DNA of 64,000 nucleotides, taken from the NCBI GenBank assembly GCA_016212295.1, contig JACRGO010000237.1, forward strand, positions 1 to 64,000. The letters run 5' to 3'. The stretch comes from Nitrospinota bacterium (lineage in GTDB: Bacteria > Nitrospinota > Nitrospinia > JACRGO01). Under the pieces are notes generated by a model. That model saw only the letters and a program-made list of their open reading frames with translations. It ran no database searches and was not told the origin of the DNA. Numbering within the stretch: position 1 is the first letter of the stretch; each line of letters starts with the position of its first letter. The translations under genes were made by a program, and so were the position numbers. Positions 1-64,000 of the stretch are shown piece by piece.

Positions 1-5
1 GCGAC

Positions 6-139
6 GTGGCCGCAAACAAAATAAATTTTTCTTGAATCATTCAACGCTGATTTTATTTCAAGCGGAAAACATAAATTACTGGACGTAATAATATTATCGA
101 ACGTTTTAATGCTTCGAAATTTATTTTGTTTGCGGCCAC
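6..139. repeat. Inverted repeat built on the dispersed palindromic element
   Basis: Bases 6-28 and 117-139 are perfect 23-bp inverted copies enclosing about 90 bp of AT-rich sequence without an ORF. The right arm runs into the gcggccacgccgcgctatg core found at about ten other intergenic places in the window. It looks like a MITE-like or REP-like unit. No gene is seen in 1-256. Confidence 0.75.
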
Positions 140-197
140 GCCGCGCTATGTTGGAATAATGGAAAGGTGAAAGGCGGGGTGAGGTTTGTAAAGGCAT

Positions 198-222
198 AGG
201 GAACGGTTTGAAACCGTTCCCT
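198..222. terminator. Hairpin downstream of ybgC
   Basis: A 12-bp perfect inverted repeat (agggaacggttt / aaaccgttccct) around one central base is followed on the plus strand by a short T-run (gcttttta). It lies just beyond the stop of the minus-strand ybgC operon. The T-run is on the plus side, so it may be bidirectional or serve a plus-strand transcript from outside. Confidence 0.45.
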
Positions 223-256
223 GCTTTTTATTCGAGTCCGCGTTCTATTTTAAATT

Positions 257-634
257 TTATAAATTTTTTCGTATAGCCTCCGGCAAACGGGTAGGCCGTC
301 CCCCCCGATTGACGCATACAAGTTTGGCTGTCCCCTGGACTATTAATTTTCCGTCCCTTGGGCGTTCGATGCGGTGCGAGAAAGAGAAGCTGGCTTTCGT
401 GATTCCGCCTATTTCCGTTGAGATATGCAGCAGGTCCCCGTAATAGGCGGGAGATTTATAATCCATCTCAACGCGGCTTACGGTAAAAAGGCAACCGGAT
501 TCCATTAATGCCGCTAAATCGATCCCTTTGTCCCGCATGAACTCCGTCCTGGCCCGCTCGAAATACCTTAAATAGTTGGCGTAATAAACCACGCCTCCGC
601 AGTCGGTGTCCTCGTAATAGATACGTATTTCCAT
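257..634 (-). CDS. ybgC: YbgC-type acyl-CoA thioesterase (hotdog fold)
   Basis: A 125-residue 4-hydroxybenzoyl-CoA thioesterase-like hotdog protein. The N-terminal signature YYEDTDCGGVVYYANY (residues 6-21) carries the conserved Asp of the YbgC/FadM group and is followed by the family's FERAR segment. Known family members hydrolyse acyl-CoA or acyl-ACP thioesters, and many sit with the Tol-Pal envelope system. No tol or pal gene is visible here. It begins 7 bases after the uppP stop and is the last gene of a four-gene minus-strand operon (ATP-grasp, YkgJ-like, uppP, ybgC). Length is normal. The family call is firm; the substrate is unknown. Confidence 0.9.
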   Translation of the reverse strand: MEIRIYYEDTDCGGVVYYANYLRYFERARTEFMRDKGIDLAALMESGCLFTVSRVEMDYKSPAYYGDLLHISTEIGGITKASFSFSHRIERPRDGKLIVQGTAKLVCVNRGGRPTRLPEAIRKNL

Positions 635-641
635 GTCACTA

Positions 642-1436
642 TTACAAAAAAAGAATAATCACCAATGACCCGAAAATTATCCTGTACCATGCGAAGGAAA
701 TAAAAGTATATTTCTTGATGAACGCCATGAACCAGGCGATCACCAAAAGGGCCACAGCCATGGACACCATGAATCCGATAACCAGCGTCTTCCATTGGTG
801 GGGATTCAGGGTTCCGAAATCCTTGAGGATGGAGTAGCCCGTGGCCGCGAACATGGTTGGCAGCGCCAGGAAGAAGGAAAACTCAACCGCTGCCGGCCGG
901 TTCAGCCCGAAAACCAGTCCGCCAAGGATGGTCGCTGCGGATCTGGAAACTCCGGGTATCAGGGAAAGACATTGGGCGCAGCCGATCAGGAACGCCTGGC
1001 GAAAGAAGATGGCCTCCACGTTCCCTTCCTGGCTTCCAAGGTCTTTTCTGCCTTCTATAATAAGGATGGCAATGCCTCCAAGGATCAGCGCGGCTCCCAC
1101 GGTTGCGGGATTAAAGAGATGGGCCTTTATCCATTTATGCATTAATAAACCTGCGGCAGCGGCAGGCAGGAAAGCCAGGAGAACGGAAAGGATGAAATTT
1201 CCGTGCATGGAATCCTTAAAGGATTTTTTTATGATTAAGAACAATTTTTCCCGGAAATATATAACCACGGAAAGTATCGCCCCCAACTGTATGGCGATAT
1301 CGAAGGTTTTTCCGAATTCATTGTCAAAGCCAAGTAAGCGTCCTGCCACTATAAGATGTCCGGTGGAGGACACCGGGAGGAATTCGGTCAGCCCCTCCAC
1401 TATGCCCAAGAGGACGGCGGCCCCTAAATTCTCCAT
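642..1436 (-). CDS. uppP: Undecaprenyl-diphosphatase UppP (BacA)
   Basis: A 264-residue integral membrane phosphatase that recycles undecaprenyl pyrophosphate to the monophosphate lipid carrier for peptidoglycan and O-antigen synthesis. Both family signatures are present: EGLTEFLPVSSTGH at residues 14-27 with the catalytic glutamates, and PGVSRSAATI near residue 160. Several hydrophobic helices span the length, which is normal for the family. Its start overlaps the end of the YkgJ-like gene by 13 bases, indicating translational coupling. Placement beside glycan-assembly genes suits a lipid-carrier recycling role. Confidence 0.95.
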   Translation of the reverse strand: MENLGAAVLLGIVEGLTEFLPVSSTGHLIVAGRLLGFDNEFGKTFDIAIQLGAILSVVIYFREKLFLIIKKSFKDSMHGNFILSVLLAFLPAAAAGLLMHKWIKAHLFNPATVGAALILGGIAILIIEGRKDLGSQEGNVEAIFFRQAFLIGCAQCLSLIPGVSRSAATILGGLVFGLNRPAAVEFSFFLALPTMFAATGYSILKDFGTLNPHQWKTLVIGFMVSMAVALLVIAWFMAFIKKYTFISFAWYRIIFGSLVIILFL

Positions 1437-1804
1437 CGCGGATGTTCCTTTCTGATATAGGCCAGGAGCTGGGCATGGGTCTTGAAATGCACTTGAAAAT
1501 TATATTCGTCGCTGTGGTACTCGCAGGAATCTATGCTGTGCTCCCGGCAGACATTCATGCGCTGGTGGTAAATCCCGCATTTATTGTCACTGCCCAGGAA
1601 TTCGCAGCGACTTTCAAAGTGGATATACCATTTTTTCCTGTAGATATACGCCGATACCTTTTTATGGGCGACCTTCCAAAGCAGGTATTCAAAATCCTTT
1701 CTGGTCTCCGGGGTGTCTATCTCCATTCCGACATAAAGGCAGCATTTAGCCGGGAGGCACTCCTTGCATTGGTCTATCGGTTTTTTTTTTCGTTTTTTAG
1801 TCAT
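1424..1804 (-). CDS. YkgJ-family cysteine-cluster protein
   Basis: A 126-residue basic protein rich in cysteine. CKEC and AKCC motifs lie near residues 13-22, and further cysteines occur at about 67 (SRCEFL), 75 (NKCGIY), 85 (NVCREH) and 92 (DSCEY). This fits the CxxCxxCC zinc/iron-chelating family (YkgJ-like), thought to bind a metal or Fe-S centre. Its function is unknown. The N-terminus is Lys-rich. It overlaps the ATP-grasp gene upstream by 4 bases and uppP downstream by 13, so the three are co-translated. Confidence 0.75.
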   Translation of the reverse strand: MTKKRKKKPIDQCKECLPAKCCLYVGMEIDTPETRKDFEYLLWKVAHKKVSAYIYRKKWYIHFESRCEFLGSDNKCGIYHQRMNVCREHSIDSCEYHSDEYNFQVHFKTHAQLLAYIRKEHPRWRI

Positions 1805-2748
1805 ATATACAAACTCTCTTCATAGCTCAGCATTGTTATTCCGTCCTTGAATTTTCCAATAACAGGCTCCAGGCCTGGCTGGTTGAACATTTTAACCGCG
1901 AAAAGGGGGAAATCGGCGCCTGCCTCCATTGTGAGCTGGATCGCCCCGGAAAAGCGTGGATTAATCTCGAAGAACATTATTTCGTCCCCGTTGACCTTGC
2001 ACTGGATGTTGGCCGGCCCGATGACTCTAAGTTTTTCCACTATTTTAGCCCCGTAATCAATAAGGCGTTTGTCCTTTACCGTGCGCCCCTTGTCACAAAC
2101 CCCCGCCCTTATCCATAATCTTTCCCTTGGAACCACGGAAACGCAGCGGCCGTTCCTGTCGCAAAAGGCGTCTATGGTGAACTCCCTTCCCTGAAGAAAA
2201 GGCTGCACAATGGGATCGCTTATATAGCCAAGAAAAAAGAGCAGTTCCTTTTCGTTTCTGACAGGGAAGGCATTGACGCTCCCCCTGCCGCATCGCGGCT
2301 TGATGAAAAGTGGATATGCGATATCGCCCAAGGGGACTTCGTTCCTGAGCCAAGTCCTTGGGGTAGGAATATCGTTTTCAACAAAAAATTGATACGTGAG
2401 GAATTTATCATTGCATATTTCGCAGGTCCTGGTCCCGGATACCAGGACCTCTACGCCTCCCATTTTAAATTCCTCCTTGTGGCTCCCGAAAAAAGGAAGT
2501 TCCTCGTCAATGGTTGGAACAATGAGGCCGATTTTTTCCTCGCGGCATATATTCCAAATAGTGTCCTTATAGGCAGGGGAGCTTGAAAGGGGGACTATAT
2601 AGTGTTTTTCCGCCAGATATAGGCCGGGGGACAGCGGGTCAGCGTCGCTTGTGACGACCCTTCCCCCATTGCCGGCCTCGGATAATGTCTTTTGAAAGCC
2701 GCGGATGAGCGCGATCCTTCGGGATGCGGCTGTGATGAGGACGTTCAT
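1801..2748 (-). CDS. ATP-grasp domain protein
   Basis: A 315-residue ATP-grasp enzyme resembling the carbamoyl-phosphate-synthase-like proteins of polysaccharide loci. The N-terminal pre-ATP-grasp Rossmann-like part (MNVLITAASRR) is followed by the nucleotide-binding segment PLFIKPRCGRGS near residue 145. The Mg-binding segment FFEINPRFSGA lies near residue 262. Such enzymes ligate a carboxylate to an amine or thiol; the substrate here cannot be told. It is the first gene of the overlapping four-gene operon ending with ybgC. A 145-bp palindromic repeat separates it from the radical SAM gene upstream. Confidence 0.8.
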   Translation of the reverse strand: MNVLITAASRRIALIRGFQKTLSEAGNGGRVVTSDADPLSPGLYLAEKHYIVPLSSSPAYKDTIWNICREEKIGLIVPTIDEELPFFGSHKEEFKMGGVEVLVSGTRTCEICNDKFLTYQFFVENDIPTPRTWLRNEVPLGDIAYPLFIKPRCGRGSVNAFPVRNEKELLFFLGYISDPIVQPFLQGREFTIDAFCDRNGRCVSVVPRERLWIRAGVCDKGRTVKDKRLIDYGAKIVEKLRVIGPANIQCKVNGDEIMFFEINPRFSGAIQLTMEAGADFPLFAVKMFNQPGLEPVIGKFKDGITMLSYEESLYI

Positions 2749-2780
2749 AAATTGTTACCGTATTAGCATGGCGTTTTATG

Positions 2781-2925
2781 AAATTTCAAATCTCAATTGT
2801 CAAATAACAAATAAATCTCAACAACCAAAAGCAAAAAGAACAAACAAAGAAATGGAATTGTTTTGGACATTCGGTATTTGTAATTTGCAATTTATTTGTT
2901 ATTTGAAATTTGTTATTTGAAATTT
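2781..2925. repeat. AT-rich palindromic repeat ('caaataacaaat' type)
   Basis: Bases 2781-2815 and 2891-2925 form imperfect 35-bp inverted arms (about 31 of 35 positions complementary) made of caaataacaaat units, with a purine-rich centre. The same type recurs at 41686-41800. No ORF of interest lies inside. On the plus strand it is followed directly by a copy of the dispersed gcggc palindrome (2934-2960). Confidence 0.75.
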
Positions 2926-2955
2926 TATTTTCCTTTTGGCTGCGGCGAAGCCGCT

Positions 2956-3942
2956 CTATGGACATTCCTTGCAAATATCCGGACAAAGATTGTTTTTAAA
3001 GGAATCCATGAAACTCTTAAATAATTCTCCCCTTTTGATTTCGTCGAAGGGGTTTTCAAAAAGGTTTCCGAAATTGAACACTGTTGGGTCCATCCTCATG
3101 CAGCAAGGGGTGACGAAGCCGTCGTACGTGATGAATATGCCCTTGCCGGGCCACCAGCATTCCCGGAACCTGGGGCTGGATCCGCTGAAACTGAATTCAA
3201 GCCCGTTCTTGCCGCAGATTGATTTTAATTGATCTCGCAGACGGATTTCCAATTTATCGTCCCTCAAAGGCGCTTGGACGGATTGAATGCGCTTCCTGAT
3301 CTTCCGGTAATCCTCATTTATGCTTGCGGATTTATAATCGGGATTATACTGGACTGCCGCTGAAAACCGCATTTTATCCATGCCTAACTCCCTGGCGAAA
3401 GGCGGTATGTACGCCAGGGTATCTATATTTTCCTTTGAAATAACGGTTTGAAAGGACAGGGTAACGGAAAGGTTCCCGGCCCTTTTAATTTCCACGGCCA
3501 TTTTTATGTTTTTCACTATTTTTTCAAAATCCGCCCCTCTCCTGAGCCGCTGAAACAGGCTCTTTTCATTGGCGTCGAAAGAGATGACGAGTTCGTCAAT
3601 GCCGCCCAAGAGTTTTTCCAGGTCAATCTTGTGAAGGTTCATGCCGTTGGTGCAGGTCCTTGCCCTTATGCCTTCCTCTTTAAGATACAAGGCCATGCCG
3701 GCTATTTCCGGGTTGAGCAAGGACTCGCCCAGGCCAATGAGCGAAACGTCGGTCAAAAAACGGTTGCCTTCGATTAATTTCCTCAAATTGGCCGGCGTGA
3801 GATGGCCTCTCCTTTGGGAGGCCAGCCCCTCGTTGTTGCAACTCCGGCATTTAAGATTGCAGAGCGTGGTGGGCTCAATGTGGGCATGGTAAGGGTATGC
3901 GCCTTCCTCTTGGTTGCTGTTCTGGGTTTTATATTCAGGCAT
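2956..3942 (-). CDS. Radical SAM enzyme with C-terminal SPASM-type cysteines
   Basis: A radical SAM protein of about 328 residues. The [4Fe-4S] motif CNLKCRSC lies near residue 29 (CxxxCxxC). A C-terminal cysteine set (REC, TPCCM, LCPDICKEC) fits a SPASM/Twitch auxiliary cluster. Family members modify peptides, sugars or cofactors. Its place among glycosyltransferase and ATP-grasp genes suggests glycan or peptide modification. I chose the ATG at 3942; an in-frame TTG at 3963 would add seven residues without a better ribosome site. The stop codon lies inside a copy of the dispersed palindromic repeat. Confidence 0.82.
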   Translation of the reverse strand: MPEYKTQNSNQEEGAYPYHAHIEPTTLCNLKCRSCNNEGLASQRRGHLTPANLRKLIEGNRFLTDVSLIGLGESLLNPEIAGMALYLKEEGIRARTCTNGMNLHKIDLEKLLGGIDELVISFDANEKSLFQRLRRGADFEKIVKNIKMAVEIKRAGNLSVTLSFQTVISKENIDTLAYIPPFARELGMDKMRFSAAVQYNPDYKSASINEDYRKIRKRIQSVQAPLRDDKLEIRLRDQLKSICGKNGLEFSFSGSSPRFRECWWPGKGIFITYDGFVTPCCMRMDPTVFNFGNLFENPFDEIKRGELFKSFMDSFKNNLCPDICKECP

Positions 3943-4064
3943 TTTGTTTCGCTTAAGGATCAAATACTAAAAATTTTTTACCATGAAAATCAGTTTTTAT
4001 TTTTTCTACATGGATTTTTGTAATTTTCATCAGCAGGGGTGACAAATTATATATGTCATGGCGG

Positions 4065-4562
4065 TTAATTTTGTTTGCTGCCATGTCGCGCTATCTGGAG
4101 AATGCCGAGTAAAATCATATTGGCCGAGGCAATGGCGACAGCGGCGAAAACCGCCAATGGAATGGAGGCAAACCGCCAAAGCGCCCTTTCCAGGATTTTT
4201 TTCAGCGGCAAGGAAATGACCTCCCCATTCTTATTGCACATAACAATTTGTCTTTTCCTGAAACGCAAGGCAAGGAGCAAGACGTTTTCATATCCGGCCC
4301 CGGACATATTGGAAACCGGGACCACTACCAACGGGTAACTGTTCCTGGGAAAATCGCCAATGGCAAAGGGAGAAAAATCGCTGGCTGAGGGGTAGGTGAT
4401 TATTGAATTGACGCCGCTCATTTGTTTCACGCTTTCCACGGAATGGGGATGGGCCAGGACGTCTATTCTAGCGCCTGGATACAGGGACGAGACCCTCCGG
4501 ATCACCAGGGCCAGATGCTGTATGGAAGTGGAGCGGATGATTAGGATGTTCATATCACCCAT
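4065..4562 (-). CDS. Small glycosyltransferase-9-like N-domain protein with membrane segment
   Basis: A 165-residue protein. The first 45 residues (MNILIIRSTSIQHLALVIRR onward) resemble the N-terminal Rossmann half of heptosyltransferase-like GT9 enzymes. The donor-binding half is absent. A hydrophobic stretch (about residues 130-155) precedes the end. The last ten residues (QIARHGSKQN) are encoded by a copy of the dispersed palindrome, so the repeat supplies the C-terminus and stop. It overlaps the GT2 gene upstream by 8 bases. It may be a truncated GT9 or a small membrane accessory protein. Confidence 0.5.
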   Translation of the reverse strand: MGDMNILIIRSTSIQHLALVIRRVSSLYPGARIDVLAHPHSVESVKQMSGVNSIITYPSASDFSPFAIGDFPRNSYPLVVVPVSNMSGAGYENVLLLALRFRKRQIVMCNKNGEVISLPLKKILERALWRFASIPLAVFAAVAIASANMILLGILQIARHGSKQN

Positions 4563-5511
4563 AACTCATAAAAACCCATTTAACAGGAAGCCGGATTTTA
4601 TCCAGGACCGTGCCGGCCACCACAACCCTGTTTCTGAAAATCATGGGAAGTTTCACAAAGGCGTCAAGGATGGCCTTGAGATAGATCGTTGTTCCCTGAG
4701 ACAGGGAAAAAATCGCGGCATGGTAAAAAAAAGAAAACAAGATGGGCGCCATCCTGGAAGCCGGGAAGTACCGCCAAATGATCCAAAGCATGTTCCTCGT
4801 ATAAAAATACGCGGCCCTGGAGGAGGTCCTTCCGGTTGGAGAGGCTTTATGGTAGGCAAATATATCCGGGAAGTGCTTTATGCGATAACCAGAGTTCCAT
4901 ATACGAAAGGAGTGGTCGAATTCGTTCAAATAGAGGAACAGGGGAGAGAACAGGGCCCCCGCCTTTTTCAGGCAATCCCTTCTGATCCCAACTCCGGCCC
5001 CATTGTAGCTTCCTGTTTCAGTGCCGCCTGAAGGATTAAATACTTGGCTGCCAGTTGCCGGTTGCCCGGCGCCGGTTGCCAGTGGTCGATTTTCAGGTTT
5101 TTCCCCTGGCGCTTGAGACTGGTGGTTGGGAACCTTTTCCAACCCCGCGTTTCGCACATCAAAAGCCACGGCCCCCAGGCCGGGTTGAGCTTGAAAAACC
5201 CTTACCATTCTTCCGATGGCCCAAGGGTCAGGATAGGAATCACTGTCCAGGAAAACCACGAATTCCCCTGAGGCCGATTCAAGGCCGTGGTTATACCCGC
5301 CGATCCCGATGTTTTCCTTTAGATAAATGTATTGCACGTCCGGGTGCGTTTCGCGAACTACTTTGTCCGTGCCATCTTCCGAGGCGTTATCCACAAGGAT
5401 GATCTCCACTTCCTTGTAATCGGAACGCTTGATTTTTCCTATGGTCTCCAATGTGTCATCCTTGCGGTTCCAGGTGAGGATGATAACACTGACAAGATTG
5501 TTTTTATGCAT
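4555..5511 (-). CDS. Family 2 glycosyltransferase
   Basis: A GT-A fold glycosyltransferase that likely adds sugars to a surface glycan from nucleotide-sugar donors. The core opens with VSVIILTWNR. It has DNASEDGT and the metal-binding FLDSDSYPDP, and a hydrophobic C-terminus for membrane association. The ATG at 5511 (MHKNNLVSV) is chosen because the upstream alternative at 5583 adds 24 residues read through a dispersed palindrome. About 30 residues after the DSD motif (QSQAPGEKPENRP through PATGSQ) are low-complexity and come from a repeat of the gttgccggttgcc type inserted in frame. It is co-transcribed with the downstream 165-residue gene. Confidence 0.85.
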   Translation of the reverse strand: MHKNNLVSVIILTWNRKDDTLETIGKIKRSDYKEVEIILVDNASEDGTDKVVRETHPDVQYIYLKENIGIGGYNHGLESASGEFVVFLDSDSYPDPWAIGRMVRVFQAQPGLGAVAFDVRNAGLEKVPNHQSQAPGEKPENRPLATGAGQPATGSQVFNPSGGTETGSYNGAGVGIRRDCLKKAGALFSPLFLYLNEFDHSFRIWNSGYRIKHFPDIFAYHKASPTGRTSSRAAYFYTRNMLWIIWRYFPASRMAPILFSFFYHAAIFSLSQGTTIYLKAILDAFVKLPMIFRNRVVVAGTVLDKIRLPVKWVFMSYG

Positions 5512-5701
5512 ATTCTTTCTATAGCGCGGCCATGCGCGCTCCACGAAGCGATTGAAAAATTCGCGTGGAAAACGCAAATTCATTAACTAATAAATAAAAC
5601 GTTGCTAAAGAAGCAAAGTTTCATGGGCTGGTAGTGAGGGGGCAGGGGACAGTTGCCAAAATCAATTTATGATTGAGAATTGGGAAGTTGCTGGAGACTG
5701 C

Positions 5702-6154
5702 TCACGCGACCTTTTGCTTAAGAAGGGTTACTTCCCTGAAAAGTTCGATATAACGGTTTTCAAGGGACCTGAATTGCTCCATATCCGGTTTGTTCTGGTA
5801 AAGCCCTCTCAGTTCCCGTATTTCGGCAAGGATATTGTTTATCTGCGATTCAATTGAGTCGAATCTTTTCATATTAAAATTGAAGTGGTCATCAAAGCGC
5901 GTGTTCATGTCCTTTCGCATATCCTCGAAGCGCGAGTTCATATCTGAGCGCATGTCCTCGAAACGCTTGTTGACGTCCTCGAAACGCGAGTTCATATCTG
6001 AGCGCATGTCCTCGAAACGCTTGTTGACGTCCTCGAAACGCTTGTCGATTCCGTCAAGGCGGGCCTCAACCACGGATATTTTTTCTTTTATAATGTCCAG
6101 TTCTGGAATGACCACGGACCTTATCGCTTCTATAACTGCTTCCTTGATATCCAT
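5702..6154 (-). CDS. Coiled-coil protein with tandem 18-residue repeats
   Basis: A 150-residue all-helical protein without a membrane segment. Residues about 38-85 hold tandem RFEDVNKRFEDMRSDMNS units encoded by near-identical 54-bp DNA repeats. The heptad spacing predicts a long coiled coil, followed by a second helical part (ESQINNILAEIRELRGL). Two other coiled-coil genes in the window (15955-16248 and 60576-61049) share the KRFEDVNKR or EGKIDKLN style, but those have a membrane helix. Function is unknown; the repeats may expand and contract by slippage. Confidence 0.65.
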   Translation of the reverse strand: MDIKEAVIEAIRSVVIPELDIIKEKISVVEARLDGIDKRFEDVNKRFEDMRSDMNSRFEDVNKRFEDMRSDMNSRFEDMRKDMNTRFDDHFNFNMKRFDSIESQINNILAEIRELRGLYQNKPDMEQFRSLENRYIELFREVTLLKQKVA

Positions 6155-6482
6155 GCTAGAAATTTATCAAAAAGCGGGCTTAAATGCAAGGTAATAGTTT
6201 ACGGGGGCAGGGGAGTAGGCCAAAATTAGCCATTGGCCATTGGTTAAAGGCGAAGGGTGAAGGGATTTAAAATTCCAAATCTAAAATATCGTAACCGTTC
6301 ACGGTTCAGGGTTCCAGGTTTTAGAAAACCCTGTATCCACGCTTATCTCCAAAACCCGCTTACCCATGCGGATTTTCATTGTGGAGCGCCCTAAAAAAAC
6401 CTTGCAACATTGCCGTGTTTGACGGTTTTTCAACTCTGAACCTATAGCCTTGAACCCGTGAACGGATACAAAATATCTTTTG
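6155..6482. repeat. Intergenic repeat region
   Basis: This 328-bp gap holds no ORF. It carries repeats of the kind dispersed in this genome: gccattggccattgg, gcgaagggtgaaggg, and an imperfect inverted pair formed by taaccgttcacggttc (about 6291) and gaacccgtgaacggat (about 6453). Confidence 0.5.
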
Positions 6483-7778
6483 TCAGATTTTTCCCGCGTT
6501 GATCCTCTCCGCCGCAGCCTTGCCGCTTAAAAAGGCGTGGTCAAGGTTGAAGTAATTCCACTCGCCGTACCTTCCTATCGGAATAATATTATGTTCCTCC
6601 AGGAATTTCCTGATCCCCTCCACGCAAGCGGTCCGGTTCTGGTCGAATACAATGTACCCGTACTCGATGTTCAAGTGGTCAGTTGCCAGGACCTCGCTTT
6701 CGCTTTTGATAAGCCCTGTCTTGACAATGTCGTTTATGGTCCGGCTGATTATGTTCTCCGCGTCAATCGGCTTGTGCTGGGAATGGGAAATTTCAGCGGT
6801 CAGGGAGGTAGTTCCCTCCGGGCAAACATAAGGAGACGCGTTGCTCTGTATGAACAGGCGTTGGAAGATGAATTTCTCTTCGGGATAATAGATCCAATGT
6901 TTGTCAGTGAGATTCTCCCGGTCGATGCCTATATTCACGCAATGGACTGATGTATGCCGCAGCAAATCCGCCATTTTTACGATCTCTTTCGGCGCGTCGA
7001 TTATCTTCATCACCAAGTCCGGCAAGGGGATGGATGACAGCAGGAACTTGTATCCCATACTTTGGCCTGAGCTTAGCGTAATGCCTCGGTTCCTTACGTC
7101 GATTTCCCACAGCTCGGTTTTAAGGCAAAGGTCGGTATTTTTCAAACGTGGAAGGAAGGCGTCCATGAGCGACTGGCAGCCGCCGCGCAAGGGATAGCCG
7201 AATTGGGAGTTGGGGCCGTAACGGTCCTCAATGGAAGCCTTTGAGCCGCCGATAACGTCCTCAAGGCTGGGGACTTTCACCCTGTCTTCAATCCAGGAAA
7301 AATCCAAATGCTCCAGCGGCCTGGCCCATACCTTTTTGTTGTAAGGTCTCATGAAATGCTTTGCTATCCCGGCGCCGAAGTTTGCCTCTATCCATTCATC
7401 GAAGTTTTGGGGCGCGGCATTCCCCTTGTTTTCCAGCGCCGTTTTCAACCCCTGGATACATTCGTCTATGGTCTTTTGCGGCAGCCCGAACAGATTGCTC
7501 TGGAAGGGATATCTGGTGTAAACATCCTGGGAAAATATCCATGAGTTCCTTTCCTGGAAATGGTGGTTGCCAGGCAAAAGGTCCGCGAAGAGATTATTCG
7601 CGTACATATCCTTTGAAAAAAAGATATGCCCTGCATGGTCGAAGATAAAAAAGTCGACCTCCCTGGACCTCCCCAGTCCGCCGACGTTTTTTTCCTTTTC
7701 TATGAGAATACTGTTTTCCTTGAGGTGATAGGCGGCGCTAAGTCCGGCAGGACCGGCCCCTATTATTACAGTGCGCAT
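6483..7778 (-). CDS. FAD-dependent amine-oxidase / UDP-galactopyranose-mutase-like oxidoreductase
   Basis: A 431-residue flavoprotein. The N-terminal dinucleotide-binding motif VIIGAGPAGLSAAYHL is followed by an acidic residue and GGLGRS, typical of protoporphyrinogen-oxidase and UGM-like enzymes of surface-polysaccharide clusters. The middle segment HFMRPYNKKVWARPLEHLD resembles the related sugar-mutase/oxidase group. A substrate is not evident; a nucleotide sugar or lipid-linked sugar is a reasonable guess. It overlaps the DUF115 gene upstream by 13 bases, so the two are probably co-translated. Confidence 0.8.
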   Translation of the reverse strand: MRTVIIGAGPAGLSAAYHLKENSILIEKEKNVGGLGRSREVDFFIFDHAGHIFFSKDMYANNLFADLLPGNHHFQERNSWIFSQDVYTRYPFQSNLFGLPQKTIDECIQGLKTALENKGNAAPQNFDEWIEANFGAGIAKHFMRPYNKKVWARPLEHLDFSWIEDRVKVPSLEDVIGGSKASIEDRYGPNSQFGYPLRGGCQSLMDAFLPRLKNTDLCLKTELWEIDVRNRGITLSSGQSMGYKFLLSSIPLPDLVMKIIDAPKEIVKMADLLRHTSVHCVNIGIDRENLTDKHWIYYPEEKFIFQRLFIQSNASPYVCPEGTTSLTAEISHSQHKPIDAENIISRTINDIVKTGLIKSESEVLATDHLNIEYGYIVFDQNRTACVEGIRKFLEEHNIIPIGRYGEWNYFNLDHAFLSGKAAAERINAGKI

Positions 7779-9154
7779 AATTCGCTCATGGAAAAGATGT
7801 CCTCCGCCATCCTGATGGGAAGCCCCATGGAGTGGAAGTTGTAAAACTTTGTTTTTGAGTTGGCCAGGATTATTTGCTCAATATAGTTTCTGTAGCTGAA
7901 AAGATTCTGGTGCGCCGCGGCCTTGCCGCCGAATCTGTCTTTCGCCAAAACCGGTTTTTGAGATTGCATTTGATTTTGATGAAAATCATCCAAGGTAGGT
8001 CCTCCGATGGAATTTTGCCATGTCTTTCCCAAGGCGTTTCCGGACGCATGAAAGCGTTTCATTGAAAAACAGCAGTCCTGTCCGAAGAGGATGATGGGAT
8101 TGAACCCAAAGCGCGCCATGAGGTCGAGTCCGACGCACGCCACTGATCCCCCTTCCTGGGTTTCGCCTTTTTGTGAAAATAATTCGGCGTCCCCGCCTAA
8201 ATGTTTTTTTTGGGCGGAGGCTATAAAGACCATTTTTTTCCCCTTGTAATTCCTAACCACCTCAGGATTGGAGGCAGGGGTGAAAAGGAGAACGGAATCC
8301 TGTCCGAAGCATCCCTGAAAATGCGCCAAACTATGGCTTTGAGGGTCTATGCTTGCCACGAAGTCCGGGACAATGCCCGTCTCCACTAAAATGGGGAAAG
8401 CCGTGTCTGTCGCGAAAATGCCGGCTTTGCCCCTGAGTAATTCGAGGCAGGGCAGGGCAATGTCCAGTGACGGGCCCGCGCTTGCCAATATGCCTGTTTT
8501 CCCCGTAAACCTTCCGTAAAGCCCGGCCACTCCATCTGACTCCAAGGCCGTAGCGCGATTTTTTTGAAAATTTTTTTCTTCCAGGGCGGAAAATTCAACG
8601 CTTGTCCTTTTTTCCATCCGGACCAATTCGAAAATATTTTCAAAATCCTTGAACTCTCCAGGAATGGAGGAAAGAGAAGGGGGATGGATGAGAAGCTTGC
8701 CGTTTTCCTCCCGCAGGACCTTCAAGGCGAGTTCAAATCCTTTTAGCGCGGCTTCCCTGCTTGTCCCTAATAACATGGAAACGCGGGCATCTGAAAAAAT
8801 TTTTTCCAGGTCCCTGCAAGAGCAAGCGGCTTCGAGTATTTCGCCGTTGAACTCCATTACCTGGAGTCTGCCGGATGGGCCGGTCCTGTCCAGGATGGCT
8901 TCCACATGATAGCCAAATCCAAACCCGTATATAAGGATGGAATCCCCTTCGGAAATTTGGGATTTTTCAGCGAATTGTCTCGCTTCCCCAACGGGGTCAA
9001 AGGCTGAATGGATTAATCTGTTCTTGTAGCGCAAGGTCCAATCGCCGGACTTGGTCTTGATGGTCGTGCTGTTTTCCGTTGACCCGCGCCTCAAAAATCC
9101 CTTGGCCCCAGGCGCTTTTTTTTCCAATGATTCTATGTTACCGGCTATTGGCAT
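7766..9154 (-). CDS. DUF115 / motility-associated-factor (Maf)-like protein
   Basis: A 462-residue protein of the DUF115 (MptE-like) family. The central domain carries GILASAGPSLD (about residue 220), FATDTAFP, DFVASIDPQ and ILFGQDCCF, all typical of the family. Maf proteins transfer nonulosonic acids to flagellin, while other DUF115 proteins are pterin pyrophosphokinases. Next to glycan genes and in a flagellated organism, a Maf-like glycosyltransferase role is favoured but not proven. No flagellin gene is visible in the window. No clear Shine-Dalgarno site precedes the ATG. Confidence 0.78.
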   Translation of the reverse strand: MPIAGNIESLEKKAPGAKGFLRRGSTENSTTIKTKSGDWTLRYKNRLIHSAFDPVGEARQFAEKSQISEGDSILIYGFGFGYHVEAILDRTGPSGRLQVMEFNGEILEAACSCRDLEKIFSDARVSMLLGTSREAALKGFELALKVLREENGKLLIHPPSLSSIPGEFKDFENIFELVRMEKRTSVEFSALEEKNFQKNRATALESDGVAGLYGRFTGKTGILASAGPSLDIALPCLELLRGKAGIFATDTAFPILVETGIVPDFVASIDPQSHSLAHFQGCFGQDSVLLFTPASNPEVVRNYKGKKMVFIASAQKKHLGGDAELFSQKGETQEGGSVACVGLDLMARFGFNPIILFGQDCCFSMKRFHASGNALGKTWQNSIGGPTLDDFHQNQMQSQKPVLAKDRFGGKAAAHQNLFSYRNYIEQIILANSKTKFYNFHSMGLPIRMAEDIFSMSELCAL

Positions 9155-9179
9155 CTTTACGGAAAAAAATAAAATCGAC

Positions 9180-9205
9180 TTGACAGGAAAGAAATTTGGT
9201 ATAAT
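9180..9205 (+). promoter_or_regulatory. Candidate promoter upstream of the chemoreceptor gene
   Basis: TTGACA (9180-9185) and TATAAT (9200-9205, preceded by TGG) point toward the plus-strand chemoreceptor 310 bp downstream. The spacer is only 14 bp, short for a sigma-70 promoter, so either the -35 match is chance or the extended -10 is what matters. Confidence 0.35.
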
Positions 9206-9300
9206 ACTTTTGTTACCTTAACATTTTGGTAAAAAAGAATCAAAATTTGTAGCCGTTCACGGAAATTCCGGGGTTTTGCGTGAATTGAATAATTTCACAT

Positions 9301-9423
9301 CCCCCTGGCCCCCTTTGCTAAGGGGGAATTAAAAGGGGATGTGCCCATTTACTAAGAGGGAGTTGGCAAAAAACGCTTGCGTCGCATAATTCCCCCCTAT
9401 CAAGGGGGGGATTAAGGGGGGTT
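9301..9423. repeat. CCCCCT/AGGGGG inverted repeat
   Basis: The left arm (ccccctggccccctttgcta, then agggggaatt, 9301-9330) and the right arm (9388-9423, aattcccccctatcaagggg and the following G-rich bases) are imperfect inverted copies. The element fills most of the 361-bp gap before the chemoreceptor. Similar C-run/G-run intergenic elements are common in many genomes. Confidence 0.65.
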
Positions 9424-9515
9424 AACCAACGTAAGTAATGGAGTTAATTTCAATATATGGCGGCGCCCCGTGAACAGTTGCTAAAATTCACAATAGCCCT
9501 TTCAGGAGAAAAATC

Positions 9516-11537
9516 ATGCATGGAAATAAAAACATGGCTCTGGCTAAAGTCGAAAGAATTCCAAAAAGCCAGGTAGAAAGACGCGGTAAAAAACTTTCCC
9601 TTGGTTTCCGCATAGGTCTTTCCATAGGAATATTCCTGGTCCTGTTTATCATCAATTTCATTTCAGCTTTTTGGGTGATCAAGGAGCAAAAGGACGATGG
9701 CGTTATCATCAACCTTGCCGGAAGGCAGAGGATGCTGACCCAAAAATACGTCAAGGAACTTGCCATTGATCTCATCCCGGAACAAGTGCGGCAGGCGGTC
9801 CTTAAATCGGCCAGGATCGCCACGAGACAGATCCAAGAGGACCGCGCGCTTTACACTAAATCCGTTGTTGGGAAAATGAAAAAAGAGCTGCCGGGATTTT
9901 CCGCCAGCCAGAATTACCACGAAATTTCAGGCGCGGCGCCCCTTCCCGCGACTTTCGTCCGGGAAGTTTCAGAGGCCATACACGGCTCCGGCCTTTATAG
10001 TTACGATCTTTTGAGCAAATGGAATATCAATCCGAAAAAGGGGCTTCGGGACCCCTTTGAGCAGGAAGCCTTCGAGGAACTCCTCAGGACCGGGACCGGT
10101 TCATTCTATCGTTTCATGGATCACGAGGGCCGGTATGTTTTGCGTTTCGCGACCCCTGACAAGGCTTCGTCCCAGGCCTGCACTGATTGCCATAACAACA
10201 GCCCTGAAAGCGCCAAAAGGGATTTTAAATCAGGTGATCTGATGGGCATTCTCGTGGTCACCATACCGGTAAGCGATGACATCCGCCTTGCCAAGGCCCT
10301 TTTCAGCCAAGGAGCGGATGAGGGCGGCGTGGAGCAGGCCGGCTCCAGCGGCGGCACGGCCAAGGTTTTTGAAATGACCCTTGGCGCCTTGATAAATGGA
10401 GGGAAGGCCCCTTTGGACTTGGCGATGACACTGTTCTCGGACCTGCCGTCCCCGCCCCGCAAGGAGATTGAGGACGCCTTGAAAAATGTTGACAAACTCT
10501 GGAAGCAGATGGTTTTGGACGCGGGAGAATTGCGGCGGGCGGAGGTCAACACTCTGCCCTATCTTAAGGCGTTTCAATCCATCCGTGAGGTCAATTTAAA
10601 GGCATTGGATGAGATGAACCTCGCCGTGGACGCCTTGCAAAAAGAATCCGACCGGAAGGTTTTTCTCCTGAAAACCACCCAGACCACGCTTCTGGTCCTC
10701 TCGGTCCTCGTTTTCCTGTTCATTCTTTCTTATGTCTTCAGGGGAATAGTGAAGCCTTTAAATAATATTGTCAATTCCCTCAGGGAGAGCATGGAAAACG
10801 TTTCCGACGCCTCCCTGGATATCAGCCAGAACAGCCAGGAAACGGCCGAAGGGGCCTCAAGGCAGGCCGCTGCCTTGCAAGAGAGTTCCGCTTCCCTTGA
10901 AGAGATTGCCGCCATGGCGAAGGAGAATTCCGGCAACGCCGGAAAGGCGGACAAGTTGGCCGCTGAGACAATGGAGGCCGCAAGGGACGGCGAGGGGGCC
11001 ATGAACAGAATGATCGAGGCCATCCAGGCGGTCCGTGAGTCAGGCGGGAAGACATCGAAAATAATTAATGTCATCAATGAAATCGCCTTTCAGACCAATC
11101 TTTTGGCCTTGAATGCCGCGGTGGAGGCAGCCAGGGCCGGGGAAGCCGGAAAGGGATTCGCCGTGGTGGCGGAAGAGGTCAGGAACCTGGCCTCCAGATG
11201 CGCTGCCGCGGCAAGGGAGACAAGCCAAACCGTGGAGGACTCGCTTAAAAAGACCGAGACAGGCGCGCTGATTTCGGCGGAGGTGGCAAAGGCATTGGGA
11301 GAGATCAGCGGCCACGCCAAAAAAGTGAATGAATTTGTGGGCACGATCGCCGAGGCTTCCAAGGAGCAGGCGTCCGGGATAAGCGATATAAACAAAGCGG
11401 TTTCCGAGATGGACCAAGTTACACAGCAAGCCGCGGCTGGTTCAGAGAGATTGGCCCAGTCAGCCCTTGACCTGAAAAACCAGGCAAGCATCCTGGCCGG
11501 GGCCATTGCGGAATTGGACCATCTTGTTCATGGATAG
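9516..11537 (+). CDS. Methyl-accepting chemotaxis protein with PilJ-type and haem-binding sensor
   Basis: A 673-residue receptor. TM1 lies at about residues 30-52. The PilJ/NIT-like segment [17 protein letters not shown] (about 65-81) is followed by a DUF3365-like insert that ends with the c-type haem motif CTDCH (about residue 225). A helical segment and TM2 ([16 protein letters not shown]) follow, then a short HAMP-like region (IVKPLNNIV). The cytoplasmic signalling hairpin has the conserved tip [20 protein letters not shown]. An AGGAG ribosome site lies 7 bases before the ATG. The haem suggests redox or gas sensing. No che genes lie nearby. Confidence 0.9.
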
Positions 11538-11648
11538 GGATCAGGAAAACCAAGTGGTATCGGCTCGCGCTAATATTTGTCCATAGCGCTGCCATGAAAC
11601 GTTTTACTTTTTGCCGCCTTTTTGAAATTTCAATATTTTTGGCTAGGT

Positions 11649-12074
11649 TTAGTATTCCTCGCCCCTTTCCTTGGCTGCGCCCACAGGCTCATGGAATTCT
11701 TCCCCGGCCTCTTCCCCCGCCTCCTCTACTTCCTGGCTGTAGAGGGTCTTTATTTTCGCCTCGTATTCTTCCTGGATTTTTTCCATCTCCTCCTGGAGTT
11801 TCAGAACGTCTCCGTGGAGTCTTTTGCCTTCCGCGAAAATTCCTTTAACGGTATCTTTTCCCATAATGTCTACTGATGGGTCCTGCTCCCTTAATGTGTA
11901 GACCTCGTTTCCAAGCCGCATCATAACCGCGTCCATTTCCTTTTTCATGGAATGGAGTCTTACCTGCATTCTGGCCAATTTGGCCTTCTCCTCCGCCTTC
12001 AAGGTGATCATGGAGGCCAGTGATTTAATTTTCATGTAGCCCTCGTCAAGATTTTTTTGTAGATTTTTCCACAT
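11649..12074 (-). CDS. Helical coiled-coil protein, function unknown
   Basis: A 141-residue, highly charged helical protein (MWKNLQKNLDEGYMKIKS onward). It has Lys/Glu heptads, no signal or membrane segment, and an acidic tail. The ATG at 12074 is preceded by AAAGGAGGT (complement of 12081-12090), which decides against the upstream start at 12122. It lies downstream of the ECF sigma factor on the same strand with a 96-bp gap, so it could be a target or partner of that factor. I do not recognise a family. Confidence 0.6.
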   Translation of the reverse strand: MWKNLQKNLDEGYMKIKSLASMITLKAEEKAKLARMQVRLHSMKKEMDAVMMRLGNEVYTLREQDPSVDIMGKDTVKGIFAEGKRLHGDVLKLQEEMEKIQEEYEAKIKTLYSQEVEEAGEEAGEEFHEPVGAAKERGEEY

Positions 12075-12170
12075 AATACCACCTCCTTTATTCTTTTTGC
12101 TTCTTGTAAATAATATAATCAATTTTTTTGTTTTTTCAATGCCGCTTTTTAAAAAACCTTGACTATAATA

Positions 12171-12761
12171 TCATCCTATGAACCTTCTCACCCTTGGGAC
12201 CAGGTCGTCCTTGATAAGATGACATTTACTTTTCCGCAATCTTGCCCTGGCCCGATTAAGCCGGGATTTTATGGCGGCGATGGAAGTACCTAAAAGCGCC
12301 GCGGAATCCTGATTGGATTTTTCCTCAACCAGGCATAAGAACATTGTTTTTTTTTCCTTATCGCCAAGACCGCCAATGGATTCCAATAAAGATTCAAGGA
12401 TTATTTTATTCGCCACATAAATTAACGGATTATCCTCGCGGGAAGGACCCGGATATATTTCATGGTATTTCTCGGCCACCATGCCTATTTTCGACTCCTT
12501 CCTTATGCTCATCAGGCATTCGTTCACCGCGACCCGGTACAGCCAACTGCTCAGCTTGGAGTTTCCCTGGAAGCCGTCGATTTTTTCGTACACCTTTAAA
12601 AACACGTTCTGCGCCATGTCCTCTATTTCAAAGCGGCCTTTAAAATATTTCCGGCACACATAATGGACCATGGGCTTGTACTCGGTTATAAATGTCTCGA
12701 AGGCATCGTGGTCCCTGGCCCTCAAGCCGGCCAGCATCATTTGCTCCGCTGATTTTTTCAT
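12171..12761 (-). CDS. ECF-type RNA polymerase sigma factor
   Basis: A 196-residue sigma-70 family protein with region 2 (EIEDMAQNVFLKVYEKIDGF, then NSKLSSWLYRVAVNECL) and region 4 (LLGTSIAAIKSRLNRARARL), as in group 4 factors. These direct core polymerase to small regulons. No recognisable anti-sigma gene is adjacent, so its control is unclear. A GGGGGAA sequence precedes the ATG. The downstream coiled-coil gene (11649-12074) and the degraded kinase/receiver upstream (12870-13182) are the only same-strand neighbours. Confidence 0.9.
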   Translation of the reverse strand: MKKSAEQMMLAGLRARDHDAFETFITEYKPMVHYVCRKYFKGRFEIEDMAQNVFLKVYEKIDGFQGNSKLSSWLYRVAVNECLMSIRKESKIGMVAEKYHEIYPGPSREDNPLIYVANKIILESLLESIGGLGDKEKKTMFLCLVEEKSNQDSAALLGTSIAAIKSRLNRARARLRKSKCHLIKDDLVPRVRRFIG

Positions 12762-12869
12762 CTTTTTCCCCCTATTTTAGATGCTTGCACATTTGCTCTG
12801 AAAATTTATCTTTCACAATAAAGAAAGAAAAGGAATTCAACCACAAGGCGCGCAAAGCAGGCACAAAGA

Positions 12870-13182
12870 TCACAAACTCGCCCTCGGAAGCAGATCATTG
12901 CGATCAAGGGGCTTTACCACGTAATCATTTGCCCCTAGGGCGAATGCCTTGTCCCTAAGCTCTATATCCGTCACCGAGGTGACCACAATGACATAAGGCT
13001 GCCGCCTGTTGAAGGAGTTTTAAATATCCCATGATGGAGTTGAAAGGTGATCTTAGATCGTGCGCCACCAGGGACACGAATTTGTCCTTCAGCTTTGTGG
13101 CCTCCTCCGCGATCTCCTTGGCTTTTTTCAGGGATTCTTCAGCAAATTTTTCAACCTCTTCTTGGAGCGCGCATTTCCGCAA
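12870..13182 (-). pseudogene. Histidine kinase / response-regulator remnant
   Basis: Two pieces in different frames. The 5' piece (13182 to about 13010) reads a coiled coil leading into an H-box, KDKFVSLVAHDLRSPFNSIM. The 3' piece (about 13005 to 12870) reads the end of a receiver domain: YVIVVTSVTDIELRDKAFAL, then GANDYVVKPLD. The kinase ATPase domain and the receiver's phosphoacceptor half are missing. This looks like a hybrid or neighbouring two-component pair collapsed by deletion plus frameshift. It cannot encode a working sensor. Confidence 0.7.
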
Positions 13183-13269
13183 CTAAAAATAAAGTACAAG
13201 AAGGGTGCCAAAAACTAGCCAAAAATATTTGAAATTTTCAAAAAAGGCGCAATGTTTTTTCACGGCCGG

Positions 13270-13420
13270 AGATACTTACTCGCCTATTCCTAAAATTTAT
13301 CTCTAATTTTGTCATAAAACGTTTCACTTTTTGCCGCCTTTTTGAAATTTCAAATATTTTTGGCTCATTGCCGAAATGAAATGTGCGAGATAAATTCTCA
13401 GAATAGGCGAGTAAGTATCT
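13270..13420. repeat. MITE-like element with 34-bp terminal inverted repeats
   Basis: The left arm 13270-13303 (agatacttactcgcctattc...) and right arm 13387-13420 (...gaataggcgagtaagtatct) are inverted copies with few mismatches. The centre holds ttttgccgcctttttgaaat and aaatatttttggct, both of which recur at 11605-11645. The right arm with its flank recurs at 32341-32383. It contains no ORF. The copies at three loci support a mobile or formerly mobile origin. Confidence 0.75.
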
Positions 13421-13596
13421 AACTTATTGATTTAACAGGAAGTTGAAATTGATATTGCTGCTGGAAATTACGGAAATTTTCAGATAAAACCAATAGGGAA
13501 AGATGAACCGCCTTACTAGCCGTGGTGAAACGCCTATGCAAATTCTTGCAGGCTTTTGCTAAAACTTGCAGTCAATTTTTTTCGATCTTCAAGAGA

Positions 13597-13746
13597 TCAT
13601 TGTTTGCGGAGCGAAGCTGGACAAATCACTAAAATGCGCCTTTTCCTTTCGGCCCAGCTTTGACAGGCCACAAGCCAAGCCTCAATGGTTTTTCCTGACT
13701 CTACTTCATCGAGGCGTCGAAAAGGGACCTTGAAAGACGTTCTATT
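13597..13746 (-). pseudogene. SNF2/DEAD-type helicase fragment
   Basis: The minus strand reads LDEVESGKTIEAWLVACQSW then AERKRRILVICPASLRKQ and a TGA. This matches the Walker A region of SNF2/DEAD-type helicases, where DEVGLGKTIEAGLV is followed by CPASLRKQW. Here GL is replaced by ES, and the Trp codon TGG has become TGA; reading past the stop gives SLEDRKK. Only about 50 residues of a protein of several hundred remain. It abuts the trpE stop. Confidence 0.6.
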
Positions 13747-15229
13747 CCCTGATTTGCTGTGACAAAGCCTCCAGCATGGCCTCCGCTTTCTTCTCCGTCT
13801 CCTGGAACTCCATCTCCGGGACCGAATCCGCCACAATCCCGGCGCCGGTCTGGATATATGCCCTGTCCCCTTTCACCACAATAGTTCTTATGATGATATT
13901 CAGGTCCATCCTGCCGTCAAAGCCGATGTATCCCAATGAGCCGGTATAGGGGCCTCTGCGCGTGGGTTCAATCTCATCAATAATCTCCATGCAGCGGACC
14001 TTTGGGCAGCCTGTTATGGTCCCCCCTGGAAAGCAGGCGGAAAGAATCCCGGCAAGCCCCACCCCTTCCCGGAGCATTCCCTTTATATTGGAAACAATAT
14101 GCCACACGTGGGAGTAGGACTCCAGGACCATTAACTCGTCCACTTCAACGGTCCCTGGACGGCAGACGCGGCCCAGATCATTCCTCTCCAGATCCACCAG
14201 CATCAGATGCTCCGCCCTTTCCTTTTCATTAAGGATAAGCTCTTCCGAGAGGCGAAGGTCCTTAACGGCATCGCTCCCCCTGGGCCTTGTTCCAGCAATG
14301 GGACGAGTGGATATGTTTTGTCCATCGACCTTGACCAGCCGCTCCGGCGAGCAGCAGACCAATGAAAAGCCGTCCAACCGCATAAAGGCTGAAAACGGCG
14401 AGGGGTTGATTTCAAAGAGACGCTCGTAAAGGCCAAAGGGATCGCCGTCAAACTCCATTTCCATGCGACGTGATATATTGGCCTGGTAGACGTCCCCTTC
14501 CCTTATATAATCCTTTACCTTTCTCACGCTTTCCTCAAACTCCCAGCGCGTTTGATTGCACCCAAGCCGCTTGGCCGTCCATTTGGACTTCGCGGATTTA
14601 TTTGAAATATTCGCTCCGCAGGCATCCTGGATGCGGCCCACGAATTCCCCCAACCGCTCCAGGCCGAATTGATAAGAATTAGAGGAAGGGTCCATCCCCT
14701 CCCCTTCCACCAAAACCACCGCCCTTGTTATTCCCGATATGTGGTCCATGACAACCATTTCCATGGGAAAGAAAAAAACCATGTCAGGCAGCTCAATGTC
14801 ATCCGCGGTGGTATCAGGCAAATCTTCAATGAAATGGGCCGCGTCATACCCCAAAAAACCCACGCACCCTCCCCAGAAATGCGGGAGAAGGCCGGGACCG
14901 CTCCAGGCTTTAAAATCAATTGTCTTCTCTAATTCCAGGATCGGGTTGCCTTGTCTCCTGGTTACTGTCCCGTCTCTTTCAATGATTTCGATTTCGTCCT
15001 TCCTGCTTTTAATGACCTTGAATGGGCGCCCTCCTGTAAAGGAAAATCTGGAGGTTTTTTCAGGACCAGGGCCGCTCTCCAGCAAGAAGGAATAATTCAT
15101 GCCTGAGTATAGCTTTTTGTATAGAGAGCGCGGCATTTCCTTTCCGGCATTAATTTCAGTGGAAAAAGGAAGATGAGAGCGCGTTTTTAAGAGAGATTGA
15201 TTGATGGCTTCGGAAGAAAATATCATCAA
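13742..15229 (-). CDS. trpE: Anthranilate synthase component I (or PabB-like chorismate enzyme)
   Basis: A 495-residue chorismate-utilising enzyme. The conserved core includes [11 protein letters not shown], the [12 protein letters not shown] motif, [28 protein letters not shown] and [17 protein letters not shown], not PIKGT, argues for anthranilate synthase, since PabB normally has the lysine; aminodeoxychorismate synthase cannot be excluded. Together with a TrpG/PabA glutaminase it converts chorismate and glutamine to anthranilate. No trpG or other trp gene is adjacent, so it is an isolated copy. Length is normal. Confidence 0.85.
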
Positions 15230-15251
15230 AGAAACAGAAATAGTTAGCCAC

Positions 15252-15385
15252 GGATGTCAGCGGAGCGGCGTAGGCGCAACCAAAAGGAAGAAATAACCAC
15301 AAAGGACACAAAAAATTCACAAAGAACACGGAGAAAAAACTTTGCGGTCTTTGTGGCTACTTTGTGCGCTCTGTGGTAAAAAAAT
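15252..15385. repeat. 'cacaaaggacacaaa' repeat with palindromic head
   Basis: This segment and 18365-18495 are about 90% identical over 115 bp. Each begins with a degenerate gcggc palindrome ending in aaccaaaa/gaccaaaa, followed by aagaaataaccacaaag, cacggagaaaaaactttg and tttgtggtaaaaa. The internal complementarity (ccacaaag / ctttgtgg) would fold into a long hairpin. It separates trpE from the DUF5618-like gene. Confidence 0.7.
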
Positions 15386-15465
15386 TTTAAGGTATCGCAT
15401 CGCGGATTGCAAATCCGTAACGGACAAAAGATATGCGCCGCTGTATGTTCAGAAAATAGACGGGA

Positions 15466-15849
15466 TCAATAGTGGGATATTTTTTCTATGAAAAACCTAG
15501 CATCCTTCAGTAATTCTTTTAAAACTCCGGATGACTTCAAATTCCCTCTGTAATATCCTGCTATATGAAGCTCCTCATAAAGATTATTAAATTTCCTTAG
15601 CAGCTTGCCATTATGAATCGAGACATGTTTTCTTAAGGCTTCCCTGTAACCATCCACCGACCGTGGGAGCTTCTTTTCAGTTATTCCCCTTTTTAACAGG
15701 CATTCATCAATGGCTTTCAGGACGGCAAGGTAGGCTGTAGAGCAAGCCTCCTTAACGTATTTAACATCAATATAGTCGTTATCCTCTATAGGAGACTTGT
15801 TTAATAATTCCCTTGCGTTCTGAAGGTATCTCAAAGGCCCATTCTTCAT
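15466..15849 (-). CDS. DUF5618-like (HEPN-like) helical protein
   Basis: A 127-residue helical protein: RYLQNARELLNKSPIEDNDY, then a YVKEACSTAYLAVLKAID core and a C-terminal helical part. It resembles DUF5618 proteins, which have a HEPN-like fold. Some HEPN proteins are toxins or partners of nucleotidyltransferases, but no RxxxxH catalytic motif or NTase partner is evident next door. It is divergent from the small coiled-coil gene at 15955. Confidence 0.5.
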   Translation of the reverse strand: MKNGPLRYLQNARELLNKSPIEDNDYIDVKYVKEACSTAYLAVLKAIDECLLKRGITEKKLPRSVDGYREALRKHVSIHNGKLLRKFNNLYEELHIAGYYRGNLKSSGVLKELLKDARFFIEKISHY

Positions 15850-15954
15850 GAGAAAAATTATAGCCTAGGAATTCATGGGTTACAAGCACTATCCCATTCA
15901 CACTCACTTGACTGTTTACGGGCTTTGCTATACGATTTTATTCAGGAAATAAGG

Positions 15955-16248
15955 ATGCATACCCGCAAGGAGGGCGCTATAAAAGTCATCAAGGGACTTG
16001 AAGCTGTAATTTCCGATTTTACGGAATATAAGTGGAAGGTTACAAAGGATGAGCTGATCGGCGCGATAAGAAAGGAATTTGTAACGAGGGAGTTATTTGA
16101 GGAGAGAGTGAACACCCTCAAGGTTGAACTGGAAGGGAAAATTGATAAACTGAATCAGAAGTTAAACTTTATGATTATCCTCATGATTATAGCCCTTACC
16201 TTGATGAACCCCGTGATGGCCGAGGTGATAAAGGGATTTTTGAAGTAG
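15955..16248 (+). CDS. Small coiled-coil protein with C-terminal membrane helix
   Basis: A 97-residue protein with an N-terminal helical part (KEGAIKVIKGLEAVISDF), a short coiled coil (RVNTLKVELEGKIDKLNQKL) and a C-terminal transmembrane helix (FMIILMIIALTLMNPVMA). The ATG at 15955 is preferred over a TTG at 15925. It resembles the widespread small coiled-coil/TM proteins also seen at 60576. Function is unknown. Confidence 0.55.
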   Translation: MHTRKEGAIKVIKGLEAVISDFTEYKWKVTKDELIGAIRKEFVTRELFEERVNTLKVELEGKIDKLNQKLNFMIILMIIALTLMNPVMAEVIKGFLK

Positions 16249-16651
16249 GGGCCAACCAATTTTAGATTTAAGATTTTAGATTTGGGATTTTAAATCCCTT
16301 CACACAATGACTCAATGACCAATGGCTAATTTTCAATTGACAATTGAAAATAACCGAATCCCCTGCCAACCGCTTCCTGATAACTGCCTTTTTCATTACA
16401 AATCCGCAACGAGCGGAATTGGCAAATTCGCAATCCGCAATCCCAAGTTTCCTTGCCCCTTACGCCAGGATTTTAAATCCGGGGATGGTTTTTCCTTTAA
16501 TTTTATTTTTTTATTCTCACACAAAGGCACTAAGCCACAAAGAATCATAACCATTAACCGGGGGCAGTTGTCAGGGTACAGTTATCAGTAAATATCCGGC
16601 TTACAACCGCCTTCCGTTCTCTGCGCCTTTGTGCCTTGGTGTGAGTTATCT
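16249..16651. repeat. Repeat-filled gap downstream of atpC
   Basis: This 403-bp gap has no convincing gene. It holds tagatttaagattttagat, caatgaccaatgg, the palindrome tcaattgacaattga (about 16334-16348), and cacacaaaggcactaagcc / ctgcgcctttgtgccttggt repeats. No clear terminator for the atp operon could be picked out. Confidence 0.45.
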
Positions 16652-16924
16652 TTATTCCTCTATCTCCGCCTTGTCCACCAGGACCACCACCTTGTTGTTG
16701 CTGGTCTCAAGGAAGCCGCTCTGGACCCTTACCGTGACGGGAATCAGGTCGCCCGCCTTGCGGATCTCGATCTTGCCCGGCTTAAGGCTGGTCAGCAAGG
16801 CCGCATGGTTCGCGAGGATGCCAAGGTATCCCTCCTTGCCGGGGGCGGTGACGCTTACCACGTCTTCCCTGTACACGACCTTTTGCGGGGTGATTATTTC
16901 CAACTGGAATTCTTTTTCGTTCAT
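16652..16924 (-). CDS. atpC: F1 ATP synthase epsilon subunit, short form
   Basis: A 90-residue epsilon subunit holding only the N-terminal beta-sandwich (EFQLEIITPQKVVYREDV, GYLGILANHAALLTSLKPG). The C-terminal helical hairpin of the usual 130-140-residue subunit is missing. The beta domain contacts gamma and the c-ring; the missing helices normally inhibit ATP hydrolysis, so inhibition by epsilon would be weak or absent. Short epsilons occur naturally in some lineages. It starts 1 base after the atpD stop and is the last gene of the operon. Confidence 0.9.
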   Translation of the reverse strand: MNEKEFQLEIITPQKVVYREDVVSVTAPGKEGYLGILANHAALLTSLKPGKIEIRKAGDLIPVTVRVQSGFLETSNNKVVVLVDKAEIEE

Positions 16925-16925
16925 A

Positions 16926-18495
<1,570 letters not shown>

Positions 18496-18608
18496 CTTTA
18501 CTGTTATTAACAGTCTCATAATAGTAGCGACATAACACACCCCGGCCTTCGGCCACCCCTCTCAAGAGGGGAATTTTTATGTATGTTCTATTTTGAGACC
18601 GTTAATAA

Positions 18609-18944
18609 TCATTCATAAAACCTTTTAACTATATCGAACTGCTTTTTCAAATGATTGGAAAGATTGTCCCTCATCTCCTTGAGAAAGCAATATTCTTCCT
18701 CTATTTCCAGCTTGATAGCGGCAATGGCCTCTTCTATGGACGGGCCTTCCGCTGTTATGTCAGTGTCCCTGAGTTTTGCCAGGATGTCACCGTTGGCGAA
18801 GATGGAAATGGATATGTTCGCCTTTTCCCTGGGGAACGAAACCTCCCTGTCGAATTCCAGGACAGGGATGAAATTTTCCTCTTCGCAAAAGGAGCAACCG
18901 TGGGCCGATTCTTGCGATAGTTTTCCTCCCGGATACTTGCCCAT
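18609..18944 (-). CDS. Unknown protein encoded inside the atp operon
   Basis: A 111-residue acidic protein starting 2 bases after the atpG stop. It has a CSFC pair near residue 17, then a beta-rich part (ANISISIFANGDILAKLRD) and a helical C-terminus (EEAIAAIKLEIEEEYCFLKE). It has no membrane segment. The beta-rich part followed by an EEAI helix faintly recalls HicB-like folds, but that is weak. The standard order is atpG-atpD with nothing between, so it is an insertion or a lineage-specific assembly or regulatory factor. Confidence 0.6.
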   Translation of the reverse strand: MGKYPGGKLSQESAHGCSFCEEENFIPVLEFDREVSFPREKANISISIFANGDILAKLRDTDITAEGPSIEEAIAAIKLEIEEEYCFLKEMRDNLSNHLKKQFDIVKRFYE

Positions 18945-18946
18945 TC

Positions 18947-19843
18947 TTATCCCGCCTTGATCGCCTCTGACCCTGAGACGATCTCCAGTATTTCCTTTGT
19001 GATGCTCGCCTGCCTGGCCTTGTTATAGCTGAGGGTCAGGGTGTGGATCACTTCCTTGGCGTTGTCCGAGGCGCTCTTCATGGCGACGAGCCTTGCCGCG
19101 TGCTCCCCCGCCTGCGTCTGGGCCAGGGCGTTATATACTTGCGATTCCAGGTATTTCGGGATCAACTCCGCCATCAACTCCTCAGGCTCCGGCTCAAAGA
19201 GATAATCGCCGGCCGCCTTTTTGTCCTTCTCTGCCTTGCGTTGCTGTTGCTCCGCCTCTTCCTCCGATGGCTTTGTGAAGGGGATGAGGGTAAGCGACGT
19301 CGGCCGCTGCACCATCGGAGAGACGAACTGTGAGTAAATGAGGTCCACCTGGTCGTACTCCCCCTTTTCAAATCCTTCCGAGAGGTCCTTCACAAGCTCT
19401 ATAATCAGTGAAAGCTCCAGTTCCCTGTCCGACGGCATATAGGACTTTTTGATTTTGTATCCCCTGCGGGAGAAATAATCCCTGGCCTTCTTCCCCACGC
19501 AAAAGAGCATATATTCCTTACTGGCGTGCCTTAGCACGTTGTCCTCGGCCTTTCGCAGGATGTTCCCGTTGAAGGCCCCGCAAAGGCCCTTGTTAGAGGT
19601 GAGCACGGCCAGGGCGATTTTTTTCACCGGCCTGTCCTTGAGAAGGGGATGCTGGATATTGCCCGCCGCCTTGCCAAGGCTGTGGACCATTGAGTTTATC
19701 TTCTCCGCGTAAGGCCGGGCGTGTTGAGCCGCAGACTGGGAGCGGCGCAATTTAGCGCCTGCCACCATCTCCATGGTGCGGGTGATCTGCTGTATGTTTT
19801 TTACGCCCTTGATTCTTTTTTTTATGTCGCGAGGCGAAGCCAT
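18947..19843 (-). CDS. atpG: F1 ATP synthase gamma subunit
   Basis: The central-stalk gamma subunit, 298 residues. The N-terminal helix (DIKKRIKGVKNIQQITRTM) and C-terminal helix (LSYNKARQASITKEILEIVS) that form the rotor coiled coil are intact. It is slightly long because of a charged insert (EEEAEQQQRKAEKDKKAAG, about residues 195-213). It lies 97 bp downstream of atpA, a gap that contains a gcaaagacgcaaagaacgc repeat. Confidence 0.95.
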   Translation of the reverse strand: MASPRDIKKRIKGVKNIQQITRTMEMVAGAKLRRSQSAAQHARPYAEKINSMVHSLGKAAGNIQHPLLKDRPVKKIALAVLTSNKGLCGAFNGNILRKAEDNVLRHASKEYMLFCVGKKARDYFSRRGYKIKKSYMPSDRELELSLIIELVKDLSEGFEKGEYDQVDLIYSQFVSPMVQRPTSLTLIPFTKPSEEEAEQQQRKAEKDKKAAGDYLFEPEPEELMAELIPKYLESQVYNALAQTQAGEHAARLVAMKSASDNAKEVIHTLTLSYNKARQASITKEILEIVSGSEAIKAG

Positions 19844-19940
19844 GTTTTTTTTAAATTTAAATGTTTTGTATTAGCGCAGTCCCACCGCAAAGACGCAAAG
19901 AACGCAAAGGAAATTTGCGGCGAGCTATTACAATGTTTTT

Positions 19941-21470
<1,530 letters not shown>

Positions 21471-21494
21471 TTAACGCCCTTTGGGCGAAGCCGT

Positions 21495-21574
21495 TAGTCA
21501 ATGGTCATTGGTCATTAGTCACTGGTCATTAGGGCGTCTTACTGTTTATCAATGACAAATGACCATTGACCAAT
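21495..21574. repeat. 'accaatgacc' inverted repeat between atpH and atpA
   Basis: The left part (agtcaatggtcattggtcat, then tagtcactgg) and the right part (tgacaaatgaccattgacca, then atgact) are inverted copies of about 26 bp. This would form a hairpin in the atp transcript. It is an intergenic repeat of a common bacterial style. Confidence 0.65.
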
Positions 21575-21592
21575 GACTATTTCTTTATGATA

Positions 21593-22129
21593 TTACTTGA
21601 GCATGCATTCCTTTGCTTTTTTAAGGCGCCCGACCACGCTTGCGTCGATTATCTTGGAGCCCATTGTGATCACCAATCCGCCGATGATGTCCGGGTTGAT
21701 GGACTGGTTTATAACAACCTGCTTGCCGGAAATGGCGGAGAGTTTTTTCTTCAAGCCTTCCACCTGCTGGGGAGAAAGGAAAAAGACCGTCTCCACCTCC
21801 GCCTTGACTATATTTTTGTGGCCGTCCGCCAGCCGGGAAAACTCCTCGTGAAGATAAGGCAAAATGTGCTCCCTCCGCTTGTCAACCAGGAGAGACATAA
21901 AATTCCTTAGCGCCGGGTCCAACGATCCGCTGAATATTTTTTCAATGAGCGCCTTCTTCTTGTCCTTTGCGAGCAAGGGATTATTCAAGGTTTGGACAAA
22001 GGAAGGGTTGTCCTTGCAAACCTTATCAACGTTAGCGAGCTGGCCTTCCACCTTGTCCAGGAGTTTTTGCTCAAGGACGGTCTCCATGAATGCCTTGGCG
22101 TATCTGCCTAGTATGACGCGGTCTATCAA
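21593..22129 (-). CDS. atpH: ATP synthase delta subunit (OSCP)
   Basis: A 178-residue delta subunit linking F1 to the peripheral stalk. The N-terminal helical domain (RYAKAFMETVLEQKLLDKVE) and C-terminal part (DIIGGLVITMGSKIIDASV), typical of the family, are both present. It overlaps atpF by 4 bases, so the two are translationally coupled. Confidence 0.93.
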   Translation of the reverse strand: MIDRVILGRYAKAFMETVLEQKLLDKVEGQLANVDKVCKDNPSFVQTLNNPLLAKDKKKALIEKIFSGSLDPALRNFMSLLVDKRREHILPYLHEEFSRLADGHKNIVKAEVETVFFLSPQQVEGLKKKLSAISGKQVVINQSINPDIIGGLVITMGSKIIDASVVGRLKKAKECMLK

Positions 22130-22626
22130 ACCATTTCTCCCAGATCCTTGATAACGCCATCCGCGATTTTCCTCGCGGCGTTTTCATCAAGCGCGTGGCG
22201 CAATATCTTAGTGGCGGTCACCACGGAAAGGGAAACCACCTGTTCTCGGATTTCCGACATTACTTTCTTTTTCTCGTGTAAAATGTCCTGGGCCGCCTTT
22301 TTGCGGATTTCCTCCCCTTGCTGTTTGGCTTCCTGAAGTATGTCGTCGCGGAAGGACTTTGCTTCCTTTATGGCCTCCTGAAGCTTCTGGTTAGCCGCGG
22401 CTTCGGCATCGGACAGTTTTTTCGCGTAGTCCTTCTTCATGTTCTCCAGTTCGGATTTCAGCTTTTCCCCCTTTTCCAGGTCGCCTTTGATCCGGCTGCT
22501 CCGCTCGTCCAGCACCTCCAGAACAGGCGGCAAGGCGAATTTATAAAGGACCAAAAGGAGAATCCCAAAGGATACGATGGACCAAAATACCAAGGGACTC
22601 AATAATTGGAGATCAAACTGCGGCAT
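22126..22626 (-). CDS. atpF: ATP synthase b subunit
   Basis: A 166-residue b subunit with an N-terminal membrane helix (LSPLVFWSIVSFGILLLVLY) and a long charged coiled coil (EKGEKLKSELENMKKDYAKK onward). It is the peripheral stalk of FoF1. Only one b-type gene is present here, with no separate b'. It overlaps atpH by 4 bases. Confidence 0.93.
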   Translation of the reverse strand: MPQFDLQLLSPLVFWSIVSFGILLLVLYKFALPPVLEVLDERSSRIKGDLEKGEKLKSELENMKKDYAKKLSDAEAAANQKLQEAIKEAKSFRDDILQEAKQQGEEIRKKAAQDILHEKKKVMSEIREQVVSLSVVTATKILRHALDENAARKIADGVIKDLGEMV

Positions 22627-22648
22627 TTTTTTACTCCTAAAAAATTTT

Positions 22649-22930
22649 TTAAAAACCGTTTTTATCCGGCCTGTCCTCGCCGGAGTTGTTATTATTAAAC
22701 TCCTGAAACGCCCTGTAAATATTTAAAAATCCCGCCGCGCCTCCGAAGATCAATCCCAACAGCATCAGCCAGGGGGAGGAGCCTAAATACTCGTCCAGCA
22801 GATATCCGCCGTAAGTCCCGATAAGAACGGAAATAACCAATTCCGAACCGATTCTTGACGCGAACCCAAGACCCGATCCAATGTTTTTTGGCTCGGTCCC
22901 CACGTTTTTCTCCAGGACTTTTTGCTTCAA
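22649..22930 (-). CDS. atpZ: AtpZ/AtpI-like ATP synthase accessory membrane protein
   Basis: A 93-residue protein with two membrane helices (LVISVLIGTYGGYLLDEYLG and WLMLLGLIFGGAAGFLNI), typical of the AtpZ/AtpI family that helps c-ring assembly or Mg transport. It leads the operon. atpB (a) and atpE (c) are missing between it and atpF, so the remaining Fo genes must lie elsewhere. Split atp loci of this sort are known in several phyla. The gap to the divergent yjbQ gene (163 bp) should hold both promoters. Confidence 0.8.
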   Translation of the reverse strand: MKQKVLEKNVGTEPKNIGSGLGFASRIGSELVISVLIGTYGGYLLDEYLGSSPWLMLLGLIFGGAAGFLNIYRAFQEFNNNNSGEDRPDKNGF

Positions 22931-23058
22931 TAAAATTCGACCTTTATACTAGAATTTTCATGGGAAGTCAAATGGAAGGATAAAAGAAAACGAGGGAAAA
23001 ACCCCTAAATATATGTTTTAAAAAATATTTCCAGGCTTGGATTTATTTTAGTTTTTTT

Positions 23059-23086
23059 TTGTTGATTCTGAAAAATTTGTTATAAT
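23059..23086 (+). promoter_or_regulatory. Promoter of yjbQ with leaderless start
   Basis: TTGTTG (23059-23064), a 16-bp spacer and a perfect TATAAT (23081-23086). The ATG at 23094 is only 7 bases past the -10 box, so transcription should start at or next to the A of ATG. No Shine-Dalgarno sequence fits in that space. Confidence 0.6.
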
Positions 23087-23093
23087 AAAAAAA

Positions 23094-23513
23094 ATGGCCA
23101 TCATAACATCAATCATAAACATTTCCACTCGTGGAATGTGCGATGTCCATGACATCACGCCCCAGGTTGATAAAATTTTGCGGGATGCCGGTCTTGATTC
23201 CGGAATTATTTGCGTCTTCGTTCCTGGCTCCACGGCAGGAATCACGAGCATTGAATATGAGCCGGGCATGGTGAACGATCTGAAAAAGGCCATTGAGAGG
23301 CTGGCGCCGTCTGATATGCCATACGACCACGACGCAAGATGGGGCGACGGAAACGGATTTTCACACGTGAGGGCCTCCTTGATGGGCGCATCCTTTTCCA
23401 TCCCTTTCTCCGGCAAAAAGATGCTTTTGGGGACGTGGCAGCAGGTGGTCCTGGTGGACTTCGATAACCGGCCTAGAAGGCGGGAAGTGGTGATACAGGT
23501 ACATGGAGAATAA
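23094..23513 (+). CDS. yjbQ: YjbQ/UPF0047 family protein (secondary thiamine-phosphate synthase type)
   Basis: A 139-residue YjbQ-family protein. The conserved FVPGSTAGITSIEYEPG, the HDARWGDGNGFSHVRASLMG stretch, and the C-terminal GTWQQVVLVDFDNRPRRR are all present. Known members show weak thiamine-phosphate synthase activity in vitro; the true role is unsettled. It seems to be translated from a leaderless message. It overlaps the next small zinc-ribbon gene by 11 bases, so those two are coupled and lysC probably follows in the same transcript. Confidence 0.9.
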   Translation: MAIITSIINISTRGMCDVHDITPQVDKILRDAGLDSGIICVFVPGSTAGITSIEYEPGMVNDLKKAIERLAPSDMPYDHDARWGDGNGFSHVRASLMGASFSIPFSGKKMLLGTWQQVVLVDFDNRPRRREVVIQVHGE

Positions 23514-23697
23514 TCAGGAAATTCACCAAAAGAAAAAATTCATCGGCATTCAATTCGAATGCTGCAACGTGTACCGCCGGATTTATGTGAACAAGGACAA
23601 CACCGCTTATGCCGGCAATTGTCCAAAGTGCTTTCGGAAGGTATCGATCAGGATAGGAGAAGGCGGGACCAGCAACCGTTTTTTCAAGGCTATTTAA
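23503..23697 (+). CDS. Small zinc-ribbon protein
   Basis: A 64-residue protein with a CC pair (FECCNVYRRIYV, about residues 19-30) and CPKC (about residue 41), a likely single zinc site. It overlaps yjbQ by 11 bases and is 16 bp upstream of lysC. Function is unknown; it may be a small accessory protein of the yjbQ product. Confidence 0.7.
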   Translation: MENNQEIHQKKKFIGIQFECCNVYRRIYVNKDNTAYAGNCPKCFRKVSIRIGEGGTSNRFFKAI

Positions 23698-23713
23698 ACA
23701 TTTCGAGGTGAAA

Positions 23714-24952
23714 ATGGCGTTAATCGTGCAAAAATACGGCGGCAGTTCGGTTGCCGACCCGGAAAAAATCAAGAACGTGGCCCAAAGGGTCATAAAGACC
23801 AAACAAGCTGGAAACGACGTTGTTGTGGTGGTCTCCGCAATGGGAAAGACGACTGACAAGCTCATCGAACTGGCAAAGCAGATCACCCCTCTTCCCTCGG
23901 ACCGGGAAATGGACCGGCTCCTGGCAACAGGCGAGCACCAGTCCATAGCGCTTTTGAGCATGGCCATCCATCATTTTAACGAGAAGGCCATCTCCCTTTC
24001 CGGCGCTCAGATAGGACTAATAACCGACACGGCCCATACCAAGGCCAAGATAAAGGAGATCAAGGGCATCGAGCTTATCAAGGGCTATTGCAAAGAGGGA
24101 AACATAGTGGTTGTGGCCGGTTTCCAGGGAGTGACGGAAACCCAGGCCGTTGCGACCCTTGGAAGAGGCGGTTCCGACAGCACGGCGGTTGCCCTTGCGG
24201 CGGTCCTGAAGGCGGACGAGTGCGAAATTTATTCGGACGTTGACGGCATATACAGCGCCGACCCTAGGGTAGTGCCCAAGGCGCGAAAGTGGAATTATAT
24301 AGGATATGACGAAATGCTCTCAATGGCCAAACTGGGGTCCAAGGTGCTGTATCTGAGGTCCGTGGCCCTGGCAAAGAGATATAACGTGGCAATACACTCC
24401 AGGTCGACCTTTACTCAAGGCGAAGGGACCAGGGTGATGGCGGAAAACAGAATCAAGGAGGAGGGAAAAATGGAGGAGGCGCTTGTAAGAGGAGTGACCC
24501 ATGACCGCAACGTGGCCAAGATGACCATAGTCGGCATACCGGACAGGCCGGGCATAGCCGCCAGGGTCTTTGAGACCGTGGCGGAGAAAAACGTAAACCT
24601 CAACCTGGTGATCCAGAGCATCAGCGGGTCAAAGGAGGTCACCGACATATCCTTCACCTTTCCCAGGACCGATCTGCCGAAGATCGTGGACCCAATGGAA
24701 AAACTGGTCAAGGAGCTTGGCGGCCAGGGGCTGATTTACGACAGCGATTACGCGGCTGTTTCCGTTGTGGGGCTTGGGATTGTCGACACCCCCGGGGTCT
24801 CGGCCAGGATGTTCCGCTGTCTGGCCAACCTTGGCGTCAATATAGCCATGATCGGGACGTCGGACCTGACCATAACCTGCATCATCAAGGAAAACGAAGT
24901 GGAAAAAACCGCCAGGGCCCTGCACTCCGAGTTCGGTTTGGATTCGGATTAA
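23714..24952 (+). CDS. lysC: Aspartate kinase
   Basis: A 412-residue aspartokinase, first step of the Lys/Thr/Met pathway, phosphorylating aspartate. The kinase signature VQKYGGSSVADPEKIK is at the N-terminus and the GRGGSDSTAVALA segment near residue 158. Two C-terminal ACT domains (TIVGIPDRPGIAARVF and VVGLGIVDTPGVSARMF) imply feedback inhibition. The ATG at 23714 has a GAGG site just upstream; an in-frame GTG two codons earlier is less likely. Confidence 0.95.
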   Translation: MALIVQKYGGSSVADPEKIKNVAQRVIKTKQAGNDVVVVVSAMGKTTDKLIELAKQITPLPSDREMDRLLATGEHQSIALLSMAIHHFNEKAISLSGAQIGLITDTAHTKAKIKEIKGIELIKGYCKEGNIVVVAGFQGVTETQAVATLGRGGSDSTAVALAAVLKADECEIYSDVDGIYSADPRVVPKARKWNYIGYDEMLSMAKLGSKVLYLRSVALAKRYNVAIHSRSTFTQGEGTRVMAENRIKEEGKMEEALVRGVTHDRNVAKMTIVGIPDRPGIAARVFETVAEKNVNLNLVIQSISGSKEVTDISFTFPRTDLPKIVDPMEKLVKELGGQGLIYDSDYAAVSVVGLGIVDTPGVSARMFRCLANLGVNIAMIGTSDLTITCIIKENEVEKTARALHSEFGLDSD

Positions 24953-25791
24953 GGGACTTGGAATTTAACAATAAACCAGGACACGAAGAGAAAAGATTCA
25001 TTTCTTTCCGCGAGGAGTGATTCCCTGTAGTCATTAAGTTTTCCTTCGTGATCTTTGCGCCTTTGTGTGAGACCATATTTTTAATGGGTCTTATTCGTGT
25101 GTTTCGTGAATTTCGTGTTTAAGGATTTTAAATATCTGGGGTATGCACTTAACTTGAGTAGGTGCCATATATTGTGGGTGACGATGAAAAATATCGGACT
25201 TTATCCGAACTCTGATTTTCATGGGCGTAAAGCGCATTTTAAACCCCTCAAAGCAGCAACTGGTTGTTTTTTTCTGCGAAACCCAAGAATAAAGCATGTA
25301 AATTTAAAAAAAATTCAATGAAACCTGCGTGGAAGCTTTAGAATAAGAAACACCACATATTGTGTTTACTCAAATCAAGTGCATACCCCAGTTAAATATT
25401 TTGAAATGAAATAACTTTTTCTCTCGTTCCCAGGACTCGCTATGATAAAAGGCTTTGGACGGAAGTTTTTCAAAGATCTAAAATGTTGCGAATTTTTGTA
25501 TTTTACCTTCCCTGGTTCTCAATAACTTGACGACCTGAACTTATCGCCCTTCTGCGGGCTTTAAAGAATTGAGCAGCGAACATCCTACCAATATCGTTCA
25601 AGCCCTGTAAAGGCGATACAATGAAGGGCAGAGAGCTTTCCCCTTTATATGGCATATTAGTATTTAGAAAAATATAATGATAATAAGCAGATATGCCAAT
25701 AATCATTCGTGGGTATTTGCGTGTATTGACCAAACCAAAACTTTGTGCTAGCATTTTCTAACTGTCTAATAACTTGGAGGAGAGTACTCAC
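24953..25791. other. Gene-poor gap with repeats
   Basis: This 839-bp gap contains a ctttgcgcctttgtgtgaga repeat (about 25050), tttcgtgaatttcgtg repeats, and the inverted-repeat element at 25130-25401. An 83-codon minus-strand ORF (25503-25754) has no ribosome site and no recognisable domain, so I do not call it. GC is lower than in the surrounding backbone. Confidence 0.4.
25130..25401. mobile_element. MITE-like element with about 48-bp terminal inverted repeats
   Basis: The left arm (25130-25177, aaatatctggggtatgcact...) and right arm (25353-25401, ...agtgcataccccagttaaat) are inverted with about 80% identity, including the 13-bp core ctggggtatgcac. The 175-bp interior has no transposase. 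The structure suggests a non-autonomous transposon or a decayed insertion sequence. Confidence 0.6.
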
Positions 25792-26414
25792 ATGTCCAAG
25801 AAAGATATTCGCAAGTTTTGCGATAATTACAAGAGGCTTGAAAATAACGGGACATATCGATGGAAGATTCTCGACGAGACGCTACTTGGAATATGTGACG
25901 CATACCCTTCCCATACGTCTGCTGACGAAGTCTTTTCTAAGGTCGCCCTCATAAATCGCAGCTATCGCGCTAACCTACACTTCACAGGTAAAGATACTGA
26001 GGAAAAAATTGCGAAGGCATTTGTGAAAAAGGGCCTCGACAAAGTGCTTGCCCCCTAAATAGCATAACTGCATTAACAGCCGAAAGCCTGCCCACGTTGG
26101 TAAGAGCACATGGCAGTGTTGTCAGTATTGTGAAAGATGTCACAAGTCGGATTCACAACTCCTTCGCATCAAAGTATCTTCACTTTCATTTTCCGCGCGT
26201 CGTTCCCATATTTGATAAATTCGCTTACAATGAATCATGGCGACTGGCTCCAGTGCCGAAAAACGAGTGGCAAAGGTGGAGCAATTTAATAAACTATAAT
26301 TACGGAACTCATTGTACATCTGTAGTCGCCTTACTCACTGAGCTAAAGGCTAATGGGGTCAATTCGCCGAACATCAAATTGATAGATATACTGCTCTATG
26401 AAGGGATTGGCTAA
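25792..26414 (+). pseudogene. Unknown protein split by a single-base frameshift
   Basis: The 5' part (25792-26058, MSKKDIRKFCDNYKRLENNG onward) stops at a TAA directly after a run of five C at 26051-26055. One extra C would join it in frame to the 3' part, which reads LNSITALTAESLPTLVRAHG and continues with KYLHFHFPRVVPIFDKFA. The joined protein would be about 207 residues. GGAGGAG lies 9 bases before the ATG. The stop (26412-26414) sits within the R'' half of an attC-like site, as in integron cassettes. I do not recognise the family. It is either decayed or a sequencing error. Confidence 0.6.
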
Positions 26415-26487
26415 CCAGTTGACCCTTCGGTTCCTCCGCACTGTTTCGCTTCGTCGCCGAAGGTGGCTTGCGAACCAGGCGTTAGAA
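26409..26487 (+). other. attC-like recombination site 1
   Basis: GGCTAAC (26409-26415) and GTTAGAA (26481-26487) approximate the R'' and R' boxes, with CTAAC/GTTAG complementary. Inside, ccttcgg and ccgaagg pair to extend the stem. The upstream gene's stop codon overlaps R''. A second strong hairpin (26491-26542, ggccgcc...ggcggc) follows before the next gene and may be the remains of another attC. Confidence 0.55.
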
Positions 26488-26574
26488 ACAGGCCGCCAGC
26501 CGGGCTGTCAAGCCTGCGGCTTGACGCCCGCTTGTCGGCGGCTCAACGCCGCATTAAGTGTTTTGGAGCCGTCA

Positions 26575-27483
26575 ATGAATCAAGTTATTTTTGTTATGGA
26601 CGAATCGGGGGCAAAGGGCTACTCCGACAACATTGAAAGCACGCCAGGTGAGCTTGGTGTAATGGCTGGCTATCTCATTCCAATCGACTGTTTGAGTTTG
26701 GTTAAAAGTGAGTTAGATGCAATTCGATCAAATTTTTTTTCAGAAGGAAAAATTCACATTACAGACTTGCTCCCGCAGCAGGAAGAATTACGAAAAAACA
26801 TATTTGATTACTTCCTCCAAAGGAAAATATATTGGGTTTACGAAGCCGCCTATGTCCAAGGTTATTTTGAAAATGCCGATTTTCTTAATCAGCTAAACAA
26901 GAAAGCCCATGACTCAAGACGATCAAATATACAAGTGTCATGGAAGGAAACAAAAGAGCTTCTTCATTCCGAGCTATTTCAAGGAGCCTTCGGGAAGGCT
27001 TTAGCATTTTGCCTAGATTACGTAGGTAGACCATTCGAGCTCAGAGTCATTACCGACCGAACGGATAACTCAATCATTAAAAAATTTCAGAGCGAAGCCG
27101 ACGCCCTCCTATCTGTGGGAAAAGAAAAAATCCACGAAACTACGGGCTTCAATAAAAAAACGAAGCAGATTGTAAGGGGAAGCATTGCAACAAAGGTTTC
27201 TGCTGACACAGATGCAATCGGAGATTTTTCTGGCATTACATATTCCATTGCTTGCGAAGACTCTTCTCTTACCCTTGCCGCCGATGTGCTAGTAAACAGC
27301 GCCCATTATCACCTTAAATTACTGCAATCAGAGAGTACTGGAGTTGCTCTCAATGTTGCATCCTCAATCTCTAATCACCAACTGAGTAGCTTGGTGTACG
27401 GGGCATGGGACAATACGGAAGGAAATTATTTTGCTGATGCCATATTTATGCACCCCACGCAAAAGAGCAGAGACAACACCTAA
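26575..27483 (+). CDS. DUF3800-like protein (cassette gene)
   Basis: A 302-residue protein. It opens VIFVMDESGAKG, the IDESG-type start of DUF3800 proteins, which have an RNase H-like fold. An acidic residue at KIHITDL and a C-terminal LTLAADVLVNSAHYHL are in the places expected for the family. I chose the ATG at 26575 because GGAG lies 6 bases upstream; the longer frame from 26398 reads through the attC-like site. The stop TAA overlaps the R'' box of attC site 2. DUF3800 proteins are often found in defence or mobile contexts; the biochemical role is unknown. Confidence 0.7.
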   Translation: MNQVIFVMDESGAKGYSDNIESTPGELGVMAGYLIPIDCLSLVKSELDAIRSNFFSEGKIHITDLLPQQEELRKNIFDYFLQRKIYWVYEAAYVQGYFENADFLNQLNKKAHDSRRSNIQVSWKETKELLHSELFQGAFGKALAFCLDYVGRPFELRVITDRTDNSIIKKFQSEADALLSVGKEKIHETTGFNKKTKQIVRGSIATKVSADTDAIGDFSGITYSIACEDSSLTLAADVLVNSAHYHLKLLQSESTGVALNVASSISNHQLSSLVYGAWDNTEGNYFADAIFMHPTQKSRDNT

Positions 27484-27540
27484 CCTTACATTCAAGAGGG
27501 ACAGGCCAGAAGCGGCCTGCCCCTCAATTTAACGTTAGGC
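27478..27540 (+). other. attC recombination site 2 (textbook form)
   Basis: ACCTAAC (27478-27484) matches RYYYAAC and GTTAGGC (27534-27540) matches GTTRRRY exactly. The 63-bp site folds through gagggacaggcc / ggcctgcccctc with a small terminal loop. The stop codon of the DUF3800-like gene lies inside R''. This is the strongest integron cassette site in the window. Confidence 0.85.
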
Positions 27541-27592
27541 ATACGCTCTACCTATGGTACGAAGCGCGCTATAATTGCTTCATTAGTTTTGA

Positions 27593-27931
27593 ATGGAGTC
27601 AGATCATGAACACACAACTCTTATACATAAGGACGATATTCCTACATATTCTTTTGGGTCCTTCATTGCACGCGGCGGCGACATCTTGGACGGCTGGAAT
27701 CTCCTTCTCAGAGACGGCCCCAAGAAGGTTCACGGCGGGCTTGTCATTGTTCAAAGCGATACGCCGCATTTCATTCTTGACCTCCTCGTAGGCATCCACG
27801 CTGCAAACGACTCACAGCAGACTGGGTCGGATTCATCGTTCAACGCCGTGAAAGCAGTGACGAGCCAGGGGCCACCGGCCCTCTCCGCGTCGACCCTTAG
27901 GAAAAAGAGGTGGCTACAGTTTTGGAAATAA
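27593..27931 (+). CDS. Hypothetical cassette protein
   Basis: A 112-residue protein of unknown family (MESDHEHTTLIHKDDIPTY, ... GGLVIVQSDTPHFILDLLVG). It starts 53 bp after the attC2 R' box, as expected for a cassette gene. A TATAAT at about 27570 could give it its own promoter. Competing frames exist: a plus-strand ORF from 27606 and a minus-strand ORF 27599-27799. Codon composition favours this one. Confidence 0.45.
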   Translation: MESDHEHTTLIHKDDIPTYSFGSFIARGGDILDGWNLLLRDGPKKVHGGLVIVQSDTPHFILDLLVGIHAANDSQQTGSDSSFNAVKAVTSQGPPALSASTLRKKRWLQFWK

Positions 27932-28063
27932 CCATGCCGGGCGCAATGGCATGCGGTCAAATGACGGAATGGTAAAGGGGTCAGAGGTTTGCAAGATCAC
28001 ATTATTTTGCCTCGTTGCCGAAACGCACACAATGTGTTAATCTCTTAATTTTGGAGGAGAGAA

Positions 28064-28342
28064 ATGAAAGCTAAATTAACTAAAGAAGAACAAGAAATAT
28101 TGGGCAGTTTTGAAAAAGGAGAGTGGGTCCCGGTCAAGGACCTTTCAAAAAGAAAAGCCGAGCTAATGAGGTATGCAAGAAACACGTTAAAAAAAGACAA
28201 AAGACTAAACATAAGAATTTCCGAAAGAGACTTGACTGAATTGCGGAAAAAGGCGGTAAGCGAGGGATTGCCTTATCAGACATATGTTTCCAGTATAATT
28301 CATAAATTTGTCAGCGGCAGGCTGGTAGAGGCAAAAAATTAA
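28064..28342 (+). CDS. CopG-family antitoxin without adjacent toxin
   Basis: A 92-residue protein of the CopG-type antitoxin family: TKEEQEILGSFEKGEW, RLNIRISERDLTELRKKA as the ribbon-helix-helix, and the C-terminal YQTYVSSIIHKFVSGRLVE. A strong GGAGGAG lies 4 bases before the ATG. Such antitoxins normally follow a BrnT- or RelE-like toxin gene, but the 130 bp upstream hold none. It is followed 14 bp later by an attC-like site and may be an orphan cassette that acts as an anti-toxin or anti-addiction gene. Confidence 0.8.
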   Translation: MKAKLTKEEQEILGSFEKGEWVPVKDLSKRKAELMRYARNTLKKDKRLNIRISERDLTELRKKAVSEGLPYQTYVSSIIHKFVSGRLVEAKN

Positions 28343-28356
28343 ACCGCCAACAAATC

Positions 28357-28405
28357 GCTCAACACCGGTGCCCATTACGCTCCGCTTCATTCGCACGGGT
28401 TAGCC
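28357..28405 (+). other. attC-like site 3 (short)
   Basis: GCTCAAC (28357-28363) fits RYYYAAC exactly. GTTAGCC (28399-28405) is close to GTTRRRY. AACACCGGTGC and GCACGGGTT form an imperfect stem. At 49 bp it is shorter than most attC sites, so confidence is moderate. Confidence 0.4.
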
Positions 28406-28458
28406 AATCAGTTATTTTCTGCCGCCCACTTTGGGGCTTAAATCTTTTTATTCCAGTT

Positions 28459-28478
28459 CCGGGGGCTGACGCCCCCGG
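28459..28478. repeat. GC-rich hairpin
   Basis: An 8-bp perfect stem, ccgggggc / gcccccgg, with a tgac loop. It lies between the cassette region and the hicA end. It resembles short dispersed palindromes in other genomes and could also act as a weak transcription block. Confidence 0.55.
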
Positions 28479-28554
28479 CTATACGCTTTCGGCCCTCCGG
28501 GCCTAAAAAACATGCTGGAACAGCCTCACTGACTTATGGGTCAATAGGCATTTT

Positions 28555-28770
28555 CTAAACAAGTCTTTTTAAATCTTCAATAGAAAGATCAATTTTTTTT
28601 AGGATATTGTGCAGTGTCCCTTTTTTAAGCTCCTTATGGTTTGGGACCACAACCGAGATATTTTTTTCGAGGTTGTGAAGAAAAATATGGCTTCCTCTTT
28701 GGTGGTCCACCGTGTACCCTATTCTGTGTAGAGCTTTAACCACTTGCCTCCCGGAAAAGGTTTTGCTCAA
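28555..28770 (-). CDS. hicA: HicA-family mRNA interferase toxin
   Basis: A 71-residue HicA toxin with a double-stranded-RNA-binding-like fold. The motif [10 protein letters not shown] carries the catalytic histidine, and [17 protein letters not shown] is typical of the C-terminal part. It cleaves mRNA and is neutralised by HicB. It overlaps hicB by 4 bases with the antitoxin first, a common coupling in this type II module. Confidence 0.92.
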
Positions 28771-28982
28771 ATCGTTACCTCGATTTCGCTGACGCTGACT
28801 CCCGGCCTTGTTTTTATTTCATTAAGCTTTTCAAGTCCCTCAAGATAACACAATATTGCTTCCTTGGCATTTTCAAGCGCCTGCTCAGTGGTTTCACCTT
28901 GGGTAAAGCATCCATCAAGGGCAGGAACCGAAACCGTAAAACCTCCTTCGACTGCGCTTTCCAAAACAACGCTGAATTTCAT
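28767..28982 (-). CDS. hicB: HicB-family antitoxin
   Basis: A 71-residue antitoxin with the partial RNase H-like HicB fold: [20 protein letters not shown] then [20 protein letters not shown]. It has no separate DNA-binding domain, so autoregulation would have to act through the complex. I chose the ATG at 28982 because the upstream alternative (29006) encodes the AGGAGG ribosome site itself. Confidence 0.9.
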
Positions 28983-29164
28983 CCGGCAAACCCTCCTTTT
29001 TCCCATTTCGTTTTTGCATTCGTGAAAATATTATTCCCAATTTCAGGGAAAGTCAATAGGAAATTTGCGGTAACACTTTAGCTGTTACTCTCGCTCCCAG
29101 TGTCCTCCCTGGGAGCGTCCGAGCTAAGATGCTTTTCACCTCAACTTTTTAAAAAATTATAATC

Positions 29165-29230
29165 ATAACAATTTGTCTCTGCATTGCAAAATAGTCATGA
29201 CAATTTGTCATTTGAATAACAATTTGTTAT
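29165..29230. promoter_or_regulatory. Three iterated operator-like palindromes
   Basis: ATGACAATTTGTCAT (29197-29211) and ATAACAATTTGTTAT (29216-29230) are perfect 15-bp palindromes, and ATAACAATTTGTCTC (29165-29179) is a half-matched third. All share ACAATTTGT. They sit 32 and 19 bp apart. The last overlaps a TATGAT -10 (29228-29233) in front of the ATG at 29240. This arrangement is typical of operators for a dimeric repressor such as an XRE or antitoxin protein. Confidence 0.65.
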
Positions 29231-29239
29231 GATTTTTCC

Positions 29240-29437
29240 ATGAAAAAGAGAGTTTGTGAAAGACATATCATTATGGGACAAAATAGAGTATCTGAATTAC
29301 GACTCCACCAAGGACAGGAAAATCTTTTTGGAGGAAAGATAAGTTTAAAAATTGGAAAAATAAGGTCAAGGGTATATACGATATTTATTTTCACAATAGA
29401 CTGCATATCGATTCCGTCCAACTCGTTCTCAATTTGA
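29240..29437 (+). CDS. Small ORF behind the triple operator
   Basis: A 65-codon ORF (MKKRVCERHIIMGQNRVSEL onward) whose ATG is 6 bases past a -10 box inside the operator array, so it would be read from a leaderless message. It has no recognisable domain and its C-terminal third is hydrophobic. It may be a remnant of the gene the operators once controlled. Confidence 0.3.
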   Translation: MKKRVCERHIIMGQNRVSELRLHQGQENLFGGKISLKIGKIRSRVYTIFIFTIDCISIPSNSFSI

Positions 29438-29671
29438 GAAAAAACCTCCAATACGGGATAGCCAATGCCTTCCCGTTCCCGTTTTTTTAAACTCCCTTTC
29501 CTGCTAAACCGGCCAGGGGCCGGGACCCAAAAGGGCTTCCGCCATGATGCCCATAAAATGTTTTAGCCGCGAAAAAAGGATATCTTGCGAACACAGGGTC
29601 TAACAGATGACGCGGATTGACACGAATTTCCGAACGTAATAATATCAATATCTTGAACGCCAAATTTCACC

Positions 29672-31087
29672 GTGATTCCATCATGGATTTTTGGTTTTAA
29701 CCCTTCAGCCCTTAGCCCTTTGCCTTTCGCCTTCAGCCCTTCGCCTGGAAAAGCCTTCCTTTTCTTGGCTTTGATTTTTGGTACCGCCTTTTGTCTGATA
29801 ACCCCTCCATTTCAGGCTGTTGACGAGGAATTCCATTTCTTTCGCGCTTACCAGTTGTCCGAAGGGGCGGTTTTGTCCGAGGTGGTTGAGGGCAAGGCCG
29901 GACACAGGCTTCCCAAAAGTATTGAGGACTCCATCTCCTTAACCAAAAATTTACAGCGCCACCCGGACAAAAAATACGGCATTGATACGGCCTTGGCCGA
30001 GTTTCATATACCGCTCAATGAAAAAGACAAGAATTTTGTACCCTTCCCTAACTCAGCGGTCTACAGTCCGGTCCCATATCTCCCGCAAGCAATTGGGATT
30101 TTCATTGGAAGATTTTTCCAGTTGCCGCCCGTTTTTTTGGTCTTTCCGGGCCGTTTTTTAAACCTGCTTGCATGGACTTTGCTGGTATATAACGCCATAA
30201 AGGCGGCACCTGTTTTAAAATGGTTCTTCTTCGCGCTTTCGCTCATGCCAATGACGATCTTCACCGCCGCTTCCTTGTCCGCTGACGCGGCAACGATAGG
30301 ATTGGCTTTCCTTCTGACCGCCACGGTCCTGAATTTAGTGTTCGTGAAAAAAACTATCAGCGCGCCTGAAATGGCCAGGCTGCTTATTTTAACCGCGCTC
30401 CTGTCGCTGTCCAAGCAAATTTACGTCACCCTGGCTTTAATGGTCTTCATTGTTCCAAGCGAGAAATTCAAATCAAAAAAAACTTATTTCCTTTTCATGG
30501 CCGGGCTGCTGATTTTAAATCTGGCCGTGAACATCGCGTGGACTTTTCAGGTGAAGGGCTATCTGAATTATGAGAACGGAGCGGCCGGGGGAGAGCAAAT
30601 ACGTTTTATTCTTCAAAATATTTTCAGTTATCTTTGGATTGTTTCATGCACGTTTTTAAACGAACTTCGTTTTTATCTGGTTTCCCTGGTAGGCATATTA
30701 GGGTGGTACGACACTCATTTCCCCAGTTGGTTTTACTTCTCGTTCCTGCTTATACTGTTGCTGTCCCTGCTTTTTGAAAACAGCGGCGATATTTATTTTA
30801 ACGCCCGGCAAAAAATCATATTGATTTTAGTTCCCTGCTCCTGCCTCCTGCTGAACTACACGGCTATTTATGTGACCTTTAATCCAGTGGGCAGCCAGGG
30901 AATAACGGGCATGCAGGGCAGGTACTTCATCCCGTTGGTTCCCATGTTGTCCCTGGCGGCTGTTTCAAAAAGGCCCTTGTTTTCCGGTAAACTAACAACC
31001 GCCTTTCATGTGGCGCTGTTGATTCTGTCTCCGCTCTGGCTGGCCTTCACTTGCTTTGTTTTGGTCCAGAGATTTTATATAATCTAA
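29672..31087 (+). CDS. DUF2142 membrane protein
   Basis: A 471-residue polytopic membrane protein with roughly ten hydrophobic segments. The periplasmic start of DUF2142, PPFQAVDEEFHFFRAYQLSE, follows the first helix, as usual for this GT-C-like family linked to surface polysaccharides. The GTG at 29672 is only one possible start. The first 25 residues (NPSALSPLPFAFSPSP) translate a cccttcagcccttagcc repeat, so the real start may be a TTG near the first helix. The TPR lipoprotein gene follows. Confidence 0.75.
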   Translation: MIPSWIFGFNPSALSPLPFAFSPSPGKAFLFLALIFGTAFCLITPPFQAVDEEFHFFRAYQLSEGAVLSEVVEGKAGHRLPKSIEDSISLTKNLQRHPDKKYGIDTALAEFHIPLNEKDKNFVPFPNSAVYSPVPYLPQAIGIFIGRFFQLPPVFLVFPGRFLNLLAWTLLVYNAIKAAPVLKWFFFALSLMPMTIFTAASLSADAATIGLAFLLTATVLNLVFVKKTISAPEMARLLILTALLSLSKQIYVTLALMVFIVPSEKFKSKKTYFLFMAGLLILNLAVNIAWTFQVKGYLNYENGAAGGEQIRFILQNIFSYLWIVSCTFLNELRFYLVSLVGILGWYDTHFPSWFYFSFLLILLLSLLFENSGDIYFNARQKIILILVPCSCLLLNYTAIYVTFNPVGSQGITGMQGRYFIPLVPMLSLAAVSKRPLFSGKLTTAFHVALLILSPLWLAFTCFVLVQRFYII

Positions 31088-31163
31088 CCCCTGCTATCAT
31101 GTGGAAAGGCTCTCCAGGCATGACGCCAAGACCTTCGCCCTTGAAAGAAATCTCAATCCATTT

Positions 31164-32156
31164 ATGAAAACGCCGCAACTAAAAATTTTCCACTGCTTTC
31201 TTCTGGCTCTTTTACTTTTTGCTTGCGCCACTACGTCAGCTCAAAAAGATGCTGCCGTGAAGCCAGACCCGGCAAAGGAACTGTTTCTTGCCGGCAGAAC
31301 GCTCTTCCAGGAAGGAAAGCCAAAGGAGGCGCTCGTAAAATTTGAAGAGTCCCTGAAAATTTGCGAAACGGACAGCATCAAGTCCTGCATGGCGGACAAT
31401 CTCTACCTTATGGGATTGTCGCATGCGACTTTGGCGGACCCGGAACAGGCGCCGGCTTTCCTTCAAAGGGCAGAGGGACTATATAAGGAATCGGGAAATG
31501 AAGCGGCGCTTGCGGCGGCGCTGAACGCCTTGGGGAAAATATACGTGGACAGGAATGAGTTTGCCATTGCGCTGCAATATTTCAACCAGTCCCTTGAAAT
31601 AGACAACAGGATCAACAATTCCTCAGGGGCCGCCGGCACATACAATAACATCGGAAAAATATATTACAAGAGAGGGGACTACGCCAAGGCATTGGATTAT
31701 TATAACAAGGCCCTGGATTTCTTTGTTTCCACCGGCAATGCCGGCCGCTCCAAGGTGGTCCTGCTCAATATACGCATGGCTGAAAAAGAGATGCTGGAAA
31801 GGGAGGGGAATAAAGAGGCCGGCGCCAAGGAAGGGCCGTCATTGGACAAGGAAGAGTCCGTTGCGAAGCCTCTGGAAGCCGGGCGACAGGAAGATCAAGT
31901 TTCAGAAGTTCCAACGAACGTGGAAAAAAAAGAAAACATCCAGCACGTTGAAATTACCATCCTCGCCAATTTATTGAATTTATACCAAGCCCCTTCAGCG
32001 GGGTCCATGGTAGTAGCCAGGGTTTTAAAGGGGGGGGCATACAAAACCCTCGATTATGTCCATGATGAAAAGTCAAGAGAATCCTTCTTCAGGATTCAGT
32101 TAAAAAACGGCAAGACAGGCTGGATCCGCGAGCGGGAAAACAAAGGAGGAAATTAG
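31164..32156 (+). CDS. TPR lipoprotein with C-terminal SH3-like domain
   Basis: A 330-residue exported lipoprotein. The signal peptide ends in the lipobox LLFAC with Cys21. TPR units follow (AKELFLAGRTLFQEGKPKEA, ALNALGKIYVDRNEFAIALQ, TYNNIGKIYYKRGDYAKALD), then a charged linker and a bacterial SH3-like domain (LLNLYQAPSAGSMVVARVLK ... GKTGWIRE). The ATG at 31164 fits the signal peptide; a GTG at 31101 would hide it. The SH3 domain suggests binding to peptidoglycan or to a periplasmic partner. Confidence 0.7.
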   Translation: MKTPQLKIFHCFLLALLLFACATTSAQKDAAVKPDPAKELFLAGRTLFQEGKPKEALVKFEESLKICETDSIKSCMADNLYLMGLSHATLADPEQAPAFLQRAEGLYKESGNEAALAAALNALGKIYVDRNEFAIALQYFNQSLEIDNRINNSSGAAGTYNNIGKIYYKRGDYAKALDYYNKALDFFVSTGNAGRSKVVLLNIRMAEKEMLEREGNKEAGAKEGPSLDKEESVAKPLEAGRQEDQVSEVPTNVEKKENIQHVEITILANLLNLYQAPSAGSMVVARVLKGGAYKTLDYVHDEKSRESFFRIQLKNGKTGWIRERENKGGN

Positions 32157-32185
32157 GCGAAGGGCTGAAGGCAAAGGGCTAAGGG
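32155..32185. repeat. 'gcgaagggctgaagg' repeat, inverted copy of 29701-29746
   Basis: The bases aggcgaagggctgaaggcaa and following are the reverse complement of the repeat at 29701-29746. The pair brackets the DUF2142-lipoprotein locus in opposite orientations. The rest of the gap to 32395 holds a partial copy (32341-32383) of the MITE-like element at 13270-13420. Confidence 0.6.
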
Positions 32186-32395
32186 CCGATCCACTAATAA
32201 TTCATATGAACGTTAATTTTCACACTGTGTTGAAGCAAGGCTAATATTTCCTGGTCCCTGACACCTGTGAACTATTACCAATCCACGATTTCAGAATGTG
32301 CAAGAAAAACCGCCGGCGATATGTGGCATTATAAAACCTAGCCAAAAATATTTGAAATTCTCAGAATAGGCGAGTAAGTATCTAAGGCTTCATGA

Positions 32396-33819
32396 TCAGC
32401 TTGTCTCGCAAGCTGCACTGCTGAAAGGATTGTTTGTGAAACAAGAAATTAATTTCCCTTGCGTCTTCCGCAGTTTTTCCATCTCCGTTTTGACTTCCGC
32501 GAAATTGGGATTAAGCCTCAGCGCTTTTTTAAAACAATCCACAGCCTCGTGGCTTTCTTGTTTCAGCGTATAAACCATTCCCATGTTATAGTGGACCACC
32601 GCGTCGTCAGGATAGATTTTCAGGGCTTTCCTGTAATTCCTGATTGCGTCATCATACTTTTTTTGTTTTCTAAGGGAGATGGCGACACGATTAAGGGTGT
32701 GGAAAAGGTCCTCTTGGGTACCGCCGCTTCCTTTTCTGTTTCCGTCATTACGTGGTAAAGGTCCGCAAGGGCGATAAGGGCATTGATGAATTTGCCGCCC
32801 ATCATTTTCAGCGCCAGCATAAAATACTCTTCCGCCTTCTGGTAATTTTTTTTGAGCTGGTACGCCCGGCCTTCTCCCACAAGCCGCCGAGGCGCGTAGG
32901 TGTTCATTGCGTCCGTTTTGAATTCATACTTCTTCCTTAGATTCAGAACGGTTTCCTTCAAAAGATATATGGCCTTTTGAAATCCTCCAGATTCATCAGG
33001 ATTTGACGCATCATGGTTGGATTGGATTTCCCGGACCATTGCCATGGCCTCCTCTCTTTTTGAATCCATTACTTCAATTACTTTTAATTCCCCCTTTAAT
33101 TCCCCGGCCATCCTGTCCATTAAAGACAACAATTCCTGGACCCTGGAATATTGAAAAGTCGACAGCGCTATATCCGCGGCCCGGGGATCGTTTTTCCTTT
33201 CTAAAATATTTTCTCCTATGTCGATCAGTTTCTTAAAAGTCGAATCAGTGAGTTTTTCGTTGATATGATCGAGGGCCGCCTCTATCATTTTTGTTATATT
33301 TTCGCTGTTTTGAGACACCACGCTGGCCTCTATCTTCGCTTCCTTGGCGAGAGCTATGATTTGGCTGTGTCTGTTTTGCTCATCCAGGGTTAAGCCGTCC
33401 ATATTTGGAAAGTCAACTACAATGACAGCGCCGCTAAAACGGGGATGCGACCTGAGTTCCTTGACCGTCTCAATGGCGCGAGGGGCATCGGCGAGATCCG
33501 TTATGGACAAAAAAACAAGACGGCATTGAAGCATCATCTCCTTGGAATCCATTGCTTTTTCTCCCATGAGGTCCGCAATCATATTCCACTCGTCGCCTAT
33601 CAGGCGCATGGCCTCGGAATAACTTTTCAGCAGGCAAATATTCTCCACCCCCTGGTCTTTCAGTCCTTTTTTCACCGTGGACCGTCTTGCGCTGCTTCCC
33701 GTTATTTCCACGACCGCCACATACCCGCTTTGGTTTTTTGAACTATTCCGGCGGTCCAGCAAAAATTCGCCAATATTTTTTATTTTTTTTTGATCCGTTT
33801 TTCTTTCAAAGGGGTTCAT
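32396..33819 (-). pseudogene. Receiver-like / TPR protein with a frameshift
   Basis: The first 370 residues (33819 to about 32725) hold a CheY-like domain (YVAVVEITGSSARRSTVKKG ... SGAVIVVDFPNMDGL), a helical region and a TPR unit (YQLKKNYQKAEEYFMLALKM). A -1 shift near 32720-32730 then restores TPR coding in another frame: ISLRKQKKYDDAIRNYRKAL, followed by MVYTLKQESHEAVDCFKKAL down to 32396. Unshifted, the protein ends in unrelated residues at 32620. The intact form would be about 474 residues. Role is unknown; a signalling scaffold is plausible. Confidence 0.65.
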
Positions 33820-33962
33820 GTTTTTTTGAGGTAAGAGGGCTTACGCATAAGAAACCGTTCAGTGCCGTAAATGGATTTTAGCCACAACTTACACGAGCCC
33901 GGCATACGGATGGCATACAGATTCGATTTTAAGGGAGTAACAAAGGGAAATGCGCTGGTTCA

Positions 33963-36900
33963 CTACAGGAGGGTTTTGTATATCTCTTCGGTTTTTGGAG
34001 AGGGGACGTCGCCCAGTGACGAAAAAAGGATTCGGCGGCATTGCTTATAAAAGGATATCCCCAAGGCTGGATTCCCCGCGCTCCGGCAGCATACCATGAT
34101 CCTTTGGTAAAATTCCTCAAGGGCAGGGTCCGTATCCAGTATCCCTCGATAACAGTCAATGGCCTTGTCGAACTCTTCCCCTCGCTCAAGGTAATTTCCC
34201 GCCTTGGACGCCATGTGGACAAATCTGTTTTTGAGCCTTTCTCTATAGGCGATCAACCATGCCTTTTCACTGTCTCCCGCCAGATACCTGCCTTTATACA
34301 GCTCGAAAACCTTTCGAGCCAGGGAGGACGCGAGTTTTATATCATTACCATCGGAACTAACGCCCTCTTTCCCCTCGCATCTTTTCATGAATGCTTCCAT
34401 CTCTTCGTGCAGTTTGCCAAAGGCCCATATATCCACCCAACAATATCTTCTATTAATGGCTATGGCGCCTCCTTGCCGCTGTATAGTTTTATCGTTTCCT
34501 ATGAGCTTGCGCAGCCTGTGCAATGCCGCCTCGAAGGACTGGTAAGCCAGGTCGCCGTCGGCATCCGGCCAGAGGACATCGGCCAATTGCTCGAAATTCA
34601 CATTCGCGCCGCCAAGGGTGATCAGCGCCTTGAGCAGTTCCAGCGGTTTCTGCTGCACCTTCCCTGAAAACTCAATCGGTTTGCCGTCCTTTATGATCCT
34701 GAATCCGCCCAAGGTATATATCTTTATGGGATAGGGCCAACTTTCGGACGACCTAGTATTCGCAGGGGGCGTTAAGTTCCGCCTCCTGATGAGGCCCAGC
34801 ACGTACTCCGTTTCGATGCCTTGTTCAAGGGCCTTGGCGCAGAAAAGTGACATCATCTCCGGGCGCCAACGCGAGAAGTTCACGTAGTTGTGGCGGGCGC
34901 CGATGGCGAATGCCAGACGAAGTTCGCTCACGCCTTGCGCTTCATCTCCCTGTTCAAGGGCAAACCACGCCTTAAAAACATGGCATAGAAACTCAACATG
35001 AGTCAGCCCGCGCATCAGAGACAAGGCAATAGCCAAATCCTGCTCCGCCTCCTTGTAACGCTTCATGTCGAACAACGTGACGCCGCGCTCGATCCGGCAC
35101 AATGCCACGGTAAAGGGACACGCGGTATCCTCGCTGAAACTTACCGCTTGATTGCCATGTTCGATGGAAAGCGTAAAATCGCCTTGATACCAGGCCACCA
35201 AGGCTGCCATGTAGTGATAAAGGCTCCTGTCCAATGTGCGGACGGAATTAAGACGCGCGATTCTGTTCAGGAAATCCTTGGCCGCTGCAAGATCGCCTTG
35301 AGAAATTTCGCTATAGATGCCCTGGCCGAAAAGGAAGAAATCCAACAGGTGCACGCCCGTTTCCTCGCCAAGGGCCATGCCATGAGCGATGGAGGAAAGA
35401 CAGGTATTGTGATCGGCTACAAGCCAGGCATACATGGCTTTTATGCCATACCACCCCTGCATCGCCAGAGGATCCGTGCCGGGTTTTTCGCTTGCCTGGC
35501 GCAAGGCGTCCACGATGAGCGCGCCCTTCGCGAAATCCCCCATAATATAACGCCAGGTTGTTTCCGAGCGAGATGCGTAGGGAAAAGTCGGCGTCGCCTA
35601 GCACGATGCGATTCAGACGCTCCGCCCACATTGGCAGATCAGGATGAAGGGGTTGCCGCCAAAGCAAGGCGTTGAACATGCCTGACGCCACCCGCGCCTC
35701 AATATCGGACGACGGAAAGGCAGGATGCTTCCGCGCAATGGTTTCCAACTCGTCAATCCACGCGCCCATCGGCCTGAAGTCGTTCCATGCAAAGACAAAA
35801 GTGTCCATGACGGCCGCCCACGCAAGAAACAAACCGGATACATCCTCTTCTTCCTTGAACATCGGGCAGGCCTTTTCGAAATGTCCTCCGGCCTCGACGG
35901 GGTTATAGGCCATCCGGCATATTCCAAGCCAATAAAGGAGCCAGGGGGATGCTTCTTTCAGTTCGCCCGGAATATTTTCTATCCACTCCTCAAGACTCTT
36001 GCTTCTGCCCTGCGATGCCAACGCTGGAGCAAGGCTTACCGTCAGGCGCATGGCGTTGCCCCAGTCATGGGCATCCATATAAAGGCCAACCGCCTCGTCC
36101 ATTTGCCCCCTTATCTCCATGAGTAAAGCGGCCCTTTGCCGTAGGATGGAGATTTCCAGTCGCGTGAATGTCTCGCGGGAACGGGCCAGCAGGAACTCCC
36201 TGAAGAGAGGATGATACTGGTATCCGTCCATGTACAATTTGGTGAAATAATTTTTACGGCTCAGGCTTTCCAGGATTTTTCCGGCGGAGTCGATCTCCGT
36301 GAGTTTTTCCGCAGTTTCCGGGTCAATTTTATTTAAAAAGACCGTTTTGAGAAGGACTTCCTGGACCACTGTATCTGTCCTGTCAAAAATCTCGCTGGCG
36401 AAATACTCGAATACCTCTCGCTGTTTTTTTTTGGGGACAGGCGTCATTTCGCCTGAGGGAGAGCTTTCCATCATCAGCAGGAGCCCGGCCGCCCATCCAT
36501 CCGTTCGCTCGTGCAACTTCTTCACGGAGTCGCCGGGCAAGTCCTTCCTCTCTTTTACCTTTAAAAACTCTTTTGACTCCTCCAGGGAGAATTTTATTTC
36601 AGCCCACCCCAGGGAACTGATTTTATTGTTTGCCCGCAGACGCGCGAATTGCGGCGGCGGTTCCTGGCGGCTCAATATGATAACCTTGACCCATTCAGGA
36701 ATAAGGTCCAGGCCGCCGCTCATCATCTCCTGAAAAGCAGGACCAGGGACGTCCTGGTAGTTGTCGAGGACTATGGTGAATGATTTTGAATCGCGTTTTT
36801 TCGCGGCGCGGGGACGGCCTTTGCCCGTGGCAGCCAAATCCGCCGGCAATAGCCTATGGAAAAGTTTTTCAAAATAGCGCCTTGTAAAGGATGGGATGGC

Positions 36901-37203
36901 CTGGAAATATTCGGAGGTCAATAGAGGAAGCGGTTTCTTATATCTTGGCGCGGCCTTTTTGGCGGCCAGTCCCATGTAATAAAAGAAGGTCGCGAGGTCG
37001 GAGTCGCCCCCATCCACCTGATACCAGAGGCATGGCAGCTTTCGGGCGTCCAGATAGTCGGCCACCAAGGTGGTCTTTCCAGAGCCAGGAGAGGCGCTGA
37101 CCCAGGTAATCGGCTTTTCTCTTCCTGTGTCCAGCAAGTGGAAAAGTCGTTCCCTCCGGGCAATCCCGGTAAGATTCGGACGGTTTATTTTGGTTGCGGC
37201 CAT
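33963..37203 (-). pseudogene. MalT-like ATPase / TPR / BTAD transcriptional regulator, frameshifted
   Basis: Two overlapping frames (35311-37203 and 33963-35543) join if one G is removed from a five-G run (complement of 35537-35541), giving 1079 residues. The order is an N-terminal STAND-type ATPase (SASPGSGKTTLVADYL Walker A; TIVLDNYQD Walker B; GWAAGLLLMM), then TPR-like helices, then a C-terminal BTAD/SARP-type region (IKIYTLGGFRIIKDGKPIEF; YQSFEAALHRLRKLIGND). Such proteins are signal-dependent activators. The initiation codon lies in a copy of the dispersed palindrome. It is either a true frameshift or a homopolymer error. Confidence 0.8.
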
Positions 37204-37215
37204 GTAGCGCTATGG
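37188..37215 (+). repeat. Copy of the dispersed palindrome at a gene start
   Basis: ttttggttgcggccatgtag then cgctatgg is one of the best matches to the consensus. The complement of its 'cat' (37201-37203) is the ATG of the BTAD regulator, so the first residues MAATKI are encoded by the repeat. The remainder of the gap to 37468 is AT-rich with aactgtaaactgtaaacc repeats. Confidence 0.7.
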
Positions 37216-37468
37216 TATCGTTGAAGAACTGAAAAATCAAGCGCTTATTTTCCAGGAATTCGACTCGCGTGATCCGCGAACTCCGCGGTTAAAAAAAACT
37301 AATTTTTTTTATTCACGGTTGCGATGCCGGGCCTTTTGCCATATTTATAATCCTTGAAAATCCGGAATGCTTTTTCTTTTAATTCCGTTCTTTTTGCTTT
37401 TTGATTTTACCAACTGTTAACTGTAAACTGTAAACCGTTAAAGCCTTTCAGCATGACAAAAAAACAAA

Positions 37469-38296
37469 ATGAAAGATTACTATTCAATACTTGAAATTGG
37501 CAGGGACGCCGGGGAGGACGGGATAAAAAAATCCTACAGGAGGCTGGCCATGCAGTACCACCCGGACCGCAATCCGAACGATCCCAAGGCCGAGGAAAAA
37601 TTCAAGGAAATAACCGAGGCTTACGGGGTCCTGATGGACCCGGTAAAAAGAAGGGAGTACGATACTTTTTTCAGCCATGCCAAGGAGCGCCGGGGACACG
37701 AAGGGACCCAATTCCGGTATAGCGAGGAAGAAATCTTCCGTGACCTCTTCAATGATCCAAACCTTTTCAATTTTTTCAACGAGCTTGGGAAAGAATTTGA
37801 AAAGTCCGGCGTCCGCTTCGGTCCCTCCCTGTTTGAAAGCGTATTCTTCCGCAAGGGCGGTATTTTTTTCGCCGGGGCGGTATTCAGTCCCTTGAACAAG
37901 GCTTATAAACTGTATAATTTCTTCAAAATGGCCCAAACCGCCCATTCCGCTTTCAAAAAATACCAGGACTCCAAGGGGGACAGTCCGGGTGGACTAAAAG
38001 AGGAGAAGTCTACAAAGCCGGGGTTTATAAAGGAAAAGATCAAGGGCCTATTTGGAAAGAAAGAGGCCGCTCAAGGGGCGGAAGGCGATCCGGTTTTCCG
38101 CTTGCGCATTTCCCCCAGGGAGGCGGCGGAGGGGACTGAAAAATCCATGGCGTTTAAAATCAACGGCCAGGAAGAAAGGCTTAAGGTAAAAATACCAATG
38201 GGCGCCGGAAACGGGACTAAATTAAGGCTTAAGGGAAAGGGCGCGCGAACAAGCGATGGCAGAGGTGATCTTTATATTCTCATCGAGGTTGGATAG
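37469..38296 (+). CDS. DnaJ-like co-chaperone
   Basis: A 275-residue J-domain protein. The J domain (residues 1-68) has [16 protein letters not shown] with the HPD motif. A G/F-poor middle follows and a single DnaJ C-terminal substrate-binding-type domain ([17 protein letters not shown] ... [20 protein letters not shown]). The zinc-finger domain of classical DnaJ is absent. It would stimulate a DnaK ATPase and is likely a specialised co-chaperone. No Shine-Dalgarno sequence is obvious. An out-of-frame ATG lies 17 bases upstream. Confidence 0.88.
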
Positions 38297-38401
38297 ATTC
38301 ATACCCGGCTACCGCCCCTCCGGTATGTATCATTATCGGCCTCCCTGCCTGAAAAATTGCGCCGCTTTTTCAAAAGCGTTAGCTGTAGTACAATAATAAT
38401 C

Positions 38402-39367
38402 ATGACAAAGGCTCTTAAAAAACCACTCGCGCTATTCCCAATTTTTATTTTCCTGGCCGTGGTTTTCGCTTTGCCGGTTTTTGCCCTGGCCACTGACGCT
38501 CCAAAAAACGAAGTCCCCACGGCGGTAAGCCCCAATTGCGCCATTGAAATCAAGGCAAACATGATTACCGCCAAGATAGATGGAGCTCCCCTGTCCGAGG
38601 TCATTGATAAAATCACCCAAATCACCAAGGTGAAATTTTCCTTTTCCAAGCTACCGGAAATTTCCGTGTTCGCTAATTTTCAAAACCTCGCGCTGGAGGA
38701 GGGGATAGGCAGGATACTGGAGTTCATGGATTACATATTCCTGTATGAACCGGACCCTAAGACTGGCCAAAGGCTCATGGAGGTAAAGTTACTTTCCCTT
38801 AAAAAAGGAGTTGTGCCGGCAACAGCGGCCAAGGGCAAGGAAATCAAGGACAAAAACGGCAAGCCCGTGAAACCTCAACCAGTGGTTAAAGGCAATGAAA
38901 AAAAACCGGGTGAGACCGCCACTGAGGAAAACCCGGATGAGCTTGCCAAGCTCCTCGGCGAGATAGAAGAAGGCCAAAAGATCAAGGAAATAATCAAGAA
39001 ACTAAAGGACAAGGACACCGCCGCCAGGCTGAAGGCGGTGCATGATCTATCCAATTTCGATGGAGAAATGGCCGTCGACGCCCTGATCATCGCGCAGGAT
39101 GACGCAAACCCGGAGGTCAGCCAGGCCGCTGAAAAGGCCCTGGATGTAATTGATGAGCGGGAAACCTTGTCCATAGTGAAGGACGACATAAAGGACCCTG
39201 ACCCTATGGTACGGTTGAACGCGGTCGAAATAGCCGAGGACTACAAAGGAGGCAATTGGGTCCAGGTCCTTGAAGGAAGCCTCCATGACGAAGACAGCAG
39301 GGTGCGGCAGAAGGCCGCCGAGATTCTTAAATCCATGACCGGCAAGGACTATCACGTGGCGCCTTAG
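38402..39367 (+). CDS. Secreted HEAT-repeat protein with STN-like domain
   Basis: A 321-residue exported protein. A long signal peptide (LALFPIFIFLAVVFALPVFA) leads to a secretin/TonB short N-terminal-like domain (GAPLSEVIDKITQITKVKFS, residues about 60-115). A Lys/Pro linker follows, then HEAT-like repeats (AARLKAVHDLSNFDGEMAVD; PMVRLNAVEIAED; SRVRQKAAEILKSM). The ATG at 38402 fits the signal. A TACAAT -10-like box ends 7 bases before it and no ribosome site is seen, so it may be leaderless. Possibly a periplasmic adaptor of a secretion or pilus system; rtcB follows 6 bp later. Confidence 0.7.
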   Translation: MTKALKKPLALFPIFIFLAVVFALPVFALATDAPKNEVPTAVSPNCAIEIKANMITAKIDGAPLSEVIDKITQITKVKFSFSKLPEISVFANFQNLALEEGIGRILEFMDYIFLYEPDPKTGQRLMEVKLLSLKKGVVPATAAKGKEIKDKNGKPVKPQPVVKGNEKKPGETATEENPDELAKLLGEIEEGQKIKEIIKKLKDKDTAARLKAVHDLSNFDGEMAVDALIIAQDDANPEVSQAAEKALDVIDERETLSIVKDDIKDPDPMVRLNAVEIAEDYKGGNWVQVLEGSLHDEDSRVRQKAAEILKSMTGKDYHVAP

Positions 39368-39373
39368 AAAATC

Positions 39374-40813
39374 ATGAACATCAAAAAACTCACGGACTAC
39401 AAATGGGAGATCGAGCAGGACGCGGCCAGGGGAATGCGCGTCCCCGGCATCATTTACGCTGACGATAATCTCATGCGGTTGATAGAGAAGGACAACTCCG
39501 CCGGGCAGGTGGCGAACGGCGCGACCTTGCCGGGAATAGTAAAGGGCTCAATGGCCATGCCGGACATGCACTTCGGTTACGGTCTCCCCATCGGAGGGGT
39601 CGTTGCCACGCGCATGGAGGACGGCGTCGTGTCGCCCGGCGGCACTGGATACGACATCAATTGCGGTGTCAGGCTCTTGAGGACCAATCTGAATTCGCAA
39701 GAGGTGGAAGCCTCGGCCTTGCTTCTCGCCAATGAACTCTTTCAAAGCATACCAACAGGCGTCGGGTCCAGGGGAGACATACGCCTTTCCGGAAGGGATT
39801 ACAGAGACGTGCTTATTAACGGCGCGAGATGGGCGGTGGAAAGAGGTTACGGCGCGGTCGAGGACATCGGGCATATAGAGGCCCAGGGCCGCATGGAGGG
39901 GGCAGACCCCGCCTCAGTCGGACAAAAGGCAATGGACAGGGGCAAGGACCAGTTGGGCACCCTGGGGTCTGGAAACCATTTCCTGGAAGTGCAGGTGGTG
40001 GAGGAAATTTTTTTTCCAAAGGCGGCGGCCGCCTTTGGACTCTTCCCCGGCCAGGTCACGGTCATGATCCACACCGGCTCCAGGGGATTCGGACACCAGG
40101 TCTGCACTGATTATTTACAGGAGATGGAGAAGGCCGTCAGGAAGTACGGTATCGAACTCCCGGACCGGCAGCTGGCCTGCGCACCCATCCAATCCCCGGA
40201 AGGAAAAAGCTATCTCTCCGCCATGAGGGCCGCCGCCAATTACGCCTGGGCCAACAGGCAATGCCTGGCCGGACTGACGGAAAGGGCCTTTGAGCGGATT
40301 TTACAAATGGGGCCTGCCGCCCTGGGCATGTCCTGCCTGTACGACGTGGCCCATAATATAGTCAAGATCGAGGAACATATAATCGGCGGAAAAAAGATGA
40401 GACTTGCGGTCCACCGGAAAGGCGCCACAAGGTCCTTTCCGCCCCATCACCCGGAAGTCCCGGAGTCATGCAAGGAAGTGGGCCAGCCGGTTATCATTCC
40501 CGGCGACATGGGAAGGGCCTCATACGTTCTGGTCGGGACCCAGAAGGCGATGGAGGAAACCTTCGGCAGCACCTGCCACGGCGCCGGGCGCCTCCTGAGC
40601 CGGCACGCGGCCATCAGGCAGACAAAGGGAAGGGCAATTGAAAGAGAGCTTGGGGACAAGGGCATCATCGTGAGGTCAGCCGGAAGACACACACTGAAGG
40701 AAGAGGCCCCTGAAGCCTACAAAAACGTCACCGAGGTGGTGAACGTCGTGGAAAAGGCCGGGCTCTCCCTCAAGGTCGCGCGGCTGAGGCCGATAATAGT
40801 GATAAAGGGATAA
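39374..40813 (+). CDS. rtcB: RNA ligase RtcB
   Basis: A 479-residue RtcB ligase, which joins 3'-phosphate or 2',3'-cyclic phosphate RNA ends to 5'-OH ends using GTP and Mn. Metal- and guanylate-binding motifs are present: GGTGYDINCGVRLL, LGSGNHFLEVQ, IHTGSRGFGHQ and STCHGAGRLLSRHAA. Length is normal. No archease or RtcA partner is nearby. It starts 6 bases after the HEAT-repeat gene, so it is probably in that transcript. Confidence 0.95.
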   Translation: MNIKKLTDYKWEIEQDAARGMRVPGIIYADDNLMRLIEKDNSAGQVANGATLPGIVKGSMAMPDMHFGYGLPIGGVVATRMEDGVVSPGGTGYDINCGVRLLRTNLNSQEVEASALLLANELFQSIPTGVGSRGDIRLSGRDYRDVLINGARWAVERGYGAVEDIGHIEAQGRMEGADPASVGQKAMDRGKDQLGTLGSGNHFLEVQVVEEIFFPKAAAAFGLFPGQVTVMIHTGSRGFGHQVCTDYLQEMEKAVRKYGIELPDRQLACAPIQSPEGKSYLSAMRAAANYAWANRQCLAGLTERAFERILQMGPAALGMSCLYDVAHNIVKIEEHIIGGKKMRLAVHRKGATRSFPPHHPEVPESCKEVGQPVIIPGDMGRASYVLVGTQKAMEETFGSTCHGAGRLLSRHAAIRQTKGRAIERELGDKGIIVRSAGRHTLKEEAPEAYKNVTEVVNVVEKAGLSLKVARLRPIIVIKG

Positions 40814-40830
40814 GAGAGGCTGCAACAAGT

Positions 40831-41229
40831 ATGAGCATTGACATTGAAAGCATGATTATGACTGTGCTTATCTTTATCGCGGCTCTTTTGTATTCATCCG
40901 TTGGCCATGCCGGAGCTTCCGGCTACATTGCCGCTATGGCGCTAACTGGCTTATCACCTGCCGTCATGAAGCCCGCGGCCTTAGCCTTAAACATCCTTGT
41001 AGCCTTTATCGCCACATTCAAATTTTACCGCGTAGGCGCTTTTTCATGGGATCTCTTTTGGCCGCTTGCGCTTGCTTCTATACCGTGCGCCGACAGGGGG
41101 GCTTCTTACATTGCCTACCCGTATATACAAACCAATTATTGGGCTTGTGCTCATTACGGAAGCGCAAACGCGGCGCGTTGTCTGCTTTTGTGGTCTTGGG
41201 GGCGTATAGGGGCGTGTTTTGAATTGTGA
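40831..41229 (+). pseudogene. TauE/SafE-type permease, 3'-truncated
   Basis: The first 85 residues (MIMTVLIFIAALLYSSVGHA; GYIAAMALTGLSPAVMKPAA; WDLFWPLALASIP) match the N-terminal half of TSUP/TauE-SafE anion permeases. After SIP the frame is lost: other frames still read degraded GGFLH- and LLGL-like pieces, then the sequence ends. A complete permease has about 250 residues. This is a decayed gene 17 bp behind rtcB. Confidence 0.7.
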
Positions 41230-41230
41230 T

Positions 41231-41236
41231 TATAAT
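41231..41236 (+). promoter_or_regulatory. -10 box directly before a start codon
   Basis: A perfect TATAAT ends 8 bases before the ATG at 41245, with no Shine-Dalgarno between. This is the same geometry as at 23081-23094 and suggests a leaderless message. Confidence 0.45.
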
Positions 41237-41244
41237 CCCTGCAA

Positions 41245-41496
41245 ATGGAAATAAAAAATCCTTATATAAAGATATTTCAAGACCTTCAAGCCAAGAATAT
41301 AAAATACCTGGTTGTTGGAGAATTGGGCCTTACGAAAGACTTTGACCAATTGTATTCAAGGGGATTAAAACAAGAAGCAGGAAAAAATTCCTTGTATTTC
41401 ATCGGCAAGGAGTATCTTATAGATATGAAGGCAAAGGCCGGGAACGCCGTCTGGCTGGACAAAATCAAGGAAAAGTTCGCCGGTGAAAAAGAATAA
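41245..41496 (+). CDS. Internally deleted nucleotidyltransferase-like protein
   Basis: 83 residues. The start (FQDLQAKNIKYLVVGELGL) matches the 'KYLVVGG' opening of MNT/DUF6036-type nucleotidyltransferases. The end (SLYFIGKEYLIDMKAKAGNA) matches their C-terminal part. The catalytic DxD centre that should lie between is missing. It overlaps the next small ORF by 14 bases. It is probably an inactive remnant of a toxin-antitoxin nucleotidyltransferase. Confidence 0.5.
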   Translation: MEIKNPYIKIFQDLQAKNIKYLVVGELGLTKDFDQLYSRGLKQEAGKNSLYFIGKEYLIDMKAKAGNAVWLDKIKEKFAGEKE

Positions 41497-41671
41497 TAAA
41501 AAAGAAATGCAGGAAGCTTGGATGGATTCCGCCCTGGATATGGATGCGTTCAGGTCGTGGGACATAGAGAAGCAATTGGACGCCATAGTGGAATTCGCAA
41601 AAACCCGGTATTCCCTGGAAAAAGAGTTTTCATTCAAACAGTTGAAAAAACGCCGTGTAAAAAAAGATTGA
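41483..41671 (+). CDS. Small partner ORF of the nucleotidyltransferase remnant
   Basis: A 62-residue acidic-then-basic protein (MDSALDMDAFRSWDIEKQLD; ... FSFKQLKKRRVKKD). Its 14-base overlap with the upstream ORF suggests a coupled pair. I do not recognise a family. Confidence 0.4.
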   Translation: MKKNNKKEMQEAWMDSALDMDAFRSWDIEKQLDAIVEFAKTRYSLEKEFSFKQLKKRRVKKD

Positions 41672-41685
41672 CGAAATTTGAAGCG

Positions 41686-41801
41686 CCAAATAACAAACAT
41701 CAAATCACAAATAAGCTCCAAAAGCAAAATTCCAATAACAATCCTTGATTATTGAAATTTTGAGTTTATTTGAAATTTGTAGTTTGAAATTTGAAATTTT
41801 T
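41686..41801. repeat. Second 'caaataacaaa' palindromic repeat
   Basis: The left arm (about 41686-41718) and right arm (about 41764-41796) are inverted with about 75% match. The element is of the same type as 2781-2925. It fills the gap before the FliK-like gene. Confidence 0.6.
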
Positions 41802-41830
41802 GGTTTCTTGCATTAAGCTCAGGAGCTCCC

Positions 41831-43648
41831 ATGTTTCCCACTGGAATTCCCCTGGAAAGCCTGCTGAAGATCGACCTTACGGGAAACGCCCTGGACCTTG
41901 GGGCCTTGGCGAAGGCCCAGCCAGGAGACGTTCTGCAAGGGCAGGTGGTGAAAGGCCCCTCCCCTGACGGCGTAAGCGTCGCTAGGCTTGGCGGCCAAAA
42001 CGTCTCCCTGCCCAACACCCCCAACCTTTCCCAGGGCCAGACAATATCAGTGGAAGTGGTGAAGGTCGCCTACCAGCTCTCACTCAAGATTGTCCCATCA
42101 GAGTCCCAGCCTAAGCCATACCAAGGGACCGGACCATACCAGCAGCCGGTTCTTCCCCAAGCCGCGCCAGGCATGCCGCCCTCGGCCCTGGTCCTCCAGC
42201 TTCCTGAAAGCCTCAAAACCGGAAACATCCTCTCCCTGGCGAAACCGGGCGACATCATCTCAGGCGTCGTGGTAAAGAATCTTGGGCAGAACCAATCCAT
42301 AATCCAATACGACGGGGTGGACGTCCCGGCCTTCAGCTCTCAGGCATTAAATGAAGGCCAGACCGTAAGGGCGAAAATCGAGCGAACCCTTCCTCAATTG
42401 ACTCTCAGGGTCTTGCAGGACAGCCAATCAGCCGCGTCGCCCGGCCAGCGGTCCCCTGCCCTTTCCTCTCTGACCCAACCACCGTCCTTCCAGGAAATCG
42501 CCATGAGGATCTCCGCCAGCCAATTGAAAAGCCTCTCCGGCGGATTTCTCCCCAGGGAGGGCCAGCTCGTGGATGTGAAGGTCCTGCAAACCATGTCCGG
42601 CGGCAAGGCCCTTGTGGAAATCGGGGGAAGGCAAATCGAGGCGTTCCTCTCCCCGGACGCGAATGCGCAGCCCGGGAAGACGCTCTCCATGTCGGTTGAC
42701 TCCCTTTCGCCCGACCTTGTGCTGAGGTCCGTCCCTCCGGCCCAGGACCTCAGCCTGGAAAAGGCCGCAGGCTACGTCCGCGAATTCCTGCCGTCCAAGG
42801 AGCCCATGGAAAAGGTGTTGGGCCGCCTTTCGCATCTTGTGTCCGATGGAAAACTCCCGCAAGCGTTGCAATCCGAGAAGGGACTGCTGGACGGCCTTCG
42901 CCAGGCTCTGAACGATTCAGTGCTCCAGAAACCAGGCTCTCCTGATCCGGCCCTTCTGGAACGCGCTGTGAACGTTTCCGGCCAGAGCTATGAAAATAAC
43001 CTGAAAACCGCGCTGGAATTGGGCATCTCACCGGAGGAGATAAAAAACACGCTTCTGAAAGGGGACCTGAAAGGGGAGTTGTTGAAGCTTCAAAATGCAG
43101 TTGATGAAAAACTCCCAACCTTGAAGGGAGACAACCCGGAGGCGCAGGCCCAACTTCGGGAACTGCAAAACTTCGGCGGCGCGATCAAGGCCGCCGTGAA
43201 CCAGATAGACCTCCACCAGGTAATGAACGCCGTGAACCAGAGGGACCAGGGCTCGGCCTTTTTCCAGGTCCCGTACATCGCCTCAAACGGCGAGACCAAG
43301 ACGGTTGACGTGTTCGTGAAAAGGAACTGGAAGGAAAAAGGCGGCAAGGGGGACACGGGAAAAGAGGACTGCAACGTCACCCTCTTGCTGGACATGACCT
43401 CGCTAGGCTCCCTGCGGGCGGACGTCCACCTGCAAAAGGACTCTCTCCATTGCAAGATTCTCTCACAGGACCAGAAGGTGGTGGATTTCATGGAAAGCCA
43501 ATTGCCTTCACTGGAGGCGGGCCTGACAGGACTGGGGTACGAGGCTAAAATCGAGTGCAACCTGACCAAAAAGGAGAAGGTCTCCGCGCCTGTACATTCT
43601 GAAAAAACGCCCATTGAAAAACTGGGGATTCTGGATGTGAAGGTTTGA
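41831..43648 (+). CDS. FliK-like flagellar hook-length control protein
   Basis: A 605-residue protein. The C-terminal domain (LLLDMTSLGSLRADVHLQKD; LPSLEAGLTGLGYEAKIECN) matches the Flg_hook domain of FliK, which sets hook length and switches export specificity through FlhB. The N-terminal half holds three beta-rich modules that look alike: GDVLQGQVVKGPSPDGVSVA, GDIISGVVVKNLGQNQSIIQ and GQLVDVKVLQTMSGGKALVE, each followed by a G-Q/K-T pattern. A helical linker joins them. No other flagellar structural gene lies next to it in the window. Confidence 0.78.
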   Translation: MFPTGIPLESLLKIDLTGNALDLGALAKAQPGDVLQGQVVKGPSPDGVSVARLGGQNVSLPNTPNLSQGQTISVEVVKVAYQLSLKIVPSESQPKPYQGTGPYQQPVLPQAAPGMPPSALVLQLPESLKTGNILSLAKPGDIISGVVVKNLGQNQSIIQYDGVDVPAFSSQALNEGQTVRAKIERTLPQLTLRVLQDSQSAASPGQRSPALSSLTQPPSFQEIAMRISASQLKSLSGGFLPREGQLVDVKVLQTMSGGKALVEIGGRQIEAFLSPDANAQPGKTLSMSVDSLSPDLVLRSVPPAQDLSLEKAAGYVREFLPSKEPMEKVLGRLSHLVSDGKLPQALQSEKGLLDGLRQALNDSVLQKPGSPDPALLERAVNVSGQSYENNLKTALELGISPEEIKNTLLKGDLKGELLKLQNAVDEKLPTLKGDNPEAQAQLRELQNFGGAIKAAVNQIDLHQVMNAVNQRDQGSAFFQVPYIASNGETKTVDVFVKRNWKEKGGKGDTGKEDCNVTLLLDMTSLGSLRADVHLQKDSLHCKILSQDQKVVDFMESQLPSLEAGLTGLGYEAKIECNLTKKEKVSAPVHSEKTPIEKLGILDVKV

Positions 43649-43954
43649 AAAAGGCTTCTTTCAAACTCCTTAACCACGAAGAACGCGAAGGACACGAATG
43701 CCATAAAGATTGCGCCCCGGAGGGGTGGCTGCCAGGGGAAGACCATGCCATAAGATGCCCAGGTCTCCATCAGCACATCGTCTTCGGAAACGAAAACCCG
43801 GTTGCGACCCCTCCAGGGTCGGATTAATTAATTTTTCAGATACCAGGGGTATCGGCCTGTGGCTTCAACCCCTGGCTAATGGCTGGCATCCCTCCGGGAT
43901 GCATAATATCGCCCAATTTAGGTAATAAATAAAAAATCGCTATGCTATATGTTA
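43649..43954. repeat. Repeat gap after the FliK-like gene
   Basis: The gap contains aaccacgaagaacgcgaagg and a complex palindrome (cccggaggggtggctgccag at about 43715, pairing loosely with gctggcatccctccgggatg at about 43882). No gene is seen. Confidence 0.5.
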
Positions 43955-44749
43955 TTAAAAAACCAGCCTTAACTCCAAAACGCCGGTCCGCTTGTCTATC
44001 ATGTATTCCCTTTCAGGAGCAAAATTTTCCGGGGCCAAATCCAGGACCTCCTGCCGCGTCCGGCATTTTCCCCCATCCGTCCCCAGAAACATGTTTATAT
44101 CAAAGAGAAAATTATAGGGATCATCCCAGGGGTCCACGAAGTGCTCTATGATGGCCAGACGCCCCTTTTCCGTGAGCGCCCCGGCGGCCTTGTTAAAAAA
44201 AAGCCTTACTGAATCGTCGCCGTACATGTGGATCACCTGTGATATCAGGATGAAATCAAAATTTTCCCCCCAGGGAAGGTCCCGGAAATCGCCTGCTATG
44301 ATTTCTCCCTGGAGTCCCTTTTCCCTTGCCAGGGCAGCGGCACTTTCAATGTCCATGTAGGTTGCTGCGATATCGGGAAATTTTTTTTGTATTCCTCTCA
44401 AATAAGGGGCCGTGCCTCCTCCCACGTCGAGCAGACGGCGGACCCCGGCCAGGTCGACCAGTTCCAGAAACGTATTAAGGGAAAATCCGGCCTTTTCCTC
44501 CTGCGCCTCCATGTAGATACGGTAGTCCTCCTCGGTTCCGTGAGGGACCTCGCGCTTATCAGGCAGTCCCTTCCAGTGCTCCGCCATCCGCTCCATCTGC
44601 CTGGCCATGTGGGGCGCTTTGATTTCCTGGGGATAAATCCGGTCCAGCGCCTTTTGAATCCTTGGGGGAAGGGGGCCGTTTTTCACCGAGGCGATCAGCA
44701 GCCTGGTCTTCCATGCGCCGGTGAGGACGTCAAAAAATAGTTCTTCCAT
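43955..44749 (-). CDS. SAM-dependent O-methyltransferase-like protein
   Basis: A 264-residue class I methyltransferase of the plant-type O-methyltransferase (family 2) kind. The SAM motif RRLLDVGGGTAPYLRG lies near residue 105. Also present are ATYMDIESA, GDFRDLPWGENFDFILISQV and RLAIIEHFVDPWDD. The dimerisation domain usual for this family is shortened. The substrate is unknown. It is single on its strand, with the accessory region starting behind it. Confidence 0.82.
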   Translation of the reverse strand: MEELFFDVLTGAWKTRLLIASVKNGPLPPRIQKALDRIYPQEIKAPHMARQMERMAEHWKGLPDKREVPHGTEEDYRIYMEAQEEKAGFSLNTFLELVDLAGVRRLLDVGGGTAPYLRGIQKKFPDIAATYMDIESAAALAREKGLQGEIIAGDFRDLPWGENFDFILISQVIHMYGDDSVRLFFNKAAGALTEKGRLAIIEHFVDPWDDPYNFLFDINMFLGTDGGKCRTRQEVLDLAPENFAPEREYMIDKRTGVLELRLVF

Positions 44750-45190
44750 TTTTCACTAACCCGGACAAGCCGGAACTAAAATAAAATTCCGATGTATTCA
44801 AACATTTGATGATACCTCTTTTGGACCGCCGATTCCATGCCGCGCCATGGAACCCCGGCGCAGGATTGTGCCCCCGCAGGAAGAGGTCTGGAGGTTGATA
44901 TTTTACTTCACAATTTTTTTCACATTTTTAAAAATTGAGCAGAAGTGGTTTCGCAACCCAGGTCGGCGCGAAAGGATTTGAACCTCCGCCCCACCTGCTC
45001 CCAAGGATATGGGGATGAAAGGGTCATTGACAACTATCGTTACGAGGTATATTTTATATTCACTTGTTGCCGCGTTATTGGCTGGATAAATGCTGAAAGC
45101 CCGGCTCCTATAGATTGGAAAATAGGATGGAGAATTAGAAAATGGGAGCCATCCTTCAATTTGAGTTGCTTCATTGGGAGGAAGAAATAA
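44750..45190. other. Gap at the left border of the second accessory region
   Basis: 441 bp without a convincing gene. It contains a degenerate palindrome (ccatgccgcgccatgg, about 44835) and the tRNA 3'-half remnant. A 110-codon minus-strand ORF (44903-45235) translates the tRNA fragment and is rejected. Confidence 0.4.
44941..45003 (-). tRNA. tRNA 3'-half remnant
   Basis: On the minus strand, GGAGGTTCAAATCC (T-arm with a TTCAAAT loop) is followed by TTTCGCGCCGACC, which looks like the 3' acceptor strand of a tRNA. No complementary 5' acceptor half or anticodon arm is found on the upstream side, so only a fragment is present. Such 3' ends are typical att scars left by integrated elements; this one lies at the left border of the accessory region. 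Confidence 0.4.
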
Positions 45191-45382
45191 ATGGCAATTA
45201 ACAAAGCAATAGAAGAAATAAGAAAAACCCGTCATGAAATCTCTTCAAGGCACCATCACAACACTAAAGAATTATTGGAGCACTATAAACAACTGGAAAG
45301 CAAATATTCGGACAGGATTTGCGACCGGACAAGGGACAGCAAAATAATCCAGAGGACACTAAAAAGCAGCGCGGTTGATTAA
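45191..45382 (+). CDS. Small antitoxin-like helical protein
   Basis: A 63-residue protein, IEEIRKTRHEISSRHHHNTK then ELLEHYKQLESKY. The pattern (EIR..R.EIS...HN...L.EHY) is shared by many short orphan proteins found near PIN or other toxins. No toxin follows within reach. Function is unknown. Confidence 0.5.
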   Translation: MAINKAIEEIRKTRHEISSRHHHNTKELLEHYKQLESKYSDRICDRTRDSKIIQRTLKSSAVD

Positions 45383-45681
45383 GGAGCAAGCTTCGTAATC
45401 CTCAGCCGGTTCTCCTTCTCTTTCCTCGATGGCTTTCAGGTCGGATAAATATTCAAAAGTCCGTTGGGCCTAAAAACTTTGAAAATGAGCTGAAATAATT
45501 AAATCCTAAATTATGCGGATTCGGCATAATGGTAAAACAGATTATGTTACATGGAAAATCATGGCGGACTTTAATGAATAAATGATTAACAAGCCTTGAA
45601 AGCAATAGAAGTGTTTCTGAATAAATAAACAAAGAGTATGCATAAAAATAAATGTTCGCGCCGCCATTAGGCTTAAAGAAT

Positions 45682-46269
45682 ATGAACCGAATTTATCTAT
45701 CAATATTAATAATATGCTTCCTCCTTGGCACGTGTACACTTATAGCATTTGTCAAGGCTGGAGAGTCTATATCTGGGAATTTGTATCCAGAATTAATAGG
45801 CTTTTGTTTAGATGGAATATTCTTTGTAATTCTTTTTACTGTTTATGAGGGGCGAAGATTTAAAGTAGAATCAACAAAACAAAAGATTAAATTAAAGAAG
45901 AGTTTGCGAGATTTACTCGCAATAATACTGCAATGGTCACAACCTATTAACAGCAAAATTCCTTTTAAAGAGATCATTTTAAATCCCGATAACCTCAAAG
46001 CAATTCAAAAGGAATTAGAGTCAACAAGACGACTTGATGGAGTGCAGGCAGATTTTCTCAGAATACATGCTTTAGCAAGGATTCCTTCTATCCAAGCCGC
46101 AATTCCAGTATCTGCTACGATTGATGGAAGACATTTACAGTTATGGGACTTAATTTTAAACAATCTTCGGGCAATTGCTGAATCTACTAATGACGAAAAT
46201 GCTTATGAAGCACTGTTAGATTTTATTAACTTTGTAATCAAATTTGATGAAGCTCAAGTGTCTGCCTAA
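45682..46269 (+). CDS. Cassette-encoded membrane protein, unknown
   Basis: A 195-residue protein with two N-terminal membrane helices (YLSILIICFLLGTCTLIAFV; LIGFCLDGIFFVILFTVYEG) and a soluble helical C-terminal part (LRDLLAIILQWSQPINSK onward). The ATG at 45682 is preferred over 45652. Upstream attaggc (45666) resembles a worn R' box. The stop TAA overlaps GCCTAAC (46264-46270), an R''-type box, so it behaves as an integron cassette gene. AT-rich relative to the backbone. Confidence 0.55.
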   Translation: MNRIYLSILIICFLLGTCTLIAFVKAGESISGNLYPELIGFCLDGIFFVILFTVYEGRRFKVESTKQKIKLKKSLRDLLAIILQWSQPINSKIPFKEIILNPDNLKAIQKELESTRRLDGVQADFLRIHALARIPSIQAAIPVSATIDGRHLQLWDLILNNLRAIAESTNDENAYEALLDFINFVIKFDEAQVSA

Positions 46270-46320
46270 CAAAGAAACAGTTGCAGGAGTCAGACATTGA
46301 TCTGGAACAAAAATGGGCTT

Positions 46321-46419
46321 GCCTAACAACCGCCTCCACGGCAGACGCTTGACTGTCATGCGCCTTGCAAAGTTCCGCAAGCCTTACGCCAGCCTGCGCT
46401 TGTGAGGCGAGCGTTAGAT
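46321..46419 (+). other. attC recombination site 4
   Basis: GCCTAAC (46321-46327) fits RYYYAAC and GTTAGAT (46413-46419) fits GTTRRRY exactly. cgcctc (46331) pairs with gaggcg (46404) in the stem. At 99 bp it is within the normal size range. A second R''-type box 57 bp upstream (46264-46270) overlaps the preceding gene's stop, as if two attC sites had been fused. Confidence 0.75.
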
Positions 46420-46432
46420 TTCAAGGATGCCA

Positions 46433-47281
46433 ATGGCTATTCACTGGTCAGAATCCGAAGTCGAGGCAGCAGTTGAAGACTACTTCAACATGCTCCGCCA
46501 GGAGTTGACCGGTCGCAAATACAACAAGACCGAGCATCGCCGGGCATTAATGGAACATCTGAACAATCGGTCAGAAGGTTCGGTTGAACTGAAGCATCAA
46601 AATATCAGCGCCGTTCTGATCGAGATGGGTATTCCATACATTGACGGATACAAGCCACGTTCAAACTACCAGCGCACACTACTGCCCGCAGCGGTGTCTG
46701 ATTTCCTCGCCAATCACCCCGAGTTTCACGCGCTGTTCCAAGAGGACTCCGAGGTCGCGCCATCCATCCCATCGGTTGCGGATTTTCTCGCGGCGATGGA
46801 AGCTCCGCCAAGGCCGGAAAACAAGGGCAGCTCAACGATCGCGGAGACTCAAGCTATCTACAATCCCGCCGGTGTGAACTACCTGGAACGGGAGGCGCAA
46901 AATCATTCACTAGGAGACGCCGGGGAACAATTCGTCATCAATTTTGAGCGGGCCAGGTTAATCCACGCCGGGAAGGAATACCTCGCGGATCAAATTGAGC
47001 AAATATCAGTCTCGGTCGGCCCTTCCGCTGGGTTTGATATCCGGTCGTTTGAAGAAAACGGAACAGACCGCTTTATCGAGGCAAAAACCACGAAATACGG
47101 CAAGAGCACGCCATTCTTCGTTACTCCCAACGAGTTGGATTTCTCACGGGAGAATGCAACCCGGTACTTTCTATACCGTGTCTTCAAGTTCCGCGCGGAA
47201 CCACGCTTGTTCACTTTGCATGGCTACTTGCAGGATCAGTGCATACTCCAGCCGTCGCAGTACTTGGCGAAGCCAGCGTGA
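46433..47281 (+). CDS. DUF3883 (nuclease-fold) domain protein
   Basis: A 282-residue protein. The N-terminal half (WSESEVEAAVEDYFNMLRQE) is of unknown function. The C-terminal half matches DUF3883: HSLGDAGEQFVINFERARLI, AGFDIRSFEENGTDRFIEAK and STPFFVTPNELDFS. The D...ExK pattern (GFDI, FIEAK) fits a PD-(D/E)XK-like nuclease fold often found in defence loci. The ATG at 46433 has AAGG 6 bases upstream; an ATG at 46427 is also possible. It begins 14 bp after the attC4 R' box, as expected of a cassette. No attC is seen after its stop. Confidence 0.75.
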   Translation: MAIHWSESEVEAAVEDYFNMLRQELTGRKYNKTEHRRALMEHLNNRSEGSVELKHQNISAVLIEMGIPYIDGYKPRSNYQRTLLPAAVSDFLANHPEFHALFQEDSEVAPSIPSVADFLAAMEAPPRPENKGSSTIAETQAIYNPAGVNYLEREAQNHSLGDAGEQFVINFERARLIHAGKEYLADQIEQISVSVGPSAGFDIRSFEENGTDRFIEAKTTKYGKSTPFFVTPNELDFSRENATRYFLYRVFKFRAEPRLFTLHGYLQDQCILQPSQYLAKPA

Positions 47282-47379
47282 AATCTGGCAATGCGTTGCA
47301 ACTGGCGTATTGACACGATTTGATCTTTTTTATAACATGAAGGCGAAAATATATCCCCCCTGCTTCTTCGGAAGCAGGG

Positions 47380-47928
47380 CGCGAGGCCGGGGATGCCGAT
47401 TTCGATACCCTCATCGCCTGCGCCTTCAACTATGACGCCCATTCCTCGGAATTCGATAAACTGGGCCGGATTCCGGTGCTCAAGGCCAGGATGAACGCCG
47501 ACCTGCACATGGCAGGCGACCTCAAGAACACCGGCAAGGGGAACCTTTTCGTCATCTTCGGAGAGCCGGACATTGACATCCTCGACGCCGGGGACGGGCA
47601 GGTGCGGGTGAAGATCAACGGCGTGGATGTCTTTCATCCCAACACCGGAGAGATTCGCAGCGACGGCGCGGAGGGGATCGCCTGCTGGTTCATCGACACC
47701 GATTATAACGAAGAGAGCTTCTTTGTCCGCCACGCCTATTTTCTCGGGGCCAACGATCCCTACAAGTCCCTCAAAACCACCCTCAAGGCCGAGATCAACG
47801 AAGAAGCCTGGGGTACCCTGAACAGCGACACCTCCCGCCCCTTCCGGAAACCAAAATCCGGTCGGATCGCGGTAAAGGTGATCAATCATCTGGGGGATGA
47901 GGTGATGAAGGTGTTTCGTCTGAAATGA
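47380..47928 (+). pseudogene. C-terminal fragment of a DNA methyltransferase (type III Mod-like)
   Basis: The frame reads EAGDADFDTLIACAFNYDAH from about 47380 and continues to VKVINHLGDEVMKVFRLK at 47928, including NTGKGNLFVIFGEPDIDIL and DTDYNEESFFVRHAYFLG. From memory this resembles the C-terminus of site-specific adenine methyltransferases in type III-like restriction loci. The catalytic DPPY and SAM motifs are missing, and an in-frame stop lies just upstream. It is a 5'-truncated remnant. The internal ATG at 47476 gives a 150-residue ORF that is unlikely to be functional. Confidence 0.65.
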
Positions 47929-47979
47929 TAGAATTTTGTATTTTAGAACATTGAAAGAGTGTTCACGGGAGTGTCTGCC

Positions 47980-49155
47980 ATGCGCCTGACTATCGAACAG
48001 CTCCAAAGCATTATGAACTCCACGGAAGGGGAGCATTTCGAATTCAAGGAAGCCAAAACCAAATTTCATTTTGAGAAGCTCCTTAAATATTGTGCTGCTT
48101 TAGCGAATGAGGGTGGTGGGGAAATGGTTCTCGGCGTTACCGACAAACGGCCAAGACATGTGGTTGGAACTCAGGTGTTTTCTCAACCGGAACGGACGAG
48201 AAGCGGGCTTATTGAAAAGCTGCGTTTAAATATCAATTTTGATGAAGTCCAGCATCAAAATGGGCGCGTCCTGATTTTTCACGTTCCCTCTCGCCCCGTC
48301 GGAATGCCGATCAAGGCGGAAGGCGTTTACTGGGAACGAAAAGCCGACAGCTTGGTTCCTATGTCTGAAAATCGGCTTCGTGAAATCTTCTCCGAGGCAG
48401 GGCATGACTTTTCAGCCCAGATATGTTCAGGCGCAACAATAGCTGATTTGATCCCGGCGGCCATTGAAGATTTCCGGAACCGGTGGCTTATCAAGTCAAA
48501 CAATCCCGGTTTATCCACGTTGAGCCATGAACAGCTTCTTTCCGACGCCGAAGCGGTTGTTGATGGTTATCTTACCTATGCCGCGTTGATCTTGTTCGGA
48601 ACAAAACAAGCTCTGGGCAAGTGTTTAGCCCAATCCGAGGTGGTTTTTGAATATCGGTCTTCCGATGCCTCAGGTCCAGCCCAGCATCGAGAAGAATTTA
48701 GAGAAGGGTTTTTCAGTTATTATGAAAAATTATGGAAGTTGATTAATTTGCGTAATGATATCCAGCACTTTCAGTCAGGTTTATTCCTGCTGGATATCCC
48801 GACTTTTTCGGAACGGCCAGTTCGAGAAGCTGTCTTAAACGCCGTCAGCCACCGGGATTATCAGCTCGGAGGCAGCATCTTTATTCGCCAATATCCAAGG
48901 AAGTTGGTGTTTGAGAATCCAGGCGGATTTCCGGTTGGCATAAATCTCGATAATATCCTTGATCGCCAGTCGCCGCGCAATCGCCGCATCGCGGATATTT
49001 TTGCAAAATGTGGTCTTGTGGAGCGTTCCGGTCAAGGCATGAACCTGATGTTTGAGCGAAGCATTCAGGAAAGCAAAGCAATACCTGATTTTTCCGGCAC
49101 TGATCAGTACCAAGTGATATTGAAAATCGCCTTCAACCTCGATTACAGACACTAG
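47980..49155 (+). CDS. AlbA_2 / HATPase-type ATP-binding protein, C-terminally shortened
   Basis: 391 residues. The N-terminal AlbA_2 (Schlafen-type) domain has EGEHFEFKEAKTKFHFEKLL and LANEGGGEMVLGVTDK. The C-terminal HATPase_c_4 part has REAVLNAVSHRDYQ, FENPGGFP and CGLVERSGQGMNLMFE. These proteins often lie next to methyltransferase and helicase genes in restriction-type loci. The frame ends after FNLDYRH. The family's next segment and winged-helix end appear in another frame (49155-49472), so there has been an internal deletion plus frameshift. GGGAG lies 8 bases before the ATG at 47980. Confidence 0.75.
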   Translation: MRLTIEQLQSIMNSTEGEHFEFKEAKTKFHFEKLLKYCAALANEGGGEMVLGVTDKRPRHVVGTQVFSQPERTRSGLIEKLRLNINFDEVQHQNGRVLIFHVPSRPVGMPIKAEGVYWERKADSLVPMSENRLREIFSEAGHDFSAQICSGATIADLIPAAIEDFRNRWLIKSNNPGLSTLSHEQLLSDAEAVVDGYLTYAALILFGTKQALGKCLAQSEVVFEYRSSDASGPAQHREEFREGFFSYYEKLWKLINLRNDIQHFQSGLFLLDIPTFSERPVREAVLNAVSHRDYQLGGSIFIRQYPRKLVFENPGGFPVGINLDNILDRQSPRNRRIADIFAKCGLVERSGQGMNLMFERSIQESKAIPDFSGTDQYQVILKIAFNLDYRH

Positions 49156-49472
49156 TGTCAAAAGGCGTCATCGAGCGCTTTGGCCGTGGGCGCGGTGTTA
49201 AATACATTCTCAGCCGTCAATATTATCAGATGGTAGGGAGTAGGGGTGTATATACGAGAAAGAAGGGATTGGATCGTGAAACAAACAAGACCTTACTTTT
49301 GAAACATATCGTTGAAAATTCCGAAACCGGAAGCCGCCTCAAGGAACTGAGACAAGTGCTTCCTTCGTTATCAATGCCACAAGTGCAAACCCTGCTTAGA
49401 GAACTTAAATTAGAAAGAAAAATTCATAAAACTGGAGCTACACGAGCGGCTCTTTGGCATGCCAATCTTTAA
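49155..49472 (+). pseudogene. Detached C-terminal winged-helix part of the AlbA/HATPase gene
   Basis: 105 codons: GVIERFGRGRGVKYILSRQY, GVYTRKKGLDRETNKTLLLK and LKELRQVLPSLSMPQVQTLL. This is the usual C-terminal part of AlbA_2/HATPase proteins, a winged-helix region after a 'GVIER.GRGRG' linker. It is one base out of step with the upstream gene and lacks the segment that should join them. It could be translated separately, but a decayed single gene is more likely. Confidence 0.6.
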
Positions 49473-49598
49473 TAAATCTATTGCATCAGCAAAAAAATCT
49501 AATTGCAATCCAAATGCAATATAATACCCCAAGGTCTTTAATTACAAATAGTTAATATATATCGCTATTTAATTTGATATATAAAATTATGCAATAAA

Positions 49599-51671
49599 AT
49601 GGAATTTCGAATAGCCGATACCTTTACCGACAGCCTTTCCAAACTTAACGGAGAGGAACAGAAGGCCGTCAAGACCACCGCCTTCGACCTCCAGATGAAT
49701 CCAGCCAATCCGGGGATGCAGTTTCATAAACTGGACAGGGCCAAGGACGCCAATTTCTGGTCAGTCCGTGTGAGCCGGGACATCCGATTAATTGTCCACA
49801 AAACAAAATCCAGCCTCCTGCTCTGCTATGTCGGGCACCATGATGACGCCTATCACTGGGCCGAACGGCGAAAACTGGAAACGCACCCGAAGACCGGCGC
49901 CGCGCAGATGGTTGAAGTTAGGGAGACCATAAAAGAAATCACCATCCCCAAATATGTTGAGGTTGAGCAACCCGTACCTTCCAAGCCCTCCCTGTTTTCG
50001 GATGTGTCCGACAATGAACTCCTGAATTACGGTGTGCCGTCCGAGTGGTTGAACGATGTGCGGAAAGCCAATGAGGACAGCCTATTGGAACTGGCCGGCC
50101 ACTTGCCAGGCGAGGCAGCCGAGGCGTTGCTCAATCTGGCCACCGGGGTGACGCCGCAAATCGCACAGCCGGGTTCCACTGAAGTTGATCCCTTTGACCA
50201 TCCCGACGCCAAGCGGCGGTTCCGGGTGATGAACAATGTCGAGGAACTTGAACGTGCCCTGGAATATCCCTGGGAGAAATGGACTGTCTTTCTTCACGCC
50301 GCGCAACAGGAGTATATAGAACAGGATTACACCGGCCCGGCAAGGATTTCCGGTTCCGCTGGCACTGGCAAGACTATTGTGGCCCTCCATCGAGCGGTTT
50401 TTCTTGTCCGTTCCAACCCTGAAGCCAGGGTGTTGCTCACCACATTCTCCGATACCTTGGCGAATGCACTGAGAACAAAATTGAGACGCCTGATCTGCAA
50501 CGAACCGAGTCTGGGCGAACGTCTGGAAGTTTACGCCATGAATCAAATTGGCCTCAGACTCTATGAACTGAATTCTGGACGTCCACGGATCGCATCCCGA
50601 AAAGATATCAAGCAATTTCTTGAAGAAGCCTCCATTCAAATAGAAGGACACAAGTTTACCCTGCATTTCCTGATGACGGAGTGGGAGGAGGTTGTTGACG
50701 CATGGCGGTTGGAAACCTGGAAGGCGTACCGCGATGTTACGCGACTGGGAAGAAAAACGCGTCTGCCGGAGAAACAACGTGCCATGCTCTGGTCTATTTT
50801 TGAACGTGTGAGGTCCAATCTGAAGACCCGGAATCTTGTAACATACTCCGCCTTGTTCAGTCGTCTGACGTCTCAACTGGGTAAAAGCAAGCACCCGCCT
50901 TTTGATTTCGTCGTTGTGGACGAGGCACAAGATGTTAGTGTGGCTCAATTGCGGTTTCTGGCTGCCCTTGGGGCCAGACGAAAGGACAGCCTTTTTTTTA
51001 CCGGAGACCTTGGGCAGAGGATTTTCCAGCAACCCTTCTCCTGGAAGGAACTTGGCATTGATATTCGCTGGCGTTCCCGCACACTGAGAATTAATTACCG
51101 CACCTCACACCAGATCAGAATACAGGCTGATCGGTTGTTGGGACCTGAGTTGTCCGACGTGGACGGCAATGCAGAAGAACGGCGCGGTACAATTTCTGTT
51201 TTCAACGGGCAAAATCCAACTATTATGATTTTAGATAGTCAGAAAGAAGAAATTAAAATGGCCGGCAAATGGATATCGGACCGTATAGGGGAAGGCTTAG
51301 CGCCAAGCGAGATAGGCGTTTTTGTCCGTTCCGAAGCGGAACTGGACAGGGCGCGGACCGCTGTTAAAAAAACGGGCTTGCCCTATAAGGTTCTCGACGA
51401 GAAGGTCGAAACAACCGCCGGAAATATTTCCATCAGTACCATGCACCTTGCCAAGGGCCTGGAGTTCCGCGCCGTTGCTGTGATGGCCTGTGATGATGAG
51501 GTTCTTCCCTTGCAAGAAAGAATCGAATCCGTAGCGGATGATTCCGACCTGGAAGAGGTTTACAACACGGAACGTCATTTGCTTTACGTAGCCTGTACCC
51601 GGGCACGGGACTATCTTCTTGTAACAAGTGTTGATCCGGCATCGGAATTCATTGATGATTTGAAGATGTGA
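49599..51671 (+). CDS. RelE/ParE-like toxin domain fused to a UvrD-type helicase
   Basis: 690 residues. The first 95 residues (FTDSLSKLNGEEQKAVKTTA; MQFHKLDRAKDANFWSVRVS; RLIVHKTKSSLLLCYVGHHD) have the fold pattern of RelE/ParE mRNA-interferase toxins. After a linker comes an SF1 helicase: Walker A GSAGTGKT, Walker B FVVVDEAQD, GDLGQRIF, TLRINYRTSHQI, STMHLAKGLEFRAV and the VACTRARDYL end. It is shorter than full UvrD. No Shine-Dalgarno site precedes the ATG. It lies with AlbA, methyltransferase and DUF3883 genes, so a nucleic-acid-targeting defence role is plausible. Confidence 0.85.
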   Translation: MEFRIADTFTDSLSKLNGEEQKAVKTTAFDLQMNPANPGMQFHKLDRAKDANFWSVRVSRDIRLIVHKTKSSLLLCYVGHHDDAYHWAERRKLETHPKTGAAQMVEVRETIKEITIPKYVEVEQPVPSKPSLFSDVSDNELLNYGVPSEWLNDVRKANEDSLLELAGHLPGEAAEALLNLATGVTPQIAQPGSTEVDPFDHPDAKRRFRVMNNVEELERALEYPWEKWTVFLHAAQQEYIEQDYTGPARISGSAGTGKTIVALHRAVFLVRSNPEARVLLTTFSDTLANALRTKLRRLICNEPSLGERLEVYAMNQIGLRLYELNSGRPRIASRKDIKQFLEEASIQIEGHKFTLHFLMTEWEEVVDAWRLETWKAYRDVTRLGRKTRLPEKQRAMLWSIFERVRSNLKTRNLVTYSALFSRLTSQLGKSKHPPFDFVVVDEAQDVSVAQLRFLAALGARRKDSLFFTGDLGQRIFQQPFSWKELGIDIRWRSRTLRINYRTSHQIRIQADRLLGPELSDVDGNAEERRGTISVFNGQNPTIMILDSQKEEIKMAGKWISDRIGEGLAPSEIGVFVRSEAELDRARTAVKKTGLPYKVLDEKVETTAGNISISTMHLAKGLEFRAVAVMACDDEVLPLQERIESVADDSDLEEVYNTERHLLYVACTRARDYLLVTSVDPASEFIDDLKM

Positions 51672-51745
51672 TCCGCAGGAATACCTTTAGATGCGCATAG
51701 AAGTGAGTAAGTCTTACATTTCCAAGGTCTTAACTGACTGTCCAT

Positions 51746-51768
51746 AAAACCTTCCGAAAAAAGGTTTT
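51746..51768 (+). terminator. Hairpin after the RelE-UvrD gene
   Basis: aaaacct (51746-51752) and aggtttt (51762-51768) form a 7-bp stem about 75 bp downstream of the stop. Only four T end the stem, so termination may be weak. Confidence 0.35.
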
Positions 51769-51789
51769 GTAACCCATTGATTTAATGCA

Positions 51790-51987
51790 CTACCATAGAA
51801 AGGAGTTGCCCCTCGCCTTTTTTCTCTTGACCAGGAGGGTGTCCCTGGTGATGAGGACCCGGCCCTCCGCCAAGGCCAGCTCCACAAGCTCGCCGTCTTC
51901 CATGCCGGGGAAGCATTCCACGTCGCAGCCCAGGATGCGCATCCACTTCGCCAACCGGCCCAGCATGCCGTCCACGAGGAATTTCAT
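51790..51987 (-). pseudogene. Mut7-C RNase domain protein, truncated at the island border
   Basis: 65 residues: KFLVDGMLGRLAKWMRILGC, ELALAEGRVLITRDTLLVKR. This is the start of a Mut7-C PIN-like RNase domain protein, normally 150-170 residues with a C-terminal zinc ribbon. It breaks off after KRKKARGN, where the accessory-region sequence begins. The missing two thirds are not found nearby. It marks the right edge of the 45-51.8 kb accessory region. Confidence 0.75.
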
Positions 51988-52042
51988 GAACTCCCTCCCG
52001 TCCCTGTTCTTTCCTTTTCCGCCCCTGAATTTTTACCCTTTT

Positions 52043-52528
52043 TCATTCCAGAAGGACCAAGCCGAAGAATTGGGCGGTTTCAGGGTCATGGCTTAAATCG
52101 TACCCGAATTTTCTGACAGTGCCGAACACGTCAATGCCCATTGCTTCCATTGAGGGCCGCGCCTCCTCGGTCTTCACGCAAGGACGGTCATCCGGGCACT
52201 CCTCGCAGAGTCCGCATGGCCCTGACCCCATGCCGAATGCCTTGAAAAAACCCAGTTCCACGGCCTTTTTCTCTATCTCCGTTACCGCCCACCGTATCTT
52301 CCAGGATGCATGGTCGTGGATCAGCAGGGCGGTGTTGTATTCGGAAAAAATTTGCCTGGAGAAAAAGGGCGGGGGAGGAAATGGGGGGCAAGAGTACCTT
52401 TTACCGAACTCCCCGCACCCGTACCGGCACTTGAATAAAACCCAGGGCGCGGTTTGAATGTCCTTACTCTCAATGAGCAGGATTTCCTTGAGGTCCAGTT
52501 CTTTTTTCAAAGCCAGGAGATTTTTCAT
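52043..52528 (-). CDS. DUF2284 metal-binding protein
   Basis: A 161-residue cysteine-rich protein of the DUF2284 type, with CRYGCGEFGKRYSCPPFPP (about residues 34-52) and SGPCGLCEECPDDRPCVKTE (about 102-121). The predicted function is binding of metal or an Fe-S cluster; the role is unknown, though it is frequent in anaerobes. It overlaps the end of the radical SAM gene upstream by 59 bases, a long overlap that suggests either a later start or tight coupling. Confidence 0.85.
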   Translation of the reverse strand: MKNLLALKKELDLKEILLIESKDIQTAPWVLFKCRYGCGEFGKRYSCPPFPPPPFFSRQIFSEYNTALLIHDHASWKIRWAVTEIEKKAVELGFFKAFGMGSGPCGLCEECPDDRPCVKTEEARPSMEAMGIDVFGTVRKFGYDLSHDPETAQFFGLVLLE

Positions 52529-53792
52529 TTAATAAGCAGTCAAACAATTCATGAAGCTCCTCGGCCTTCTCATGCGATCCCTCAACGGGGCCGTCAATGT
52601 CCATGCCGCGGAATTTATCGAAGACCCTTTGGGCCTCTACCTCCATTGTGGAATATATGCGTTGAATTTTTTTGTCGTGGAAGGGGTAATCGATAAAGTA
52701 AGGACTCCGCCCGTTCAGGTTGAGTTTTTGGACGTATCTTTTGTACATGGGCGTCCCGGCGTATAAAAAGACCTTGTGGGAAAGGAGCTGCGCCGCGTTG
52801 GTGGCGCAACGGACCAGGCCGTTTCTCCGAAGGAACTTTAAATTTTCCCCTAATTCGGCCAGGGTCACCTCCGGATCGAACATGATGAACCCCGTGGAGA
52901 GTTTTATCCTTCTATCCTGTATCAAGGCGATGGCCCTTTCATTCTGGTCCACCGTGGTCCTTTTATGAAAACGGTCCAAGGCGGATTGCGCGCCGGACTC
53001 AACCCCCAGAAAAACTTCCGTGAGCCCTGCTTCCGCCAGGGGATCAATGGCGTCCGGCGAAACAGAATCGGCCCGGCATTCCAGTCCGAAGGGAATCCGG
53101 CGGCCTCTTTTCATTATCTCCTTCGCCAATCCTGCGGCGTATATCCCTGCCTGCTTGCCTGGAGGAAAAAAGCAGGGATCAACAAAATATACCTTTTTAA
53201 ATCCCTCCGCGACCCGTTGTTCCATCTCGTCCACTATGCCACGGGCGTCTCTCCCCTTGTAGCCATCGAAGAACCTCCCAGCGTAACAAAAGGTGCAATT
53301 TCCCCAGCAACCCTTGGACCCCAGCATAGGGGCGCATTCCCCTTTCTTTATCCTTGGGAAAGGGCCTGCGGTGCTCCCTTCTCCTAAAGGGTCCCCTTCA
53401 ATGATGGAATCCACGAAGGGAAATTCCCTCAGCAATTCATCCTTGAAAAAAGTCGGGTAGTAACCGAACAGGAAAAGCCTTGCCCTGGAAGAAGCCCTGA
53501 TTTTCCGCAGGCTCTCCAGTATTTTCCCGGTGTTTTCCCATTGGAACAATAAATTCACATATATTTCTTCCGGTTTCATTTCGAGGAGGCGATTTTCAAA
53601 GGCGTCCAGGTCGCGCTCCCCGGAAGCGTCAAAATATCCGGCATCCAATCCCTGTTTTTTCAGCCTGGAGCAGGCGTATCCTGGCAAGAGACAAGAGGCA
53701 AGGGGGGCGTTGGAGACCACGTTGAAGTATCTCTGGGGCCGCAGGGCCGGGGGATCCACCACCACGGCGCGGGTTGATTTTAAGAACGGCAT
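52470..53792 (-). CDS. B12-binding-type radical SAM protein
   Basis: 440 residues. The N-terminal part (residues about 1-140) looks like a degenerate cobalamin-binding domain (ASCLLPGYACSRLKKQGLDA). The radical SAM core carries GCWGNCTFCYAG (CxxxCxxC) near residue 165, then GLECRADSV and VFLGVESGAQSALDRFHKRT. Many relatives are methylases or methylthiolases; the substrate here is unknown. It is followed by the overlapping DUF2284 gene on the same strand. Confidence 0.85.
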   Translation of the reverse strand: MPFLKSTRAVVVDPPALRPQRYFNVVSNAPLASCLLPGYACSRLKKQGLDAGYFDASGERDLDAFENRLLEMKPEEIYVNLLFQWENTGKILESLRKIRASSRARLFLFGYYPTFFKDELLREFPFVDSIIEGDPLGEGSTAGPFPRIKKGECAPMLGSKGCWGNCTFCYAGRFFDGYKGRDARGIVDEMEQRVAEGFKKVYFVDPCFFPPGKQAGIYAAGLAKEIMKRGRRIPFGLECRADSVSPDAIDPLAEAGLTEVFLGVESGAQSALDRFHKRTTVDQNERAIALIQDRRIKLSTGFIMFDPEVTLAELGENLKFLRRNGLVRCATNAAQLLSHKVFLYAGTPMYKRYVQKLNLNGRSPYFIDYPFHDKKIQRIYSTMEVEAQRVFDKFRGMDIDGPVEGSHEKAEELHELFDCLLNEKSPGFEKRTGPQGNPAH

Positions 53793-54096
53793 CTTTTTTG
53801 CTTAACAAAATAGAGGATAAAAATCAGCCACGAATGAACACGAAGTTTCACGAATTTTTAAAAATTTCTTTTAAATTAGCGCCCCTTAGTATTCATTCGC
53901 GGCTAAATAACATTTTTGTTCTATAATTTTTCCATACTTTTTAAAAAGGATAGACCGGATGTCGCCAACTTGTCAATTCTTGTTTTTATTATCGCGATAC
54001 CTTTTTCACGTAAGGCCGTCTAATAATTTGTGGCTTTTTCTGGAAAAAAACATTATACTTAATAAAGAAAAACTAGCCTTAATTAAGGGGAAAAAA

Positions 54097-54876
54097 ATGA
54101 AAAAATCCTTATTTTTAGGGATCGTTATAATGGGCCTTTTAGGGATAAGCGCCTCCGCCGTTTATTCGCAGGAAACCATTACAACCGACCTCAAGAAAAA
54201 AATCAAGGAAATAGAAGTCAGGGGAAATGTAACTGTCCCAACGGATATAGTTCTCCCTCTTATCCACTTGAAAGTCGGGGATTACTTCAGTGAAGAGGCG
54301 CTCAAGGAAAACATCAGCAGCATACTGAAACTCGGTGAGTTCGAGGGCGTGGAGGCAAGGCAGGTGGATGTCCCAGGGGGCATTAACCTCCTGTTTTTTG
54401 TCAAGGAGATAGATAAACGCGTCCAGGCCATCAAGATAAAGGGAAACATGAAGACAAGACGTGATGAAATCAGGGGCCGCCTTCTGATTAACGAAGGGGA
54501 CAAATACAACTACCAGTTGGTCCAGGAAGAAATTTCACGTCTTTACGGCACGCAGCAATTTGAAAAAGTCGAGGTTATCAAGAAGGATATTCCAGGTGGA
54601 CTGGAACTCACTTATGTGGTGACGGAGTTCCCCACGGTATCTGATCTTCCAACATCCACGAAATACGGCCCTGTAAAGTTTCAAACCCTGCCTTCCAAAC
54701 CAGGGATACCTTATGTAAGGTCCACCTCGGTTCCAGGCTTCACCGACAACGAAGACAAATTCCCCTTCATGAATAGAACGCCGGATTATTATAAGGATGA
54801 ATTCTATACCGGATCAAAACAGGGGCCTTTGATGTTCAGCATCGGCGCCTCCCACAATTTCCTGGGCTCCAAATAA
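54097..54876 (+). CDS. Exported protein with two POTRA domains and no barrel
   Basis: 259 residues. A signal peptide (SLFLGIVIMGLLGISASAVY) leads to two POTRA-like modules: IKEIEVRGNVTVPTDIVLPL with GDYFSEEALKENISSILKLG, and VQAIKIKGNMKTRRDEIRGR with GDKYNYQLVQEEISRLYGTQ. The C-terminal 65 residues are low-complexity and the BamA/TamA beta-barrel is missing. The ATG at 54097 has AAGGGG 6 bases upstream. It could be a truncated Omp85 or a free periplasmic POTRA adaptor. Its 3' end overlaps the opposite-strand FliG/MotA-like gene by 63 bases. Confidence 0.75.
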   Translation: MKKSLFLGIVIMGLLGISASAVYSQETITTDLKKKIKEIEVRGNVTVPTDIVLPLIHLKVGDYFSEEALKENISSILKLGEFEGVEARQVDVPGGINLLFFVKEIDKRVQAIKIKGNMKTRRDEIRGRLLINEGDKYNYQLVQEEISRLYGTQQFEKVEVIKKDIPGGLELTYVVTEFPTVSDLPTSTKYGPVKFQTLPSKPGIPYVRSTSVPGFTDNEDKFPFMNRTPDYYKDEFYTGSKQGPLMFSIGASHNFLGSK

Positions 54877-55992
54877 ATCGTCAAATTTGTATTCTTCGGT
54901 TAAAAATGAGTTCAAGGCCATGTGGATAAGGCGGGGGTTCAGTCCGCGCTTGAGTCCCAAGCATATCTTTTCAAACATCTTCATCTTTATTTGAAGTTCA
55001 TCCATCAGCGCCTTCTTTTTGTTTTTTAAAACCTCATCCGCATCCAACGGCATCCAGCCGTCCACCGCCATCAACAGGCCCTGATTCCAGTAAGGGGTTG
55101 ACCCTTCAGCATAAGTTTCCAGGATCAATATGCCCTCATGTCTTGCCTTGCACACATACGCGACTATATTTTTTATAACCTCCCCATCGTTCATGGCATC
55201 GGTGATTGGCTTGGGTTCCTGCCGGCTTGTTTCCTCAAAAAACGCCTCGGCGGTTAATGGAGCGTCCGGAAACAACGAATTGAGTTTTTTCATTAGCAAA
55301 TAGGGGTTGTCCCCATCGCCAAGCCCTCTAATTCCAATTCGCATCATTTCCAATCTCCGCCCGGATTCGTATAAAACGGACCGGCGTTTTTTCTCCGCTT
55401 CCGAAACTATTTGCCCGGCGGAGCAATCATCCAGGGTCATTTCAAAGAGATACCTGCTGAAGGGATCTTTTATTTTGTCCATGATCGCGTCAAGAACAAG
55501 GGGGCTCTCTCTTCGGACTTCCCGGCAGACAGGGAGCCAGTATTTCATGATTTCCTTAAAGGAAGCCTTGGTTAAATAAAATTCTCCCATTTCCTCCCTG
55601 TCCCCTGATTTTTCCCGTTCTTCTTTATAGTCCCCAATTAAAACTTCCTTTTCCTGGCGCAAAATTATGTAACCCCTTTCTTCATATTTTCTGACGAGGC
55701 CAAGGATTTTTTCTTGAACTTCCTTGATCTCCTTTAAAAAGGGATATTTATCCGCGCTGGATTCATGAAATCGAGTATATTCCGCTAAAATGTATTCAAT
55801 GGAACGCCTCCTTACCCGGTTTACATTGTTTAAAACCCTTATTTGAAGTTGCTCAGGCTCATTTAACATGGCCAGGGCGATGGTATCATTGAGGAGCCCG
55901 TCCTCCCCGGAAGCGCCCCACAAAACTATTTGCAACGACCTGTCATCAAGAAGCCTCAGAATCTCTATTCCGTGTTTTTCAAATGGGTCCAT
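54814..55992 (-). CDS. FliG-like helical protein with a MotA-like C-terminal segment
   Basis: 392 residues, no signal peptide or membrane helix. The N-terminal 110 residues (LRLLDDRSLQIVLWGASGED; EIKEVQEKILGLVRKYEERG) resemble the helical FliG middle/C domains. A second similar helical part follows (SFKEIMKYWLPVCREVRRES; RLEMMRIGIRGLGDGDNPYL). The last third (AYVCKARHEGILILETYAEG; LLMAVDGWMPLD) resembles the cytoplasmic segment of MotA. These similarities are by eye. If true, it would combine rotor-like and stator-like parts in one soluble protein. It overlaps the POTRA gene's 3' end on the other strand. Confidence 0.5.
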   Translation of the reverse strand: MDPFEKHGIEILRLLDDRSLQIVLWGASGEDGLLNDTIALAMLNEPEQLQIRVLNNVNRVRRRSIEYILAEYTRFHESSADKYPFLKEIKEVQEKILGLVRKYEERGYIILRQEKEVLIGDYKEEREKSGDREEMGEFYLTKASFKEIMKYWLPVCREVRRESPLVLDAIMDKIKDPFSRYLFEMTLDDCSAGQIVSEAEKKRRSVLYESGRRLEMMRIGIRGLGDGDNPYLLMKKLNSLFPDAPLTAEAFFEETSRQEPKPITDAMNDGEVIKNIVAYVCKARHEGILILETYAEGSTPYWNQGLLMAVDGWMPLDADEVLKNKKKALMDELQIKMKMFEKICLGLKRGLNPRLIHMALNSFLTEEYKFDDLFGAQEIVGGADAEHQRPLF

Positions 55993-56038
55993 TTAACGCC
56001 TATTTTCGTTTTTCTTTAAAACAACTTTAAAATCTCGC

Positions 56039-56206
56039 TTATTCTTCCTGATCATCCTGGAATATAAACGATAAGGCAATGCCAATGGCTGAGCCCAAAG
56101 GAAGGCCCAATGCAGTATTGTCCACAGCCAATCCCAACGTGGACAAGCCACAACCAAACAAGGTTAGAAATATTTTGCCAAAATTGGTTGAAATATTATT
56201 GATAAG
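56039..56206 (-). pseudogene. Small glycine-rich membrane-protein remnant
   Basis: An open frame without ATG reads GKIFLTLFGCGLSTLGLAVD then NTALGLPLGSAIGIALSFIF and ends at 56039. It looks like the C-terminal part of a small membrane protein with a GxxxG-rich helix. Only TTG codons could start it. The gap 55993-56271 contains nothing else of note. Confidence 0.3.
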
Positions 56207-56271
56207 ACACTAATGAAAGGCCAATGGAAATGCCAATTAGAAACCAGAATGAATCCATTATGTAATTTTTT

Positions 56272-57174
56272 TTATTCCATCTTAATCATAGCTTTAATAT
56301 TTATAGCCGACAGCCCTTCCTGCTCGTCAATAATGTCCAGGGCGCCAATGCCGTTGATGGATTTGGCCCCCGCCATTAGCTTCAATATGAAGTCGTCCTT
56401 TTCCCCGCTAAAGGGAAAGGCATAAACGGAGGTATGCTGTGTGGAATCGTAAGTCCTCTTGGGGCTTTTCCCTGCGGCCTCCCTGATTATTTGCGAAAAT
56501 CTGATGGAGGTCTCGGAATCAAGGACATTGGATATCAGGAGATGAATGGATTTGCCGTTCTTCGCCATGTCATTTATCTTCTCCTGGATTTTAGTGGTCA
56601 GGAACGCGGCTGTATCCCTGGCCGCCTTGATTTTCGCTGTTTTCATGCTGCTCCCCATGCCGGTCTTATTCCCGGTAAGCACGGCCAGAACGTCCGCGCT
56701 TTTGGGGTCCACCACCTTCAGTTCTTCCACGATGAGCTTGACCACGTAAAACCCTGAGTCCTTTCCCATGTCCTGAAACTCATGATTCGCGGATACGGTG
56801 TAATCCGCGGAAAGCGCGCCTGCCAGGGAGTTGAGCACCTTGGATTCGCTCTCCGCCAATGCGCCTTTTGAGAGTTCCGCGTCATCGTATTTTTCCTGAA
56901 GCGACCCCATGACGGTTTCCTGTACGCCCTTGTCCCGCAACTGGCTAGCGTAATGTTCTTTCGCTTTTTTGAGATCGCTGTCGGCAACAACCCTAAAGCC
57001 CTGTTTCTGAAACTCCGACTGAAAGGCTGTGGAGAGGGTGGCGTCTTTGCTGTAAAAAAGGAAGAGGGGGGAGGGCGTGTTATCCTGGGCTTGGGCGAAG
57101 TCAGGACCAGGCACAAAGGCACAGAGGCACAAAGGCAGAAAGATAAAAAAATTAAAGAATCGTTTTAATGACAT
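56272..57174 (-). CDS. Exported FlgT/LPP20-like protein
   Basis: 300 residues, N-terminal signal (FFNFFIFLPLCLCAFVPG). A beta/alpha domain follows (LFLFYSKDATLSTAFQSEFQ; KAKEHYASQLRDKGV). Next comes a KAARDTAAFLTTKIQEKIND helix and a ferredoxin-like module (HLLISNVLDSETSIRFSQII; VYAFPFSGEKDDFILKLMAG), as seen in FlgT or LPP20-type proteins. The signal's hydrophobic core is encoded by a 'caaaggcacagaggcacaaa' repeat (57110-57135), the same sort found between genes elsewhere. First of a group of similar exported proteins. Function is unknown. Confidence 0.6.
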   Translation of the reverse strand: MSLKRFFNFFIFLPLCLCAFVPGPDFAQAQDNTPSPLFLFYSKDATLSTAFQSEFQKQGFRVVADSDLKKAKEHYASQLRDKGVQETVMGSLQEKYDDAELSKGALAESESKVLNSLAGALSADYTVSANHEFQDMGKDSGFYVVKLIVEELKVVDPKSADVLAVLTGNKTGMGSSMKTAKIKAARDTAAFLTTKIQEKINDMAKNGKSIHLLISNVLDSETSIRFSQIIREAAGKSPKRTYDSTQHTSVYAFPFSGEKDDFILKLMAGAKSINGIGALDIIDEQEGLSAINIKAMIKME

Positions 57175-57189
57175 TTTTAACGGCTCCTT

Positions 57190-57225
57190 GTTCAGGGTTC
57201 AGGGTTCAGGGTTCAGGGTTGGAAG
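57190..57225. repeat. Tandem 'gttcagg' repeat
   Basis: Four to five tandem units of gttcagg followed by a short inverted match (agaaccctggcc). It lies between two exported-protein genes. The flank also has aaccggtaaccgtgaaccat (57277). A related single unit occurs at about 6300. Confidence 0.7.
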
Positions 57226-57312
57226 AACCCTGGCCTTTTAATTTTTGATGGTTAATTGGATATAAAAGACGCCGTGTAACCGGTAACCGTGAACCATGAA
57301 CGCTTACCAAAT

Positions 57313-58545
57313 TCACAAGCCACCGAATTTGTCTTTCAGGACGCTTGCCAATTGCCCTTGAATGTTCTTCGTTATTTTCTCCACTTCTTTTTCAATGTCG
57401 TTTTCGTTCATGTATGTCCCGCCTTTTTCGATGTTCGCGGTTGTTTTAAGTCCGCCCGTCGCCGTGTCGTAAACATTCAATTGAAGCGTTCCTTTTACCC
57501 CTCCCGCCGCTTCCTCCCCTTTTCGTTCCGAAATTTCCACCAGGAATTGGGCGTCGATTACATAGTTGGCCGCTTCCGCCAGGGTTTTCCCGGACCTGTC
57601 TTCAAACCAGCGCAAGGCGGCTTGATTCAGAGAGGCATCGTTGACCCAGGTTATATTCTGGCCTTCCAAAAAATTTCCCACTCCAGTCTTCAAGGCTTCC
57701 TGATGCTGGGGGTATTTTTTGTCAGGTTGGGTCTTGGACACGATGATGAACTTTTTTGCCGCAATGCCTTTTAAATGGAAGGGGGCGAGACGGGCGGGGA
57801 TGGCAACGGAGACGGTAGAATAATTCTGGCTGCCCGCATCCGTGAGCAAGGACATCTTGACCTGGTATTCGTTTCCAGCCTGGCCGATTTCCGTTTTCAC
57901 GGTCCAGTGGACCGAAGCGCCCTTTTTATCAAAGACATTGGGATAGGGAGAACTCTTCGTCCATATTCCGCCCAGCGTCTTGCGGATATATTCCCCCAGC
58001 CCCGGCTCCGGCTTCCCTTGGAATACCGGCTCCTCCATGAAGAAGTTCTGGTCGATGGCGGAAAAATGCGTATCCTCCACAAGCTTTTGAAGATAATCGT
58101 CAAAATGCTCCTGGTATAGGGAAGGCCATTTGGTTTCCAGGGATTTTATTTCGTAGGAGGCCAGTTTTCCGCCGGTTTTCGTGTCGATGATCTTCGCGTA
58201 CAGTTCCGCTTTTTCGCCTTTCAGGCGGATGAAACCGGTGAGCGAGTATCCTGTCTTGGCGCCTAAATAGGGGAGCATAACCCCCTTCTTGCCTTCATTC
58301 TTGAGCAGATTCACCAACGCATCGTTCAAAAAGCGGGTCAGGGGAATAATCTTGTTTTCCTTGGTCTTGAATAGGTCGATGGAGACCAAAAGCTCGTCTT
58401 GTTTGATTTGCCTTTCCAGGTTTTGGACGATCTCGCACGCCAGAGACGCCGCGTATTCCTTTTCGTCCGCGTAGGCATGGGGAAGAAAGACTATAGTGCA
58501 TAACAGTATATATAAAGGCAGTATGAATCTAAGCCTTCCAAGCAT
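57313..58545 (-). CDS. Exported CsgG/FlgO-like protein, large
   Basis: 410 residues with a signal peptide (FILPLYILLCTIVFLPHAYA). The first domain (ASLACEIVQNLERQIKQDEL; LTRFLNDALVNLLKNEGKKG; TGYSLTGFIRLKGEKAELYA) has the pattern of CsgG/FlgO nucleation-type domains. A later module (KKFIIVSKTQPDKKYPQHQE; ANYVIDAQFLVEISERKGEE) looks like a second copy of that fold. No lipobox is seen, so it is soluble periplasmic or outer-membrane associated. Function is unknown. Confidence 0.6.
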   Translation of the reverse strand: MLGRLRFILPLYILLCTIVFLPHAYADEKEYAASLACEIVQNLERQIKQDELLVSIDLFKTKENKIIPLTRFLNDALVNLLKNEGKKGVMLPYLGAKTGYSLTGFIRLKGEKAELYAKIIDTKTGGKLASYEIKSLETKWPSLYQEHFDDYLQKLVEDTHFSAIDQNFFMEEPVFQGKPEPGLGEYIRKTLGGIWTKSSPYPNVFDKKGASVHWTVKTEIGQAGNEYQVKMSLLTDAGSQNYSTVSVAIPARLAPFHLKGIAAKKFIIVSKTQPDKKYPQHQEALKTGVGNFLEGQNITWVNDASLNQAALRWFEDRSGKTLAEAANYVIDAQFLVEISERKGEEAAGGVKGTLQLNVYDTATGGLKTTANIEKGGTYMNENDIEKEVEKITKNIQGQLASVLKDKFGGL

Positions 58546-58743
58546 TTGACCAAGCCCTCCTTTTTATTGATTGACATGGCGCGGCCTTTGCTTTTCCACC
58601 GCAACTTTAGCTCGCCTTGCCACTGTGGCACAGGTAAAGGACACTCCCATAGCGGCCTGCACAACCGACTCTATAAAGAGCGCATCAACCGCATTAAGGC
58701 ATGTTGGTTTTTAAGCCTGCCCTGACGCGTCGGCGGCCGATTG

Positions 58744-59487
58744 TCATTTTGCCTGCCGTCCGGTATTAGGCTTATTTCCGGCGTTGCCGCCACCAACCGC
58801 ATTGAACATTCCGCCAAACACACCGCCGATGGTTCCCAAAGCTTCTTGGGCCTCTTGCTTTCCCTCTTCCCGCTTTTGGGCCTTTCTCATTTTCTCTTTT
58901 TCGTCTTGCGGGATGTCCATCTTCGCAATTTCTTGCTGTTCCTTATCTGTCAGCACGGATTCTTTTGTGAAATTTTTCAGAAGCTCGTCCGCGACTTTAT
59001 CCGCCAAAAAATCATAATCATTCTCATTTGCCTGGGCCTTCACGGAAGTGACAACCTGCTTGGAGCCAACGTCAATGAATCTTGCCGTAAGTATTAAGTT
59101 AGTTTTAGACTTCGTCAATTTGGAAACAACGATTTTGGTGGCGCCAAGGCTCTCGACCATTTTGGCTTGATCCTCTTCGCTCATTTTAAACTTTCCTCCT
59201 TCAAGAGAGGAGTCCCTTTCCTTCATGGCGAGTTGCAATTGAGAGCGTTCAAATATGACCAATTTAGTGGATCGAGAAAAAATATCTGTAAAAGTATCCA
59301 CCACTCCTTTGGCATATTCCGAGGCTCCTTCCACCGCGTTTTCGCAATCAAAAATAGCAATCTTATCTTTCTCACCCGCTACGGCGGTTCCTGAGCAGAA
59401 CTGAATAATGCAGAGAAGCATTAATAAAGATGAAAGAAGCGATAGAAAAACGCCATTGATGGTTTTTATTGTTTTTTTCGCAGTCAT
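58744..59487 (-). CDS. Exported CsgG-family protein
   Basis: 247 residues. A long N-terminal hydrophobic signal leads to a CsgG-type domain: KIAIFDCENAVEGASEYAKG; LVIFERSQLQLAMKERDSSL, the family's 'ERS' segment; LGATKIVVSKLTKSKTNLIL. The Gly/Gln-rich C-terminus (GTIGGVFGGMFNAVGGGNAG) is unusual. CsgG relatives build outer-membrane channels or act in flagellar/LpoB-type assembly. The 305-bp leader upstream contains a minimal ORF with a strong ribosome site. Confidence 0.75.
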   Translation of the reverse strand: MTAKKTIKTINGVFLSLLSSLLMLLCIIQFCSGTAVAGEKDKIAIFDCENAVEGASEYAKGVVDTFTDIFSRSTKLVIFERSQLQLAMKERDSSLEGGKFKMSEEDQAKMVESLGATKIVVSKLTKSKTNLILTARFIDVGSKQVVTSVKAQANENDYDFLADKVADELLKNFTKESVLTDKEQQEIAKMDIPQDEKEKMRKAQKREEGKQEAQEALGTIGGVFGGMFNAVGGGNAGNKPNTGRQAK

Positions 59488-59586
59488 TTTATTCCTCCTG
59501 TTTTTTATTCTGTCATGATTTTTTGGGGTATATAAAACCGGGATTCTTCGTCGCGGAATTTATACTGAGTGAAACGAATGTGCTCC

Positions 59587-59689
59587 TCAGTTAATATGTA
59601 GGCCGTGACAAAGCGTCGGAATCATTTTTAAAATGGATAGAAAAATCATTGCCTTTAAAAATATCACATGCCTTTCTCCTCCTCCTTTT
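59587..59689 (-). promoter_or_regulatory. Leader with minimal AUG-UGA ORF and short peptide
   Basis: On the minus strand AAAAGGAGGAGGAG (complement of 59676-59689) is followed 6 bases later by ATG (59667-59669) and at once by TGA. A second ATG at 59649 opens a 20-codon ORF ending at 59587, 100 bp before the CsgG-family start at 59487. It may be a leader for translational control, or simply the scar of a lost gene. Confidence 0.3.
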
Positions 59690-59792
59690 AAAAAAATATT
59701 GGAAAATGAAATACCGTGAAACTGCTTCATGTTTTCAATGCTTGGTTGTCCCACCCCCCTTCCTATAAAAATAAACCGATTGCCCTTATTCC

Positions 59793-60536
59793 TTATTCCA
59801 TCACAACACTCATCTCCAGCTTTACCCCATTAGCATTCTCTTCCAGCCAGTTTTCCTCTGCCGTGTCCAATAATTTCATAGCGTTGTCTTTGGATAAACC
59901 GTGCTCTTTTGTCAGTTTCTTTAAAAGATCTTGCTTCGCCGCCCTGCGCGTGTTTTCTTTCATGGTTCGAATCAATCCTATCTCGTCTTTGTCCGCATGA
60001 TAATCACGCAGGGTTTTAACCTTCTTTTTTTGAGACTCCAGATCCAATTCAAAAAAATACTGCTTGGTGTTAGACAGGACCTTGCCGTCTTTTCTGTTTA
60101 TGGCCTTATAAGAGAGACGGACCCCTTTTTCTTCCGCCCACATGCTTCCCACAATCAAGAGGTCAATTCCAACCTTGGATAAGTATTCCTCCCCATCTTC
60201 ATCTTTTGAGCCAAAACGCTCATTTTCCTTTGCCAGCTTTTCCAGGTCCGCTCGTTCCACGAAGGCATGATTTTTTCCGCCCCTTGTAATGAGAGCGGAC
60301 ATCAAGCCGTCGTTAAACTTTTTTGCTGTTTCAGGGGAAATAGGTCCCTCTTTTTTTTCGAATTCCCGAATGCCGATTTTAAAGGAACTGTTGAGTGGGG
60401 ATAAAATTTCTTCCGCCATCTGACTGAAGTTAGTCTCGTATGCGGTTTGGCCGGCAAAGGAGGGTGGAGAAAAAAAGAGGTAAAAAATAAAGAGGTAAAA
60501 AATCAGCCTGGTTTTCAAGATCGAGGTTTTATTCAT
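59793..60536 (-). CDS. Exported FlgO/CsgG-like protein
   Basis: 247 residues. The signal peptide (LIFYLFIFYLFFSPPSFAGQ) is followed by a FlgO/CsgG-type domain: FKIGIREFEKKEGPISPETA; KFNDGLMSALITRGGKNHAF then VERADLEKL; LSKVGIDLLIVGSMWAEEKG. The helical C-terminus is Lys-rich. The ATG at 60536 has AAAGGG 8 bases upstream and fits the signal; the longer frame from 60728 is rejected. It is divergent from the coiled-coil gene at 60576. Confidence 0.7.
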   Translation of the reverse strand: MNKTSILKTRLIFYLFIFYLFFSPPSFAGQTAYETNFSQMAEEILSPLNSSFKIGIREFEKKEGPISPETAKKFNDGLMSALITRGGKNHAFVERADLEKLAKENERFGSKDEDGEEYLSKVGIDLLIVGSMWAEEKGVRLSYKAINRKDGKVLSNTKQYFFELDLESQKKKVKTLRDYHADKDEIGLIRTMKENTRRAAKQDLLKKLTKEHGLSKDNAMKLLDTAEENWLEENANGVKLEMSVVME

Positions 60537-60575
60537 TTGACAACCCTTTCCGTTTTCTTTTAAGATTAAACCATT

Positions 60576-61049
60576 ATGAGAATTAAACTCTTCCATAAAA
60601 GCCTCTTCCCTGTTTTCGCCTTTGTCTGGCTTTCTTTCTCCCCTAATCCCGGTTTTGCCGTGGAGACCGCGCCCAGAATAACCGACCGCGAGATCGTGGA
60701 AAAATTGTCCCGGCTGGAAGAAGGGCAAAAAAGCATTGATAAACGGTTTGAGGATGTTAATAAGCGCATCGACGATCTTCGCTCCGAGATGAACAACCGG
60801 TTTAACGACCTGAACCAGCGGTTCAGCGTCCTGCAGTGGATGTTCGGTGTATTCATTACCATCGCCCTCGCTATTTTCGCGGCCATCGCCAGGGTTTTAT
60901 GGGACCAGAACCGAAGCCGCGCCGCCCATGAAAAAATCATCCAAAACCTGTCCGGCGAAATAGAATCCCTCAAGCAAACCGACCTTAAACTCATGGACCA
61001 GATCCGGGCCCTTATCGAGGCCCTCAAGCCTCCCAGGGGGGTTTTGTGA
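60576..61049 (+). CDS. Exported coiled-coil protein with membrane helix
   Basis: 157 residues. A signal peptide (SLFPVFAFVWLSFSPNPGFA) leads to a coiled coil (EEGQKSIDKRFEDVNKRIDD; LNQRFSVLQ), then a membrane helix (WMFGVFITIALAIFAAIARV) and a second helical part (AAHEKIIQNLSGEIESLKQT). It is the only plus-strand gene in the exported-protein cluster and is divergent from the FlgO-like gene with a 39-bp gap. The KRFEDVNKR segment matches the coiled-coil gene at 5702. Confidence 0.65.
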   Translation: MRIKLFHKSLFPVFAFVWLSFSPNPGFAVETAPRITDREIVEKLSRLEEGQKSIDKRFEDVNKRIDDLRSEMNNRFNDLNQRFSVLQWMFGVFITIALAIFAAIARVLWDQNRSRAAHEKIIQNLSGEIESLKQTDLKLMDQIRALIEALKPPRGVL

Positions 61050-61211
61050 AATAACCCTCCCCTCCCGTGCTACAAACAACCTATAAAACTTTGTTTTTTT
61101 AGCAAAGTTTTTTCCAGTTCAAGTTTAAAGTGACTAAAGTTTAAAGTGAGCTAACGTTGCGCGGTATAAAAGCAATTTTTTATTTTTTAACTTTAGGCGC
61201 TTTAGTTCACT

Positions 61212-61832
61212 TTAAGCCGCCGGCAAATAATCATTCAGCAGCCTGCTTATCTCTCTTCCTATCTCCCTTGCCGTGTCGATTAAGGTTTCGCGGACGGCGA
61301 GGTCCACGTCCGCCAGGCGCGCATCAGGCCCCATTTCCCTGTACCCCTCCTTGGAAAGTTTCGCAATTATCTTTTTCTTTTTCGCGTCTATGGCCCACGA
61401 GTCTATGGAGACATTGACGTTCTTGTCTCCCTCTCCCGTCTTTCCCCGTTTACGGACCTGAATGTCCAGAAAAAGAACGATGTTTCTTTTTTCCCGCTTA
61501 GAGACCCGGACCCCCTCGTTAATCATGTCGATCTCTCCTCGGGCGGTAAACTCGCTGGCCACTACGGAGGGATAGGCAACATTGATAAGAATCTCCCGGA
61601 GGGCGTTGGTTATTTCGCCGCCGACCGCCAAAGCCAGATCCGAGTTGTGAGACAGGGACTGGTTGGTTCTCTTATAGAACTCCATGACCGCCGCCGCTCT
61701 GTCAAAGGAATCCTTGTCCGTGTAAATTCCGGCTGCCGTTTTATCCGTGGCCGTGGCAATCGGATGTTTTGAGGCGCACCCGGAGGCAAGGAGCGCTGCG
61801 ATAGCCGCCGCGCATAAAGACATTTTTTTCAT
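61212..61832 (-). CDS. Lipoprotein, unknown (CsgG-cluster member)
   Basis: 206 residues. The signal peptide ends in the lipobox LLASGC (Cys19). The mature part (DKDSFDRAAAVMEFYKRTNQ; FTARGEIDMINEGVRVSKRE; NIVLFLDIQVRKRGKTGEGD; VDLAVRETLIDTAREIGREI) has alternating strands and helices but no family I can name. The ATG at 61832 has AGAGGA 6 bases upstream. The longer frame to 61931 reads a gtcatgagtcatgtg repeat and is rejected. The frame overlaps nothing downstream. Confidence 0.65.
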   Translation of the reverse strand: MKKMSLCAAAIAALLASGCASKHPIATATDKTAAGIYTDKDSFDRAAAVMEFYKRTNQSLSHNSDLALAVGGEITNALREILINVAYPSVVASEFTARGEIDMINEGVRVSKREKRNIVLFLDIQVRKRGKTGEGDKNVNVSIDSWAIDAKKKKIIAKLSKEGYREMGPDARLADVDLAVRETLIDTAREIGREISRLLNDYLPAA

Positions 61833-61927
61833 AAAAATCCTCTCTTTTGAAATGAGTCGTGTGTCATGAGTCATGTGTCGTGCGATCTTCGTCCTTCGTG
61901 ATTCGCCCTTCGTCTCTCGTCCCTTTA

Positions 61928-62842
61928 TCAATTGGACTGGCGGACGCGGATTTTCGATAGCGTCATTTCCGTTCCCTGTGTGCTTGTTGAGACCGGAATC
62001 TTCAAGTCCTTCAAAATCAGATCAAATTCCGACGTCAATTTGGACTGGTCCGCCGTGGACCGGTATTCCACTTCGGCCGCGGTCGGCGTTTGCTTGAGCT
62101 GGCGATGGGAGACATAGCCTTCCACTTTGGAAAAGGAGTCCAAAACATCCTCAAGCTCTCCGGTCTCAAATTTTTTAAAGGTGAGCGTGTAGATGCGCCC
62201 GCTCTCCTCTAATTTACTCCTGTTTTTTCCGCCCTTATCCATGAATCCCGGCGCCTGGCCTCCGCCTCCCCCGCCTCCGACATGGGCCTTGATTTGCAAG
62301 CCGAGCTCTTTCGCGGCCTGGGCCGCCACGTCCTTGGCCGATTCCCCTGCGGCATCCATGATCTGGGGTTTCTGAAATGGGGCGCGCACCGTAACCGGCA
62401 CCTCGGTGGTCACGTCCACCTTTCCAATGGTCCTGGCGGATTTATCGACAAAAAACGCCTCCAAAAAAATTTGCGCCCTTACTTTTTTGAATCCCCCTGT
62501 ATCTTCCAGCCACGGGGTAACCTGAAAGATGACGGCGATGTCGCAATGGGCCGCCTGCGCGATTCCCGCCAGCTCCGCTTTGTTTCTGGCCCCTTCCGTG
62601 TAAGTGTCTTTCACGGCCACAACTTCGTCCTTCACTTCAAAATCAAAATCCTGGATAAGGATGTCGGTGATCTCCGTCAGCGTCTGCTGGAATGTCCTGC
62701 TTTCGCGGGAAAGGGACTCCGGAAATTCCTTTTGCCCGAAAAACATCATGACAGGCTTGTCATACGCGAAAGAGGGCATGGGCGCGGCAAATAAAACAGC
62801 CGAAAAAATGGACAAAAACAAAACCATGATTTTTGTTCTCAT
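61928..62842 (-). CDS. Exported protein with Gly-rich linker and ferredoxin-like module
   Basis: 304 residues with a signal peptide (IMVLFLSIFSAVLFAAPMPS). The N-terminal CsgG/FlgO-like part (VMMFFGQKEFPESLSRESRT; CDIAVIFQVTPWL) is followed by a KDVAAQAAKELGLQIKAHV helix, a run of seven glycines, and a C-terminal ferredoxin-like module (YTLTFKKFETGELEDVLDSF; EYRSTADQSKLTSEFDLILK) like that of the 56272 gene. GGAGGA precedes the ATG at 62842. It is upstream of the 61212 lipoprotein gene with a 95-bp gap. Confidence 0.65.
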   Translation of the reverse strand: MRTKIMVLFLSIFSAVLFAAPMPSFAYDKPVMMFFGQKEFPESLSRESRTFQQTLTEITDILIQDFDFEVKDEVVAVKDTYTEGARNKAELAGIAQAAHCDIAVIFQVTPWLEDTGGFKKVRAQIFLEAFFVDKSARTIGKVDVTTEVPVTVRAPFQKPQIMDAAGESAKDVAAQAAKELGLQIKAHVGGGGGGGQAPGFMDKGGKNRSKLEESGRIYTLTFKKFETGELEDVLDSFSKVEGYVSHRQLKQTPTAAEVEYRSTADQSKLTSEFDLILKDLKIPVSTSTQGTEMTLSKIRVRQSN

Positions 62843-63399
62843 TATGGATATCCTCCGTTGTTGGGTTGTTTGAAAGCAGATAAATGACAAAAAAATATTC
62901 CTTGGCTGACACCTCCTTCCAAAAAATTTTGGTAACAATTCACGGCGCGGCCTTTGGCCGCAACCAAAGGGAAAACATGAGCCTCTCGATTCCCTCACGA
63001 TTTTCTCACGATTTTAAAATAGTTTTTTAAATCGAGAAGTAATCATGAAGCTAAAAATTGTAATAGTTCAGCCCTGTCTAATCCACCTGTCTGTGTGCGG
63101 ACACGCACAGGCAGGAATGAGCTGTTATACTGGTTTTTAATAACTCCGCCATTTATGGCGGAGAAACGAAAACAACTACCCGGCTTTAGCCATGACTTTA
63201 CTGCCCGCGCTTCGTGCGCCAGAGCGCGTCGCGCGCTGACAGGCAAATATAGTCAGGGCTAAAGCCCTACTTAGTTTGTTCACAGGCTCCAGCCTGAAGG
63301 CTGGAGTTAATAACTGTCCATAAGGGTGAACTATTACAAAAATTTTTGGGCAGAGCGAAGAATCTCAAGCCTTTCATGTTTCACCGAGAATTGCTGTTT
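62843..63399. repeat. Repeat-rich gap with strong palindromes
   Basis: A 557-bp gap. It contains a copy of the dispersed palindrome (62941-62968), an inverted pair ggctttagccatgact / agtcagggctaaagcc (63182-63197 and 63251-63266), and a perfect ctccagcct/aggctggag hairpin (63287-63306). A 67-codon ORF inside is not supported. Confidence 0.55.
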
Positions 63400-64000
63400 C
63401 TATTGGTCCTTCTTTTTTTGGCGTTTTTGGTGGTCTTTAAGTTGCCCGTTTTTTTGGGTTATATAATTTTTCTTGTCCTGGGATAGGGGGGCGGAGGCAA
63501 GCCAGGATTCCAATGATTCAAAGGACCAGCCTGAAAAGAAATCCTCCTTGAGCGCGGCCTCCAGTTTTTGTCCCGCCTCTTTGACGTCTCGTCCCAGGGC
63601 GGCAAGGGCTACGCATTGCAGATACAGGGCAATGGCCCGGTCTTTTCTTTCCCCGGCTATTTTCAGAGTTTTGGGAATAATGGCCAGGGCATTTTCATAT
63701 TGATTCTGAATGATATAAAACTCGGTAAGGTTGTTGTAAGGCTTGGCGTCTTCCGGATGGAGTTCAATGGCCTTGTAAAAGTCCTGTATGGCCTTGTCAT
63801 ACTCCTTGAGATATCTATAGGCGCTGCTCGTGTAGTCGCGAGCCGAGGCGTCTTTCGGATCGAGTTCAATGGCCTTGTCAAAGTCCCGTATGGCCTTGTC
63901 ATACTCCTTGAGATCGATATAGGCGTCTCCTCTGTTGCTGTAAGCCGAGGTGTCTTTCGGATTGAGTTTAATGGCCTCGCCATAGTCCCGTATGGCCTTG
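63400..64000 (-). CDS. TPR-repeat protein, 5' end beyond the window
   Basis: The minus strand reads tandem TPR units into the window edge: KAIRDYGEAIKLNPKDTSAY, KEYDKAIRDFDKAIELDPKD, KEYDKAIQDFYKAIELHPED and NNLTEFYIIQNQYENALAII. An Ala/Lys-rich C-terminus ends QKRQKKKDQ at 63400. The units are 102 bp apart and nearly identical in DNA (for example 63783 and 63885). Only about 200 residues are in view, without a start codon; the overlapping ATG ORFs are other frames. A scaffold role is typical. Confidence 0.85.
   Translation of the reverse strand, partial: KAIRDYGEAIKLNPKDTSAYSNRGDAYIDLKEYDKAIRDFDKAIELDPKDASARDYTSSAYRYLKEYDKAIQDFYKAIELHPEDAKPYNNLTEFYIIQNQYENALAIIPKTLKIAGERKDRAIALYLQCVALAALGRDVKEAGQKLEAALKEDFFSGWSFESLESWLASAPLSQDKKNYITQKNGQLKDHQKRQKKKDQ

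Follow-up and report, generated by a model that had tools for sequence, protein, structure and literature searches.

The cluster of gene cassettes at 25.66 to 28.42 kb of the window, the 64,000-nucleotide stretch of Nitrospinota DNA analysed here, is very probably the decaying array of a former complete chromosomal integron that lost its integrase gene (intI) and kept its attI site and promoter. The window represents contig C199 of a 3.74-Mb draft genome (237 contigs, 90.5% complete). Chromosomal genes flank the array within a long contig, so that the absence of intI is not a contig-end artefact. A sequence-only reading had described it as a cassette cluster without an integrase (CALIN). Part of that description stands, as the cassettes are consistently oriented and lack an integrase in cis; however, only one of the three attC sites that it named is real, and the label is incomplete for a cluster that retains its own attI and promoter. 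The features of the window are as follows.

25658–25777, plus strand: promoter-attI leader without intI; its homologue in intI-bearing integrons is the spacer that separates intI from the first cassette
25726–25754, plus strand: promoter-like pair TTGACC, 17 bp, TAGCAT, a candidate Pc, with function predicted from sequence
25760–25777, plus strand: attI core AACTGTCTAATAACTTGG, without TT after the G
25792–26414, plus strand: first gene, in two frames (25792–26058 and 26097–26414), probably frameshifted, with no family above the cut-off
26409–26415, plus strand: R''-like box GGCTAAC, which takes in the stop codon of the frame before it
26419–26553, plus strand: truncated gene-less cassette, a repeated structured element with modules B and C, module A lost
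26575–27483, plus strand: DUF3800-like protein of 302 amino acids, with a 26%-identical plasmid homologue
27478–27540, plus strand: attC site, identified by its boxes, bottom-strand fold, and covariance model
27593–27931, plus strand: orphan open reading frame of uncertain status
28064–28342, plus strand: CopG-type antitoxin-like protein (Pfam E = 6e-6, just under the cut-off)
28345–28417, plus strand: half attC, left arm only, marginal by covariance model and fold
45654–45672, plus strand: what is left of a collapsed copy of the gene-less element, heading a second array
46321–46419, plus strand: second, probable attC of 99 bp (24.7 bits; bottom-strand z = −1.8)

The 120-bp leader ahead of the first gene is repeated in the genome (85% on contig C40, 82% on C159, and 93% over 55 bp on C16). 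Homologous leaders are located between intI and the first cassette on contig C182 of the same genome, on contig C52 of genome G008, and on the Nitrospiria contig L096, the last two belonging to other genomes and adjoining relatives of the C182 integrase gene. The promoter-like pair of C182 consists of TTGACC, 17 bp, and TATTAT, and the TTGA of this pair is conserved beside intI genes. The core of the leader, TAATAACTKG, is followed at the intI-bearing loci by TT and the first cassette, whereas the window attI reads TTGG where the intI-adjacent sites have the G^TT junction. The window attI is recognised by its homology to three intI-adjacent attI regions, with a junction that is not intact. The leader had been overlooked in the sequence-only reading, as had the probable attC at 46321–46419.

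A hidden Markov model built from the three intI-adjacent leaders only, with the window copy excluded, matches the window (E = 0.0015, a modest value), G011 (E = 2e-23), C188, C159, C40, and C127, and it has zero matches in reversed decoys. A model of eight leaders, run over 77 genomes of the class, finds copies only in G000, G008, G011, and G015. At least seven integrase-less attI leaders are found in this genome (the window, C40, C159, C127, C16, C188, and C100) and three in two related genomes (contig C136 of G011 and contigs C163 and C175 of G015). The orphan attI sites of G011 and G015 are followed by a cassette and then an attC in the right orientation (31.6, 28.1, and 29.1 bits). A leader match on C33, which lies 39 bp ahead of a gene for alanine dehydrogenase, comprises the promoter only and is left out of the count. 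The orphan attI promoter of C188 (L217, 2600–2900) is split by a palindromic insert of ~150 bp (GAGAGTGCCGAGTTCTC ... GAGAACTCGGCACTCTC). Another palindrome, GGACTAA...TTAGTCC, is found between intI and the promoter in the leaders of G008, G011, G015, and C159, and may serve as an operator or as an arm site for the integrase.

The attC sites were identified with a covariance model built in this analysis (not the published IntegronFinder model) from 31 attC sites located beside or upstream of intI genes in many phyla. The stem pairs of the model covary (0.346, versus 0.128 when shuffled and at most 0.206 when slid), although the 31 sites were picked partly by fold, so that this covariation is not independent proof. 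The site at 27478–27540, previously described as a textbook attC with exact boxes, is confirmed as an attC. Its R'' box ACCTAAC and R' box GTTAGGC match RYYYAAC and GTTRRRY exactly, and its bottom strand folds with −20.0 kcal/mol (shuffled mean, −6.2; z = −7.9; 0 of 200 shuffles as good), with a weaker fold of the top strand (−14.8 kcal/mol). The bottom-strand fold, which the earlier reading had proposed as a check, is a hairpin with three unpaired (extrahelical) bases on the L'' side of the stem, so that both the boxes and the hairpin of an attC are present. The covariance score is 46.3 bits, with E values of 5.9e-8 for the window and 3.4e-6 for the genome, and it falls to 11.3 bits when the site is read in the reverse orientation.

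The same reading had made its claim hinge on similar sites elsewhere in the genome, and these exist: the covariance model finds about 12 sites in the whole genome, on C89, C3, C49, C224, C127, C42, C128, C235, and C199, that is, on at least eight contigs other than that of the window. Neither outcome that the reading had named as refuting its main site was thus obtained. An exact-pattern search of the genome for RYYYAAC...GTTRRRY yields 101 matches, compared to 140 for the reversed control pattern; with exact boxes rarer than in the control, a box match is no proof by itself. A hairpin scan with loose criteria was swamped by chance folds, and a scan with exact boxes and 5-of-7 complementarity missed real attC sites; both were replaced by the covariance model.

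The two remaining sites that had been called attC-like fare poorly. Region 26409–26487 is absent from the matches of the covariance model in the window, its bottom-strand fold barely beats the shuffles (z = −1.3 to −1.8), and repeats place its right part in module B of a gene-less element; as an ordinary attC, it was dropped. It is an R''-like box joined to a truncated gene-less cassette. The third site, 28340–28405, has a fold z of +1.1, and the model match at 28345–28417 (13.8 bits; E = 0.87 in the window search) fits well in its left half and lacks the right one, making it half an attC at best.

The gene-less element recurs on C126, C127 (twice), C159, C182, and C3 and partly on C40 and C50, and these recurrences lie at cassette boundaries. 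The full element, present on C127, is ~170 bp long, starts at G^TT, and ends at A^TT. It contains a 5' palindrome (TTCGCGCCGCC, TTCG, GGCGGCGCGAA) and a stem in which TGCGGCGTTGA pairs with TCAACGCCGCA, with two inner hairpins between them, and it reads as a gene-less cassette. The same architecture with other stem sequences is found in G008 directly behind attI (GGGAGAAC GCGGGGCTGAGCCG ... CGGCTCAGCCCCGC GTTGGGC), and G015 has two further gene-less elements. Searches of plasmid records found no relatives of 26398–26580. A^TT recurrently takes the place of G^TT at cassette junctions: on C127, C126, and C40, at position 26553 of the window, on C136 of G011, and on C175 of G015. The R'' side of the gene-less elements corresponds to this, with AAT at A^TT junctions and AAC at GTT junctions, as if the crossover base covaried. 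Group II intron ends were suspected near the C3 and C128 cassettes; Rfam found none.

The cargo had been listed as an unknown frameshifted gene, a DUF3800-like protein, an orphan protein, and a CopG antitoxin. This list is roughly right, with the CopG match just under the Pfam cut-off and the DUF3800 assignment derived solely from the plasmid homologue with 26% identity. The DUF3800-like protein has no relative in the phage collection. The orphan frame shares ~24 bp, around 27606, with the start of a RelB-like cassette gene of G015. The claim that stop codons overlap the R'' boxes is true of the DUF3800-like gene, with a TAA inside the R'' box (27481–27483), and of the gene preceding the 26409 box, with a TAA inside GGCTAAC (26412–26414), but not of the CopG gene, whose TAA ends immediately ahead of the box. 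In the array as a whole, the attC at 27478–27540 and the DUF3800-like gene are intact; the broken parts are the attI junction, the probably frameshifted first gene, the truncated gene-less element, and the final attC, of which half is present.

Directly behind the array, at 28459–28504, lies an Acido-Lenti-1 RNA (RF01687; 49.3 bits); with 15 matches in the genome, five of them over the family cut-off, it is a repeat in this genome. A HicA/HicB toxin-antitoxin pair is encoded just outside the array on the opposite, minus strand (28555–29006). The second array of the window (45.65–46.43 kb) consists of the collapsed element and the probable attC, and behind it lies a gene with a full-length match to the candidate defence protein PDC-S36. 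This gene belongs to a defence-like run at 46427–51671 that includes PDC-S36/NOV_C, a Schlafen AlbA_2 protein with a RecG-like C terminus, and a UvrD-type helicase.

No match to the integron integrase family (TIGR02249) is found in the window, as the sequence-only reading had stated; its absence does not extend to the genome, which encodes three full-length integron integrases and a broken one. The IntI of C182, the family that goes with the leader, is a protein of 461 amino acids with a full integron-integrase match and conserved catalytic residues and is apparently intact; an integrase of the same family is broken on C50. The C182 IntI (L026, 10127–11512) has ~145 residues ahead of the usual start. 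A similar N-terminal extension is present in the L096 IntI, and contig C451 of G001 matches part of it.

Upstream of the window leader, no IntI remnant was found, and the regions upstream of the orphan leaders show no significant similarity to IntI at the protein level. In DNA alignments, ~29 codons of the intI start are retained ahead of the leader in C188 and ~11 in G011, and the homology of C175 and C163 of G015 stops at the intI start codon. The two attI leader copies of G015 occur in a genome with no detectable intI of the C182 family. The intI starts of C188 and G011 are a direct trace of intI loss; with no remnant in the window, we infer its loss there from these related loci. The left homology edge of the orphan leaders (in G000, G011, and G015) falls in the spacer or at most ~30 codons into intI, and no longer intI remnant (more than ~30 codons) was found beside them. 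Random decay should sometimes leave longer remnants. The pattern may reflect either selection for the removal of the whole intI or movement of the promoter and attI as a unit.

Three copies of the gene-less element have identical modules A and B: that of C182 (located behind an attI that has intI in cis), the first of C127 (orphan attI), and that of C159 (behind an attC). Longer stretches shared by C126, C182, C159, and the first C127 copy are 98.6 to 100% identical in most comparisons, and the flanks of the elements diverge sharply, at G^TT on the left and at A^TT on the right. Cassettes moved by an integrase have this appearance, and the presence of near-identical gene-less cassettes, cut at G^TT and with differing flanks, suggests that the intI-less arrays were fed from elsewhere. 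These data suggest that the C182 IntI might act in trans on the integrase-less arrays, with gene conversion between the element copies as an alternative process that could have produced the near-identity. There are further indications of cassette traffic. C49 and C235 share a cassette with 88% identity, the cassette that comes first next to the C146 integrase has a 99%-identical counterpart in a groundwater deltaproteobacterial draft genome, and an attC of C3 is 98.8% identical to one in Sulfuritalea. The cassette pieces L024 1–141 and L025 12825–12908 are 99% identical to those of the groundwater deltaproteobacterial draft and Sulfuritalea, which points to recent transfer between phyla. Related receiver-domain (response-regulator-like) genes are found as cassettes directly behind attC on C89 and C127 (L196, 164–399, and L048, 8568–8798).

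An accidental combination of inverted repeats with an ordinary promoter would fit the failure of two of the three sites named earlier and the box patterns being no commoner than the control. Such a coincidence is scarcely credible, given an attC with E = 5.9e-8 and strand asymmetry, further attC matches at known integron arrays of the same genome, and a leader that is homologous to intI spacers and has no match among the decoys. The integrases encoded elsewhere in the genome could also have put cassettes into chromosomal attG sites, creating a CALIN without attI. This off-target insertion is one of three origins proposed for CALINs, along with intI loss and rearrangement (PMC8618304), and it could explain leaderless arrays of this genome, such as those at 45.65–46.43 kb and on C49, C42, C224, and C235. 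For the array at 25.66 to 28.42 kb, it is very unlikely: off-target insertion would not carry a homologue of the intI-adjacent promoter and attI, and here the cassettes are not joined straight to non-integron chromosomal sequence but are preceded by the attI leader. This cluster, headed by a promoter-attI leader, is an integron platform without intI, not an off-target insertion.

A different view of the same leader is that the promoter and attI spread without intI, with one integrase serving several platforms, and that the orphan copies do not result from repeated intI loss. It would account for at least seven integrase-less copies versus one intact intI of the family in this genome, for the two copies in G015 with no detectable intI of the family, for the absence of any intI remnant longer than ~30 codons at the orphan left edges, and for the near-identical gene-less cassettes, joined exactly at G^TT, that the orphan arrays have in common with the C182 integrase locus. 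However, the left edges differ among the copies, and neither terminal repeats nor target duplications were recognised, which counts against a dispersed module. Strong selection for complete intI deletion, or weak detection of short intI remnants, could produce the same picture, and gene conversion could homogenise the gene-less elements. Spread of this kind is unlikely to be the source of the window array.

Under the preferred reading, the loss of intI from a complete chromosomal integron, the ancestral order would have been promoter, attI, and cassettes, with intI once located to the left and transcribed away from the array. The intI gene would subsequently have gone from the locus, with the promoter, attI, and cassettes staying in place. 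The retained promoter might still transcribe the first genes, and the attC at 27478–27540, judging from its computed bottom-strand fold, may still be a substrate for an integron integrase. The likeliest enzyme to act in trans would be the C182 integrase, whose own attI is homologous to that of the window. Because the window attI lacks the TT after the G and the neighbouring sites are broken, the window copy may be largely inert. The platform claim (intI lost, attI kept) is well supported by sequence comparison; promoter function, action in trans, and the way in which the leader copies arose are what we infer from the sequences.

CALINs are about as numerous as complete integrons. The window array is not a complete integron, as no integrase gene adjoins it, and it resembles a CALIN in having an attC identified by a covariance model (27478–27540, with the model made here and not that of IntegronFinder) and no integrase in the neighbourhood. 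By default, IntegronFinder 2 requires at least two attC sites for a CALIN (PMC9024848), so that this cluster, with one strong attC, would not be reported as such. CALINs are defined regardless of attI, which is poorly described outside class 1 and is not detected by IntegronFinder (PMC9024848). Like CALINs, which have been proposed to be degraded integrons, the cluster carries attC-bearing cassettes with no integrase nearby; unlike them, it has a recognisable attI and promoter and only one strong attC (PMC9024848). It also resembles the chromosomal integrons of Xanthomonas (PMC12444791), where the integrase of an ancestral integron decays (intI is inactivated or deleted) and the array persists. 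In Xanthomonas, CALINs are found elsewhere in the same chromosomes and the intI platform is at one place, ilvD (PMC12444791), whereas here the attI region occurs at many loci of a single genome, in most cases without intI. The Delta-attI gene cassettes of mobile integrons contain attI-derived sites that have been tested as working recombination sites (PMC12901181). They, too, have attI-derived sequence off its usual place, but those sites lie inside antibiotic resistance cassettes, whereas in the window a whole intI-attI spacer with its promoter heads the array. The complete integrons of the C182 type (C182, C52 of G008, and L096 of Nitrospiria) have a homologous promoter and attI and the same array orientation; in contrast to these, the window copy lacks both intI and the G^TT junction of attI.

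CALINs, intI loss, and the mobilisation of CALIN cassettes in trans have already been described (PMC9024848, PMC8618304, PMC12444791, and PMC9668308); in the open-access literature searched, nothing was found that describes several attI regions without an integrase within a single chromosome, and the attI-derived sites of resistance cassettes come nearest (PMC12901181). The proposed origins of CALINs are usually indistinguishable at a given locus, and a retained attI marks an array as coming from a whole integron platform. A tentative and somewhat unlikely extension is a distributed integron, in which a promoter-attI unit would spread or persist at many chromosomal places without intI, one integrase would act on these in trans, and gene-less cassettes would still be moving. 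If it is true that one integrase serves at least seven attI platforms in one chromosome, surveys that rely on intI and attC would be missing such loci, because they do not look for attI outside class 1, and the assumption that an integrase has a single attI and a single array would fail.
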